Assembly (NCBI GenBank): GCA_023473795.1
Contig: JAMCYS010000041.1
Coordinates: forward strand, 78,370 to 120,048
Direction: 5' to 3'
From: Chloroflexota bacterium
Lineage (GTDB): Bacteria > Chloroflexota > UBA6077 > FW602-bin22 > JAMCYS01
DNA: 41,679 nt
The translations under genes and the position numbers were made by a program. The notes under the pieces were generated by a model, which saw only the letters and a list, made by a program, of their open reading frames with translations, did not search any database and had not been told where the DNA came from. Below are positions 1-41,679 of this stretch, piece after piece. The first letter of the stretch is position 1. Every line of letters begins with the position of its first letter.

Positions 1-57
1 CGCCGATAGTACCAGCAGGTCCGTCCGTCCAACCACTGCCCAGCCGCTCTTCTTCAT
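1..57 (-). CDS. Possible partial leaderless CDS running off the left edge
   Basis: An ATG on the minus strand at 57-55 opens a frame of 19 codons that stays open to the window edge (it begins MKKSGWAVV). A good -10 element (TATAAT) lies only 9 nt upstream, so transcription would begin within a few bases of the ATG and the message would be almost leaderless. There is no Shine-Dalgarno sequence. Too little protein is visible to name a family, and the call rests on the promoter-to-start geometry. Confidence 0.35.
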   Translation of the reverse strand, partial: MKKSGWAVVGRTDLLVLSA

Positions 58-66
58 GGCCGAGCC

Positions 67-95
67 ATTATACCTACGCTCGCGCCTCTGGTAAA
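67..95 (-). promoter_or_regulatory. Promoter for the leftward partial gene
   Basis: On the minus strand TTTACC (95-90) and TATAAT (72-67) are separated by 17 bp. It is divergent from the promoter at 267-296. Confidence 0.45.
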
Positions 96-266
96 CCGCC
101 TTCCTGCCCGACCCCCCGGGCTGCGGTCGCAGTCACCACCGTGCGGCGGCCCAGCCGGCCGCCTCTGCCCCAGCTGGAAACCGGGCCAACCGCCGTCCGT
201 CCTGGCTTAGACGGCCGGCATACCTAAGGCGCCGGCCGCCTGCGCGCACCGATGGCCCCCGGCTGG

Positions 267-296
267 TTGCCGGTTCCGAACGTCAACTGCTATAAT
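267..296 (+). promoter_or_regulatory. Promoter for the GT-C gene at 340
   Basis: TTGCCG (267-272), 18-bp spacer, TATAAT (291-296). The -10 lies 43 bp before the chosen start codon. The rest of the first 339 bases holds no further recognisable feature. Confidence 0.55.
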
Positions 297-339
297 CGGC
301 CGCGCTGCTGGCAGCAGGTTGGACATGGGAGGTTGCCCC

Positions 340-2283
340 TTGGCGGCGCTGACGACGGTGAAGAATAGGAGCAGCGCCCGTCTGGCCTCACTGGCGCCCG
401 GTCTGGCCTTAATCGCCGTGTTGTCAGCCTTCCTGAGCATCGGCCTCTACTACAACCTGGCCAACCCGATCTGGGAAGCACCTGATGAACCCGCCCACTA
501 CGCCTACGTCCTCCACATAGTCGAGAACCGCACGCTGCCCATTCGCCAAGTCTCCGTCGGCGACCAGTTTCACCAACCGCCGCTGTACTACGTTCTGGGC
601 AGCCTCGCCGTAGGCTGGCTTGATCTGCAGGACGGCTACCCTCCCAAAGCCAATCCCCTCTTCATCTGGCGCGAACCGCGCCTGGGCATGGAGCCCAACG
701 CCGCGGTGCACACGATGGATGAACTGCCACCGTATCAAGGAGCGCCCCTCGCCGTCCACATCCTGCGCTTTCTTTCGCTGCTAGGCTGCGCCCTCGCGGT
801 CTGGGCCACCTGGCGTCTGGCCAGGCTCATCTTACCCGATCGGCCCTGGCTGGCTGTTGCCAGCGCCGGCTTCACCGCGTTTGTTCCCCAGTTCTTGTTC
901 GTGGGCTCGACAGTGGGCAACGACGGATTGGCCACTGGTCTCGGGGCGCTCACGCTCCTGACTCTGGTCGAGCTGGCGCTCACGGTCCAGGCGGGGGGCA
1001 CGCCGTCAAGGTGGCGCTTCGTACTTCTGGGTCTGTGGATCGGTCTAGGGATGCTGTCGAAATTGACCTACTACGGCGTCGTGCTACTGGTGCCGGTAGC
1101 CCTTACGTATACATTGGTCGTCGGCCGGAAGAGGCGACGGCGACTGTTCGCTGGCTGGGCCTTGGCCGGCGCGGTCGGGCTGTTGTTCTCGGCGTGGTGG
1201 TATGCGCGCAATGTGCTGGTCTATGCCACGGGGCTGGCCTTCTTTGGCCAGGGTCGCTTGGACCCGCGCACGCTGCGGGATATCCCAGAGAAGCCGGCCG
1301 AAGTGGCAACAGCCCTCGGCTGGTATCCCGAGCCTCTCTTCCAGTCCTTCTGGCTGCGCTTTGGCTGGATGAACATCTACCCGGAGAGGATGCTATATGA
1401 CGCGGCCATCGTCTTCACCTGTCTGGCCGGCGCGGGCCTGCTGCTGTACGTCGTTATCCGCCGGCTGGGACGACCTGGCCTGCCCAGTTCAGCCCGGTTG
1501 GGGCTGATCTTCTGCTTCCTGGGGCTGCTTCTCGTATTTGCCGTAACCACCTGGCGTTTTGCCTACACTCTGGGCAACCACTACCCGCAAGGCCGCTACC
1601 TCTATCCGGTGCAGCCGGCCACGGCGCTCTTGGTCGTCGTCGGCCTCGCCGAACTTGTGGCTCTGCCGGCCACCCTGGCGCACGCCGTTGGCTGGCGGCG
1701 CCTTGCCGATAGTCTGGGGCGCTGGCTGAGCCCAGTGCTGGCAATGGCTTTCTGTGCGACTTTGGCTTACGGCACGGTAGCGGCCGTGCAACGTTATGTC
1801 GAACCTGCCTACGCCACAGTGCCCATCTGGCGTGACGCCGAGCGGGCGCCAATGTCCTACACGCTGCAGGCCGAATTCGCCGGTAAGGTTGCCCTGGCCG
1901 GTTACGATCTGCCCCGCACGCAGGTGGCAGCGGGCAATGCCCTACCGGTTGATCTATACTGGCGTTCCCTGAGCAAGATGGACAGTGATTACCAGTGCTT
2001 TGTCCACGTGGCCGATGAGACCGGCAAGCCCCTGGCCCAATTCGACGCTCCCGCCGGCAACGGGGTAGCCCTTACCAGCCGGTGGGAATCGGGAGAAGTA
2101 CTGCGCGAGCAACGGCTCGTGCAGATAGGCGCAGAGGTGCCACCGGGGACCTACCAGGTCCTGGTCGGTCTCTACTCGCTGGCGGACATGAAGCGGCTGC
2201 CACTGACCGGCCAGCCCGAGAGCACCACCGTCCGCTTGGGCGAGATCACTGTGCTGCCTGCAGGCGCAACTCCAGCAGACTAA
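340..2283 (+). CDS. GT-C type membrane glycosyltransferase with C-terminal beta-sandwich domain
   Basis: A 647-aa polytopic membrane protein. The first hydrophobic helix is followed by WEAPDEPAHYAYV, the acidic extracytoplasmic-loop motif typical of GT39/DUF2142-like GT-C proteins that use polyprenyl-phosphate sugars. About ten further hydrophobic segments fill residues 140-490. The last ~140 residues are soluble and beta-rich (motifs CFVHVADE and VGLYSLADMKRLPL) and probably lie outside the membrane. The start is TTG at 340, because GGGAGG (327-332) sits 7 nt upstream; TTG 319 and ATG 325 are in frame but lack a ribosome site. The 3' end overlaps the convergent gene at 2246 by 38 nt. The exact sugar substrate cannot be inferred. 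Confidence 0.8.
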   Translation: MAALTTVKNRSSARLASLAPGLALIAVLSAFLSIGLYYNLANPIWEAPDEPAHYAYVLHIVENRTLPIRQVSVGDQFHQPPLYYVLGSLAVGWLDLQDGYPPKANPLFIWREPRLGMEPNAAVHTMDELPPYQGAPLAVHILRFLSLLGCALAVWATWRLARLILPDRPWLAVASAGFTAFVPQFLFVGSTVGNDGLATGLGALTLLTLVELALTVQAGGTPSRWRFVLLGLWIGLGMLSKLTYYGVVLLVPVALTYTLVVGRKRRRRLFAGWALAGAVGLLFSAWWYARNVLVYATGLAFFGQGRLDPRTLRDIPEKPAEVATALGWYPEPLFQSFWLRFGWMNIYPERMLYDAAIVFTCLAGAGLLLYVVIRRLGRPGLPSSARLGLIFCFLGLLLVFAVTTWRFAYTLGNHYPQGRYLYPVQPATALLVVVGLAELVALPATLAHAVGWRRLADSLGRWLSPVLAMAFCATLAYGTVAAVQRYVEPAYATVPIWRDAERAPMSYTLQAEFAGKVALAGYDLPRTQVAAGNALPVDLYWRSLSKMDSDYQCFVHVADETGKPLAQFDAPAGNGVALTSRWESGEVLREQRLVQIGAEVPPGTYQVLVGLYSLADMKRLPLTGQPESTTVRLGEITVLPAGATPAD

Positions 2284-4369
2284 GGCTATCGCCGCTGCCC
2301 CCCGCTGTGACTGGTAGGCGCTTGCCGGTCTGCGGATCGTACAGACCAACGATCGCTCGATACAAGCCGGCCGGCGCGCCGGACGGCAAGGCCAGGTCGT
2401 AGGCGTCGCGCACCGTCGTGCCAGGTTGCCATTGATTGAGCGCCCCCGCCGGCCCGCGCACGGGACGGTCCATCTGCGTCACCAGTTTTCCCTGCTCATC
2501 CACCACGTGCACAAATGCCTTCAGATCGGCCGGCACTGCCGCCACCGTGCGCCAGAGAAGCTCGAGTCTTACTGTCTGGCCGGGCCTGACGGCCGTCGCG
2601 CTGCTTTGCCAGCCATCCAGAGCGACGCTGCCGCCGAGGACGGCCCCGCTAGGGTTGGCAGGCGGACCGGCGGCGCGGTAGGGCACGTAGCAGAGAACGT
2701 GATAGGAGCCGACCCAGCCGTCGCTAGCGCGTGAGCCCCAGGCGTCGAACCACGCCAGAACCAACCCTTGACGCGGCGGCTCGCCCTCCGAGTGGTCCAG
2801 CACGACCCAGACCTGGCTGCGGCCATCGGCAACCTCGCCGAGACTCCGGCGCAGCGCCTGGTCGTCACCCCACACCTCCTGGCGTGGGGCGTAGAACCTG
2901 TCCGCCGGGAAAAAGGCCTTCAAGCCGTAGAAGGCCTTCTGACTGGATGCCACCAGCGCTTGCTCTGCGAGCGAGTGGGCGCGAATCTGGTTGGCGACCG
3001 GGAACAACTCGCCGCCGCGCCAGTAAATGCCCAGCAGGGAGTTCGCGCCGAACACGGCAAGAAGCAAGAGTACCGCCGCGGCCGGCCAGGCCGCGAGCCG
3101 GCGCCAGCGCTGCCAGCCGAAGCGCCAAGCCGGACGCAGCAATACCAGGTACTCCCAGGCAACTAGAAGCAGCAGCGCCATCCGCATGGCGATGATAGCT
3201 GCCAGTAGCCAGTGCTCATCGGGGAAGTAGATTCCCTGTATAGGCCACTCCAGGAAGGTGTTGAAGGTCAGTAACAGGGCATAAGCCACCCCCCAGCCGT
3301 TGGGCAGCAGCACAGCCAGCAGCGCCAGCACGTAAATGGCAAACTGCGGGCTCCAACCCTTAGAGAGGATGAAGAACAGGTTCAGAGTCAAGGCGGTGCT
3401 GGCGACTAGGACGAGTGGGCGCTGCCAGACTAGGCGGCGGCTATACAGGACGGCCATAAGGACGAACAGACCGAGCTCCAGGGCCCCGCTGGGGATCACG
3501 CTGGAGTGCAGCTGCCAGGTGGCGTTGGCCGGGTCGAAGCGCGCCGCGACGGTCGGCGCGAAACCGACTCCATAGTAACCATCTAAAAGGGCCCAGGGGG
3601 TAAGCCAGGAACTCCTAGAAAGCATGGACCGAAAACTGGCCAGAAACATCGACCCGTTCGCCAGGTAGAGCGGCAGAGAGACGGCGACCAAGATCGCCAG
3701 CCCGCCCAGCACGTACAGCAAACGCTCGCGCCAGCGCCGCCAGAGCAGCAACGTGGCCGGTCCGGCAACGGCGGGGATCAGTTTCACCATAAGGCCAGCG
3801 CCCACGGAGAGGCCGGCCAGAAGCGGCCAGCCGCGCAGCGCCAGATAGAGCGAAAGGAGAAGAAAGAAGAGTGGGAACACGTCAAACCAGTTCGTGAGCG
3901 TGAAGACGGGTAGGAACAAGCAGGCATAGATGACGGCCGCGCGCAGGCCCGTCGCGGGCCCGTGCAGGCGACGGGCGATGGCATAGACCAGCGCGAGATT
4001 GCCCGTTTCCCATGCCAGAAGAAAGCCACTCACGGCCAACTGAAACCAGACCATGTGATCCGGCCAGCTGGGAAGCAGTAGCGACAGGCGATAGAGACCC
4101 ACCAGCGCCAGCGGGAAAAGCGGCGGATACTCCATCCAGTAACTCAGATAGGGCAGATAGCCCTCCAGAGACAGCTCCGCGAGGGCCCGGTAGTAGGTAA
4201 TGTCGTGGCCGCCGAGATAGACCTGTCCGCCCGGCCGCAAGAAGATCACCGCCAACAGACGGAAGGCAAGGAATAGAACAAGCAACACCACAAACTCGCC
4301 GTGAGACCGGGTGCCGGCCTGATCAGTTGCCGGGGAGTCGCGGTCGACAATTACTACTGAATCGCTCAC
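2246..4369 (-). CDS. GT87-like (DUF2029-type) membrane mannosyltransferase with C-terminal beta-sandwich
   Basis: About 707 aa with roughly a dozen hydrophobic segments. After the first helix comes GGHDITYYRALAE and then YWMEYPPLFPLAL; the Y..YPP.FP signature is typical of GT87/DUF2029 polyprenyl-phosphate-dependent mannosyltransferases. FILSKGWSPQFAIYVL is another GT-C feature. The last ~130 residues are a soluble beta-sandwich clearly related to the tail of the convergent gene at 340 (shared AFVHVVDE and IVGLYDPQTGKRLPV motifs). I start it at GTG 4369, whose GTGA overlaps the stop of a short upstream ORF; GTG 4471 is an in-frame alternative. It is the last gene of the leftward polysaccharide operon. 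Confidence 0.75.
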   Translation of the reverse strand: MSDSVVIVDRDSPATDQAGTRSHGEFVVLLVLFLAFRLLAVIFLRPGGQVYLGGHDITYYRALAELSLEGYLPYLSYWMEYPPLFPLALVGLYRLSLLLPSWPDHMVWFQLAVSGFLLAWETGNLALVYAIARRLHGPATGLRAAVIYACLFLPVFTLTNWFDVFPLFFLLLSLYLALRGWPLLAGLSVGAGLMVKLIPAVAGPATLLLWRRWRERLLYVLGGLAILVAVSLPLYLANGSMFLASFRSMLSRSSWLTPWALLDGYYGVGFAPTVAARFDPANATWQLHSSVIPSGALELGLFVLMAVLYSRRLVWQRPLVLVASTALTLNLFFILSKGWSPQFAIYVLALLAVLLPNGWGVAYALLLTFNTFLEWPIQGIYFPDEHWLLAAIIAMRMALLLLVAWEYLVLLRPAWRFGWQRWRRLAAWPAAAVLLLLAVFGANSLLGIYWRGGELFPVANQIRAHSLAEQALVASSQKAFYGLKAFFPADRFYAPRQEVWGDDQALRRSLGEVADGRSQVWVVLDHSEGEPPRQGLVLAWFDAWGSRASDGWVGSYHVLCYVPYRAAGPPANPSGAVLGGSVALDGWQSSATAVRPGQTVRLELLWRTVAAVPADLKAFVHVVDEQGKLVTQMDRPVRGPAGALNQWQPGTTVRDAYDLALPSGAPAGLYRAIVGLYDPQTGKRLPVTAGGSGDSLSLLELRLQAAQ

Positions 4370-4542
4370 GTTGCGCCACCGTCCACCAGGATCACTCGCG
4401 ACCGGACCCCAATCCGAAGACTTGGCCACAAAGGCCAGGTTGTGGGCCAGACGAAAGAACGCCGCGGCCACCGGGCCCCGGCCCTGCCGGGACTGGCGAC
4501 AATCGTCGTGCCGACATGGTCGCGCAGAGAATCCACTTGCAT
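4366..4542 (-). CDS. 58-codon ORF coupled between two glycosyltransferase genes
   Basis: The ATG overlaps the TAA stop of the GT4 gene (TAATG), and its TGA overlaps the GTG start of the next gene (GTGA), so it is linked perfectly on both sides. The peptide begins MQVDSLRDHVGTTIVA and has no recognisable domain. It could be a genuine small protein, a translational bridge that keeps ribosomes moving to the next gene, or chance. The frame of the downstream gene is also open across this stretch, so an N-terminally longer GT87-like protein is the main alternative. Confidence 0.3.
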   Translation of the reverse strand: MQVDSLRDHVGTTIVASPGRAGARWPRRSFVWPTTWPLWPSLRIGVRSRVILVDGGAT

Positions 4543-5813
4543 TAGTTGTCCGGTTCCCCGATCTGCCGATAGAGTTCGACGTGCTGCCGGGCAATGGCGG
4601 GCCAGGTAAGCAATTGGGAAAGGTTCTTGGCCCCTTCGCCCAAGCACGCCCGCAACTCACGGTCGACAGACAGTCGCTCGACCGCCGCCACCAGGTCGTC
4701 GGGCCGGTGCGGGGAAACCAGCCAGATGTTGGCCCCGTGGCGAAGGGCAGCGTCGCCGCTCCACCCCTGCGGCAGCTGATCGTCAACCGAGAGCGTCGGC
4801 CCCGGGGGAGAAGTGCTCACTGTGGCTAGGCCGTGCCCCAGCGCCGCCAATAGGCTGCCCCTCTGAAACGTGGCGCCGTCGCGGAAGGGCAGGACACAAA
4901 TGTCGCCCGCCAAGAGGTGGCCGGAAACCGCCGTCGCCGGGGCAAAACCGGTGTGCAGCACGGCGCCCGTCAAGCCGAGGCGTAGAATGTCCTGCTCGAA
5001 ACGCTGCCGCCAGCCCTCGTCCGAGGCGTTACTCTGGCCCTCGCCTCCCACCATCAGCAGCTTGGCACTGTGGCCCCGCGCCCGCAGGCTGGAGAGAGCG
5101 CTCAACAAGTCGTCGCCGCCCTTGCTATCGTTGAGGTAGCCGAAGAATACCAGCACCAGATCGTCCGGGGCTATGCCCAGGCCTGCCCGCCAGGCCGAGC
5201 GGTCGTAGCCGGCCGGAGGCTGGTCGGGAATGTTACTGCCAATCGGTATGACGTGCGTTCGCCGGGCGAGGTCAGGTTGCAGGCGACGCAGCCAGGCCAG
5301 AGGCGTCGTCTGCCAGTGCTCGCGCGCCACCAGCACCACCCTATCGCTGCCCCCCGCCAAAGCGAGAGCCGGCAAATGGCGTAGTTCGCCCGCCTTGGGG
5401 AAGAGGTAGGGCGGCCGCAGATCGTGGAACGTGGTCACGACACGTCCGGCGAACCCAGAAGCACGGAGTCGCCAGGGCAGAAGGTTGATGGCGGGGTGCA
5501 TGCCGTAGGCAGCCGTCTGGTACTGGATGTGGACAACGTCGGGCGCCACCTCACGCACCATGCGCACGACCGGCGACCAGCTGCCGTAGCCCCAACCGCT
5601 CACAGGCGTGTGCAGGCCGACGCCGGGGGGGTGACCCTTCAAGGGAGCGGGCCGCCGTCCGGTGAGCACCGTGACCGCCAATCCCAGCTGCGCCAACGCC
5701 GCCGCCAACAGTCGCGTGTAGTCGCCGACCCCACCCCGTGCCGGCGGGTATTCGGCGCTAAGCAGGCAGACCCGAAGGGGTCGGCTCGGCCCGAGTGAGG
5801 GTGTCTCGTTCAC
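4542..5813 (-). CDS. GT4 family glycosyltransferase
   Basis: 423 aa with a GT-B fold. The N-terminal domain opens with RVCLLSAEYPPARGGVGDY, the donor-side glycine loop of GT4 enzymes, followed by DVVHIQYQTAAYG. The C-terminal domain contains LVLVFFGYLNDSKGGDDLL and a phosphate-binding region ending VLPFRDGATFQRGSLLAAL, where the usual EX7E is degenerate. The GTG start at 5813 overlaps the stop of the preceding GT-C gene (GTGA), so the two are translationally coupled. The open frame continues upstream but only as antisense to that gene. Probably cytoplasmic and adds a sugar to a lipid-linked glycan; substrate unknown. Confidence 0.85.
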   Translation of the reverse strand: MNETPSLGPSRPLRVCLLSAEYPPARGGVGDYTRLLAAALAQLGLAVTVLTGRRPAPLKGHPPGVGLHTPVSGWGYGSWSPVVRMVREVAPDVVHIQYQTAAYGMHPAINLLPWRLRASGFAGRVVTTFHDLRPPYLFPKAGELRHLPALALAGGSDRVVLVAREHWQTTPLAWLRRLQPDLARRTHVIPIGSNIPDQPPAGYDRSAWRAGLGIAPDDLVLVFFGYLNDSKGGDDLLSALSSLRARGHSAKLLMVGGEGQSNASDEGWRQRFEQDILRLGLTGAVLHTGFAPATAVSGHLLAGDICVLPFRDGATFQRGSLLAALGHGLATVSTSPPGPTLSVDDQLPQGWSGDAALRHGANIWLVSPHRPDDLVAAVERLSVDRELRACLGEGAKNLSQLLTWPAIARQHVELYRQIGEPDN

Positions 5814-7144
5814 GGGCCGGGCTTCTGCCAGGCCCAGGGGCCGTAGTGGTCCTGAATCACCTGCCAGGTGAGACGGGGAGTGCGCCAGGTGCCGAGCCAG
5901 TAGGAGAGTTCCTCGGACGAGGTCGCCCCATGGCCGGCCACGACGTTGGCGTAGGTCAAATGAGCAAAAAGCAGCGCCACCCCCAGGCAGGTGGCCGTTG
6001 CGCTTAGACTCCAGGCCGGCCAGCGCCATCTGCCCGGCAACGCCAGGAGTGCGGTTAGTCCGAGCACAAATAGGGGATACAGTTCCGTGAGCCGGCGCAT
6101 GCCAAAGCTCCAGCCAGCGTTCCAGTCCTGGACGCTGCCGTTGATCAGCACCTGGAGGAGGCACGTCGTTAGGGCCACCAGGGCAAGGGCCCGTTCGCGT
6201 CGCCAGAGGAAGCCCAGCCCGGCCAGTGCCGCCAGTGTCAAGGGGGACCAGAGGAAGAGGCCCCGCTTGGCCGAGACCAGCACGTCCAGAGCGTGCTCGG
6301 GCCAGCGAATGAACTGGCTCTGGTTCTGCACCCCCGCCGGCACCACCCAGAAAGTGCCGAACATGCCCTGCCAGCTGAGAGGGACGAGCCAGATGAACGC
6401 CAACGCGCCAAACCCCAGCCACGCCAGGTCCCCCCAGCGGCGGCGCCAGAGCAGGGGCACTGCCATCGGCACGGCGACCAGTGCCAGCTGCCAGCGCACG
6501 ACAATGGCCGCCGACAGGGCCAGGCCAAGCCATAGCCACCGCACCTTGGGCCTGATGTAGAGAAATAGCACCAGCGCCATCAAGAAGGTTCCCGTGGCGT
6601 GGGCCATGTACGGCTCCACCGTGCCGTAGTACAGCAGCGGCGTGGCCCAAACTAGAGAGAAGGCGGCGACGGCAGCGGTCCAGGGGGCCTTGACCACGGC
6701 CAAGGCGGCCCGGTAGGAGAGCATTACGCCCAAGAGAAGATAAGCGTTGCTGCCGAGCATCACAAAGAAACTATTGACGAAACCGTCCACCTGGTATTGC
6801 CAGAAGTGGGCTAGATCGACTCTCGTAGCCTCGGGCAGCAGGAGGGCGAGGCGATACCAGGGGGCCAGCAGAACGGCCGGACCAAACGAGAAAGCAGTGG
6901 CGTAGCCGCCACCGGGCGGGCGGAAGATCTGATACTCGTTGACCGCGGCGAAGCGCTCAGCCACGGCTGACAGGTCGAAGGAGAAATTCACCGCAATGGG
7001 GCCCAGCCACATGTAGTAGGCGAGACCATCGCCCCTCACCAGCGGGCGGTCGAGGCAAATCAGGCTGAGGTAGGTCGCCAGGGCCAACGCCAAACCGGCC
7101 CACAGCGGCCGCAAGTCCCGCCTCTGTCTCACCTCTCCGTCCAC
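5810..7144 (-). CDS. Polytopic GT-C-like membrane protein
   Basis: 444 aa, about eleven hydrophobic segments. An acidic loop after the first helix (LVRGDGLAYYMWL), and a later GSVQDWNAGWSFGMRRL loop, resemble GT39-like integral membrane glycosyltransferases. No soluble C-terminal domain is present, unlike the other two membrane enzymes here. The start is GTG 7144, with GGGGAGG 5 nt upstream; a longer open frame to 7270 lacks a ribosome site. It is the first gene of the leftward operon leading to the GT4 and GT87-like genes. I am confident of the membrane topology, less so of the transferase activity. Confidence 0.7.
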   Translation of the reverse strand: MDGEVRQRRDLRPLWAGLALALATYLSLICLDRPLVRGDGLAYYMWLGPIAVNFSFDLSAVAERFAAVNEYQIFRPPGGGYATAFSFGPAVLLAPWYRLALLLPEATRVDLAHFWQYQVDGFVNSFFVMLGSNAYLLLGVMLSYRAALAVVKAPWTAAVAAFSLVWATPLLYYGTVEPYMAHATGTFLMALVLFLYIRPKVRWLWLGLALSAAIVVRWQLALVAVPMAVPLLWRRRWGDLAWLGFGALAFIWLVPLSWQGMFGTFWVVPAGVQNQSQFIRWPEHALDVLVSAKRGLFLWSPLTLAALAGLGFLWRRERALALVALTTCLLQVLINGSVQDWNAGWSFGMRRLTELYPLFVLGLTALLALPGRWRWPAWSLSATATCLGVALLFAHLTYANVVAGHGATSSEELSYWLGTWRTPRLTWQVIQDHYGPWAWQKPGP

Positions 7145-7292
7145 GGCCACCTCCCCGAACGGCCCCCTGACAGGTGCCTGGGTGTGGCTATGGTAGCGCA
7201 GGCCAGGCGGCCAGTCAAACCACAAGAGGAAGGCGGGCGCCGGTAGGATTATCGGCGCTCGCCTTGTCAAGATGAGGGAATCAGACGGACAC

Positions 7293-8366
7293 CTAGTCGA
7301 GCCGCGGGAAGGGAACGGCCAGCTCCTGCCCGAGGGCGACGAAGTCCTTCACCACCTGCTCTGGCACCGGGATACCGTGCGCCAATCGCTCGGCCTTAGT
7401 TTCGAACTCGATCTCGCCGGGGACGTAGATGCGCGTGGCGCCCTCGGCCAGCGCGGAACCCTTGATCTCGCGCACCGCCTGGTCCATACGCCCCTTGAAC
7501 TCGGCGGTATCCATGAAGCTGTTCACGTTGATGGCCATGAAGACACTGCCGATGTCGCTGGGTTCCTCAAGGTTGTCCGCCAGAAAGCCGGGGAAGTGGC
7601 CGCCGTAATTGGCGCCAGTCATCACGCCGCAAAGAAGATCGACTATGAGAGCCAGGCCGTAACCCTTGTAGCCGCCCAATGGCGCTAGTATCCCACGCAG
7701 CGCCGTCTGCGGGTCGGTCGTCGGCACCCCCCTCTCGTCTAGGGCCCAACCGGGCTCCAGCGGCAGATTCTGCTTGGCGTAGAGGAGCAGTCGGCCTCGT
7801 GCCACCACGGTGGTAGCCATGTCGAGCACTACCGGCTCCTCCTCCCCGGCCGGCAGAGCATAGGAGAAGGGGTTGGTGCCCAAGATCGGTTGGCGTCCGC
7901 CCCAGGGCGCCACACCTGCCGGAGCGTTTGTCGAGCTGAAGCCGATCATGTCGTGCTCGAGGGCCATCATCGAGTAGTAGGCCGCCGCGCCGTAATGATT
8001 AGCGTGGTTGACGGCCGTGAAGCCGATGCCGGTCTGTTTGGCCTTGCTTATCGCCAGCTGCATCGCCCTGGTGGCCACCACCTGCCCGAGGCTATTCTTG
8101 GCGTCGATAAGGGCCGTGGAGGCATTCTCGCGCGCGATGCTCCACTCCGTCCGGGGGCTCATCACCCCCACTTGCAGCCGCTTGATGTAGACGCAGAGCA
8201 TGCGGGTGATGCCGTGAGTGTCGACTCCCCGCAAGTTGGCCTCGATCAGCGAGTCGGTGACCACCGCGGCATCCTCGGGGCTCACGCCGACTTTCTCGAA
8301 AACCGCCACGGTGAAAGCTCGCAGCTTGTCCGCGGGGAAGAGAACCCCGCCTTCTACTCCTGGCAT
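7293..8366 (-). CDS. Ldh_2 family NAD(P)-dependent 2-oxoacid (malate/L-lactate/sulfolactate-type) dehydrogenase
   Basis: 357 aa, normal family length. The family (malate, L-lactate, ureidoglycolate and sulfolactate dehydrogenases with a non-Rossmann NAD(P) fold) is shown by GVDTHGITRM near residue 48, NHANHYGAAAYYSMMA with the catalytic histidine, APWGGRQPILGTNPFSYALP, and the C-terminal GYKGYGLALIVDLLCGVMTG. The start ATG at 8366 has AAGGAG 8 nt upstream; the longer frame to 8474 runs through the promoter and is rejected. Divergent from the aldehyde oxidoreductase gene, suggesting a shared theme of organic acid/aldehyde metabolism. The substrate is not resolved by sequence alone. Confidence 0.88.
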   Translation of the reverse strand: MPGVEGGVLFPADKLRAFTVAVFEKVGVSPEDAAVVTDSLIEANLRGVDTHGITRMLCVYIKRLQVGVMSPRTEWSIARENASTALIDAKNSLGQVVATRAMQLAISKAKQTGIGFTAVNHANHYGAAAYYSMMALEHDMIGFSSTNAPAGVAPWGGRQPILGTNPFSYALPAGEEEPVVLDMATTVVARGRLLLYAKQNLPLEPGWALDERGVPTTDPQTALRGILAPLGGYKGYGLALIVDLLCGVMTGANYGGHFPGFLADNLEEPSDIGSVFMAINVNSFMDTAEFKGRMDQAVREIKGSALAEGATRIYVPGEIEFETKAERLAHGIPVPEQVVKDFVALGQELAVPFPRLD

Positions 8367-8392
8367 GTGATCGACTCCTTGCACAGGCAATT

Positions 8393-8415
8393 GAGGCCGG
8401 TTGAGCACCGGCCTC
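8393..8415 (-). repeat. 5'-UTR hairpin before the Ldh_2 gene
   Basis: GAGGCCGGT (8393-8401) and ACCGGCCTC (8407-8415) are perfect 9-bp inverted arms with a 5-nt loop. The predicted transcription start from the -10 at 8426-8421 falls at about 8414, so the stem would form the extreme 5' end of the mRNA. It could stabilise the transcript, or as DNA act as an operator. Confidence 0.55.
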
Positions 8416-8420
8416 GGGCC

Positions 8421-8429
8421 ATTGTAGCA
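8421..8429 (-). promoter_or_regulatory. Extended -10 promoter for the Ldh_2 gene
   Basis: TGCTACAAT on the minus strand, with no good -35 hexamer at the expected distance. Confidence 0.5.
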
Positions 8430-8467
8430 CGACCAGCCGGGCACGGGCCAGGCGGTCCTAGACGGCG

Positions 8468-8496
8468 TTGACACACTTGCCGGCGCCGACTATCAT
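8468..8496 (+). promoter_or_regulatory. Strong promoter for the AOR-family gene
   Basis: TTGACA (8468-8473), 17-bp spacer, TATCAT (8491-8496). TAGGAGG follows at 8514-8520. Confidence 0.7.
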
Positions 8497-8531
8497 CGCC
8501 CCAGCCCGAGCGGTAGGAGGTGGCAATCGCC

Positions 8532-10391
8532 GTGGCAGCAGCCAATGGATATGCCGGCCGGATTCTCAGGGTCGATCTGAGCCGTGAAACGGTCGCCGTC
8601 GAGGAGAACTCAGTCGCGACTCTCCGCAAATGGGTCGGAGGCAGCGGTATCGGCACCCACTATCTCTACGCGGAAGTGCCATCCTCGACAGGTTGGCCCG
8701 ACCCCGACAACCGGGTGGTATTGGCCAGCGGTCCACTGGCCGGCACGCCGGTGATGGGCTCGGGCACGTTCTCTGCCGTGACCAAGGGGCCGCTGACCAA
8801 CGGCGCCACCGCTACTCAGGCCAACGGCTTCTTCGGCGCCTATCTCAAGTTCGCCGGCTTCGACGCCATCGTTTGCCAGGGCACGGCCAGCCGCTGGCTG
8901 TACCTCTACGTCCACGATGGTTTGGCCGAGCTACGCGACGCAGGCCACCTGCTCGGTCGTGACACCTGGCAGGCCCAGGACGACATCACGGCCGAGCTAG
9001 GCAAGAAGGAAAAGGACCTCAGCGTCTTCTCGATCGGGCCGGCGGGGGAGAAACTGGTCAAGTTCGCCGCCTTGGTTGGCGACCGCGGCCATGTCGCCGG
9101 CCACAACGGCATCGGCGCCGTCCTGGGGAGCAAGCGCCTCAAGGCGGTGGTCGCCGAGCGCGGCCAGACGCGTGTGTCAGTTCACGACCCCACCGAGTTG
9201 CGCCGCCTGGCCAACCGCATTGCCGAGGAGATACAGAACCATCCTAGCTCGGCGGGCATCTACCGCTGGGGCACCAGCACCAGCTACGGCACGGCCGCCA
9301 CGCAAGGCTGGCTGCCCGTGCGCAACTACACCACCAACGCCTTCCCGGAGTACGAGCCTTTCCTAGGGGAGAACTACCGCCGTCGCTATGAGCTCAAGCG
9401 GGCTCCCTGCTACGCCTGCCGCACCCATCACCTCCACATGGTGCGCATCACCGAGGGCCCCTACGCCGGTTTCGAGGGCGAGGAGCCGGAGTACGAGCAG
9501 TTCGCCTCTTGGGGCTCCCTGGTTGGCCAAACCGACGTCGACGCCGCCGTCGTGCTGTCCAACGAGGTCGACCGGCTCGGCCTAGAGACAAACGAGGCCG
9601 GCTGGGCGGTGGCCTGGGCCATCGAGTGCTACGAGAGGGGATTGCTATCCCGGTCAGACACCGACGGCCTGGAACTGCGCTGGGGCGACGTTCCCGCCAT
9701 CCGCACCCTCGTGGGCAGAATCGCCCGTCGTGAGGGCAATTTCGCCAACCTGCTGGCGGAAGGAGTGCGGGCGGCCGCCGCCAAACTCGGCAGGGGCAGC
9801 GAGCAGTACGCTATCTTTACCGGCAAGGGTACCACCCCGCGGACGCACGACCACCGCGCCCGTTGGCTCGAATTGGCCGATACCGTCCTCTCGAATACGG
9901 GCACTATGGAGGTGGGTCAGCCCACGTTCGTCGCGGAGCTCGGCGCGCCCGCGGACTACGATGGCTATTCGGCGGCGCAGGTCGGCGAAGTGATGGGCAG
10001 GACGAACGGCAGGATGCTGTTCGAGGACTGTCTCGGCACCTGCCGATTCACCACCAAGACGTTGTTGGCCAACGTCGTGGCCGCCGTCAACGCCGCGACA
10101 GGTTGGGACTTCACCAACGACGACGCGATGGCGGTGGGACGGCGCATCGCCAGCATTCTCAGGGTTTTCAACCTGCGGCACGGGGTGGCGATGGCGGACG
10201 AGCACGCCTCGCCTCGCTACTGGTCGACTCCCGGCGACGGCCCAGCTACCGGCAAGTCGTTCCGGGAAGGCTGGCCCGAGCTGCGACGCGTGTTCTACGA
10301 ACTGATGGGCTGGGACCTGGCCAGCGGCCGGCCCTTGCCCGAGACGTTGCGGGCCCTCGACTTGGACGAGACAATTCCGGAGATCTGGTGA
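8532..10391 (+). CDS. Aldehyde:ferredoxin oxidoreductase family (tungsten/molybdopterin) protein
   Basis: About 619 aa, the normal length for the family that oxidises aldehydes to acids with ferredoxin, using a bis-molybdopterin tungsten centre and one 4Fe-4S cluster. The N-terminus GYAGRILRVDLSRETV and the motifs SGTFSAVTKGPLTNG, EGPYAGFEGEEPEYEQF and NTGTMEVGQP fit the AOR_N and AOR_C domains. Cluster ligands: Cys293 and Cys296 (APCYACRTHH) and Cys504 (GTCRFTT) are present, but the third ligand position (residue 300, in the CX2CX3C spacing) is histidine. The start is GTG 8532; GTG 8520 overlaps the ribosome site TAGGAGG. mobA and moeA lie 13 kb away. Followed by the LOR/SDH gene on the same strand. 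Confidence 0.88.
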   Translation: MAAANGYAGRILRVDLSRETVAVEENSVATLRKWVGGSGIGTHYLYAEVPSSTGWPDPDNRVVLASGPLAGTPVMGSGTFSAVTKGPLTNGATATQANGFFGAYLKFAGFDAIVCQGTASRWLYLYVHDGLAELRDAGHLLGRDTWQAQDDITAELGKKEKDLSVFSIGPAGEKLVKFAALVGDRGHVAGHNGIGAVLGSKRLKAVVAERGQTRVSVHDPTELRRLANRIAEEIQNHPSSAGIYRWGTSTSYGTAATQGWLPVRNYTTNAFPEYEPFLGENYRRRYELKRAPCYACRTHHLHMVRITEGPYAGFEGEEPEYEQFASWGSLVGQTDVDAAVVLSNEVDRLGLETNEAGWAVAWAIECYERGLLSRSDTDGLELRWGDVPAIRTLVGRIARREGNFANLLAEGVRAAAAKLGRGSEQYAIFTGKGTTPRTHDHRARWLELADTVLSNTGTMEVGQPTFVAELGAPADYDGYSAAQVGEVMGRTNGRMLFEDCLGTCRFTTKTLLANVVAAVNAATGWDFTNDDAMAVGRRIASILRVFNLRHGVAMADEHASPRYWSTPGDGPATGKSFREGWPELRRVFYELMGWDLASGRPLPETLRALDLDETIPEIW

Positions 10392-10502
10392 GTAACGGCC
10401 GGTGGGCGAGCCATCGGGATGTCGCTTCTGCCATGCGGCGAGCGCGGGCGCGGACTTCCCCGCCCAATGCCGGCTCGACCGGAGTTATTTGCCGGATGAG
10501 GG

Positions 10503-10508
10503 TATAAT
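10503..10508 (+). promoter_or_regulatory. -10 element before the LOR/SDH gene
   Basis: TATAAT 49 bp before the chosen start. No convincing -35 at 16-19 bp, so an activator may be needed or read-through from the upstream gene may contribute. Confidence 0.35.
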
Positions 10509-10556
10509 CCCGGACAATAGGTGGCCCCTGTGGGCCGCGGAGCGAGGTTGTCAGAG

Positions 10557-11798
10557 TTGAGCGCAAAGGCGATTCACAGCCAGGTGGTCGAGGTGCGCGG
10601 CCACATCATCGATTCTCAAATCCTGCCCAGGATTCTGGACGACATCCTCGACAGCGAGTGCGAATTCGTCATCGAGGAGATGCGGGTGGGCCGCACCCGG
10701 GGAGATCCGAGTTACGCCCGGGTCGAGATCACGGCGCCCACGGCTGAGGCGCTCAACGAAATCGTGGCCCGAGTGCGCCAGGTGGGCGCACAACCTGTCC
10801 AGACGGGGCAGGCCAAACTGGAGCCAGCGCCGACGGACGGCGTGTTCCCGCTTGATTTCTACTCTACCACCAATCTGCAAACGACGATCAACGTCGGGGG
10901 GCGCACGCTCGCCGTGGCCAACCCAGAAATGGACTGTGGAGTCTTGGTGGAGGGCAACAGCGCCCGCTGCCTGCCGCTGAGCGAAGTGAGGAAGGGCCAA
11001 ATGATCGTGGTTGGGCACCAGGGCGTCACCGTGATGCCGCTGGAACGCCCGCGCGGCCCCTCCTCGACCTTCGCCTTCATGAGCAGTTCTGTCTCCAGCG
11101 AGAAACCGCGCGCCGGTCTCATCCACGACCTGGCACGCGAGATCAGGCAGGTGAAAAGCGAAGGCGGCAAGGTCCTCGTCGTCGCCGGCCCGGCCGTCGT
11201 CCACACGGGCTCGGGAGAGCTCCTCGTCAGGCTCATTTCGGGCGGCTGGATAGACTACCTCTTCGCTGGCAACGCGTTGCCAACCCACGACATCGAGTGG
11301 GCGCTGTACGGCACCGCTCTGGGCGTCTCGCTCACGGAAGGACTACCCCTCGAGAGGGGCCACGAACACCACCTGCGGGCGATCAACCGCATCCGCCACG
11401 AGGGCGGGATTGCCTCTGCCGTGCGCAAGGGAGTACTGACCAAAGGCATAATGTACGCCTGCGAGACTCACGGCGTGGACTACGTTCTGTGCGGCTCCAT
11501 CCGGGACGACGGCCCGCTGCCCGAGGTGTGCACCGACGTCATCGAGTGCCAGCAGGCAATGCGCCAGCGAATCCACTCCGGCGTGCGGGTGGCCATCATG
11601 CTTTCGACGATGTTGCACTCCATCGCCGTGGGCAATCTGCTCCCCGCCCACGTCACCACCGTCTGCGTAGACATCAATCCGGCGGTAGTAACCAAGCTGG
11701 CGGATCGGGGCACGTTCCAATCGCTGGGTTTGGTGATGGATGTGGGCAGCTTCCTGCGGGAACTCCTCGACGACCTGGGGAGGCCACAGGACAGATAG
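10557..11798 (+). CDS. Ornithine cyclodeaminase-like LOR/SDH domain protein (TIGR00300 family)
   Basis: 413 aa. The N-terminal ~100 residues (VVEVRGHIIDSQILPRILDD, then FVIEEMRVGRTRGDPSYAR) match the LOR/SDH conserved domain. The C-terminal part has a Rossmann-like region (KVLVVAGPAVVHTG) and DYLFAGNALPTHDIEWALYG, GHEHHLRAINRIRHEGG and VCVDINPAVVTKLADRG. This architecture is known from archaeal-type ornithine cyclodeaminases and from the C-terminal half of the cyanobacterial arginine dihydrolase fusion. The predicted reaction is NAD-dependent conversion of ornithine to proline plus ammonia. I chose TTG 10557, with GAGG 9 nt upstream; GTG 10521 is a less likely start. It stands alone without an arginine-hydrolysing domain. 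Confidence 0.8.
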   Translation: MSAKAIHSQVVEVRGHIIDSQILPRILDDILDSECEFVIEEMRVGRTRGDPSYARVEITAPTAEALNEIVARVRQVGAQPVQTGQAKLEPAPTDGVFPLDFYSTTNLQTTINVGGRTLAVANPEMDCGVLVEGNSARCLPLSEVRKGQMIVVGHQGVTVMPLERPRGPSSTFAFMSSSVSSEKPRAGLIHDLAREIRQVKSEGGKVLVVAGPAVVHTGSGELLVRLISGGWIDYLFAGNALPTHDIEWALYGTALGVSLTEGLPLERGHEHHLRAINRIRHEGGIASAVRKGVLTKGIMYACETHGVDYVLCGSIRDDGPLPEVCTDVIECQQAMRQRIHSGVRVAIMLSTMLHSIAVGNLLPAHVTTVCVDINPAVVTKLADRGTFQSLGLVMDVGSFLRELLDDLGRPQDR

Positions 11799-11813
11799 GC
11801 GGAAGCAGCCGGC

Positions 11814-12656
11814 CTAGTAAATGCGAGCTTCGGCGCCGGCGACCGCCGAGGCTCGGAGCGCGATGGTCGCGAGAGCCTCGCTCGTCAGCTGCGTCAGGCC
11901 GCCCTCGGCCGGCACACGGTCCAGCGAGTAGATCTGCAACCGCTCCGGCCGCAGCCTTTTCACCGCCTGCAGCCAGTTCTCGACCTGCTCAGGCGAGGCG
12001 TTCCCCTGAGTCCCGCCCACGAAGAGGGTCTGCAAGGTGAACGAACCCAGCGCCCGCAGACCCTCAACGACATCCGCCAGGCTGACACCTGGACAGGGAC
12101 GGTTGACTTGGCGGAACGTCGCCTCATCCCCGGCGTCCAATTTCATTATGCGCAAGTCCAGCTGTCGCAGCGCCCGAGTAACGGTCGGCCGGCCGGCAGT
12201 GGAGCTATTGGAGAGCACGCTCACCGCGGCCTCCGGACTGAGGCGGTCGCGCAAAGCCAACAGGCCGGTCACGATGTCGGCGAACTGGGGGTGCAGCGTC
12301 GGTTCGCCATTGCCAGAAAGGGTGATGGATTGCACGGCATCATTCTCGGCGAGCGCCTTCTCGACGGCACCAAGGACCTCGTCCGCACTGGGCAGCTGAT
12401 GTCGAGACGGCAGCACGCCCGTTGCCGCGTAGGCCAAGTTGCAGCGCACGCACTGACGGTGGCAAGGAGCCTGGGGTGAGTTGGAGGGTAGGGCGTAGCC
12501 ACGCGGCTGGCGTAGCTGGCAGTATGCGCAGTCGAAAGTACAGACTTTGTGAGCGGCCCCGAGCACGTTGACGCCCAGTGAGCGCCCCAGCCGACGAGAG
12601 TTCACCGGGCCGTAGATTATGTCCTCTTTCACACGGACGGGGCGAAGAGCGCTCAC
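11814..12656 (-). CDS. Radical SAM protein (COG0731-like) with a second CX3CX2C motif
   Basis: 280 aa. The radical SAM cluster motif is VCTFDCAYCQ (Cys39, Cys43, Cys46), preceded by YGPVNSRRLGRSLGVN, which is typical of COG0731 Fe-S oxidoreductases related to wybutosine-type enzymes. SLSGNGEPTLHPQF is the SAM-binding GGEP-type segment. A second CX3CX2C (Cys65, Cys69, Cys72) lies in an insertion just after the first. The GTG start overlaps the rimM stop (GTGA), making it the last gene of the rpsP-khpA-rimM operon, which hints at a role in RNA or ribosome modification. Substrate unknown. Confidence 0.85.
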   Translation of the reverse strand: MSALRPVRVKEDIIYGPVNSRRLGRSLGVNVLGAAHKVCTFDCAYCQLRQPRGYALPSNSPQAPCHRQCVRCNLAYAATGVLPSRHQLPSADEVLGAVEKALAENDAVQSITLSGNGEPTLHPQFADIVTGLLALRDRLSPEAAVSVLSNSSTAGRPTVTRALRQLDLRIMKLDAGDEATFRQVNRPCPGVSLADVVEGLRALGSFTLQTLFVGGTQGNASPEQVENWLQAVKRLRPERLQIYSLDRVPAEGGLTQLTSEALATIALRASAVAGAEARIY

Positions 12657-13216
12657 AGCATGCCCGGTAGAGGAGTGATCACTAGCCTGCCCTGCACGAG
12701 GTCAACCTCCGCGATGACGTCCTCGATCGCCGGCACTAACACTTCGCGCCCGTCACCCTGGACGATATAGACGTCGTTGCTGCCCGTCGCCAGAATATCA
12801 GTCACCTTGCCCAGATGCTGACCGGACTGAGTCCAGACCTCCAGACCGATGATCTGGTACCAGTAGTACTCGCCCTCGCCGAGAGGCATGGCGTCGGCCA
12901 CCGGAACGTACACCAGCTGACCGCCAAGAGGCCGAGCAGCCTCCGGGGTGTCCACCCCGACTATCTTCATGAGTACCCGGTCAGGTAGGACGCGCACCGC
13001 CTGCACCTCGCAAGAGCGGTGTTCTTCTCCCAGGTAGACTTGTCGCAGTTTCTTGAAGCGCTGGGGGAAATCGGTAAGGATGCGTACGCGAAAATAGCCG
13101 CGCACGCCGTGGGGTGCCGCTATCTCGCCAACGGCGAGGAAATCGGTACCCACCTGGCTTGCCGGCTCTGGCGGCGCCTCACGGCGCCTGGGGCGGCGTT
13201 CGCCCGGCCCGGGCAC
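12653..13216 (-). CDS. rimM: Ribosome maturation factor RimM
   Basis: 187 aa. FLAVGEIAAPHGVRGYFRVRILTDFPQRF is the N-terminal RimM barrel; EYYWYQIIGLEVWTQSGQHLG and LVPAIEDVIAEVDL are the PRC-barrel. RimM binds ribosomal protein S19 and helps 30S head assembly. The first ~22 residues (P/R-rich) extend beyond the usual start and may be non-native: a GTG just before GTDFLAVGEI is an alternative start. It follows khpA by two bases and overlaps the radical SAM gene by four. trmD, the usual neighbour of rimM, is not here but at 31085. Confidence 0.93.
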   Translation of the reverse strand: MPGPGERRPRRREAPPEPASQVGTDFLAVGEIAAPHGVRGYFRVRILTDFPQRFKKLRQVYLGEEHRSCEVQAVRVLPDRVLMKIVGVDTPEAARPLGGQLVYVPVADAMPLGEGEYYWYQIIGLEVWTQSGQHLGKVTDILATGSNDVYIVQGDGREVLVPAIEDVIAEVDLVQGRLVITPLPGML

Positions 13217-13218
13217 GC

Positions 13219-13446
13219 TCAGACTATCTCCAGGGTGACCCTTTTGCCTTCGCGCGCGGCCGCCACTTTCACGAGATTGCGGATGTGGTTGGCGATGCGG
13301 CCCTGCTTGCCGATGATGCGTCCCTTGTCCTCACGAGCAACACGCAGCTCGATCACCACGGACTGGCCGCCGCCCAGTTCGCGCACTTGAACCTGATCCG
13401 GGAACTCCGCTAGTGACTTGGCGATGTACTCGACAAGTTCAACCAT
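13219..13446 (-). CDS. khpA: KH-domain RNA-binding protein KhpA (YlqC family)
   Basis: 75 aa, the full length of the family. A single KH domain with the GXXG loop in GRIIGKQGRIAN near residue 43. Its ATG abuts the TAA of rpsP directly (TAAATG), showing translational coupling. KhpA is a small RNA chaperone that partners with KhpB/Jag in other bacteria, and its position between rpsP and rimM is widely conserved. Confidence 0.92.
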   Translation of the reverse strand: MVELVEYIAKSLAEFPDQVQVRELGGGQSVVIELRVAREDKGRIIGKQGRIANHIRNLVKVAAAREGKRVTLEIV

Positions 13447-13764
13447 TTACTCGCCGCCCTCGGGGGCCTCCGACTCTCCGCCAGCCTCGGCCGGCTTGTT
13501 CTTCTTGGTCTGAGCGTGTCGCTCCAGTACCGACGTCTTGCCCAAGATCTTGGCCGCCGCGGCGCTGGTTTGCGCGCCCTGACCTAGCCAATAGAGAACG
13601 CGGTCTTCCTTGACTTTGATGGTTGCGGGCTCGGTCAGCGGATTGTAATGGCCGAGGATCTCTAGAAAGCCGCCGTCGCGGGCCGCTCTCTCGTCAGCCG
13701 CCACCAACCGATAACTGGGCTGCTTCTTAGCGCCCACCCGCCGCAGCCGTATCTTTACCGCCAT
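13447..13764 (-). CDS. rpsP: 30S ribosomal protein bS16
   Basis: 105 aa. MAVKIRLRRVGAKKQPSYRLV is the classic bS16 N-terminus, followed by GGFLEILGHYNPLTEPATIKV and the conserved RVLYWLGQGAQTS. The C-terminal tail after residue ~90 is acidic and glutamate/glycine-rich (GGESEAPEGGE), longer than the core fold. AAGGAAGG precedes the ATG. It is the first gene of the operon and is driven by the promoter at 13808-13837. Confidence 0.96.
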   Translation of the reverse strand: MAVKIRLRRVGAKKQPSYRLVAADERAARDGGFLEILGHYNPLTEPATIKVKEDRVLYWLGQGAQTSAAAAKILGKTSVLERHAQTKKNKPAEAGGESEAPEGGE

Positions 13765-13807
13765 TTACCTTCCTTCCCTGAGGTTGCACCGGCAATTTGA
13801 CTTCTGA

Positions 13808-13837
13808 AATATAGCACGGCCCAGCCGAGCCAGTCAA
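13808..13837 (-). promoter_or_regulatory. Promoter of the rpsP-khpA-rimM-radical SAM operon
   Basis: On the minus strand TTGACT (13837-13832), 18-bp spacer, TATATT (13813-13808). Divergent from the mreB promoter about 100 bp away. Confidence 0.65.
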
Positions 13838-13933
13838 CCGGCATAAACGTGTTCGCTAGCGCCGAGCTTGACGTCTCGTCCGCCGGCCGCGCTTTCCGGC
13901 AAGCGACTAGCTGTGGTTGGGTGTTGGCTCTTG

Positions 13934-13942
13934 TGCTATAAT
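13934..13942 (+). promoter_or_regulatory. Extended -10 promoter of the mreBCD-ffh operon
   Basis: TGCTATAAT, 42 bp upstream of the mreB TTG. No consensus -35, consistent with an extended -10 promoter. Confidence 0.6.
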
Positions 13943-13984
13943 GGCATCCCCAGGGAACAATCATCCCACCGAGGAGGACGCCGC

Positions 13985-15034
13985 TTGCTGGGAGCCATCT
14001 TAGGCCTCTTCTCTCACGACATTGGCATCGACTTGGGAACTGCGAACACCCTTGTCACCGTCAGAGGCAAGGGCATCATCATAAACGAGCCATCCGTGGT
14101 GGCAGTCATGAAGCGCAGCAAGAAGGTCCTGGCGGTGGGCGCCGAGGCCAAGCGCATGGTCGGCCGTACTCCCGCCAACATTACGGCCATCCGCCCCTTG
14201 AAAGACGGGGTCATCAGCGACTTCGACATCACCGAGCAGATGCTCAGGTACTTCATCGGTAAGGCGCACGACCGTGCCTGGCTCATCCCCCGCCCTCGGG
14301 TGGTCATCGGCATTCCCAGCGGCGTCACTGAGGTCGAGAAGATGGCAGTGCACGATGCGGCCCGTAACGCGGGCGCGCGGGAAGCACACCTCATCGAAGA
14401 GCCAATGGCCGCGGCGATCGGCGCCGGCCTGCCGATTATGGAAGCCACGGGCAGCATGATCGTCGACATCGGCGGCGGGACCACCGAGGTTGCCGTCCTG
14501 TCGTTGGGCGGCATTGTTATGTCGCGCTCCATCCGCATCGCGGGCGATGAGATGGACCAGGACATCATGCTCTACGCTCGCCAGAAGCACAATCTACTCA
14601 TCGGGGAACGCATGGCGGAGGAGATCAAGATCGCGGTTGGCTCGGCCTGCCCTTTGGACGAGGAGCGCACCGTCACCCTCCGCGGGCGCGACCTCATCGG
14701 CGGCCTGCCCCGCGCCATCGAGATCAGCAGCGTGGAGATTCGCGAGGCCATAACCGGTTCGGTGCAGTCTATCGTCGACGCTGTCAAGGCCACTCTGGAA
14801 GAGACTCCGCCCGAGATCGTGGCCGACCTGATGGTGCACGGCATCGCCCTGGCCGGCGGCGGGGCGCTGCTGCGCGGGCTCGACAAGCGGCTGTCGCAGG
14901 AGACCAAGATGCGTGTCTACGTCGCCGACGACCCGCTGACCTGTGTCGTGCGCGGCACCGGCGAAGCGCTCAACGAAATCGAGACCCTCCACAAAGTCGA
15001 GGTCCCGGTCCAATACGCTAAAGCCCCCCGCTAG
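13985..15034 (+). CDS. mreB: Rod-shape determining actin-like protein MreB
   Basis: 349 aa, typical MreB length. Phosphate-1 motif DIGIDLGTANTLV near residue 12, LIEEPMAAAIGAGLP in the middle, phosphate-2 motif IVDIGGGTTEVAVLS, and the adenosine motif GIALAGGGALLRGLD. It forms membrane-bound filaments that guide the lateral cell-wall machinery, so its presence argues for a rod-shaped or filamentous cell. The start is TTG 13985 with GAGGAGG 7 nt upstream; the frame upstream to 13868 overlaps the promoter and is rejected. First gene of mreBCD-ffh. Confidence 0.95.
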   Translation: MLGAILGLFSHDIGIDLGTANTLVTVRGKGIIINEPSVVAVMKRSKKVLAVGAEAKRMVGRTPANITAIRPLKDGVISDFDITEQMLRYFIGKAHDRAWLIPRPRVVIGIPSGVTEVEKMAVHDAARNAGAREAHLIEEPMAAAIGAGLPIMEATGSMIVDIGGGTTEVAVLSLGGIVMSRSIRIAGDEMDQDIMLYARQKHNLLIGERMAEEIKIAVGSACPLDEERTVTLRGRDLIGGLPRAIEISSVEIREAITGSVQSIVDAVKATLEETPPEIVADLMVHGIALAGGGALLRGLDKRLSQETKMRVYVADDPLTCVVRGTGEALNEIETLHKVEVPVQYAKAPR

Positions 15035-15036
15035 CC

Positions 15037-15849
15037 ATGTTCACGCGGACCGGCTTGCTCGCCATCGCCACCGCGGCAGTGGTGCTGGCTCTTGTCTTCA
15101 TTCGCATCCCCTTGCTAGGCGATGCGGAGGGCTACGCGGCAGAAGTCCTGTCGCCGATCGAAAAGACCCTCGGCGGCAGCTTCGGCGTTTTCTCTGGCGT
15201 TGCCACGACCCTAACCCGTGCCGCCGAGCTGCGGACCGAGAACGAGCGTCTACGCGCCGAGGTAGAATCCCTCCGGAGCGCCAGCGTGCGAATCCAGGAA
15301 CTCGAGCACCAGAACGGGGAACTGGTAGCGGAACTGAACTACCAGAAGGAGCACCCTGAGCAGAGACTGCTGCCGGCCAACGTCATCGCCCGCGAGCCCA
15401 CGGATCTCATCCACGCCATAACCATCGACAAAGGCAACCGTGACGGCGTGGCAGTCGGCATGACCGTCGTCACGCCAGCCGGTTTGGTAGGTCGGGTGCT
15501 GAAGTGCGGCCCGCTTTCCGCCAAGGTCCTGCTCGTCACCGACTCCAAGAGCTCCGTCTCCGGCTTAGTGGTCATCGGCCGAGCGCAGGGAATGATCTAC
15601 GGTCGACGCCAGCGCCAGCTGACCATGCGCTACATTGATCAGCTGGACAAGATCGAAGTTGGCCAGTGGGTAGTCACCTCTAGCATGGGTGGCGGTTTCC
15701 CCCCAGGCATCCCCGTGGGCAAGATCGTGTTCGTGCGCCAGCGCGACGTCGAACCCTTCCAGGAAGCCACTTTGGAGCCGGCGGTGGATCTGGCCAAGCT
15801 GGAAACTGTGCAGGTAGTGACTTCATTCCTACCGGCGCAGGTGCCGTGA
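15037..15849 (+). CDS. mreC: Rod-shape determining protein MreC
   Basis: 270 aa. One N-terminal membrane helix (residues ~7-25), then a coiled coil (ELRTENERLRAEVESLRS, about residues 66-105), then the periplasmic double beta-barrel with the conserved ITIDKGNRDGVAVGMTVV and GLVGRVLK. The ATG follows the mreB stop by two bases. MreC links MreB and MreD to the cell-wall synthases. The 3' end overlaps mreD by 4 nt. Confidence 0.93.
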   Translation: MFTRTGLLAIATAAVVLALVFIRIPLLGDAEGYAAEVLSPIEKTLGGSFGVFSGVATTLTRAAELRTENERLRAEVESLRSASVRIQELEHQNGELVAELNYQKEHPEQRLLPANVIAREPTDLIHAITIDKGNRDGVAVGMTVVTPAGLVGRVLKCGPLSAKVLLVTDSKSSVSGLVVIGRAQGMIYGRRQRQLTMRYIDQLDKIEVGQWVVTSSMGGGFPPGIPVGKIVFVRQRDVEPFQEATLEPAVDLAKLETVQVVTSFLPAQVP

Positions 15850-16352
15850 GCCCCTACCTCGGCCTGCCACTTCTGGTATTCCTGGCTGGACTGCAGGGCT
15901 GGCTAGCCCAGACGTTGAGTCCCACAACGAACCTACGTCCCGAGTTGCTCCTCCTGGCCGCGGTTGCTTGTGGCCTGTTGGGAGGCTACCGCGCTGGCCT
16001 GGTCTGGGGAGCGCTGGCTGGACTGCTCTTTGATCTGGGGTCGGCCGGACCGTTGGGGGCGGGCCTGATCTGCATGGCAGCGGTGGGTTGCCTCAGCGGC
16101 CTTGGGCAGGCCGGTGGACCGCGCTTCAATCGCTTGTTACCGCTGCAGGCTGCCGCCCTCGCCACCATTGTCTACGATCTGCTGTATATGCTACTATTGC
16201 AGCTAAGTGGTTGGGGTTTCAACCTCATCGTCGCCATCTACGAAGTTGCCCTGCCGTCGGCGCTCCTCAGCCTGGTCCTCATGCCAGCGGTCTATGGCCC
16301 CGTTTACTGGCTTTGGCACCGGGCGCGCCCCGGACGAGAGGCTAGCCGCTAG
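15846..16352 (+). CDS. mreD: Rod-shape determining membrane protein MreD
   Basis: 168 aa with about five hydrophobic helices and the conserved RPELLLLAAVACGLLGGYRAG and GLLFDLGSAGPLG patterns of MreD. The start is GTG 15846, overlapping the mreC stop (GTGA). It sits in the membrane as part of the elongasome with MreB and MreC. No penicillin-binding protein or RodA gene follows, unlike many mre operons; ffh comes next. Confidence 0.88.
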   Translation: MSPYLGLPLLVFLAGLQGWLAQTLSPTTNLRPELLLLAAVACGLLGGYRAGLVWGALAGLLFDLGSAGPLGAGLICMAAVGCLSGLGQAGGPRFNRLLPLQAAALATIVYDLLYMLLLQLSGWGFNLIVAIYEVALPSALLSLVLMPAVYGPVYWLWHRARPGREASR

Positions 16353-16364
16353 GAGACAGAATCC

Positions 16365-17702
16365 GTGTTCGAAAGTCTTTCCGACCGCCTGCAGGCAACG
16401 CTTACTCGTCTGCGCGGCAAGGGCAGGCTAACAGAAAGAGACGTGGACGAGGCCATGCGCGAGGTCCGGCTCGCCCTTCTCGAGGCCGACGTCAATTTCA
16501 AGGTCGTCAAGACCTTCGTTGGCCAGGTGCGCGAGCGCGCGGTGGGCGTCGACGTCTTGGAGAGTCTGACGCCAGCCCAGCAGGTCGTGAAGATCGTCAA
16601 CGAGGAACTGATCAAGGTTCTGGGCGAGCCGGGCAAGCTGAGCTTGGGTGGCACCCCACCCCACACCGTTATGCTGGTTGGTCTCCAAGGTGCCGGCAAG
16701 ACGACCGCGGCCGCCAAACTGGCCTTGCAGCTGCGCAAGCAGGGCCAGCGTCCCCTGTTGGTTGCGGCGGATGTCCGCCGGCCCGCCGCCATTCAGCAGC
16801 TGATCACCCTCGGCAAGCAGGTCGACGCCCCCGTCTTCAGCGAGACAAACGCCCAGCCGCCCGACATCGCCGTTCACGCCCTCAACCGGGCGCGCGAGAC
16901 GGCCAGCTCCGTGGTCATCATCGACACTGCCGGTCGCCTGCACATCGACGAAGAGATGATGGACGAGGTGGCAAGCATCAGGCAGAAAGTGGAGCCCGAC
17001 GAGGTTCTACTAGTGGCAGACGCTATGACGGGACAGGATGCCGTGCGCGTGGCCGACGAGTTCAACAAGAAGGTCGGCTTGACCGGGCTCATCCTTACCA
17101 AGGTCGACGGCGATGCGCGCGGCGGTGCGGCCATTTCCATGCGATCGGTAACCGGCGTGCCCATCAAGTACGTCGGCGTAGGCGAGAAACTCGACGCCCT
17201 GGAGCCATTCTACCCCGATCGACTGGCGTCGCGCATCCTGGGAATGGGCGACGTGCTCAGCTTGATCGAACGCGCTCAGCAGACGATGGACCAGAAACAG
17301 ACGGCCGTTCTGGAGAAGAAGCTGCGCAACGCCACCTTCGATCTGGACGACTTCGTCAACCAGTTGCAGCAGGTGCGCAAGATGGGCCCGCTCAGCGAGC
17401 TGCTCTCGATGATACCGGGGCTCGGCGGCGCCCTCAAGCAGGTTCCTGCCGAGGCGCTAGACGAGAAACAGATGAAACGCGTCGAGGCGATCATCTTCTC
17501 CATGACGCCCCAAGAGCGCCACAGTCCTGACGTCATCGACGGTAGTCGCAAGCGACGCATCGCCCGGGGAAGCGGCACGAACCCGCAAGAAGTCAACCAA
17601 CTACTGAACCAGTTCAAGCAGATGCAGAAGATGATGCGCTCTCTGGTCAGCCAGCAAGGCAAGGGTCGGAAGCAGCCGCCACGGTTCCCAATGCAGTTCT
17701 AG
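16365..17702 (+). CDS. ffh: Signal recognition particle GTPase Ffh (SRP54)
   Basis: 445 aa. N domain (residues 1-90), G domain with G1 GLQGAGKTTAAAKLA near residue 105, DTAGRLHIDEEMM (G3) and LTKVDGDARGGAA (G4), and the methionine-rich M domain ending NQLLNQFKQMQKMMRS, which binds SRP RNA and signal peptides. GTG start with AGGAG upstream. Cotranscribed with mreBCD (12-nt gap after mreD). Its TAG stop is shared with the stop of the convergent glycosyltransferase through a CTAG palindrome, leaving no room for a terminator. Confidence 0.96.
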   Translation: MFESLSDRLQATLTRLRGKGRLTERDVDEAMREVRLALLEADVNFKVVKTFVGQVRERAVGVDVLESLTPAQQVVKIVNEELIKVLGEPGKLSLGGTPPHTVMLVGLQGAGKTTAAAKLALQLRKQGQRPLLVAADVRRPAAIQQLITLGKQVDAPVFSETNAQPPDIAVHALNRARETASSVVIIDTAGRLHIDEEMMDEVASIRQKVEPDEVLLVADAMTGQDAVRVADEFNKKVGLTGLILTKVDGDARGGAAISMRSVTGVPIKYVGVGEKLDALEPFYPDRLASRILGMGDVLSLIERAQQTMDQKQTAVLEKKLRNATFDLDDFVNQLQQVRKMGPLSELLSMIPGLGGALKQVPAEALDEKQMKRVEAIIFSMTPQERHSPDVIDGSRKRRIARGSGTNPQEVNQLLNQFKQMQKMMRSLVSQQGKGRKQPPRFPMQF

Positions 17703-18865
17703 GCGGGCACGCGACCGACGATCTTGTGGAAGGCACCTAGTGCCGTCGCGGCCGACCGCTGCCAGCTGAAGCGGGCTGCTCGCGCCAGTCCGCGCCGCCG
17801 CAACTCCACCCGCAACGCCTCGTCCGAGAGAACGCGCAGCAACTCCGCAGCCAACGCCCCGTCATCGATAGCATCCACCAGCACACCCGCGTCACCCACC
17901 ACCTCCGGCAGGGCACTGCGGTTGGCCGCCACGACAGGCGTACCGCAGGCCATCGCCTCTAGAGCGGGCAGGCCGAAACCCTCGAACAGCGACGGCATCA
18001 CCAGTGCGTCAGCCAGGGCATAAACGGCAGGCAGGTCCTCTTCGGCGACGGCGGCTATCTCAAGCATCCGCACGCCACCAGCCAGAGATGTGACGGCCGC
18101 GGCCACGTCGTCGGCATAACGTTCCTCCGGTCGACCAACAACCACCAGAGTGTGGGGCACCTGGTCTTGGATCCGCGCGAAGGCCCGCACGGCAGCACCT
18201 AAGTTCTTGTGGGGCCGGCGTGCCCCCACCGCCAGCAAGTAGCGCTCGGGCAGGCCCAGCCGCGCCCGCACTTCGGCCAACAGGCCTCCACCCAACGGCC
18301 AACGAAAGACCTTGGCGGCCGCCTCCGAAACGACGGCGACTTTGTCGGCGCTGCCATAGAAGGCGGCCAGATCCCGCCGCGTGGCCTCTGAGACGGCGAA
18401 TACGCCCGCTGCCCGGCGCAGGCCCAACCACATCATGGGCCGGTAATAAGCCCTCACCCAGCGCCCGCTGCCGTAGTTTCGGTCTCGCTCGAAGATAAGG
18501 TCGTGCACCGTGCAGACTAAGGGGACGTCGGCCAGAAGGGGCAAGGCAAAGTACGGGCTGTAGAACAAGTCTATGTGGTCGCGCCGCAGGTGGCCGGGCC
18601 AAACGAACTGCTCCTCAGGCGAGTACAAACCCAGACGCAGTTCCCGCAGCTCGACCTTGGGCAAGGGAGCCAGCTCGGGCACCGAGAAGCGCGAAGCAGG
18701 CAGAGTGGGGTCGAAGTAGACGACGAACCGATCGTCGCCCGGGGCTTCGGCAAGGGCGGAGAGGAGACAGTGGGCGTAGCGCGCAATGCCGCCAAACGAG
18801 TCGCGAATGTAACGAGCGTCGAAGGCTATGCGCAACGGTCTCTTCTCGGAGTAGTGCTCTGTCAC
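17699..18865 (-). CDS. GT4 family glycosyltransferase (mannosyltransferase-like)
   Basis: 388 aa. RIAFDARYIRDSFGGIARYA is the GT4 N-terminal loop, TVHDLIFERD and FAVSEATRRDL follow, and the C-terminal domain has YLLAVGARRPHKNLGAAVRAF and PSLFEGFGLPALEAMACGTPV with the EX7E motif. This pattern is typical of GDP-mannose-dependent mannosyltransferases of the WbaZ/MtfB type, but the sugar is an inference. The GTG start at 18865 overlaps the PAP2 stop (GTGA). The upstream frame to 19180 is only antisense to the PAP2 gene. Confidence 0.88.
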   Translation of the reverse strand: MTEHYSEKRPLRIAFDARYIRDSFGGIARYAHCLLSALAEAPGDDRFVVYFDPTLPASRFSVPELAPLPKVELRELRLGLYSPEEQFVWPGHLRRDHIDLFYSPYFALPLLADVPLVCTVHDLIFERDRNYGSGRWVRAYYRPMMWLGLRRAAGVFAVSEATRRDLAAFYGSADKVAVVSEAAAKVFRWPLGGGLLAEVRARLGLPERYLLAVGARRPHKNLGAAVRAFARIQDQVPHTLVVVGRPEERYADDVAAAVTSLAGGVRMLEIAAVAEEDLPAVYALADALVMPSLFEGFGLPALEAMACGTPVVAANRSALPEVVGDAGVLVDAIDDGALAAELLRVLSDEALRVELRRRGLARAARFSWQRSAATALGAFHKIVGRVPA

Positions 18866-19548
18866 CGGTCTTGGCTCTCCTGCGGTGCCGCTGGCCTGGC
18901 AACCACGGACTGCCCCATATCGTACACCACTGCCAGCGCCCAGGCCACATAGCCCAACAGGTACCCACCCAGCACGTCGCTCGGCCAATGCGCACCCAGG
19001 TAGACGCGAGACGACCCGATCAGAAGCACCAGCAGGGCTGAAGCGATCAGCGTGGGCCAGCGGTAGGGCTCGCCTCGCCAGTACGCGAAGGCGAAGTAGA
19101 GAAGTAGCCCGAAGAAGGCAGTGTAGGAGCACACGTGCTGGCTGGGGAAACCGAATGGGTCGAGGTGGCCATAAACCCAAACCTCCGGTCCGCTCGGCCT
19201 AGGACGGCGCACCAGCTCCTTGACCACGAAACTCATCGCGTAGGCCAGGGTCGTCGCCGACAGCAGCAACCCGGCCTGGCGGCGCCTGCCCGACAGCCAA
19301 ATCGCCACCGTCACTAGCAGCACCAAAGGCAAGAACGGCAAGGCGAAGCCAAGCCAGCTGACGGCCAGCATGACTACCGCCAGCCAGTACTCGCGGTTCG
19401 ACTGCCAAGCCACGAGTAAGGTCAGGTCGCCAGGCAGCGTGCCGACCTGGCCCACCGCCTGCGCAAGATAATACAAGGCGGCCGCGGCCAGCACGGCGGA
19501 CGCCCCCAGCCATGCCCGCGGAGCGACGTTGCGACGGTCGAAAATCAT
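18862..19548 (-). CDS. PAP2-family membrane phosphatase (undecaprenyl-pyrophosphatase or lipid phosphatase type)
   Basis: About 228 aa with five to six membrane helices. The three-part acid-phosphatase signature is present: KELVRRPRP (KX6RP), PSQH (usually PSGH) and SRVYLGAHWPSDVLGG (SRX5HX3D). The glycine-to-glutamine change in motif 2 is uncommon but does not touch the catalytic histidine. Enzymes of this type dephosphorylate polyprenyl pyrophosphates or phosphatidic acid outside the membrane, which fits the coupled glycosyltransferase. I start at ATG 19548; GTG 19569 is an alternative, and neither has a good ribosome site. Confidence 0.85.
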   Translation of the reverse strand: MIFDRRNVAPRAWLGASAVLAAAALYYLAQAVGQVGTLPGDLTLLVAWQSNREYWLAVVMLAVSWLGFALPFLPLVLLVTVAIWLSGRRRQAGLLLSATTLAYAMSFVVKELVRRPRPSGPEVWVYGHLDPFGFPSQHVCSYTAFFGLLLYFAFAYWRGEPYRWPTLIASALLVLLIGSSRVYLGAHWPSDVLGGYLLGYVAWALAVVYDMGQSVVARPAAPQESQDR

Positions 19549-19592
19549 GTTAGTCCCAGCCCAAAACACTTCGATGGCATTGACGTCGTCAG

Positions 19593-19598
19593 ATTATA
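19593..19598 (-). promoter_or_regulatory. -10 element for the PAP2-GT4 pair
   Basis: TATAAT on the minus strand, 44 bp before ATG 19548; no clear -35. Between it and 19772 I see only GC-rich spacer. Confidence 0.4.
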
Positions 19599-19771
19599 CA
19601 AGAGCTCGCCATCTCGGTGCGGGCCCGTGCCGTGGCGGACTCGGAGATGGGTGACCGAAGCACTGTGCTTCTGACCGCCGCGTGCCGGCGCCGATGGGCG
19701 GCGGCGTGCCGAGAACGATGCCCTCGCTTGTCCGGCCTCAGCTGCAGCCGCGCTGCCTTTCCCACCCCCTA

Positions 19772-19780
19772 TGCTATAAT
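19772..19780 (+). promoter_or_regulatory. Extended -10 promoter for the HEAT-like gene
   Basis: TGCTATAAT, 72 bp before the GTG start; no consensus -35. Confidence 0.5.
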
Positions 19781-19852
19781 CTCAGTCGGGCGCTTGGCCT
19801 GGTCGGGCGCGGCTTCCGCGGGAAATGACTTCGGACGAAACAGGAGGGCCAA

Positions 19853-21130
19853 GTGGCAGAGCGCAAGGGCGCGGACAAACGGGCTGGCCGGGGCGGGGCA
19901 GTACCGGCGGAGGCGCTGGATCGAGTGCGAGCCGCTCTCGGCAGAGCTCAGCAAGGTGGCGAGGAGAACGCAGCCGACGCCCTGTCTGACTTGGGTGCAA
20001 TCCCGGCGCCACTGGCTGCCGCTGCCCTGGCGATGGTTGCCAGAGAATCCGGAGTCGCCGCCCTGCCGCTCCTGGTCACCGCGGCCGAGCGGGGGCCCCA
20101 GCAGTTGGCCCTGGCCGCGATCGACGCACTTGGTTCTTTGAGAGCGCCTGACGCGGCCCTCGTTCTGCAGCGCCTGGCTGATGGCGCTGTCAGCAAGGAA
20201 CTACGGAAGGCGGCCAAGAGATCACTCTTCCGGCTGCAAACTGCCGGCGTGGCCCCCGCGACGACGGCTGAGACCCAACTGGCCGCTGGCCAGCATCTCG
20301 TGCTTTTGGCCAAAGTGAGCAATCCTGACGGCAAAGGCGACCGTTTCCTGGCGCTGGCAGTTGCGGGTGCCCTGGGCGCCGTCGACCTTCTTGCGGCTGT
20401 GGTCAGCGATCGGACCGGCATTGTGGACTTCCGCGGGCTCCGGGTCTCGCGCAACGAATTGGCTCACCGCGTCAGCCAGCTGCTGCCGGCCGGTGAATCG
20501 CTGCGCCTGGTCGACGCGCCCCCCGACTACGTGCGCCAGGCCCTGTGGCAGGCTCACGAACGCAACCGCCTCATCGGCCATCCGGTGCCAGACGAGTACT
20601 ACCGCTGGGCAGGGAGCATCGGCACCGTAGGCCAGACGTTCGAACGGGAGCCCGTCTACGATTCGATCGACGCGGCGGTCATCCGCTGGAACCCGCAGAT
20701 CCTTGAGGAGTCGGGGCAGCTATTCCACGAGCCGGAGTTTGCCACCTGGCTCATTCCACCTGAGGAGGCCGAGCAGGCAGTGCGCAACCGGACGCGGGCG
20801 CGGCAGGCAGGTCTGATCTTGCCGGGGCAGGCGGAAGAGAGCCAAGGAATGAGGCTGGTTGATCATCTGGCCGAGGGCTTCTTCGACAAGGAGAGGCGGC
20901 TGCTGTACAAGCGCCGTCTGGAGCAGACGGCCTACGTCCTGTTGACGTCCGGCCGGTTACTCGATGCCCGTCGGGCGGTGGCGGCGGCAATGGCTCTGGA
21001 CCCTGATTCGCGCACGCCGATCGCGCGTCAGCCGTTCCCGTTGGAGATGGCGCTGCACACAGTTGACGTGCTGGAGGTGGAATCGGAGCGCCAGCGCGCT
21101 CGCGGTGGCGGATTGATCCTGCCGGGTTAG
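19853..21130 (+). CDS. HEAT-repeat-like protein of unknown function
   Basis: 425 aa. GTG start with AGGAGG 6 nt upstream. Residues 40-130 are alanine/leucine-rich paired helices resembling HEAT/armadillo repeats (ALAAIDALGSLRAPDAALV is one unit). Residues 140-230 look alpha/beta (HLVLLAKVSNPDGKGDRFLA, then GIVDFRGLRVSRNELAHRV). The C-terminal third is helical (DKERRLLYKRRLEQTAYVL). No signal peptide or membrane segment, so cytoplasmic. Monocistronic, ahead of tRNA-Gln. I do not recognise a functional family; the HEAT region suggests a protein-binding scaffold. Confidence 0.8.
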   Translation: MAERKGADKRAGRGGAVPAEALDRVRAALGRAQQGGEENAADALSDLGAIPAPLAAAALAMVARESGVAALPLLVTAAERGPQQLALAAIDALGSLRAPDAALVLQRLADGAVSKELRKAAKRSLFRLQTAGVAPATTAETQLAAGQHLVLLAKVSNPDGKGDRFLALAVAGALGAVDLLAAVVSDRTGIVDFRGLRVSRNELAHRVSQLLPAGESLRLVDAPPDYVRQALWQAHERNRLIGHPVPDEYYRWAGSIGTVGQTFEREPVYDSIDAAVIRWNPQILEESGQLFHEPEFATWLIPPEEAEQAVRNRTRARQAGLILPGQAEESQGMRLVDHLAEGFFDKERRLLYKRRLEQTAYVLLTSGRLLDARRAVAAAMALDPDSRTPIARQPFPLEMALHTVDVLEVESERQRARGGGLILPG

Positions 21131-21185
21131 CGGCGTCCGTTGCACTAGCCACGCCGTTCGCGAGCAGCCTAGCATCCTAGCGAAG

Positions 21186-21215
21186 TTGCGCTCAGCCCGC
21201 GCGCCATGATAGAAT
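21186..21215 (+). promoter_or_regulatory. Promoter for tRNA-Gln
   Basis: TTGCGC (21186-21191), 18-bp spacer, TAGAAT (21210-21215), 18 bp before the mature 5' end. Confidence 0.5.
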
Positions 21216-21233
21216 GTGGGTCGCCGCCAGCAA

Positions 21234-21307
21234 TGGGGGATCGTCTAGCGGTAGGACAGCAGACTCTGGATCTGCATGCCGTGGTTCGAATCCACGTCCC
21301 CCAGCCA
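21234..21307 (+). tRNA. tRNA-Gln (anticodon CTG)
   Basis: A complete cloverleaf. Acceptor TGGGGGA pairs with TCCCCCA; the anticodon stem GCAGA/TCTGC encloses the loop CTCTGGA with anticodon CTG at 21266-21268. The T-arm is CGTGG-TTCGAAT-CCACG. Discriminator G and CCA are encoded. Confidence 0.97.
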
Positions 21308-21310
21308 CCC

Positions 21311-21338
21311 AGGGCCGCGAGAAGAGGCCCTTTCTTAT
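21311..21338 (+). terminator. Intrinsic terminator after tRNA-Gln
   Basis: AGGGCC (21311-21316) pairs with GGCCCT (21326-21331), followed by TTCTTATT. Confidence 0.65.
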
Positions 21339-21365
21339 TGCCGAGTAGCGCCGGCCCGGCGACCG

Positions 21366-21394
21366 TTGACAGGTGGACGGACGCGACGTATATT
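21366..21394 (+). promoter_or_regulatory. Near-consensus promoter for a short transcript
   Basis: TTGACA (21366-21371), exactly 17 bp, TATATT (21389-21394). One of the best promoters in the window, yet it drives only about 110 nt before a strong terminator. Confidence 0.7.
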
Positions 21395-21400
21395 GGATTA

Positions 21401-21510
21401 ATGGTTGCGTGAGTGTCGGCGCCGAGGCCGGCGGTAACCGACGGTGGTAGTTGTTTGCTCGTCAGGCAGGTGGGTAGCAGTTGTGTGGGGGCGCGTAAGT
21501 GCCCCTTTTT
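21401..21510 (+). ncRNA. Candidate structured small RNA or attenuating leader
   Basis: The start is inferred from the promoter at 21366-21394 and the end from the terminator at 21488-21510. The 5' half folds as GTCGG (21415-21419) with CCGAC (21438-21442), enclosing a perfect CGCCG/CGGCG hairpin with an AGGC loop and a GTAA bulge. A weaker TGCT/AGCA hairpin follows before the terminator. No ORF with a ribosome site lies inside it. It matches no RNA family I know by eye. It could be a free small RNA, or the leader of the 88-aa gene 40 nt downstream. Confidence 0.5.
21488..21510 (+). terminator. Intrinsic terminator of the small transcript
   Basis: GGGGCGC (21488-21494), loop GTAA, GTGCCCC (21499-21505; one G-U pair), then TTTTT. 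Confidence 0.75.
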
Positions 21511-21550
21511 GCTTTCATCGAGCCAGCATGGGAACTTGGAGAATACCGCG

Positions 21551-21817
21551 ATGCCAAACCTGACTGAGATTGCGAGACGTACGGGTTTTCCGTTCGAGGC
21601 TTCGCCTTCCGGTCGGTGGGTGCGCTTCATCACGGGTGGCGAACCTGTTTACGTTGTGGAGGGGGCTTGGGGTAATAGCTACCTCGTTTGGGCAGGCGCT
21701 GACGCGGAGAGCGCCAACGACCCTACAGCCAGCGAGTCCGTGGAAACGTTCTTGCGGCCGGAAGAAGCGGTCACGGCTGTTCTGCGTCGGGTACGCGCTG
21801 CCGACAAGGCTCACTGA
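21551..21817 (+). CDS. Small unknown protein (88 aa)
   Basis: ATG 21551 with GGAG about 9 nt upstream. The sequence is MPNLTEIARRTGFPFEASPS at the start, then a predicted beta region (GRWVRFITGGEPVYVVEG) and a C-terminal helix (RPEEAVTAVLRRVRAAD). No membrane segment or known motif. The longer frame back to 21413 runs through the terminator and is rejected. Expression may depend on read-through of that terminator, since I see no separate promoter. Confidence 0.6.
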   Translation: MPNLTEIARRTGFPFEASPSGRWVRFITGGEPVYVVEGAWGNSYLVWAGADAESANDPTASESVETFLRPEEAVTAVLRRVRAADKAH

Positions 21818-21882
21818 ACGGCCGCCGGGGGGCGGCTAGGTTCGTTCCCCGGCGACGTCGTCGCGACTAGGGTCCGGCCGAC

Positions 21883-22146
21883 TTATCCCAAACGCCGATG
21901 CTCGTCCCGGTAGCGGTCCAAAGTTGCCCTTGCCAGGTCTTTTGCCTCGGCAAATTCAAGCTCGGCTCTACTGTAGGCCAAAGCGTACCAATCGGTCTTG
22001 TTCGTGCCCACCAGGGTGCCCCCGAGGATAGTCTCGGCACCGTGCTTCTCGAGCTCGCGGATCGAACCGGGCTCAAAACGGTCTGACACCTGAAGGATGG
22101 CCACGTATTGGGTGCCTGTACGCTTCCATTCGATGATGCCGATCAC
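21883..22146 (-). CDS. Small unknown protein (87 aa)
   Basis: GTG start with a GAGGGG-type ribosome site about 5 nt upstream and its own promoter at 22179-22208. An alternating beta/alpha pattern (VIGIIEWKRTGTQYVAILQV, then SIRELEKHGAETILGGTLVG) and a charged C-terminal helix rich in Arg and Glu. It faces the 88-aa gene tail to tail, 65 bp apart. Family not recognised. Confidence 0.65.
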   Translation of the reverse strand: MIGIIEWKRTGTQYVAILQVSDRFEPGSIRELEKHGAETILGGTLVGTNKTDWYALAYSRAELEFAEAKDLARATLDRYRDEHRRLG

Positions 22147-22178
22147 GCCATCCCCTCGCTGCTCATTGTTCGCGCCGC

Positions 22179-22208
22179 ATTATAGCGCCCGTCACCACCT
22201 GTCCGCAA
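22179..22208 (-). promoter_or_regulatory. Promoter for the 87-aa gene
   Basis: On the minus strand TTGCGG (22208-22203), 18 bp, TATAAT (22184-22179). Confidence 0.6.
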
Positions 22209-22242
22209 CGCCGACGCGACAGGTCGCAGGCCAGGACGATCC

Positions 22243-22272
22243 TTGCCAGCAGCGACAGCGACCGCTTACAAT
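22243..22272 (+). promoter_or_regulatory. Promoter for the flavin-fold protein
   Basis: TTGCCA (22243-22248), 18 bp, TACAAT (22267-22272). Confidence 0.6.
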
Positions 22273-22325
22273 GCAGAAGGTCCAGAGGCGGCTTGGCGTC
22301 GCAGCCGCCGGCTAGGGGGAGAAGA

Positions 22326-22772
22326 GTGGGCGAAATTGTTGGCCCGGAAATGCCGATCAAGCTGGTCAACTTCCTGAGAGGCGGGAGGCTGGCAATCGTT
22401 GCCACCGTGGGTCCCGACGGCAAAGCCAACAGCGCGCCGTTCTCCTGGGTCCTGGTGGTCGACAAGCGCACCTTGCGGCTTGGTGTGAACCAGGGCGTGG
22501 CGACGCTGGCCAACATCCGCCACAACGGCTCGGTGTCGGTTAGCGTCGTCGGACCCAACCTGTTTGTCACCGTGAAGGGCAAGGCGCGCGTCATCAAGGA
22601 GTCTCTAGCCGAGGCGCAGCTGCCCACGGCAGTAGTAGAGATAGCAGTTGAGGAAGTGAAAGACGACGCCATAATCGGCCGCGTGGAGCCCGGGCAGACC
22701 CCCACCCGCTGGACCGACAGGCGTCGTCTTGTCTCCGACAGCACCGTACTGGCGGCTCTCGGCAGGGACTAG
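22326..22772 (+). CDS. Pyridoxamine 5'-phosphate oxidase-like FMN-binding fold protein
   Basis: 148 aa. GTG 22326 with GGGGAG 5 nt upstream. The split-barrel pattern is RLAIVATVGPDGKANSAPFS (first hairpin), then DKRTLRLGVNQGVATLANIRHNGSVSVSVVG and FVTVKGKARVI, typical of PNPOx-like flavin or F420 binding proteins. The active-site residues of true PdxH are not evident, so it is more likely a general flavin-linked reductase or binding protein. Cytoplasmic and monocistronic. Confidence 0.75.
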   Translation: MGEIVGPEMPIKLVNFLRGGRLAIVATVGPDGKANSAPFSWVLVVDKRTLRLGVNQGVATLANIRHNGSVSVSVVGPNLFVTVKGKARVIKESLAEAQLPTAVVEIAVEEVKDDAIIGRVEPGQTPTRWTDRRRLVSDSTVLAALGRD

Positions 22773-22786
22773 GCGAGGTCCCCAGA

Positions 22787-23590
22787 CTATTCTCCCTCCT
22801 CTTCCTGCCCCGAGTCCGGCGCGTCGGCGCTGACCAGCGGCAAGAGCGGGGCGCTGGCGCCACCTCGGGCTTTGGCCACCCGGCGGGGACCCAACGCGAC
22901 GATTTCGTCCTTCAGCCTTGCCAGTGCCCTGCCTATCCCTTGCTTGTCCTCTCCGAGCGCTGCCGGTGTCAGCACCACACCGTCCACCCCTACCTGCATC
23001 AAGGGGCGGAGCTCCGCTCGCCCCTGGGAGGCAGACACGGTGACCAGAATCGGTTTGCCGGTGAGACCGGCAAAGAGACGGTAGCGCGCGGCCTGAGCGA
23101 TACTCAAGCCCGTCGGGCCCTCTGCCACGCCGGGGATGATCAGGCCGTCGACTGCCACGGCGTCGAGCGCGCGCACGTCCATTGGGTCCATATCCAGCCT
23201 GGCTTGAGCCAGTTTGGCTACATCAAGCGTCAACATGGTAGCCGGATGTTCCGGCGACACCACGACGAAGTCGACGCCCGCCTTCCGCAGCCAGTCGTCG
23301 GACGGCAATTCCTCGCCGCCCGTGCTCGTCAGCCAGAGCCCGCAGGGTTTCTTGCCTGCCGCCGCGACGCACCGTGACAAGGCCGAGTCGCCCGCCCTGG
23401 CCTCAGCCAGGCTTGCTTCCAGGCCGACGGCATCCGCGGCGCCCGAGGCAGCCTCCACTAAATCAGGCCGCAAGCCTGGCAACACGGCCAGCATCGCCAG
23501 AGCGGGCGATGCCCCAGCAATCCGGGCAGTGAAACCAAACCCCTGTCCGCCGCGACGCACGTCTTCAAGTAACTTCAAGAATGTACTCAC
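22787..23590 (-). CDS. Unknown alpha/beta (TIM-barrel-like) protein
   Basis: 267 aa. GTG start at 23590 with GGGGAGGAG upstream. Regularly spaced hydrophobic beta strands each followed by a helix (VDFVVVSPEHPATML, AVAVDGLIIPGVAEGPTGLS, KPILVTVSA, VGVDGVVLTPAALG) suggest a TIM-barrel-like fold. The C-terminus is acidic (SGQEEEGE). No catalytic motif that I can name. Convergent with the flavin-fold gene and divergent from mobA. Confidence 0.7.
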   Translation of the reverse strand: MSTFLKLLEDVRRGGQGFGFTARIAGASPALAMLAVLPGLRPDLVEAASGAADAVGLEASLAEARAGDSALSRCVAAAGKKPCGLWLTSTGGEELPSDDWLRKAGVDFVVVSPEHPATMLTLDVAKLAQARLDMDPMDVRALDAVAVDGLIIPGVAEGPTGLSIAQAARYRLFAGLTGKPILVTVSASQGRAELRPLMQVGVDGVVLTPAALGEDKQGIGRALARLKDEIVALGPRRVAKARGGASAPLLPLVSADAPDSGQEEEGE

Positions 23591-23619
23591 CGGTCTCCTC
23601 CCCACCTTCGTTCAACTGA

Positions 23620-23625
23620 ATTATA
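23620..23625 (-). promoter_or_regulatory. -10 element for the alpha/beta protein gene
   Basis: TATAAT on the minus strand, 29 bp before GTG 23590; no strong -35. Confidence 0.45.
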
Positions 23626-23637
23626 CCGCCGGTGAAA

Positions 23638-23666
23638 TTGCGCGGTCCATGAGGCTATGCTACAGT
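23638..23666 (+). promoter_or_regulatory. Promoter for mobA-moeA and downstream genes
   Basis: TTGCGC (23638-23643), 17 bp, TACAGT (23661-23666), with TGC in front of the -10. Confidence 0.5.
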
Positions 23667-23757
23667 GAAAGAAGCGGCCATCCGTGCCACCAGGCAGCGG
23701 CGCCGACGCCTGACTGTCGACATCTGCCGTGCGCTGGCAGCCGCGCGGGGGTGACTA

Positions 23758-24363
23758 ATGGTTTCGGCGGCTGTGCTGGCCGGCGGCAAGGCGGCCAGGA
23801 TGGGCACCGACAAGGCACTGATCAGGCTACGCGGCCGGACTCTGCTCGCGGCCACGATAGCGGCGGTGAGCACGCTGACCGACGATGTACTCGTCGTCGG
23901 CAGGCAGCAGCAGGCCGCGGATTTCGTCAGCGCTAGATTCGTGCCCGACGTGCGGCCCGGGGCGGGGGCGCTGGGGGGAATTTACACCGCGCTTAGCGCT
24001 GCTCAGCATCCGCGCTGTATCGTCGTCGGGTGTGACATGCCCTTCTTGAACCCTAGGTTACTCTTCTATCTGGCGGACCTCTCAGCAGACTTTGACGTGG
24101 TAATCCCCCGGGTTGGAGGCTTCCTGGAACCATTGCACGCCGTTTACGCCAGCACCTGCCTTCCGCCTATCGCCAGATTACTGGAGCAGGGCGTGCTACG
24201 CATTCTGGACTTCTTTCCCGAGGTCCGCGTCCGTTATGTCGACACAGAGGAGATGCGGCGCTTCGGCGATGTCTCCCTTTCTCTGTTCAACGTCAACACG
24301 CCGCAGCAGTTGGAGCAGGCACTGGCCCTAGCGGGGCGAGGAGGAGCGCGCATTGATGATTAG
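23758..24363 (+). CDS. mobA: Molybdenum cofactor guanylyltransferase MobA
   Basis: 201 aa. VLAGGKAARMGTDKALIRL is the NTP-binding signature LAGGxxxRMGxDKAL. VVGCDMPFLNPRLL carries the metal-binding aspartate, and GGFLEPLHAVYA matches the substrate loop. MobA attaches GMP to molybdopterin to make the MGD cofactor, used by DMSO-reductase-family enzymes but not by AOR-type tungsten enzymes. It overlaps moeA by 8 nt, so the two are coupled. Confidence 0.93.
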   Translation: MVSAAVLAGGKAARMGTDKALIRLRGRTLLAATIAAVSTLTDDVLVVGRQQQAADFVSARFVPDVRPGAGALGGIYTALSAAQHPRCIVVGCDMPFLNPRLLFYLADLSADFDVVIPRVGGFLEPLHAVYASTCLPPIARLLEQGVLRILDFFPEVRVRYVDTEEMRRFGDVSLSLFNVNTPQQLEQALALAGRGGARIDD

Positions 24364-25612
24364 CGTTGAGGCAGCTCTGCAACGAGTCCTCGAACAAGTG
24401 GAGCAGCTGCCGCCCGAAGAAGCGCCGCTGCTGGAGACGCTGGGCCAGGTGCTGGCAGAGGACGTCGTGGCGCACTTGGATGTCCCGCCCCTCGACAACG
24501 CCGCCATGGATGGCTACGCGGTGCGGGCCGCCGATACCACGGCTGCCGACGAACACAGCCCCGTTTCCCTGAGAGTCATCGCCGACCTGGCCGCTGGCTA
24601 CACGACCGACATCGTGGTCGGGCCAGGGACAGCCATACGCATTATGACCGGCGCTCCGCTCCCCGCCGAGGCCGACGCGGTGGTGCAATTCGAGCATACG
24701 GACGAGGGACGGCGCGTTAACCCCCGCCTGGAGCCGGCACGGCGGGAGAACGTGGCCATACTCGTACCAGCCAAGTCCGGTTTGAACGTGCGCCGCGCGG
24801 GGGAGGATATTCGCGCCGGTCAGGTGGTTCTACGCCGAGGGACGGCCTTGCGGCCAGCAGAGCTGGGCGTCTTAGCCTCGCTGGGCAGAAGCACGGCCCT
24901 GGTCTATCGCCGGCCACTGGTGGCCGTGCTCTCCACGGGCGACGAGCTAGTGCCTCTCGGGCAGCCGCTGCGGCCCGGACAGATCTACAACAGCAATAGC
25001 TACGCCATCGCCGCGCAGGTGCGGCGTACCGGCGGGGTGCCGCTGCTGCTCGGCATCGCCCGCGACCTGCCCGAAGAGCTGATCGCCAGACTCCATGAAG
25101 CCCGGCGAGCCGACCTGCTGATCACGACAGGCGGGGTATCGATGGGCGACTTCGATGTCGTCAAAAACGTGCTGGCTTCCGAGGGCGAGGTCACTTTCTG
25201 GCGCGTGCGTATGAAGCCCGGCAAACCGCTAGCTTTCGGTCGGATCGGCCCTACGCCCCACCTTGGCTTGCCGGGCAACCCGGTGTCCGCGATGGTGACG
25301 TTCGAGATGTTCGCTCGCCCGGCGATCCTCAAGATGATGGGCAAAGGCAACTATCGCAAGCCCTCGGTTCGGGCAACCCTCGAGCAAGGCGCCCGCAACA
25401 CCGACGGGCGTCGGGTCTACCTGCGCGCTTACGTGCGGAAGGTCGGCGATGATTTCGTTGCCAGTCTCACCGGACCACAGGGTTCGCATATCGCCACCTC
25501 GATGACTGGGGCCAACGGACTGGCCATACTGCCGGAGGATGCCGCCGAGGTACGGCCTGGCGAGCGCGTTCAGGTACTGATGCTCGACTGGCCGGAGGAT
25601 GAGAATCTATGA
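24356..25612 (+). CDS. moeA: Molybdopterin molybdenumtransferase MoeA
   Basis: 418 aa, normal length. PLDNAAMDGYAVRA (domain I/II), IRIMTGAPLPAEADAVV, VAVLSTGDELVPLG and TTGGVSMGDFDVVKNVL in the MoCF-binding domain, and PHLGLPGNPVSAMVTFEMF near the C-terminus. It inserts molybdate (or tungstate) into adenylylated molybdopterin. ATG 24356 overlaps the end of mobA; TTG 24353 is an alternative. Its TGA overlaps the ATG of the giant GNAT fusion (ATGA), tying that gene to the operon. Confidence 0.95.
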   Translation: MISVEAALQRVLEQVEQLPPEEAPLLETLGQVLAEDVVAHLDVPPLDNAAMDGYAVRAADTTAADEHSPVSLRVIADLAAGYTTDIVVGPGTAIRIMTGAPLPAEADAVVQFEHTDEGRRVNPRLEPARRENVAILVPAKSGLNVRRAGEDIRAGQVVLRRGTALRPAELGVLASLGRSTALVYRRPLVAVLSTGDELVPLGQPLRPGQIYNSNSYAIAAQVRRTGGVPLLLGIARDLPEELIARLHEARRADLLITTGGVSMGDFDVVKNVLASEGEVTFWRVRMKPGKPLAFGRIGPTPHLGLPGNPVSAMVTFEMFARPAILKMMGKGNYRKPSVRATLEQGARNTDGRRVYLRAYVRKVGDDFVASLTGPQGSHIATSMTGANGLAILPEDAAEVRPGERVQVLMLDWPEDENL

Positions 25613-28600
25613 CGGAAGTGGAAATCAGGGGGCTGCGGGACGACGACGTTCCCAGCCTAGTACGAATGTGGAACAGCACCGAGGACCTGTGGCCTGGCGG
25701 CTTCACCTCGGGCATGCCACTGACGGTGGATCGCGTCCTTCGTTGGCACCACAGTACGGACTTTATCAGACCCGTCGCCGCCTTCGTCGGCGGCGAGGTC
25801 GTAGGCTTCTGCGGGCTGACCCGCGTGCCAGGAGAACCGGACGCGGCCTACATATCGATCCTGGGTGTTGGTCCGGACGTAATCGGTCAGGGAGTGGGCC
25901 GCACTCTGGTGCTGGCCGCCATTGACCTAGCCACCAACCTGGGTTTTCGTAGACTGGACCTAGACACCTGGAGCGCCAACGACCGTGCGCTGCCACTCTA
26001 CAAGCGAACCGGCTTCCATTGGGTGCCGGGTACGTCCGTCAATATGCAGAACTTCATACCCGCCCTCCTCCGTCACCCTCTGGTGCAGCGCTTCCTGAAC
26101 GACACGGATTGGTACCAGGCCTTGCGGCCCAATATCACCTTCACTGAGGATCTGTTCGAGGAGGGGAACATTCCGGTGTTCCCCTACGTCTTCGAGCGCG
26201 CAGACGACCGCCTAGCCCTGGCGTTGGCTGTGGGAAGCGGCGAGGTCGTCGCCTACGAAGACGGCGAAGTGGCGGTCACCGCGGCTTTGGCCCGGCCATT
26301 CCTGGTGGTGGGGCAGCCTGGTCTCGCCAGGTGGCAAGTCCACAGGAAGAATGGCGCGGCAGAGCCGTTCACCTTCTCTGCCCTGGGACAAGGCGGCATA
26401 GCGGCCGGGAAGTCCCTGGTGGCGGACGCGGCCGAGGCGGCAACGCTGGAAGTCCCTGTCCTGGCGCCGGATCTGCCGGAGGCAGGCGCCGATGGCAAAC
26501 CGAAGGTTACGGCAATCCTCGCCTTGGGGAACACGATCCTCGAACTGGGAGTGCCCCTGCGGGTGGCACCGCCAGTAGAGCTGTCGGCGGAGCCTAAGCA
26601 GGTGTCGCTTGCCCCTGGCGTGGCCGGCACTTTCTGGGTCACGGCCAAGAGCAATCTGGAGAGTGCGCTGAATCTGCGCCTGCAACTTACAGCCTCCCCC
26701 CACCTGCAGGTACGGCCCCTGACTTCCTTGGTTCTGGAATTGGCGGGGGGGGCTTCCAGCACCGTTTGTCTGGAGGCCCGCGCTGAGCCGGGCGTCCATT
26801 CACTTGTCGTTCTGCCCGAGCTGCCCAGCTCCCGAGCTGGGACCTGGGACCCCGCTCCCCACCGGCTGACCGTGCCTGTGGTAGCGGTGGGACCGGGCGA
26901 CGCTTTTGCCAGCCGCACGGCTGAGGGCGCGCTGCTTGAGAACGCCACCCTGCGCGCTCTAGTCTCCGCCAGGGGTGGCTCTCTGCGGGTGCAGACGAAG
27001 AACCCAACCCAGGACCTCGTCGAACAGCGCAGCGCCGTGGGACCGCCCTTCTGGCCCGGCGAGTTTGCCCACAGGCGTTTCGACCTGGAAATCGAGAGCA
27101 CAGAGGGCAAGGCGACAGTGCGTCTGCGGGCGGATTCGGATCGCTGGCCAGGGCTTGCGCTCGTCTACGACATCACCGTGACGGCTTCGCCCCGACTGGA
27201 GACCACATACACCCTTGTCAACACGAGCAGCAGCCCACTCGCACCGAGCGTGCGCGTCGAACACATGATGCGCCTGCACAGCTCGCTCGTGGCCGTGCCG
27301 CTTTCTGAGGGGCTGCTGGTGGACTCAGCCGAGGCTGCCGAATGGGAGGGCGGGGGCAGTGAGCCGGAGTGCTATGCCGAGACGTGGGCGGCCCTCGCCC
27401 GCGATGAGCTGGCCGTGGGTTTCCTCTGGCCGGCCGGCAGTCGCCCAGAGTTCTCCAGACGCTTCGGGCCTTTCTTCACCCTGCCGCCGACGCCACTTCA
27501 GCCTGGAGAGACCCTCCCCGCTGGGCGGCTAGTTCTGTTCGCGGGGGCCGGCGGCTGGCCCACCGTGCGCCAGCAGTGGCGGCAACTATTCGACCCCGCG
27601 GCACCACCCCGAGCGCCACGCCCACTGCGGGCCGCCGACGTGCGAGTGCGCCCAGACCCCGTGGTCTGGACCGGCAGTCCGGTCGACACCGGACTGAACT
27701 TGCGCCATCTGCGCCAGCGGTCGCTTGCCGGCAACATGAGCCTATCGTTGCCCAGCAATTGGCAGGCAACGGAGAGCGAGTGGCGTTTCGCCGAGCTGCG
27801 GCGCGGTCGTGCCGCCACGTTCAGGACGACGATATCGCCAGCCCACGGCGCCTGGGGTGAGTATCCGCCAGCGGATGAGGCTGTTCTCAATCTCCATGCC
27901 AACCTGGCCATTGCCAGGCAGCCCCTCGCCCTCCTGGCATTGGGGCAGGGCAACGGGCAGGTGGCCATCCGGGAGGTCGCGAGGCACGGGAGAAAGGTGC
28001 TGGAGATCGACAACGGCTGGACACGGGTAGCCGTGGCACCGGATTTCGCCGGCACGGTGGTAGGTTTTGAGCACGCGGGTCGGAACCACTTGTTCTCGGC
28101 CTTTCCGGAGCCTGGGGCGCTGATGTGGCAGCGCCCTTGGTTTGGGGGCATCGGCCCCGTGGTCGCCTCGGCCGGCGAGCATTTCCACCCCATCCACAGC
28201 GGACACCTGCACGAGGAGCAGGTCACGGCGCAGCATCCGGTGGGCCGGGCCCTGTTGGGCGCCGTGTGGCAAGGCATACGCTTGGTTGCCAACCTCAAGC
28301 GACCGAAAGGCATTCGGTTGGAGACCGAGTACCTGACTCTGACCGGCAGCAACGCTCTCCTGGCCGTGGTACGGCTGTCGAATCTGACCACGGCGCCCCA
28401 GCGTCTGCAAACTTTCTTGGGCTGCTACTTGCGCGTCGATGGGGATCTGACTGGCACCGCGCTGCGCTACATCGCGGATGGCGAGCACAACACCCGCCGC
28501 GCGGCGTATGATGTCTGGCTGGCGCCGTCGGCCGATTGGGCAGCTCTGGAGAACGAGAAGAGCGGCCTGACCGCCGCTCTGATCAGTCTCACGCCGTGGG

Positions 28601-28788
28601 CTTACATCCAGGCCTACAATCTGGGGCTGGACGGGGCGCACCTTTTCAACGTTGGCGAAGTCCTGCTTGCGCCCAGCAGCAGCGAGGAGTACTCGACGCT
28701 CTTCATCCTCACCGACAGCCCGGACAAGGCCAGGCGCTATCGGGCTTTAGGCTGGTCCGGCAGCATCGGTACGCCGCCGGAACACTAG
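25609..28788 (+). CDS. GNAT acetyltransferase fused to tandem carbohydrate-type beta super-sandwich domains
   Basis: 1059 aa. Residues 1-145 are a GNAT domain: acetyl-CoA loop GVGPDVIGQGVGRTLV, then NDRALPLYKRTGFHWVPG. The rest is beta-rich: an Ig/CARDB-like segment at about 320-430 (ELSAEPKQVSLAPGVAGTFW), a first mutarotase-like sandwich around 440-640 (LENATLRALVSARGGSLRV), an Ig-like linker, and a second one from about 790 to the end (VLEIDNGWTRVAVAPDFAGT, GEHFHPIHSGHLHEEQV). No signal peptide or membrane helix, so it is predicted cytoplasmic, which is odd for glycan-type folds. The ATG overlaps the moeA stop (ATGA). The GNAT call is firm; the super-sandwich call is by pattern. The substrate could be a sugar or glycolipid. 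Confidence 0.75.
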   Translation: MTEVEIRGLRDDDVPSLVRMWNSTEDLWPGGFTSGMPLTVDRVLRWHHSTDFIRPVAAFVGGEVVGFCGLTRVPGEPDAAYISILGVGPDVIGQGVGRTLVLAAIDLATNLGFRRLDLDTWSANDRALPLYKRTGFHWVPGTSVNMQNFIPALLRHPLVQRFLNDTDWYQALRPNITFTEDLFEEGNIPVFPYVFERADDRLALALAVGSGEVVAYEDGEVAVTAALARPFLVVGQPGLARWQVHRKNGAAEPFTFSALGQGGIAAGKSLVADAAEAATLEVPVLAPDLPEAGADGKPKVTAILALGNTILELGVPLRVAPPVELSAEPKQVSLAPGVAGTFWVTAKSNLESALNLRLQLTASPHLQVRPLTSLVLELAGGASSTVCLEARAEPGVHSLVVLPELPSSRAGTWDPAPHRLTVPVVAVGPGDAFASRTAEGALLENATLRALVSARGGSLRVQTKNPTQDLVEQRSAVGPPFWPGEFAHRRFDLEIESTEGKATVRLRADSDRWPGLALVYDITVTASPRLETTYTLVNTSSSPLAPSVRVEHMMRLHSSLVAVPLSEGLLVDSAEAAEWEGGGSEPECYAETWAALARDELAVGFLWPAGSRPEFSRRFGPFFTLPPTPLQPGETLPAGRLVLFAGAGGWPTVRQQWRQLFDPAAPPRAPRPLRAADVRVRPDPVVWTGSPVDTGLNLRHLRQRSLAGNMSLSLPSNWQATESEWRFAELRRGRAATFRTTISPAHGAWGEYPPADEAVLNLHANLAIARQPLALLALGQGNGQVAIREVARHGRKVLEIDNGWTRVAVAPDFAGTVVGFEHAGRNHLFSAFPEPGALMWQRPWFGGIGPVVASAGEHFHPIHSGHLHEEQVTAQHPVGRALLGAVWQGIRLVANLKRPKGIRLETEYLTLTGSNALLAVVRLSNLTTAPQRLQTFLGCYLRVDGDLTGTALRYIADGEHNTRRAAYDVWLAPSADWAALENEKSGLTAALISLTPWAYIQAYNLGLDGAHLFNVGEVLLAPSSSEEYSTLFILTDSPDKARRYRALGWSGSIGTPPEH

Positions 28789-28825
28789 CCAGGCGAGAGA
28801 TGGTCTGAGTAGCCGCGGTTGCCCG

Positions 28826-28854
28826 TTGTCCACCTCTCTGGGCGCGGGTACAAT
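28826..28854 (+). promoter_or_regulatory. Promoter for the double-GNAT gene
   Basis: TTGTCC (28826-28831), 17 bp, TACAAT (28849-28854). The predicted start point is only about 7 nt before ATG 28868. Confidence 0.65.
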
Positions 28855-28867
28855 AGAAGTACGTAGA

Positions 28868-29740
28868 ATGTTCGGTCGCTTTCGGGCTGCGTCTCAACCT
28901 CAGAACGAGCCTCTGATCGTCCCGCTATCCGAGCACGAGTTCGCTCGGTTGGCCAGACGGGACTGGAGCTTCCCTTACGCCGACATCGTGTCCACCATCA
29001 ACGCCAACCCGGAATTGGCCTTTCGCGCCGAGGGCACCGCTGAGTGTGTGGTTGGCGGGCACTGGCGACGTAGGCATGACATCGGCAGTGTGGAGTACCT
29101 GCGGGCCGGTTCCGCCGCGTCCAGGCTAGTCCACCGCCTGGAGCAAGTGTTGCGAACGGGGGGCGCACGGCTTCTAGTCTTGGGAGGCGCGGAGCAGTCC
29201 GGTAATCTGGGGCTCTATCAGAGCCTGGGGTTTCAAGTCGTGGACGAAATCGTGCGCTACCAGCGATCGACCGCGCGCGCGCCTCAGCCTCAACACGTCT
29301 TCCCTCTCCGGTCGGCGCTGCCAGAGGACCTGGCCGGCTTGCTGGCGGTCGACCACGCAGCTTTCCCCTGGCTCTGGTGGAACAGTGAGGAGGAGTTGGC
29401 TTGGTATCTTGCCCTGCCGGGCGTGGAGGCGCACGTGGCCCTAGACGGGCCAAGTGTCGTCGGTTACACGGGCTTCACGATCACCGGTCAGCAGGGCCAC
29501 CTGGACCGTCTGGCCGTGCACCCGGACTATCAGGGCCGGGGCCTGGGGTCCGACCTTGTCCTCTATACCTTAGCCCGCATGCAGCAACGCCGGGTAGACC
29601 GCGTGGCACTGACTACCCAAGTTGACAACTTCCGCTCAGCCGGTCTCTACCGCTCCCTGGGGTTCATCCGTACCGCGGTCCGTTACCCTCTCTACGGGCT
29701 CTGGCTCGCGGAGGTCCCCGATCGGCCGGCGCCCATCTAG
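28868..29740 (+). CDS. Tandem GNAT N-acetyltransferase
   Basis: 290 aa. The C-terminal half (residues ~145-280) is a complete GNAT: HLDRLAVHPDYQGRGLGSDL is the acetyl-CoA-binding RxxGxG motif and VDNFRSAGLYRSLGFIRTA the C-terminal part. The N-terminal half (residues 20-135) is a degenerate GNAT that keeps NLGLYQSLGFQVVDEIVRY but has lost a clear RxxGxG loop. The promoter puts ATG 28868 almost at the mRNA 5' end and no Shine-Dalgarno is visible, so translation is probably near-leaderless. An in-frame TTG at 28826 lies inside the -35 box and is rejected. Substrate unknown. Confidence 0.85.
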   Translation: MFGRFRAASQPQNEPLIVPLSEHEFARLARRDWSFPYADIVSTINANPELAFRAEGTAECVVGGHWRRRHDIGSVEYLRAGSAASRLVHRLEQVLRTGGARLLVLGGAEQSGNLGLYQSLGFQVVDEIVRYQRSTARAPQPQHVFPLRSALPEDLAGLLAVDHAAFPWLWWNSEEELAWYLALPGVEAHVALDGPSVVGYTGFTITGQQGHLDRLAVHPDYQGRGLGSDLVLYTLARMQQRRVDRVALTTQVDNFRSAGLYRSLGFIRTAVRYPLYGLWLAEVPDRPAPI

Positions 29741-29876
29741 AGTGTCCCCGCCCAGGGGGCGCTGATGACCCGAACGTCCCTCAAACCTGCTAAACTAGCC
29801 ACGCCAAACCCGCCCTAGCGGCCACAGGCTGTGTCTAGGCAGCTGCTGCTAAGCTTCGTTCTGGGAGGAAGATGCG

Positions 29877-31079
29877 ATGCGAGTGCTGATGCTCTCCTGG
29901 GAGTATCCGCCCCATACAGTGGGCGGCCTGGGTAAACACGTCGTGGAGCTCCTGCCTGCCCTCAGCGCCTGCGGCGTGGAAGTGATCCTCGTCACACCTC
30001 GCTGGCTGGGCGGAGAGCGGCGGGAGCGCGTGGCCGAGGGCATCACCGTCGTGCGAGCGGACGTGCCATCGCGCGTGGAGAACTTCAGCTTCTTTGCTAA
30101 CACGCGACGCGCCAACGAGCTGCTGCGGCAGGCGGCCGAGGACGAGATAGACCGCCTGGGGGGAGTGGACGTGATCCACGCCCACGACTGGCTAGTTGGC
30201 TTCGCGGCCACCGATCTCAAACACGAGTACAAACTACCTTTGCTTGTCACCATCCACGCCACGGAATGGGGTCGCTCGCACGGTAGCCTGGGCAGCGACA
30301 CGCAGCGGTCCGTTCACAATGCCGAGTGGCAGCTGACCTTCGAGGCCTGGCGCGTCATCACGGCCAGTGGCTATATGGCCAACGAAGTGATGGCCATCTT
30401 TCAAACCCCTCACGACAAGATCGACGTTATCCCGAACGGCGTAGACACCAGCAAGTTCGACGCTCTAGCAGGAGCTGACCTGAGCGCCCTGCGTGCCAGG
30501 TTCGCGCTGCCCAGCGAACGGATTGTCTTCTCCGTGGGGCGCCTGGTGCACGAGAAAGGGTTCCAGGTGCTAGTCGACGCCGCCCCCTACGTCCTGAACG
30601 CTGTGCCAGACGCCAAGTTCGTATTGGCCGGCACTGGACCGACGAGCCCCGACCTGCAGAGAAGAGCGGGGGAAAACGGTCTGGGCGCCAAGTTCTATTT
30701 CGCCGGCTTCGTCACCGACGATGTCCGCGACGGACTATTAAGGTTGGCCGACGTGGCCGTCTTCCCCAGCCTGTACGAGCCCTTCGGCATCGTCGCCCTC
30801 GAGGCGATGGCCGCCAAGGCGCCGGTAGTAGCGACTAGCGTGGGCGGGCTGGCCGAAGTGGTTCGCCACAACGAAACGGGCCTGACCGTCTACCCTGATG
30901 ATCCGAAATCGCTGGCTTGGGGAATCCAGCAAGCGCTGCAGTATCCCTACTGGGCTCGGCGGAGGGTGCAGAACGCTTACGAGATGGTCGTCGCCGAGTA
31001 CAACTGGCACTCGATTGCCCAGCGCACGCAGAACGTCTACGAGCGGCTCGTGCGCGAGCGCGCCGCCGCCGGTTGGTAG
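29877..31079 (+). CDS. GT4 glycosyltransferase, glycogen/maltose-1-phosphate synthase-like
   Basis: 400 aa. [21 protein letters not shown] contains the GGLGKH loop shared by starch/glycogen synthases and GT4 GlgM-type enzymes. [13 protein letters not shown] and [10 protein letters not shown] follow, and [17 protein letters not shown] and [21 protein letters not shown] (EX7E) form the nucleotide-sugar site. GGGAGGA precedes ATG 29877 by 7 nt; an out-of-frame ATG at 29872 is ignored. The gene is 6 nt upstream of trmD and probably cotranscribed. The product is likely an alpha-glucan or glycolipid. Confidence 0.88.
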
Positions 31080-31084
31080 GGCGG

Positions 31085-31882
31085 ATGCATTTCGATATTC
31101 TGACCCTCTTCCCGGCCATGTTCGCCGGACCACTCGACGAGAGCATCATCAAGCGCGCCCGCGAGAGAGGGCTGATCAGCATCGACATCCACAACATTCG
31201 CGATTACAGCACCGACCGCCACCATACCACGGACGACTACCCATTCGGCGGCGGTCGGGGGATGGTGATGAAGCCCGAGCCCATCTTCGCGACCGTGGAG
31301 GCTGTTCTGGCCGAGCACGCGGCGCCGCCACCCGATTGGCCACGGCAGCGGGCCTACGTGCCTCCGGGGAGCGCTGTGGTGCTGCTGACGCCGCAGGGCC
31401 GTTTGCTCACGCAAGGCGTAGCCGGGGAGCTGAGTCAGATGCAGCACCTGATACTGGTCTGCGGCCGCTATGAGGGTGTCGACGAGCGGGTGAGATTGCA
31501 CTTGGCCACGCACGAAATCTCCATCGGCGACTACGTGCTCACCGGCGGCGAGTTGCCGGCCATGGTACTGCTCGATTGCGTCACCCGATTGGTGCCCGGA
31601 GTCCTGCCCAGCGAGACACCCGTCGAGGAGTCTCACTACGCCGGCTTGCTAGAGTACCCCCAGTACACGCGCCCCGCCGAGTTTCTGGGCTGGAGCGTGC
31701 CGGAAATCCTCCTATCCGGACACCACGCGGCGGTGGCTCGCTGGCGCCGCTGCCAGTCTCTCCTCCGCACCTTATTGCGGCGCCCGGAACTACTGGAACG
31801 CGCCGATCTCACCGCCAAGGACCAACGTCAACTGGAGCGCCTGCGAGACGCCCTGGAGAATGGCCAAACGCCGTGCGAGTGA
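31085..31882 (+). CDS. trmD: tRNA (guanine-N1)-methyltransferase TrmD
   Basis: 265 aa. [20 protein letters not shown] is the TrmD start; [34 protein letters not shown] and [20 protein letters not shown] form the SPOUT trefoil knot that binds [21 protein letters not shown] is the tRNA-contacting loop. It methylates G37 of tRNAs to prevent frameshifting. Separated from rpsP-rimM, its usual partners, by 18 kb and instead placed behind a glycosyltransferase gene. The longer frame back to 30917 is antisense-like noise over that gene. Confidence 0.95.
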
Positions 31883-32664
31883 TGGCCCTGGCTAGCGGCA
31901 GCTCCGGCAACGCCTACCTGGTGGAGGCAGCGGGCACCGCCGTTGTCGTGGACGCTGGGGCATCACTGCGCAGCCTGATGGCTGCCGGGGAACGCTGGGG
32001 CCTACCAGCGGAGCGGTTCGCCTGCCTGCTATTGACCCACGAACACTCCGACCACGTGGCGAACGCCGGGCTCTTCTGCCGGCGCCTGCGCATGCCGGCT
32101 GCGGCTACCGAAGGAACCCTGCAGAGGCTTAACCTCGCCACGGACTGCCGGTCTCTGACGCCCGGCCAAACCATCGCCCTCGCCGGCCTTGCCGTCACCG
32201 CCTTCGCGCTGCCCCACGATGGCGCCGACCCGGTTGGCTATCTGTTCGAGCACGACAACGTGCGAGTCGTCCTGGCCACTGACTTGGGGCACGTGCCGCC
32301 GGCCGTGGTCGGCCACCTGCGGCAGGCTGACTTGCTGATTTTAGAGTCAAACCACGACGTCGGGCGCCTCTGGCACGGCCCCTATCCCTGGCCGCTGAAG
32401 CAGCGAGTGGCCTCACCCGTCGGCCACCTCTCAAACTACCAAGCGGCAGAATGCCTGGCATCGCTGGGGGATGGCTGCCCCAAGACCGTCTGGCTGGCGC
32501 ACCTCAGCGCAACGAACAACTCGCCGCGCCTGGCGCTGCGCACCGCTAAGGAGCGCCTCCAGTCACAAGGGGTGCGCAACATCGAAATTGCCGTCGCCCT
32601 ACGCGACCGTCCCAGCCTCTGTTGGGACTCTGACCTGCCTACCGGGCAACCGCAGCTGCTGTAG
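31873..32664 (+). CDS. WalJ/YycJ-like metallo-beta-lactamase fold hydrolase
   Basis: 263 aa from GTG 31873 (in-frame GTG 31879 and ATG 31882 are alternatives). [17 protein letters not shown] is the characteristic N-terminus of the YycJ/WalJ group. The zinc motif HXHXDH is THEHSDH (His56-His61). [15 protein letters not shown] and LILESNHDV add the remaining metal ligands. Members are thought to act as nucleases or phosphodiesterases linked to cell-wall or DNA maintenance. It overlaps the end of trmD, so the two are coupled. The frame upstream of 31873 is antisense or alternate-frame trmD. Confidence 0.88.
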
Positions 32665-32699
32665 TACCGGTTCGCCAAGCTCTAACCGCCTGCCCGCGG

Positions 32700-33434
32700 T
32701 CAGCTCGCCGGCTCAGCAATCACCACCAGGCGGTCAGTGTACTGGTGGCTAAGCACATCCCAATCGCCAGTGCAGGTTATCAACGTTATGTGCTGGCTTG
32801 TTGTCTGATTCATTACTGACAGATCGTTGTAGGGTACCACGAGGACCTGCGTCACCAGGTAGGTCCACATCCGCTGGTCAGTGTATACCCTTATTTGCGC
32901 GCCCACCTTGACCTTGGGCAGGTTGGCGAAGACGTTGCCGCTGCTCAGGCTCTCGATGTGGCCAACATACACGCCGTTGCCATTCTGCCCCGGGTTGGCG
33001 GTCGAGGTGTAGTGCCCGACGTAGAACTTGGGCACTTGATACTCACCGTCTTTGATCCCGGCCGAGACTACCCGCGACTCGATGCCGACGCTCGGTATGC
33101 TCATGCCCACCGGTTCTGGATAGCTGGGCACGGGCGTGGCCGTGTTAGTTGCTCCCGGTGTAGGTGACCCAGTGGGCGCCGGAGTGGCCGTGTTGCCGGC
33201 CGCCGCGGGCGCGGGTTGAGCAGTCGCGGACGGCGTCGGCGTGCCGTTGCCGCTGCCGGCGGCGCGAGCGTAGGCTGCTTCGAGGCGCGCCAGCCAAGGG
33301 TCGGCCCGCGCCTGCTGTTCCTGCCAGTAGTTGTAGCCATAACCTGCCGTAGCCAGCAGGACTATGGCCACACCCAGGCCAATGAGTAGGTTCGCCAGAA
33401 AGGTAGACGGCCTCCGCCGTGAGCGATTATCCAT
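32700..33434 (-). CDS. Class D/E/F-like sortase
   Basis: 244 aa. One N-terminal membrane anchor (residues ~13-34, NLLIGLGVAIVLLATAGYGY), a T/P/A/G-rich linker (about residues 62-105) that would span the wall, then the sortase barrel. The catalytic triad is seen as GHIESLSSGNVFANL (His), TLITCTGDWD (Cys) and YTDRLVV (Arg). Start ATG 33434 with AGGA upstream. No LPXTG-type substrate gene is adjacent, so it may be a housekeeping or pilus enzyme whose partner lies elsewhere. It argues for a cell with an exposed wall or S-layer anchor rather than a classic outer membrane. Confidence 0.9.
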   Translation of the reverse strand: MDNRSRRRPSTFLANLLIGLGVAIVLLATAGYGYNYWQEQQARADPWLARLEAAYARAAGSGNGTPTPSATAQPAPAAAGNTATPAPTGSPTPGATNTATPVPSYPEPVGMSIPSVGIESRVVSAGIKDGEYQVPKFYVGHYTSTANPGQNGNGVYVGHIESLSSGNVFANLPKVKVGAQIRVYTDQRMWTYLVTQVLVVPYNDLSVMNQTTSQHITLITCTGDWDVLSHQYTDRLVVIAEPAS

Positions 33435-33472
33435 TCGCAGAATCCTCGTCAAAGTACCACAGGCCTACGGGC

Positions 33473-33481
33473 ATTGTAGCA
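33473..33481 (-). promoter_or_regulatory. Extended -10 promoter for the sortase gene
   Basis: TGCTACAAT on the minus strand, about 39 bp before ATG 33434. Confidence 0.5.
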
Positions 33482-33571
33482 GGCCGGCTGCCCCTAAGCC
33501 TATGGCCGCCCCCGTCGTCGCGTGGCGTGCCACTGCGCCATCGCTCGCCACGCCACCCCGCGAAACTGGTT

Positions 33572-33580
33572 TGCTATAAT
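33572..33580 (+). promoter_or_regulatory. Extended -10 promoter of the folate operon
   Basis: TGCTATAAT, divergent from the sortase promoter; no clear -35. Confidence 0.55.
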
Positions 33581-33654
33581 AAGAGCAACTCGTTTGCCAG
33601 AGCCCCGTGGCGAAGGCGCGGGGTATTCAGATCGGGCAGAGGGAGGGGCTACTG

Positions 33655-34272
33655 GTGATCGAGGAAGAGCTAAAACGTGATGATGACCTGTTCGAATTGC
33701 CACCGACGACCTTCGACGAAGAGCGCATTCGCAACGCCGTCACGGAGATTCTCCTGGCTATAGGCGAAGATCCCTCCCGAGAAGGTCTCAGAGAAACGCC
33801 GCGACGCATCGCCGAAATGTATCGCGAAGTCTTTTGCGGCTTGCAGGCCGACCCGCGCGACGTGCTCGCGGTGGGCTTCGAGGAAGGGCACCAAGAGATG
33901 ATCGTCCTGCGCGACATACCGTTCTACTCGATGTGCGAACACCACCTGCTGCCCTTCCATGGGGTCGCCCACATCGGCTATATCCCCAAAGGTAGGGTGG
34001 TCGGCATCAGCAAGCTGGCCCGAGTGGTGGAAACCCTGGCACGACGGCCGCAGCTCCAGGAACGATTGACATCCCAGATAGCCGACTCGATCGTCGAGGG
34101 CCTGCAGCCCCAGGGAGTCGCCGTCGTCGTTCAGGCCGAGCACCTTTGTATGACAATGAGGGGAATCAAGAAACCGGGAACCCTGGTCGTCACTTCCGCT
34201 AACCGCGGTTTGTTCAGGAGACCAGCAACCCGCGCCGAGTTCTTCTCCATTATCCGGGAGAATCGCGGTTAG
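33655..34272 (+). CDS. folE: GTP cyclohydrolase I FolE
   Basis: 205 aa from GTG 33655, which has GGGAGGGG just upstream; GTG 33607 would add 16 residues. Zinc and catalytic motifs: [14 protein letters not shown] and [16 protein letters not shown], with [20 protein letters not shown] between. It converts GTP to 7,8-dihydroneopterin triphosphate, the first pterin of folate synthesis. First gene of folE-folP-folK-PTPS. Confidence 0.95.
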
Positions 34273-34285
34273 GAGGGGGTATCCC

Positions 34286-35482
34286 GTGTGGAACGCCCGC
34301 GTGCTCTCACTCACTTCCCGGGCCCAGGTCGAGGCCGAAATGGCCGCCGTGGGCGTCGACCCGCTGGGCGTGCGCATAATGCTGCCCAAAGCCCTCTTTC
34401 GCGTCGTCAAGGTGGAGGGTCTACCTACCAACGCGGCCAACATCGTGAAGCAGGAGATGCTGGCCAAGGGCGGCGAGGCGGCGCTTTCCTGGGCAGGTTC
34501 TCTTTCGGCCAGTGCCAAGACCGATGTCCTACTGATGGGCACGGCGCGCCACTTCGCACGTCTGGTCGCGCGCCTGCGGATGCACCCGTTCGGTTTGCGC
34601 GATTTGGCCGACGAGCTCCGCGAGGCTCTGGATCAGTATGAATCGCCACTCCCACCGAGCGTCTGGCGCGGCACGACCTTCACCTGGGGCAGCCGCACTT
34701 ACGTCATGGGCATTGTTAACGTCACCCCTGATTCATTTTCCGGCGATGGGCTGGGTGCCGACGTGCCCGCCGTCGTCGCCCAGGCGGTGCGGATGGTAGA
34801 GGAAGGGGCCGACCTCATCGACGTCGGCGGCGAGTCGACCAGGCCCGGGCACAAGTCCGTTAGCGTCAAGGAGGAACTGCGGCGGGTTCTGCCAGCCTTG
34901 CACGCCGTTCGGCAGGCCGTTGAGGTGCCACTTTCGATAGATACGTACAAGTCCGAAGTCGCGGCCGCCGCCCTCGCGGCGGGGGCGGACCTCGTAAACG
35001 ATATCTGGGGCTTGCGCCGGGATCCCCACATGGCACACGTCGTGGCAGAGGCCAAGGTCCCGGTAATCTTGATGCACAACCAGGAAGGCACGCAGTACAC
35101 TGATCTAATGGCCGACATCATGCGTTCACTCAGGGAGAGCATCGCCCTCGCCCGCGTGGCCGGCATACCAGAGTCCAATATCTTGCTCGATCCAGGTATC
35201 GGTTTCGGCAAGAGGCGCGAGCAAAATCTCGAAGTGCTGGCGCGGTTAGACGAGCTGCGCGTCCTTGGCCGGCCAATTCTGGTTGGCACCTCACGTAAGT
35301 CTACTCTCGGCCATATTCTGGGCACGCCGCCCGACGATAGACTTGAGGGAACGGCAGCTACGGCAGCCCTGGCCATCGCCAAAGGCGCGGATATCCTGCG
35401 GGTGCACGACGTGAAGCAAATCGTCCGGGTGGCCCGAGTGGCCGACGCCGTGGAGCGAGGACGTTGGCAAGAGTATTCCTGA
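34286..35482 (+). CDS. folP: Dihydropteroate synthase FolP (long form)
   Basis: 398 aa, with the catalytic TIM barrel in residues ~135-390: MGIVNVTPDSFSGDG, DVGGESTRPGH, NDIWGLRRDP, LDPGIGFGKRREQN and VGTSRKSTLG are all present. The first ~130 residues are a separate domain (VDPLGVRIMLPKALFRVVKV, AANIVKQEMLAKGG) of the kind found in long DHPS forms of several anaerobic Firmicutes; its role is unclear. GTG start with AGGAGGGGG 6 nt upstream. It condenses hydroxymethyl-dihydropterin pyrophosphate with para-aminobenzoate. Overlaps folK by 19 nt. Confidence 0.93.
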   Translation: MWNARVLSLTSRAQVEAEMAAVGVDPLGVRIMLPKALFRVVKVEGLPTNAANIVKQEMLAKGGEAALSWAGSLSASAKTDVLLMGTARHFARLVARLRMHPFGLRDLADELREALDQYESPLPPSVWRGTTFTWGSRTYVMGIVNVTPDSFSGDGLGADVPAVVAQAVRMVEEGADLIDVGGESTRPGHKSVSVKEELRRVLPALHAVRQAVEVPLSIDTYKSEVAAAALAAGADLVNDIWGLRRDPHMAHVVAEAKVPVILMHNQEGTQYTDLMADIMRSLRESIALARVAGIPESNILLDPGIGFGKRREQNLEVLARLDELRVLGRPILVGTSRKSTLGHILGTPPDDRLEGTAATAALAIAKGADILRVHDVKQIVRVARVADAVERGRWQEYS

Positions 35483-35967
35483 GCTTAGGGAGCAACGTGG
35501 GCGACCGCAGAGAAAACCTGCGCCGGGCGATCAACCGCCTCCGTGAGAACGTGGCGATAGACGCGCTGTCGTCGGTATATGACACCGCCCCGGTCGGCCT
35601 CTTGGATCAACCGCGCTTCCTCAATCTTGCCTGCGCCGGCGAGACTAAGCTCAAGGCGCACGAACTGCTGATCTTCGCCAAGGGGATAGAACGCCAGCTG
35701 GGACGTCTGCCGACCGTGCCTTATGGGCCGCGAGTCATAGATATAGATATACTACTGTACGACGGTGTGGTTGTTCACCTGGACGACCTCACAATACCAC
35801 ATCCCAGACTGCGCGAACGAGCCTTCGTTCTAGCGCCGCTGGCCGAGATCGCGCCCGATGCCGTGGACCCTACAGACGGCCGCACGATCGCGGAACTGTG
35901 GCGCGCACTGCCCGCTCAGGACGTTCGCCCTCTGGCCGAAGACGAGGGGAGGCTTGCCGATGTATGA
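35464..35967 (+). CDS. folK: HPPK, 6-hydroxymethyl-dihydropterin pyrophosphokinase FolK
   Basis: 167 aa. FLSLGSNVGDRRENLRRAI and GPRVIDIDILLYDG, plus DLTIPHPRLRERAFVLAPLAE, are the three HPPK signatures. TTG start inside the end of folP. It phosphorylates the pterin that FolP consumes. No folB aldolase is fused to or beside it. Overlaps the PTPS gene by 8 nt, so the last three folate genes are translationally coupled. Confidence 0.94.
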   Translation: MARVFLSLGSNVGDRRENLRRAINRLRENVAIDALSSVYDTAPVGLLDQPRFLNLACAGETKLKAHELLIFAKGIERQLGRLPTVPYGPRVIDIDILLYDGVVVHLDDLTIPHPRLRERAFVLAPLAEIAPDAVDPTDGRTIAELWRALPAQDVRPLAEDEGRLADV

Positions 35968-36340
35968 AATCAGCGTCCGCCAGCACTTCGACGCCGCCCA
36001 CTATCTGCGCGACTACAACGGGCGCTGCGAGAACCTGCACGGTCATCGCTACGAAGTGGCTGTCTCCCTGAGCGCGCGGGGCCTGGACGCCAGCGGCCTA
36101 GCTTTCGACTTCACCCGCCTGAAGCGCGTCCTCAAGGAGCGCTTCCTCGACGTCTACGATCACGTTTGCCTGAACGATGTCGCACCCTATGACCGAATCA
36201 ATCCCTCCGCCGAGAACATCGCCCGGACCATGTTCGAGGGCCTCAGCGAACACCTAGCCGACCCTGAGTCACAGGCCAGCCTGCACAGCGTCACCGTCTG
36301 GGAGTCGCCCGACAGTTGGTGCACCTATACGGCCGACTAG
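35960..36340 (+). CDS. 6-pyruvoyl-tetrahydropterin synthase family protein, probable FolB substitute
   Basis: 126 aa, the length of QueD/PTPS proteins. ATG 35960 with GAGGGGAGG 7 nt upstream. Zinc ligands are His14 (FDAAHYL), His27 and His29 in GRCENLHGHRYEV. That motif has both the catalytic Cys23 of PTPS/QueD and a glutamate next to it (CExxHGH), the combination described for bifunctional PTPS-I/III types. PTPS-III enzymes convert dihydroneopterin triphosphate straight to 6-hydroxymethyl-dihydropterin, bypassing FolB. Its place as fourth gene of a folE-folP-folK operon with no folB supports that role; queuosine synthesis (QueD) is the alternative. Confidence 0.88.
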   Translation: MYEISVRQHFDAAHYLRDYNGRCENLHGHRYEVAVSLSARGLDASGLAFDFTRLKRVLKERFLDVYDHVCLNDVAPYDRINPSAENIARTMFEGLSEHLADPESQASLHSVTVWESPDSWCTYTAD

Positions 36341-36679
36341 GCCAGCGTTCGCCCCATCCATAGCAGTTCCTAACGTGTCCGCCACGGCACCGCTACTTGT
36401 GTCCCTGAACCACCCGGCTGCGGGACGCCTACCATCGCGCGGAGATCGAGACCGCGTCATCCCATAAAGCCAGCCGGACTCGCCCGCGAACTCATCCCTT
36501 GCCACACCACCAGTCCGTCGCAACCGCGCCCGCGATGCCTCCACCAATACCCCGATTGTGACCCCCTCCGGCCGACGACCGCGGGGGCTTGTCCCCAGAC
36601 AACCCGCCACCACAGGCCCGATCAGCGACGCGCCAGAGCCGATCCCTTGGCGCCGCTATAGCGGCGCCATACATCAACT
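36341..36679. other. Gene-poor spacer after the folate operon
   Basis: About 340 bp with no reading frame that looks coding on either strand. The only structure I see is the palindrome at 36648-36669. It marks the boundary between the conserved gene clusters and the looser right-hand part. Confidence 0.5.
36648..36669. repeat. 22-bp perfect palindrome
   Basis: TGGCGCCGCTA followed directly by its reverse complement TAGCGGCGCCA, with no loop. It lies 10 bp past the stop of the leftward gene at 36680, but there is no T-run on either side, so a dimeric protein-binding site is as likely as a terminator. Confidence 0.7.
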
Positions 36680-37147
36680 TTAGTCAACCCCCACCCGATC
36701 AAGCAGTTGCAGACACTCGTCCCTCAACTCCAGCCCTCGTCGCCAGTCCTGGCCCGCGCTGTCGCGGTATGTCGCCAGGGCGAAGAACTTCACCAGGGTC
36801 GCCGCCAGGGCGGCCCAGGCAACCACGTGCTCCACGGGGAAATCACCGGCGACCCTGACCCTGGGCCGAGGATCGCTCTCCGCGATAAGACCCACCGCGC
36901 GCAGGACGAGGCGTTGATCTGCCTCCAGTAGCTCGCTCGCCATTTCTGGCCGCGGACTGCCCTTTTCGTCATACCCATACGGCGGGCCGTCCTCCACATA
37001 GATAGCATAGGCTCCTAGCCACGCCTGGTAGTAGGGCGATTGTGGGTCAAGCCAGGCGGCATAGCGGCGCCCGCCCTGCCAACCGACATCGCCGTTTCGC
37101 CTCCAAATGGATCGATTTCTGGCCGATTCTAGGCAGACGCTTGGCAA
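36680..37147 (-). CDS. Unknown protein, possibly 5'-truncated
   Basis: Up to 155 aa. The C-terminal 80 residues look like real protein: helices rich in Leu, Ala and Arg (EADQRLVLRAVGLIAES, then VEHVVAWAALAATLVKFFALAT and LELRDECLQLLDRV). The N-terminus is doubtful: the only in-frame start is TTG 37147 without a ribosome site. A GGAGG followed by ATG occurs near 37100 but in the wrong frame. This suggests a remnant or a frameshift near the 5' end. No family recognised. Confidence 0.45.
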   Translation of the reverse strand: MPSVCLESARNRSIWRRNGDVGWQGGRRYAAWLDPQSPYYQAWLGAYAIYVEDGPPYGYDEKGSPRPEMASELLEADQRLVLRAVGLIAESDPRPRVRVAGDFPVEHVVAWAALAATLVKFFALATYRDSAGQDWRRGLELRDECLQLLDRVGVD

Positions 37148-37164
37148 CGTGTCAAACCCGGCCC

Positions 37165-37194
37165 TTGTGGCAATGCTGCCACCGGGGCTATGAT
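37165..37194 (+). promoter_or_regulatory. Promoter for the racemase-like gene
   Basis: TTGTGG (37165-37170), 18 bp, TATGAT (37189-37194). Confidence 0.45.
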
Positions 37195-37266
37195 AGAGGC
37201 GCGCCCTCGTTCGGCTGTCGGCACCAGCGAGCGCATGCGGCGTGAGAAGGCAGGAGGAGGAGAAAG

Positions 37267-37923
37267 GTGGGCAAGCTAGTGGTAGGAGTGCACACTGCAG
37301 CCAGTGTGGTCAAAATCGTCGCGGATCTCTTCCGGGAGATGCTGCCGGACGTCGAGCTGGTCAACTTTCTCGACGATTCGATCGTGCAGGCGGCGGTGGC
37401 TGCCGGCGGCGTGAACGAGGTCCTGGCCAGTCGCATGTATCACCACTACGTCGCCGCGGAACTGACCGGCGCCGATGTGATCCTCGTGACTTGCTCGACG
37501 GTGGGAGAAACGGCCGACATCGCTCGCCAGCTGATCCCAACCCCCATCGTCAAGATCGATGACGCGATGTGCGAGCAGGCCGTGCGTGCCGGTGGCACCA
37601 TCGGCGTCCTGGCCACCGTCGAGAGCACCCTGGGACCGACCAGCAGACTGATCCAGCGCAAGGCGGAAGAGGCAGGAAGGGTGGTGGAAGTCAAGACCAG
37701 GCTGGCACAAGGCGCCTTTCAGGCCCTGGCGCGGGGTGAGGCGGAGCTGCACGATCGCCTGGTGCTGGACGTGATCGATGAGTACGCCAAGGAAGTCGAC
37801 GTCGTCGTCTTCGCCCAGGCGAGCATGGTGCGGCTGCTACCGCTAGTCGGGCACGTCGCCGTCCCGGTTCTCTCCAGCCCCCGCCTGGGCGTGGAGAGCG
37901 TCAAGCAGCGTCTAGGACTCTAG
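37267..37923 (+). CDS. Aspartate/glutamate/hydantoin racemase superfamily protein
   Basis: 218 aa. GTG start behind a purine-rich AGGAGGAGG. Two-domain Asp/Glu racemase pattern: VGVHTAASVVK at the start, DVILVTCSTVGETADIA with the first catalytic cysteine near residue 77, GGTIGVLATVESTLGPT, and DVVVFAQASMVRLLPLV at the position where true racemases carry the second cysteine. Having only one of the two cysteines, it may be a decarboxylase, isomerase or lyase of the superfamily, not a classical two-base racemase. Monocistronic. Confidence 0.82.
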   Translation: MGKLVVGVHTAASVVKIVADLFREMLPDVELVNFLDDSIVQAAVAAGGVNEVLASRMYHHYVAAELTGADVILVTCSTVGETADIARQLIPTPIVKIDDAMCEQAVRAGGTIGVLATVESTLGPTSRLIQRKAEEAGRVVEVKTRLAQGAFQALARGEAELHDRLVLDVIDEYAKEVDVVVFAQASMVRLLPLVGHVAVPVLSSPRLGVESVKQRLGL

Positions 37924-37930
37924 TCAGGCA

Positions 37931-37975
37931 GGCTCGGTAGGCTCTCGAGGTGTAACCCAAGAGGCCTACCGAGCC
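37931..37975. repeat. 12-bp inverted repeat after the racemase-like gene
   Basis: GGCTCGGTAGGC (37931-37942) and GCCTACCGAGCC (37964-37975) are perfect complements with a 21-nt loop, starting 7 bp after the stop codon. No T-run follows, so it may be a factor-assisted terminator or an mRNA 3' stabiliser. Confidence 0.65.
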
Positions 37976-38396
37976 CTCCAGCCCCTTCTGCGGCGTTCTT
38001 TCGACCCTCCCAACGTCCCTTTCCAGAGCAAGCGGCCCCGCCCGCCAACAACCACACAACATGGCAGGCGTACAGCAGTGCTGACTGACAACATGCCAAC
38101 AGGACACAACGACCAATCGACAACAACACAACCAACATTAACCACAAAACGACACAAGGTCATTAGTCCATCGCTATAAAGGTACTTAATGCCATAAGTG
38201 ATACAGTGCAGAAGGCCAAGCGTATATAAAAGCAAACTAACAGCAAGCGAGGAGTGCATATGCATCATCCAACATCATTACCCTGCCATAATCGCACAAC
38301 GCAACAAGCTGCTAGCGGGAATCTGACCGCGCCTAGCACCACCAGTGGTCCGGCGGGCGGTTCCGCGCCCAGCCAGGTGCCGTCCGGCACCGTCGC
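37976..38396. other. Low-GC, A/C-skewed noncoding tract
   Basis: About 420 bp unlike the rest of the window. The stretch from about 38040 to 38290 is rich in A and C on the plus strand (G/T on the minus) with runs of ACAAC and CAACA and near-repeats such as GACACAACGACC and CGACACAAGG. It also has AT-rich pieces (TATAAAGG, TATATAAAAGC) and the motif GTACTTAAT, which recurs at 40438. No coding frame is credible. It could be a replication or partition region of a mobile element. Confidence 0.5.
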
Positions 38397-39008
38397 TCAG
38401 CCACCAAACATTCGCTGCCACCAGGGTCGCCTTTTCTCCGCCTCACAGCGCTCCAGGCGCTCCCGCAGCGCCCCGATCTCCTCATTGCGCTCGCCGACCA
38501 CTCGCCGCCACTCCTCGGCTAGGCTCTGCGCCCCACCCAGCGCCGCCAAGAGCTGCGCCACCAGCGCCGACCAATCCTCTTCACGGCCCACCAATCCCAG
38601 TGTCGCCGGCAGTATCGTCAGTTCCCTAGCCACGGCGCGCCTTTCCTCGGCATCGCCAGCCGCCACCGATCCGCCTGACCCAGTTGCCTCATCAGGAGTC
38701 GGCGGCGCCACCGCGGCTCGCCGCCGCGTCTCGCCCCTTGGCTCGCGTTGAGCCCAGCGACCCCGCAGCTCCCGCAGGGCCTCATCATAGGTCAGCCCTC
38801 GCGCCAGTAGCGCCTTGCCCTCCTTCAGGATGGCCAGGTCCCGCTCAGAATACAGGCGAAATCCCGGCCTCCCGCCCGCGCGCTCCTGCGGTGTCGCGGC
38901 TGCCACGGATAATAATCTGGCGAAGCGAACGGAGTACAGTCGCAAAGTGCTGGCCGGCACACCCAAGGCTGCCGCCGCTTCTGCCGGTCGATAACCGCCT
39001 TCTGCCAT
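38397..39008 (-). CDS. MerR-type HTH protein with C-terminal coiled coil
   Basis: 203 aa. Residues 5-75 are a MerR-like winged helix (YRPAEAAAALGVPASTLRLYS, then FRLYSERDLAILKEGKALLA). A proline/alanine-rich acidic linker (about 80-120) leads to a helical segment with coiled-coil character (EWRRVVGERNEEIGALRERLERCEAE) and a short aromatic tail, PWWQRMFGG. No cysteine cluster or effector domain of metal sensors is present. The aromatic, basic tail could anchor to the membrane or to a partner. It resembles HTH proteins carried on plasmids and integrative elements and lies in the same island as ParA/RHH. Confidence 0.78.
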   Translation of the reverse strand: MAEGGYRPAEAAAALGVPASTLRLYSVRFARLLSVAAATPQERAGGRPGFRLYSERDLAILKEGKALLARGLTYDEALRELRGRWAQREPRGETRRRAAVAPPTPDEATGSGGSVAAGDAEERRAVARELTILPATLGLVGREEDWSALVAQLLAALGGAQSLAEEWRRVVGERNEEIGALRERLERCEAEKRRPWWQRMFGG

Positions 39009-39081
39009 TCAAGCACCGCCACAACGCCGCCACATACATTGCTTATGCCGCTGACGTCGCGCCATCGCACGCCACAACGTC

Positions 39082-39110
39082 ATCATAGCACACGCAGACT
39101 GTCCTGACAA
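39082..39110 (-). promoter_or_regulatory. Promoter for the MerR-type gene
   Basis: On the minus strand TTGTCA (39110-39105), 17 bp, TATGAT (39087-39082), with TGC before the -10. Confidence 0.6.
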
Positions 39111-39963
39111 GCATCTCGTGTGCGGCAAGGGACTGGCGCTAGACCACTGATGAACCTTCTGGCTGAGCGTTATGGTATTACGATCTTATTACAAGGAGTA
39201 ACGGGCCATATATGATGTTGCTTACGTCTACTAGCTAATATGCCGCCATTATACGACCTGTAGCGTGTGCTTCGCCTGCGCCAGAATCTTGTCGGGCTTC
39301 AGCAGAGGGCACTGCCTGATACCCCGCAGGGTGTCTGGAAGGGCCCGCCGGTTATCCCCAATAGTCCCTTCTTCGGGCCTTAACACCCTAGGGGGCACCG
39401 TCAGGAGTCGTCTGGCGATGGGGAGGCCGAGGTCTGGCCGGCCTCGGTCTGGTCGAGTGCGTTGCGGGCAGGCGTGGTGTGCGATCAGGGGCGCCAGGCC
39501 TATTTGGATCTGAGGTTATCTTCCCACCAGGTAGTACGGACGGTCGCCACTGCCCAGGAGTGGAAGGCGCCAGCGGTTCGCCGCCTCGGACTGTCGCGCG
39601 GGAACTCAGCTGGAGTCCCTGTCACGGCTGTTGCTGGCAGCCGCCCAGGTAAGACCAGGGCTCGAGGATACCTGCCGGGTCGCCCTCTGGCTTCATCACA
39701 AGTTGGGCCTATGTGGGCAAGCGAGCTGACGCCATCGGTGTCGTCTCTAGGCCGCCAGATCGTCGGTCCGGTCATGCCCCCATTTAGCCCGCGTCGCCGT
39801 GTGAAGCCAGCAAACCTGAGCCGATGTTCGGCCCGACGGAAGCGTTCGGGACTGGCGGAGCGATGTTCCAGCAGCGGCCGAGAGCCGAGTCGTACCGTAG
39901 TGGGCCTGCCTCGCCAGGGCCACGGCCGTCGTTGGCCTTCAGCTCAGCACTGATCAGATTCCT

Positions 39964-40104
39964 ATGAAAATGGGCACTTGCTGAGCGACCGTGGGGGCAA
40001 CGTGGAGTGCGGCGGCAAGCCGCCGCCTTCCAGGGCGCGGGCAAGCCCGCGCAGTCCAGGGCCCGGCGCCACCGACCGCCTCTACGAGGAATGCCCATTT
40101 TCAT
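39964..40104. mobile_element. 141-bp MITE/REPIN-like element with 13-bp inverted ends
   Basis: ATGAAAATGGGCA (39964-39976) and TGCCCATTTTCAT (40092-40104) are perfect inverted repeats. Between them are two near-identical hairpins, GCGGCGGCAAGCCGCCGC (40009-40026) and GCGCGGGCAAGCCCGCGC (40035-40052), both with a CAAG apex. No ORF inside and no convincing target-site duplication. Short palindromic units of this kind are often dispersed in a genome. Confidence 0.6.
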
Positions 40105-40347
40105 TCTCGGTGGTGGCCCGCCAGGGCAATGGACGATTCTCAGGAAAATCGCTAGACCCGGTTGGCAATGGTGTGTCTGGCGGCCAATCCTAGGGAAGAC
40201 CGGCGATCGTAGGCAGTCCCTTAAGGCCGGTGCGTCTGCGCGGCCCACCGGTTGTCGAGCCAGATGACGAAGGTCTCGGTTGGCCGCGAAATCGGACGTT
40301 CGTTGTGCCTTTGCGGGATGGACTTAGACTGTTGTTCGGTGATATAG

Positions 40348-40442
40348 CAGTACATTGAGACGTTTGTGATTAAGTGCAAGCTGGCAGAGAGTAGCTTAAA
40401 GTGCAGTACTGTTGTGCGGGCATAAAACCGCACAACAGTACT
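40348..40442. repeat. CAGTAC repeats and a 15-bp-arm hairpin below the ParA/RHH genes
   Basis: CAGTAC occurs at 40348-40353, 40404-40409 and 40436-40441. The last two lie in or at a perfect inverted repeat: AGTACTGTTGTGCGG (40405-40419), 8-nt loop GCATAAAA, CCGCACAACAGTACT (40428-40442). It lies about 70 bp past the RHH stop. With no T-run after it, I favour a binding site (centromere-like or operator) over a terminator. Confidence 0.65.
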
Positions 40443-40512
40443 TAATAACGGTCGTCGATGAGTGTAGTGGTACGTAGGGGTTACGACGAAGTCTGACCTA
40501 GGGCAGCAACCT

Positions 40513-40839
40513 TCAGCCGCGCAGTGCCCGGCGCAGTCGTTCCCGCAGGTCGAACTCGTCGCGCAGGTTGGTGAGGTCAAGCGGCGATTCCATGGCCACG
40601 TCCAGCACGGCGCGGATGATGGCCGCCTTACGAATCGCCCTGCCGCCGCGCCGTCGAGCCTCACGGCATTTGTCGTCCAGCCAGTCGAGGTGCTTCTCCT
40701 CGAGGAAGATTGCCGACTGCCTGGTTTCTCGGCGTTCCTCGCTCGCCTCCGCCGCCGGCGCTTCCACCGAGAGAACCGGCTCGGCACGGGGAAAGAACAC
40801 CGCTTTGCCTTCAGGCACCGAAATGCGCTTGACCATCAT
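40513..40839 (-). CDS. Ribbon-helix-helix-like partner of ParA
   Basis: 108 aa. After a variable N-terminus, RQSAIFLEEKHLDWLDDKCRE and RAIRKAAIIRAVLDVAMES give one beta strand and two helices, as in RHH DNA-binding proteins. ATG 40839 lies 29 nt inside the end of parA, so the two are cotranslated. In ParA/RHH partition systems the small protein binds the centromere and stimulates the ATPase; the nearby repeats at 40348-40442 are candidate sites. A ParA-regulated protein-localisation system is an alternative. Confidence 0.75.
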   Translation of the reverse strand: MMVKRISVPEGKAVFFPRAEPVLSVEAPAAEASEERRETRQSAIFLEEKHLDWLDDKCREARRRGGRAIRKAAIIRAVLDVAMESPLDLTNLRDEFDLRERLRRALRG

Positions 40840-41590
40840 CTATCTCCTTCGCCAAAGAGCGATAGGCGTTGGCGCCATCAGACGTCGCCGCGTAAGTGAG
40901 TATGGACTGCGCCCGGATCGGCGCTTCTTTGAAACGAACGCTCTCCCGAATCACGGGCTCAAAGATGCGCAGGCGCGGACCCAGAGCCACTTTCGTCTGC
41001 TCCAGAATCTCCCTGGCGTGCAGCGTTCGGGTGTCAAAGCGCGTGGGCAGCAAACCCTCGAGCACCAAGGAAGGGTTGACCTCCCGCTGGATATCGTCGA
41101 CAGTCTCCAGCAGCAACCTAACGCCCAGCATCGTGTAGTAATCACAGGTCATCGGAATCAACACGCTGTCGGCCGCCGATAGGCAATTCACCGTCAGCAA
41201 GCCAAAGGAGGGTGGGCAATCGATCAGGATATAATCGTAGGCGTCCCGAACAGGACGCAAAGCCTGCCGCAACTTGTCTTCGCGCCTCGTCGCGGGCACC
41301 AACTGCAGTTCAGCGGCCGCCAGGTGGATGTTGGTCGGCGCCAGATGCAGCTGAGGTTCCACCTCCAGCAGCACATCGGCCATCCGGCAGCGACCCAGAA
41401 TCACGTGATAGATCGATGACTGAAGGTCGTAGGGTCGAACCCCGCAGCCTTCAGTCAGGCTTCCCTGCGGGTCCATGTCGACCATGAGCACTCGTCGCCC
41501 AAGCTCAGCCAAGGCCGCGGACAGGGAACGTACCGTCGTCGTCTTCCCAGACCCGCCCTTTTGATTGGCGACCGCGATAACCTTGCCCAC
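40811..41590 (-). CDS. ParA-family Walker ATPase
   Basis: 259 aa. GTG 41590 with GAGAGG upstream; frames further upstream run into the promoter. VIAVANQKGGSGKTTTVRS (residues 4-22) is the deviant Walker A motif KGGxGKTT with its signature lysine. VLMVDMDPQGSLTEG is the Walker A' region and YDYILIDCPPSFGLLTVN the Walker B. It lacks the N-terminal HTH of type Ia plasmid ParA and matches the chromosomal/Soj size. It is paired with an RHH protein instead of a ParB, which favours a plasmid or element partition system. Confidence 0.92.
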   Translation of the reverse strand: MGKVIAVANQKGGSGKTTTVRSLSAALAELGRRVLMVDMDPQGSLTEGCGVRPYDLQSSIYHVILGRCRMADVLLEVEPQLHLAPTNIHLAAAELQLVPATRREDKLRQALRPVRDAYDYILIDCPPSFGLLTVNCLSAADSVLIPMTCDYYTMLGVRLLLETVDDIQREVNPSLVLEGLLPTRFDTRTLHAREILEQTKVALGPRLRIFEPVIRESVRFKEAPIRAQSILTYAATSDGANAYRSLAKEIDDGQAHFGA

Positions 41591-41635
41591 CGCTCGCCTC
41601 TCCCAACAACGGTTGTCAGTCTGTAACGCTGTCCT

Positions 41636-41664
41636 ATTGTAAGCTCGCATAGTAGGCATGTCAA
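41636..41664 (-). promoter_or_regulatory. Strong promoter for parA-RHH
   Basis: On the minus strand TTGACA (41664-41659), 17 bp, TACAAT (41641-41636), 46 bp before the GTG. Confidence 0.75.
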
Positions 41665-41679
41665 CCGCCTGGGACCTAG

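Follow-up and report, generated by a model that had tools for sequence, protein, structure and literature searches.

A GNAT acetyltransferase domain fused to an array of Ig-like and super-sandwich domains in Chloroflexota, other bacterial phyla and archaea

One gene in the 41,679-nucleotide stretch of Chloroflexota DNA analysed here (the window) encodes a protein composed of a GNAT domain and, after it, beta domains totalling about 880 residues. This fusion is real and old; what is new is the architecture, within the known GNAT superfamily, and not the kind of enzyme. Tentatively, the protein is regarded as a cytosolic GNAT N-acetyltransferase for a small amine, with the Ig/super-sandwich part as a putative substrate-binding or scaffold region. 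The gene and its neighbours are:

24353-25612, plus strand: moeA (Pfam MoeA_N, MoCF_biosynth and MoeA_C)
25609-28788, plus strand: GNAT-beta fusion gene, ORF with an ATG start, 1059 aa
28826-29740, plus strand: double-GNAT gene (P0002), downstream of the fusion and found order-wide

The ATG of the fusion gene and the stop codon of moeA share bases in ATGA (junction sequence ...AATCTATGACGG...). An assembly artefact at the join of the GNAT and beta parts, considered in the earlier note as a way in which the fusion could prove false, was ruled out by full-length homologues in many independent genomes; the same architecture recurs across phyla and the GC3 is similar on both sides of the join (0.75 in the GNAT part vs. 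0.74-0.82 in the beta part). The protein had also been described as lacking an export signal, and indeed no signal peptide was seen in it and membrane segments were absent (maximum 19-residue Kyte-Doolittle mean of 1.5). A second candidate in the window genome (G000 C50, E = 7e-4) lay antisense to other genes and was taken as a chance match.

The search for the same domain order across Chloroflexota, which the earlier note had suggested, revealed members in 19 of the 400 sampled genomes. Throughout the family, the GNAT preceded the same beta region wherever contig ends permitted. The same architecture was found in Chloroflexota, Latescibacterota, Bipolaricaulota, Bacillota and archaea at about 20-32% identity. 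The order of the window genome contained the fusion in five of its 13 genomes; among the other 12, full- or near-full-length homologues (28-32% pairwise identity) were present in three and a broken copy in a fourth. An alignment-guided contig scan of named genomes recovered 14 loci, belonging to Chloroflexota, Latescibacterota, Bipolaricaulota (Acetothermia), Halanaerobiales, a Thermoclostridium, Thermoplasmata and another archaeon, whereas the scan with a single protein as the query returned nothing. In the order of Thermoclostridium, 4 out of 33 genomes were positive. No plasmid-borne copies of the beta part were found. The family tree had long branches and weak deep nodes, with the window protein grouped with those of G001 and G010 at 100/99 support. 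The carrier of one family member (G168), whose gene occupies L066 8497-11589 on the minus strand, is very probably the cultivated strain Thermobaculum terrenum YNP1. Two copies had interrupted reading frames. The copy in G002 (L024 16700-18880) contained two in-frame stops and a frame change, indicating a degenerate gene or an assembly error, and the Halanaerobiales copy (L035 9980-13108) contained one in-frame TGA (10829-10831) in the first beta region, with otherwise open flanks, for which sequence error, decay or recoding are possible causes.

In the AlphaFold2 model of the fusion protein, built with 16 aligned members (mean pLDDT 83.4, pTM 0.79), the whole remainder after the GNAT domain was all-beta. 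AlphaFold2, Foldseek and profile comparison gave the layout GNAT - Ig-like - Ig-like - super-sandwich 1 - Ig-like - super-sandwich 2, with the following domains:

25609-26136, plus strand: GNAT acetyltransferase domain, residues 1-176 (Pfam PF00583)
26146-26574, plus strand: first beta region with Ig-like unit, residues 180-322 (AlphaFold2 secondary structure, hhalign)
26575-26880, plus strand: second Ig-like domain, residues 323-424 (AlphaFold2, FixG_C match in the relative L030)
26881-27594, plus strand: super-sandwich domain 1, residues 425-662 (hhalign to super-sandwich 2)
27595-27954, plus strand: third Ig-like domain, NEW3/NPCBM_assoc-like, residues 663-782 (PF10633, hhalign)
27955-28785, plus strand: super-sandwich domain 2, galactose-mutarotase fold with a conserved PWFGGIxP motif, residues 783-1059 (AlphaFold2, Foldseek)

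The Ig-like linkers proposed earlier correspond to three units (residues ~213-322, 323-424 and ~664-782), supported by AlphaFold2, hhalign and Pfam matches in relatives. The first and the third unit each aligned with the second one at an hhalign probability of 90% (E = 1.6e-6). The relative L030 passed the cut-off of the Ig-like FixG_C model (PF11614) at the position equivalent to the second unit, and residues 706-752 of the window protein matched PF10633 (NEW3/NPCBM_assoc) with E = 9.7e-4, below the cut-off. Residues 780-1059 modelled alone (pLDDT 85.4, pTM 0.88) retrieved galactose mutarotases first in Foldseek (3mwx, E = 9.2e-9, probability 1.00, TM 0.66; also 4bze), followed by mutarotase-like proteins, sandwich domains of GH38, GH94 and GH36 enzymes and YidC. 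The mutarotase-type super-sandwiches expected in the earlier note were thus recovered by structure prediction for this region and by homology for residues 424-662, which aligned with super-sandwich 2 at an hhalign probability of 92% (E = 5e-7); in the relative L076, the region equivalent to super-sandwich 1 passed the cut-off of PF14849, the YidC periplasmic super-sandwich. Since the Ig-like units are mutually related and the two sandwiches are homologous, the layout can be read as GNAT - Ig - (Ig - sandwich) - (Ig - sandwich).

At the sequence level, neither super-sandwich profile (A3, A4) matched any PDB chain at E ≤ 10, mutarotases included, and the PDB sequence search with the beta part gave no match. 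No full-length Pfam or NCBIfam model covers the beta region, which general Ig-like and YidC models matched weakly or in part. Foldseek matches of the full-length model (ciliary central-apparatus proteins, complement C5, macroglobulins and LacZ) had TM < 0.2 and were rejected as generic beta-array similarity, not homology.

The GNAT domain appeared intact, as claimed earlier. Pfam PF00583 matched residues 35-136 (E = 1.1e-17, 64.8 bits vs. a curated cut-off of 20.7), and both the GQGVGR loop and NDRALPLYKRTGF were found. The acetyl-CoA P-loop is defined as Arg/Gln-x-x-Gly-x-Gly/Ala (PMC8556138); in the window protein (VIGQGVGR), the G-x-G part was present with the Q one place nearer than in the strict spacing, and most relatives had HG(Q/R)G(V/I)GR. 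A family-specific signature, WPG(G) / GxGxGR / TWxxN...PLYKK.GFxW, was recognized in the GNAT domain. In the alignment of 22 members, fully identical columns fell mainly in this domain (W28, L118, T120, W121, N124, P129, Y131, K132, G135, W138 and P151), with W168 and D181 located just after it. The identity of N124, Y131 and K132 in all 22 members, along with the WPG, TW and GFxW set, implies one conserved reaction.

No His, Asp or Glu in residues 213-1059 was invariant among the 22 members. The conserved residues of the sandwiches were Gly, Pro, Trp, Asn, Leu and Tyr, with no conserved His, and E591 in super-sandwich 1 was the only sandwich acid conserved in at least 85% of members (19 of 22). 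The conserved catalytic His and Glu/Asp of mutarotases were found in neither super-sandwich. As no invariant His or acid occurs in the beta domains, they are read as a non-catalytic region; residue conservation points to a single active site, in the GNAT domain, and to a putative binding or scaffold role for the rest.

The solved GNATs nearest by profile were 2ge3, a probable acetyltransferase, and then PaiA (1tiq, E = 7.9e-11). SpeG (~1e-5) and DpA polyamine acetyltransferases were also matched, in a comparison in which all GNATs cross-match. For the window protein, NCBIfam models gave only weak GNAT cross-matches; the PaiA equivalog model did not match it, and scored weakly in one relative (21 vs. 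250 bits), its cut-off being reached by no fusion member scanned. The GNAT fold and motif layout are common to the fusion, PaiA, SpeG and their relatives, but PaiA and SpeG are single-domain proteins of about 150-180 aa, whereas the fusion adds the WPG...TW...GFxW signature and ~880 beta residues. Bacterial multidomain GNATs of types I-V (PMC8556138) resemble the fusion in combining a GNAT and a non-catalytic accessory region in one chain. As accessory regions they carry an NDP-forming acyl-CoA synthetase-like part, a domain that binds cAMP, NADP or amino acids (ACT), or a second GNAT, with none in type IV (PMC8556138); no Ig/super-sandwich array is among them, and none of their accessory domains was detected by Pfam in the window protein or its relatives. 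The galactose mutarotase-like super-sandwich, known from GalM, from domains of GH38, GH94 and GH36 enzymes and from YidC, is the fold of residues 780-1059 and, by homology, 424-662, but in the fusion it lacks the conserved catalytic His/Glu pair and any sequence-level match, and is placed behind a GNAT. No description of a GNAT-mutarotase fusion, or of an acetylpolyamine/GNAT operon in Chloroflexi, was found in the open-access literature. The family comprises large soluble enzymes of constant multi-domain layout, spread over Chloroflexota, Latescibacterota, Bipolaricaulota, Bacillota and archaea, in which a sugar-enzyme fold has been reused next to an acetyltransferase in the cytoplasm.

Gene context gave little support to the partners suggested by the window itself. 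Coupling with moeA, taken earlier as a functional clue, was seen in one other relative (G001, 54% identity) but at no further locus among those examined, so moeA as a functional partner is unsupported beyond one sister lineage. The best model for the MoeA-like protein was the Glp/gephyrin-like divisome model NF045515 (430.5 vs. a cut-off of 475), not a MoeA equivalog. The proposed pairing with the double GNAT did not hold: 12 of the order's 13 genomes had a homologue of it, whether or not they carried the fusion (5 of 13), and the two genes lay on different contigs in each of the four further genomes of the order with the fusion. Being order-wide and unlinked to the fusion elsewhere, the double GNAT was rejected as a partner.

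Across all loci, neighbours varied and no operon common to the whole family was found. The only recurrent partner was a gene for an acetylpolyamine-amidohydrolase-like deacetylase (PF00850), located directly after the fusion gene on the same strand in six genomes of four genera of the Chloroflexota family f56:

L076 8817-13361: fusion gene followed by the acetylpolyamine-amidohydrolase-like gene; also in L073, L068, L071, L072 and L077

In three loci the deacetylase gene started 2-9 bp past the fusion stop codon, and in a fourth the distance was about 100 bp; in L076 the deacetylase gene occupies 12357-13361. The closest solved structures were HDAC-like acetylpolyamine amidohydrolases (9gkz, E = 3.2e-62; 6phr and 3q9b), and the product is probably a remover of acetyl groups. 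Among the nine f56 genomes, six had both genes and three had neither; the latter three were 77-85% complete and the genes are adjacent, so the joint absence could reflect a missing contig, which weakens the argument. No such gene lies near the window fusion gene, and no deacetylase of the f56 type was found at E ≤ 1e-50 in the window genome or in fusion-bearing genomes outside f56. The pairing is therefore lineage-specific and the amine could differ elsewhere. Related deacetylases occurred in 79 of the 400 Chloroflexota genomes, mostly without the fusion. Enzymes that deacetylate polyamines and others that deacetylate lysines are both found among the classical bacterial deacylases (PMC11532494), so the neighbour hints at an acetylated amine and does not fix which one.

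In the tentatively favoured explanation, the GNAT would use acetyl-CoA to acetylate a small cytosolic amine, a polyamine or a similar compound being the likeliest substrate. The beta array is predicted to bind substrate or a regulator, or to join copies of the protein as an oligomerisation scaffold, and in f56 the ApaH-like enzyme would remove the acetyl group added by the fusion. The acetyl-transfer step is suggested by the conserved GNAT motifs; which amine is acetylated, the role of the beta part in binding and the reversal by the deacetylase, where it is present, are inferred. Against the small-amine reading, the P-loop is altered in some members (QKRSLAR in L029 and L030, HGKKHGK in L031 and L036), and a diverged homologue in G333 is located beside acyl-carrier and deoxysugar genes, which suggests acyl donors or acceptors beyond acetyl-CoA and polyamines. 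A version held with less assurance, and rather doubtful, would make the fusion a further architectural type of GNAT in bacteria and archaea: the duplicated array of Ig and mutarotase-fold domains would sense a carbohydrate-like ligand or present it, and in this way control acetyl transfer or direct it to its target, while in some lineages a dedicated enzyme of the acetylpolyamine-amidohydrolase type would reverse the reaction. The cultivated carrier and the deacetylase neighbour in f56 make the substrate question directly testable.

The G333 homologue (L075 6384-9278; 965 aa, GNAT and beta parts) lies in a natural-product-like cluster. The cluster includes two putative acyltransferases and FabG-like, ACP-like, FabZ-like, DUF6365, GcvT-like, rmlABCD-like, cysteine-synthase-like and ornithine-cyclodeaminase-like genes; the acyltransferases, the ACP and the rml genes were assigned by reading the sequences. 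A literature search for DUF6365 gave nothing relevant.

Acetylation of an intracellular amino sugar or glycolipid/glycan precursor, with the super-sandwich and Ig-like domains binding the glycan part, is considered unlikely. The resemblance of super-sandwich 2 to mutarotases and to the GH38, GH94 and GH36 sandwich domains is consistent with it, as are the conserved W840, W887 and W977, which together with PWFGGIxP could form a sugar platform, the weak similarity of the GNAT to the dTDP-amino-sugar acyltransferase RffC, the rmlABCD-like genes adjoining the G333 homologue and a GH130 or glycogen-debranching gene near two members. On the predicted fold alone, glycan binding by the beta domains is possible. 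However, no sugar gene recurs beside the fusion family, YidC and further proteins that do not handle sugars share this fold, and the recurrent f56 neighbour is acetylpolyamine-amidohydrolase-like. Rather than to a glycan or glycolipid target, as put forward in the earlier note, the deacetylase points to a small amine.

It is more doubtful still that the GNAT acetylates protein lysines and that the beta region serves in client recognition or as a regulatory sensor, which would add the fusion as another type to the multidomain protein acetyltransferases of bacteria. Several domains in one chain, sensor domains among them, are common in bacterial protein acetyltransferases of the GNAT kind (PMC8556138), Zn-dependent deacylases of the neighbour's superfamily, such as PsApaH, sometimes act on lysines (PMC11532494), and the YidC periplasmic super-sandwich is structurally similar; yet acetylpolyamine amidohydrolases are the nearest relatives of the f56 deacetylase and no client gene is linked. 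A bifunctional enzyme combining the GNAT with an active aldose mutarotase/epimerase-type domain is highly improbable despite the fold match to aldose 1-epimerases, such a second activity being nearly excluded by the conservation pattern of both super-sandwiches and disfavoured by the lack of PDB matches to their profiles.

Further observations concerned neighbouring genes. In Latescibacterota, paralogous genes of ~450-480 aa were located downstream of the fusion on the opposite strand (L031 6945-8609 and L036 13154-17299). L036 has three of them in tandem, and the L031 gene that was tested had no Pfam match. In the window, a class F/E type sortase gene (32703-33452, minus strand) scored above the general sortase cut-off and below the curated subfamily cut-offs. 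A pterin/folate run (33607-36337) comprised folE, folP, folK and a QueD-like gene, with the FolP protein carrying ~130 extra N-terminal residues ahead of the DHPS domain.
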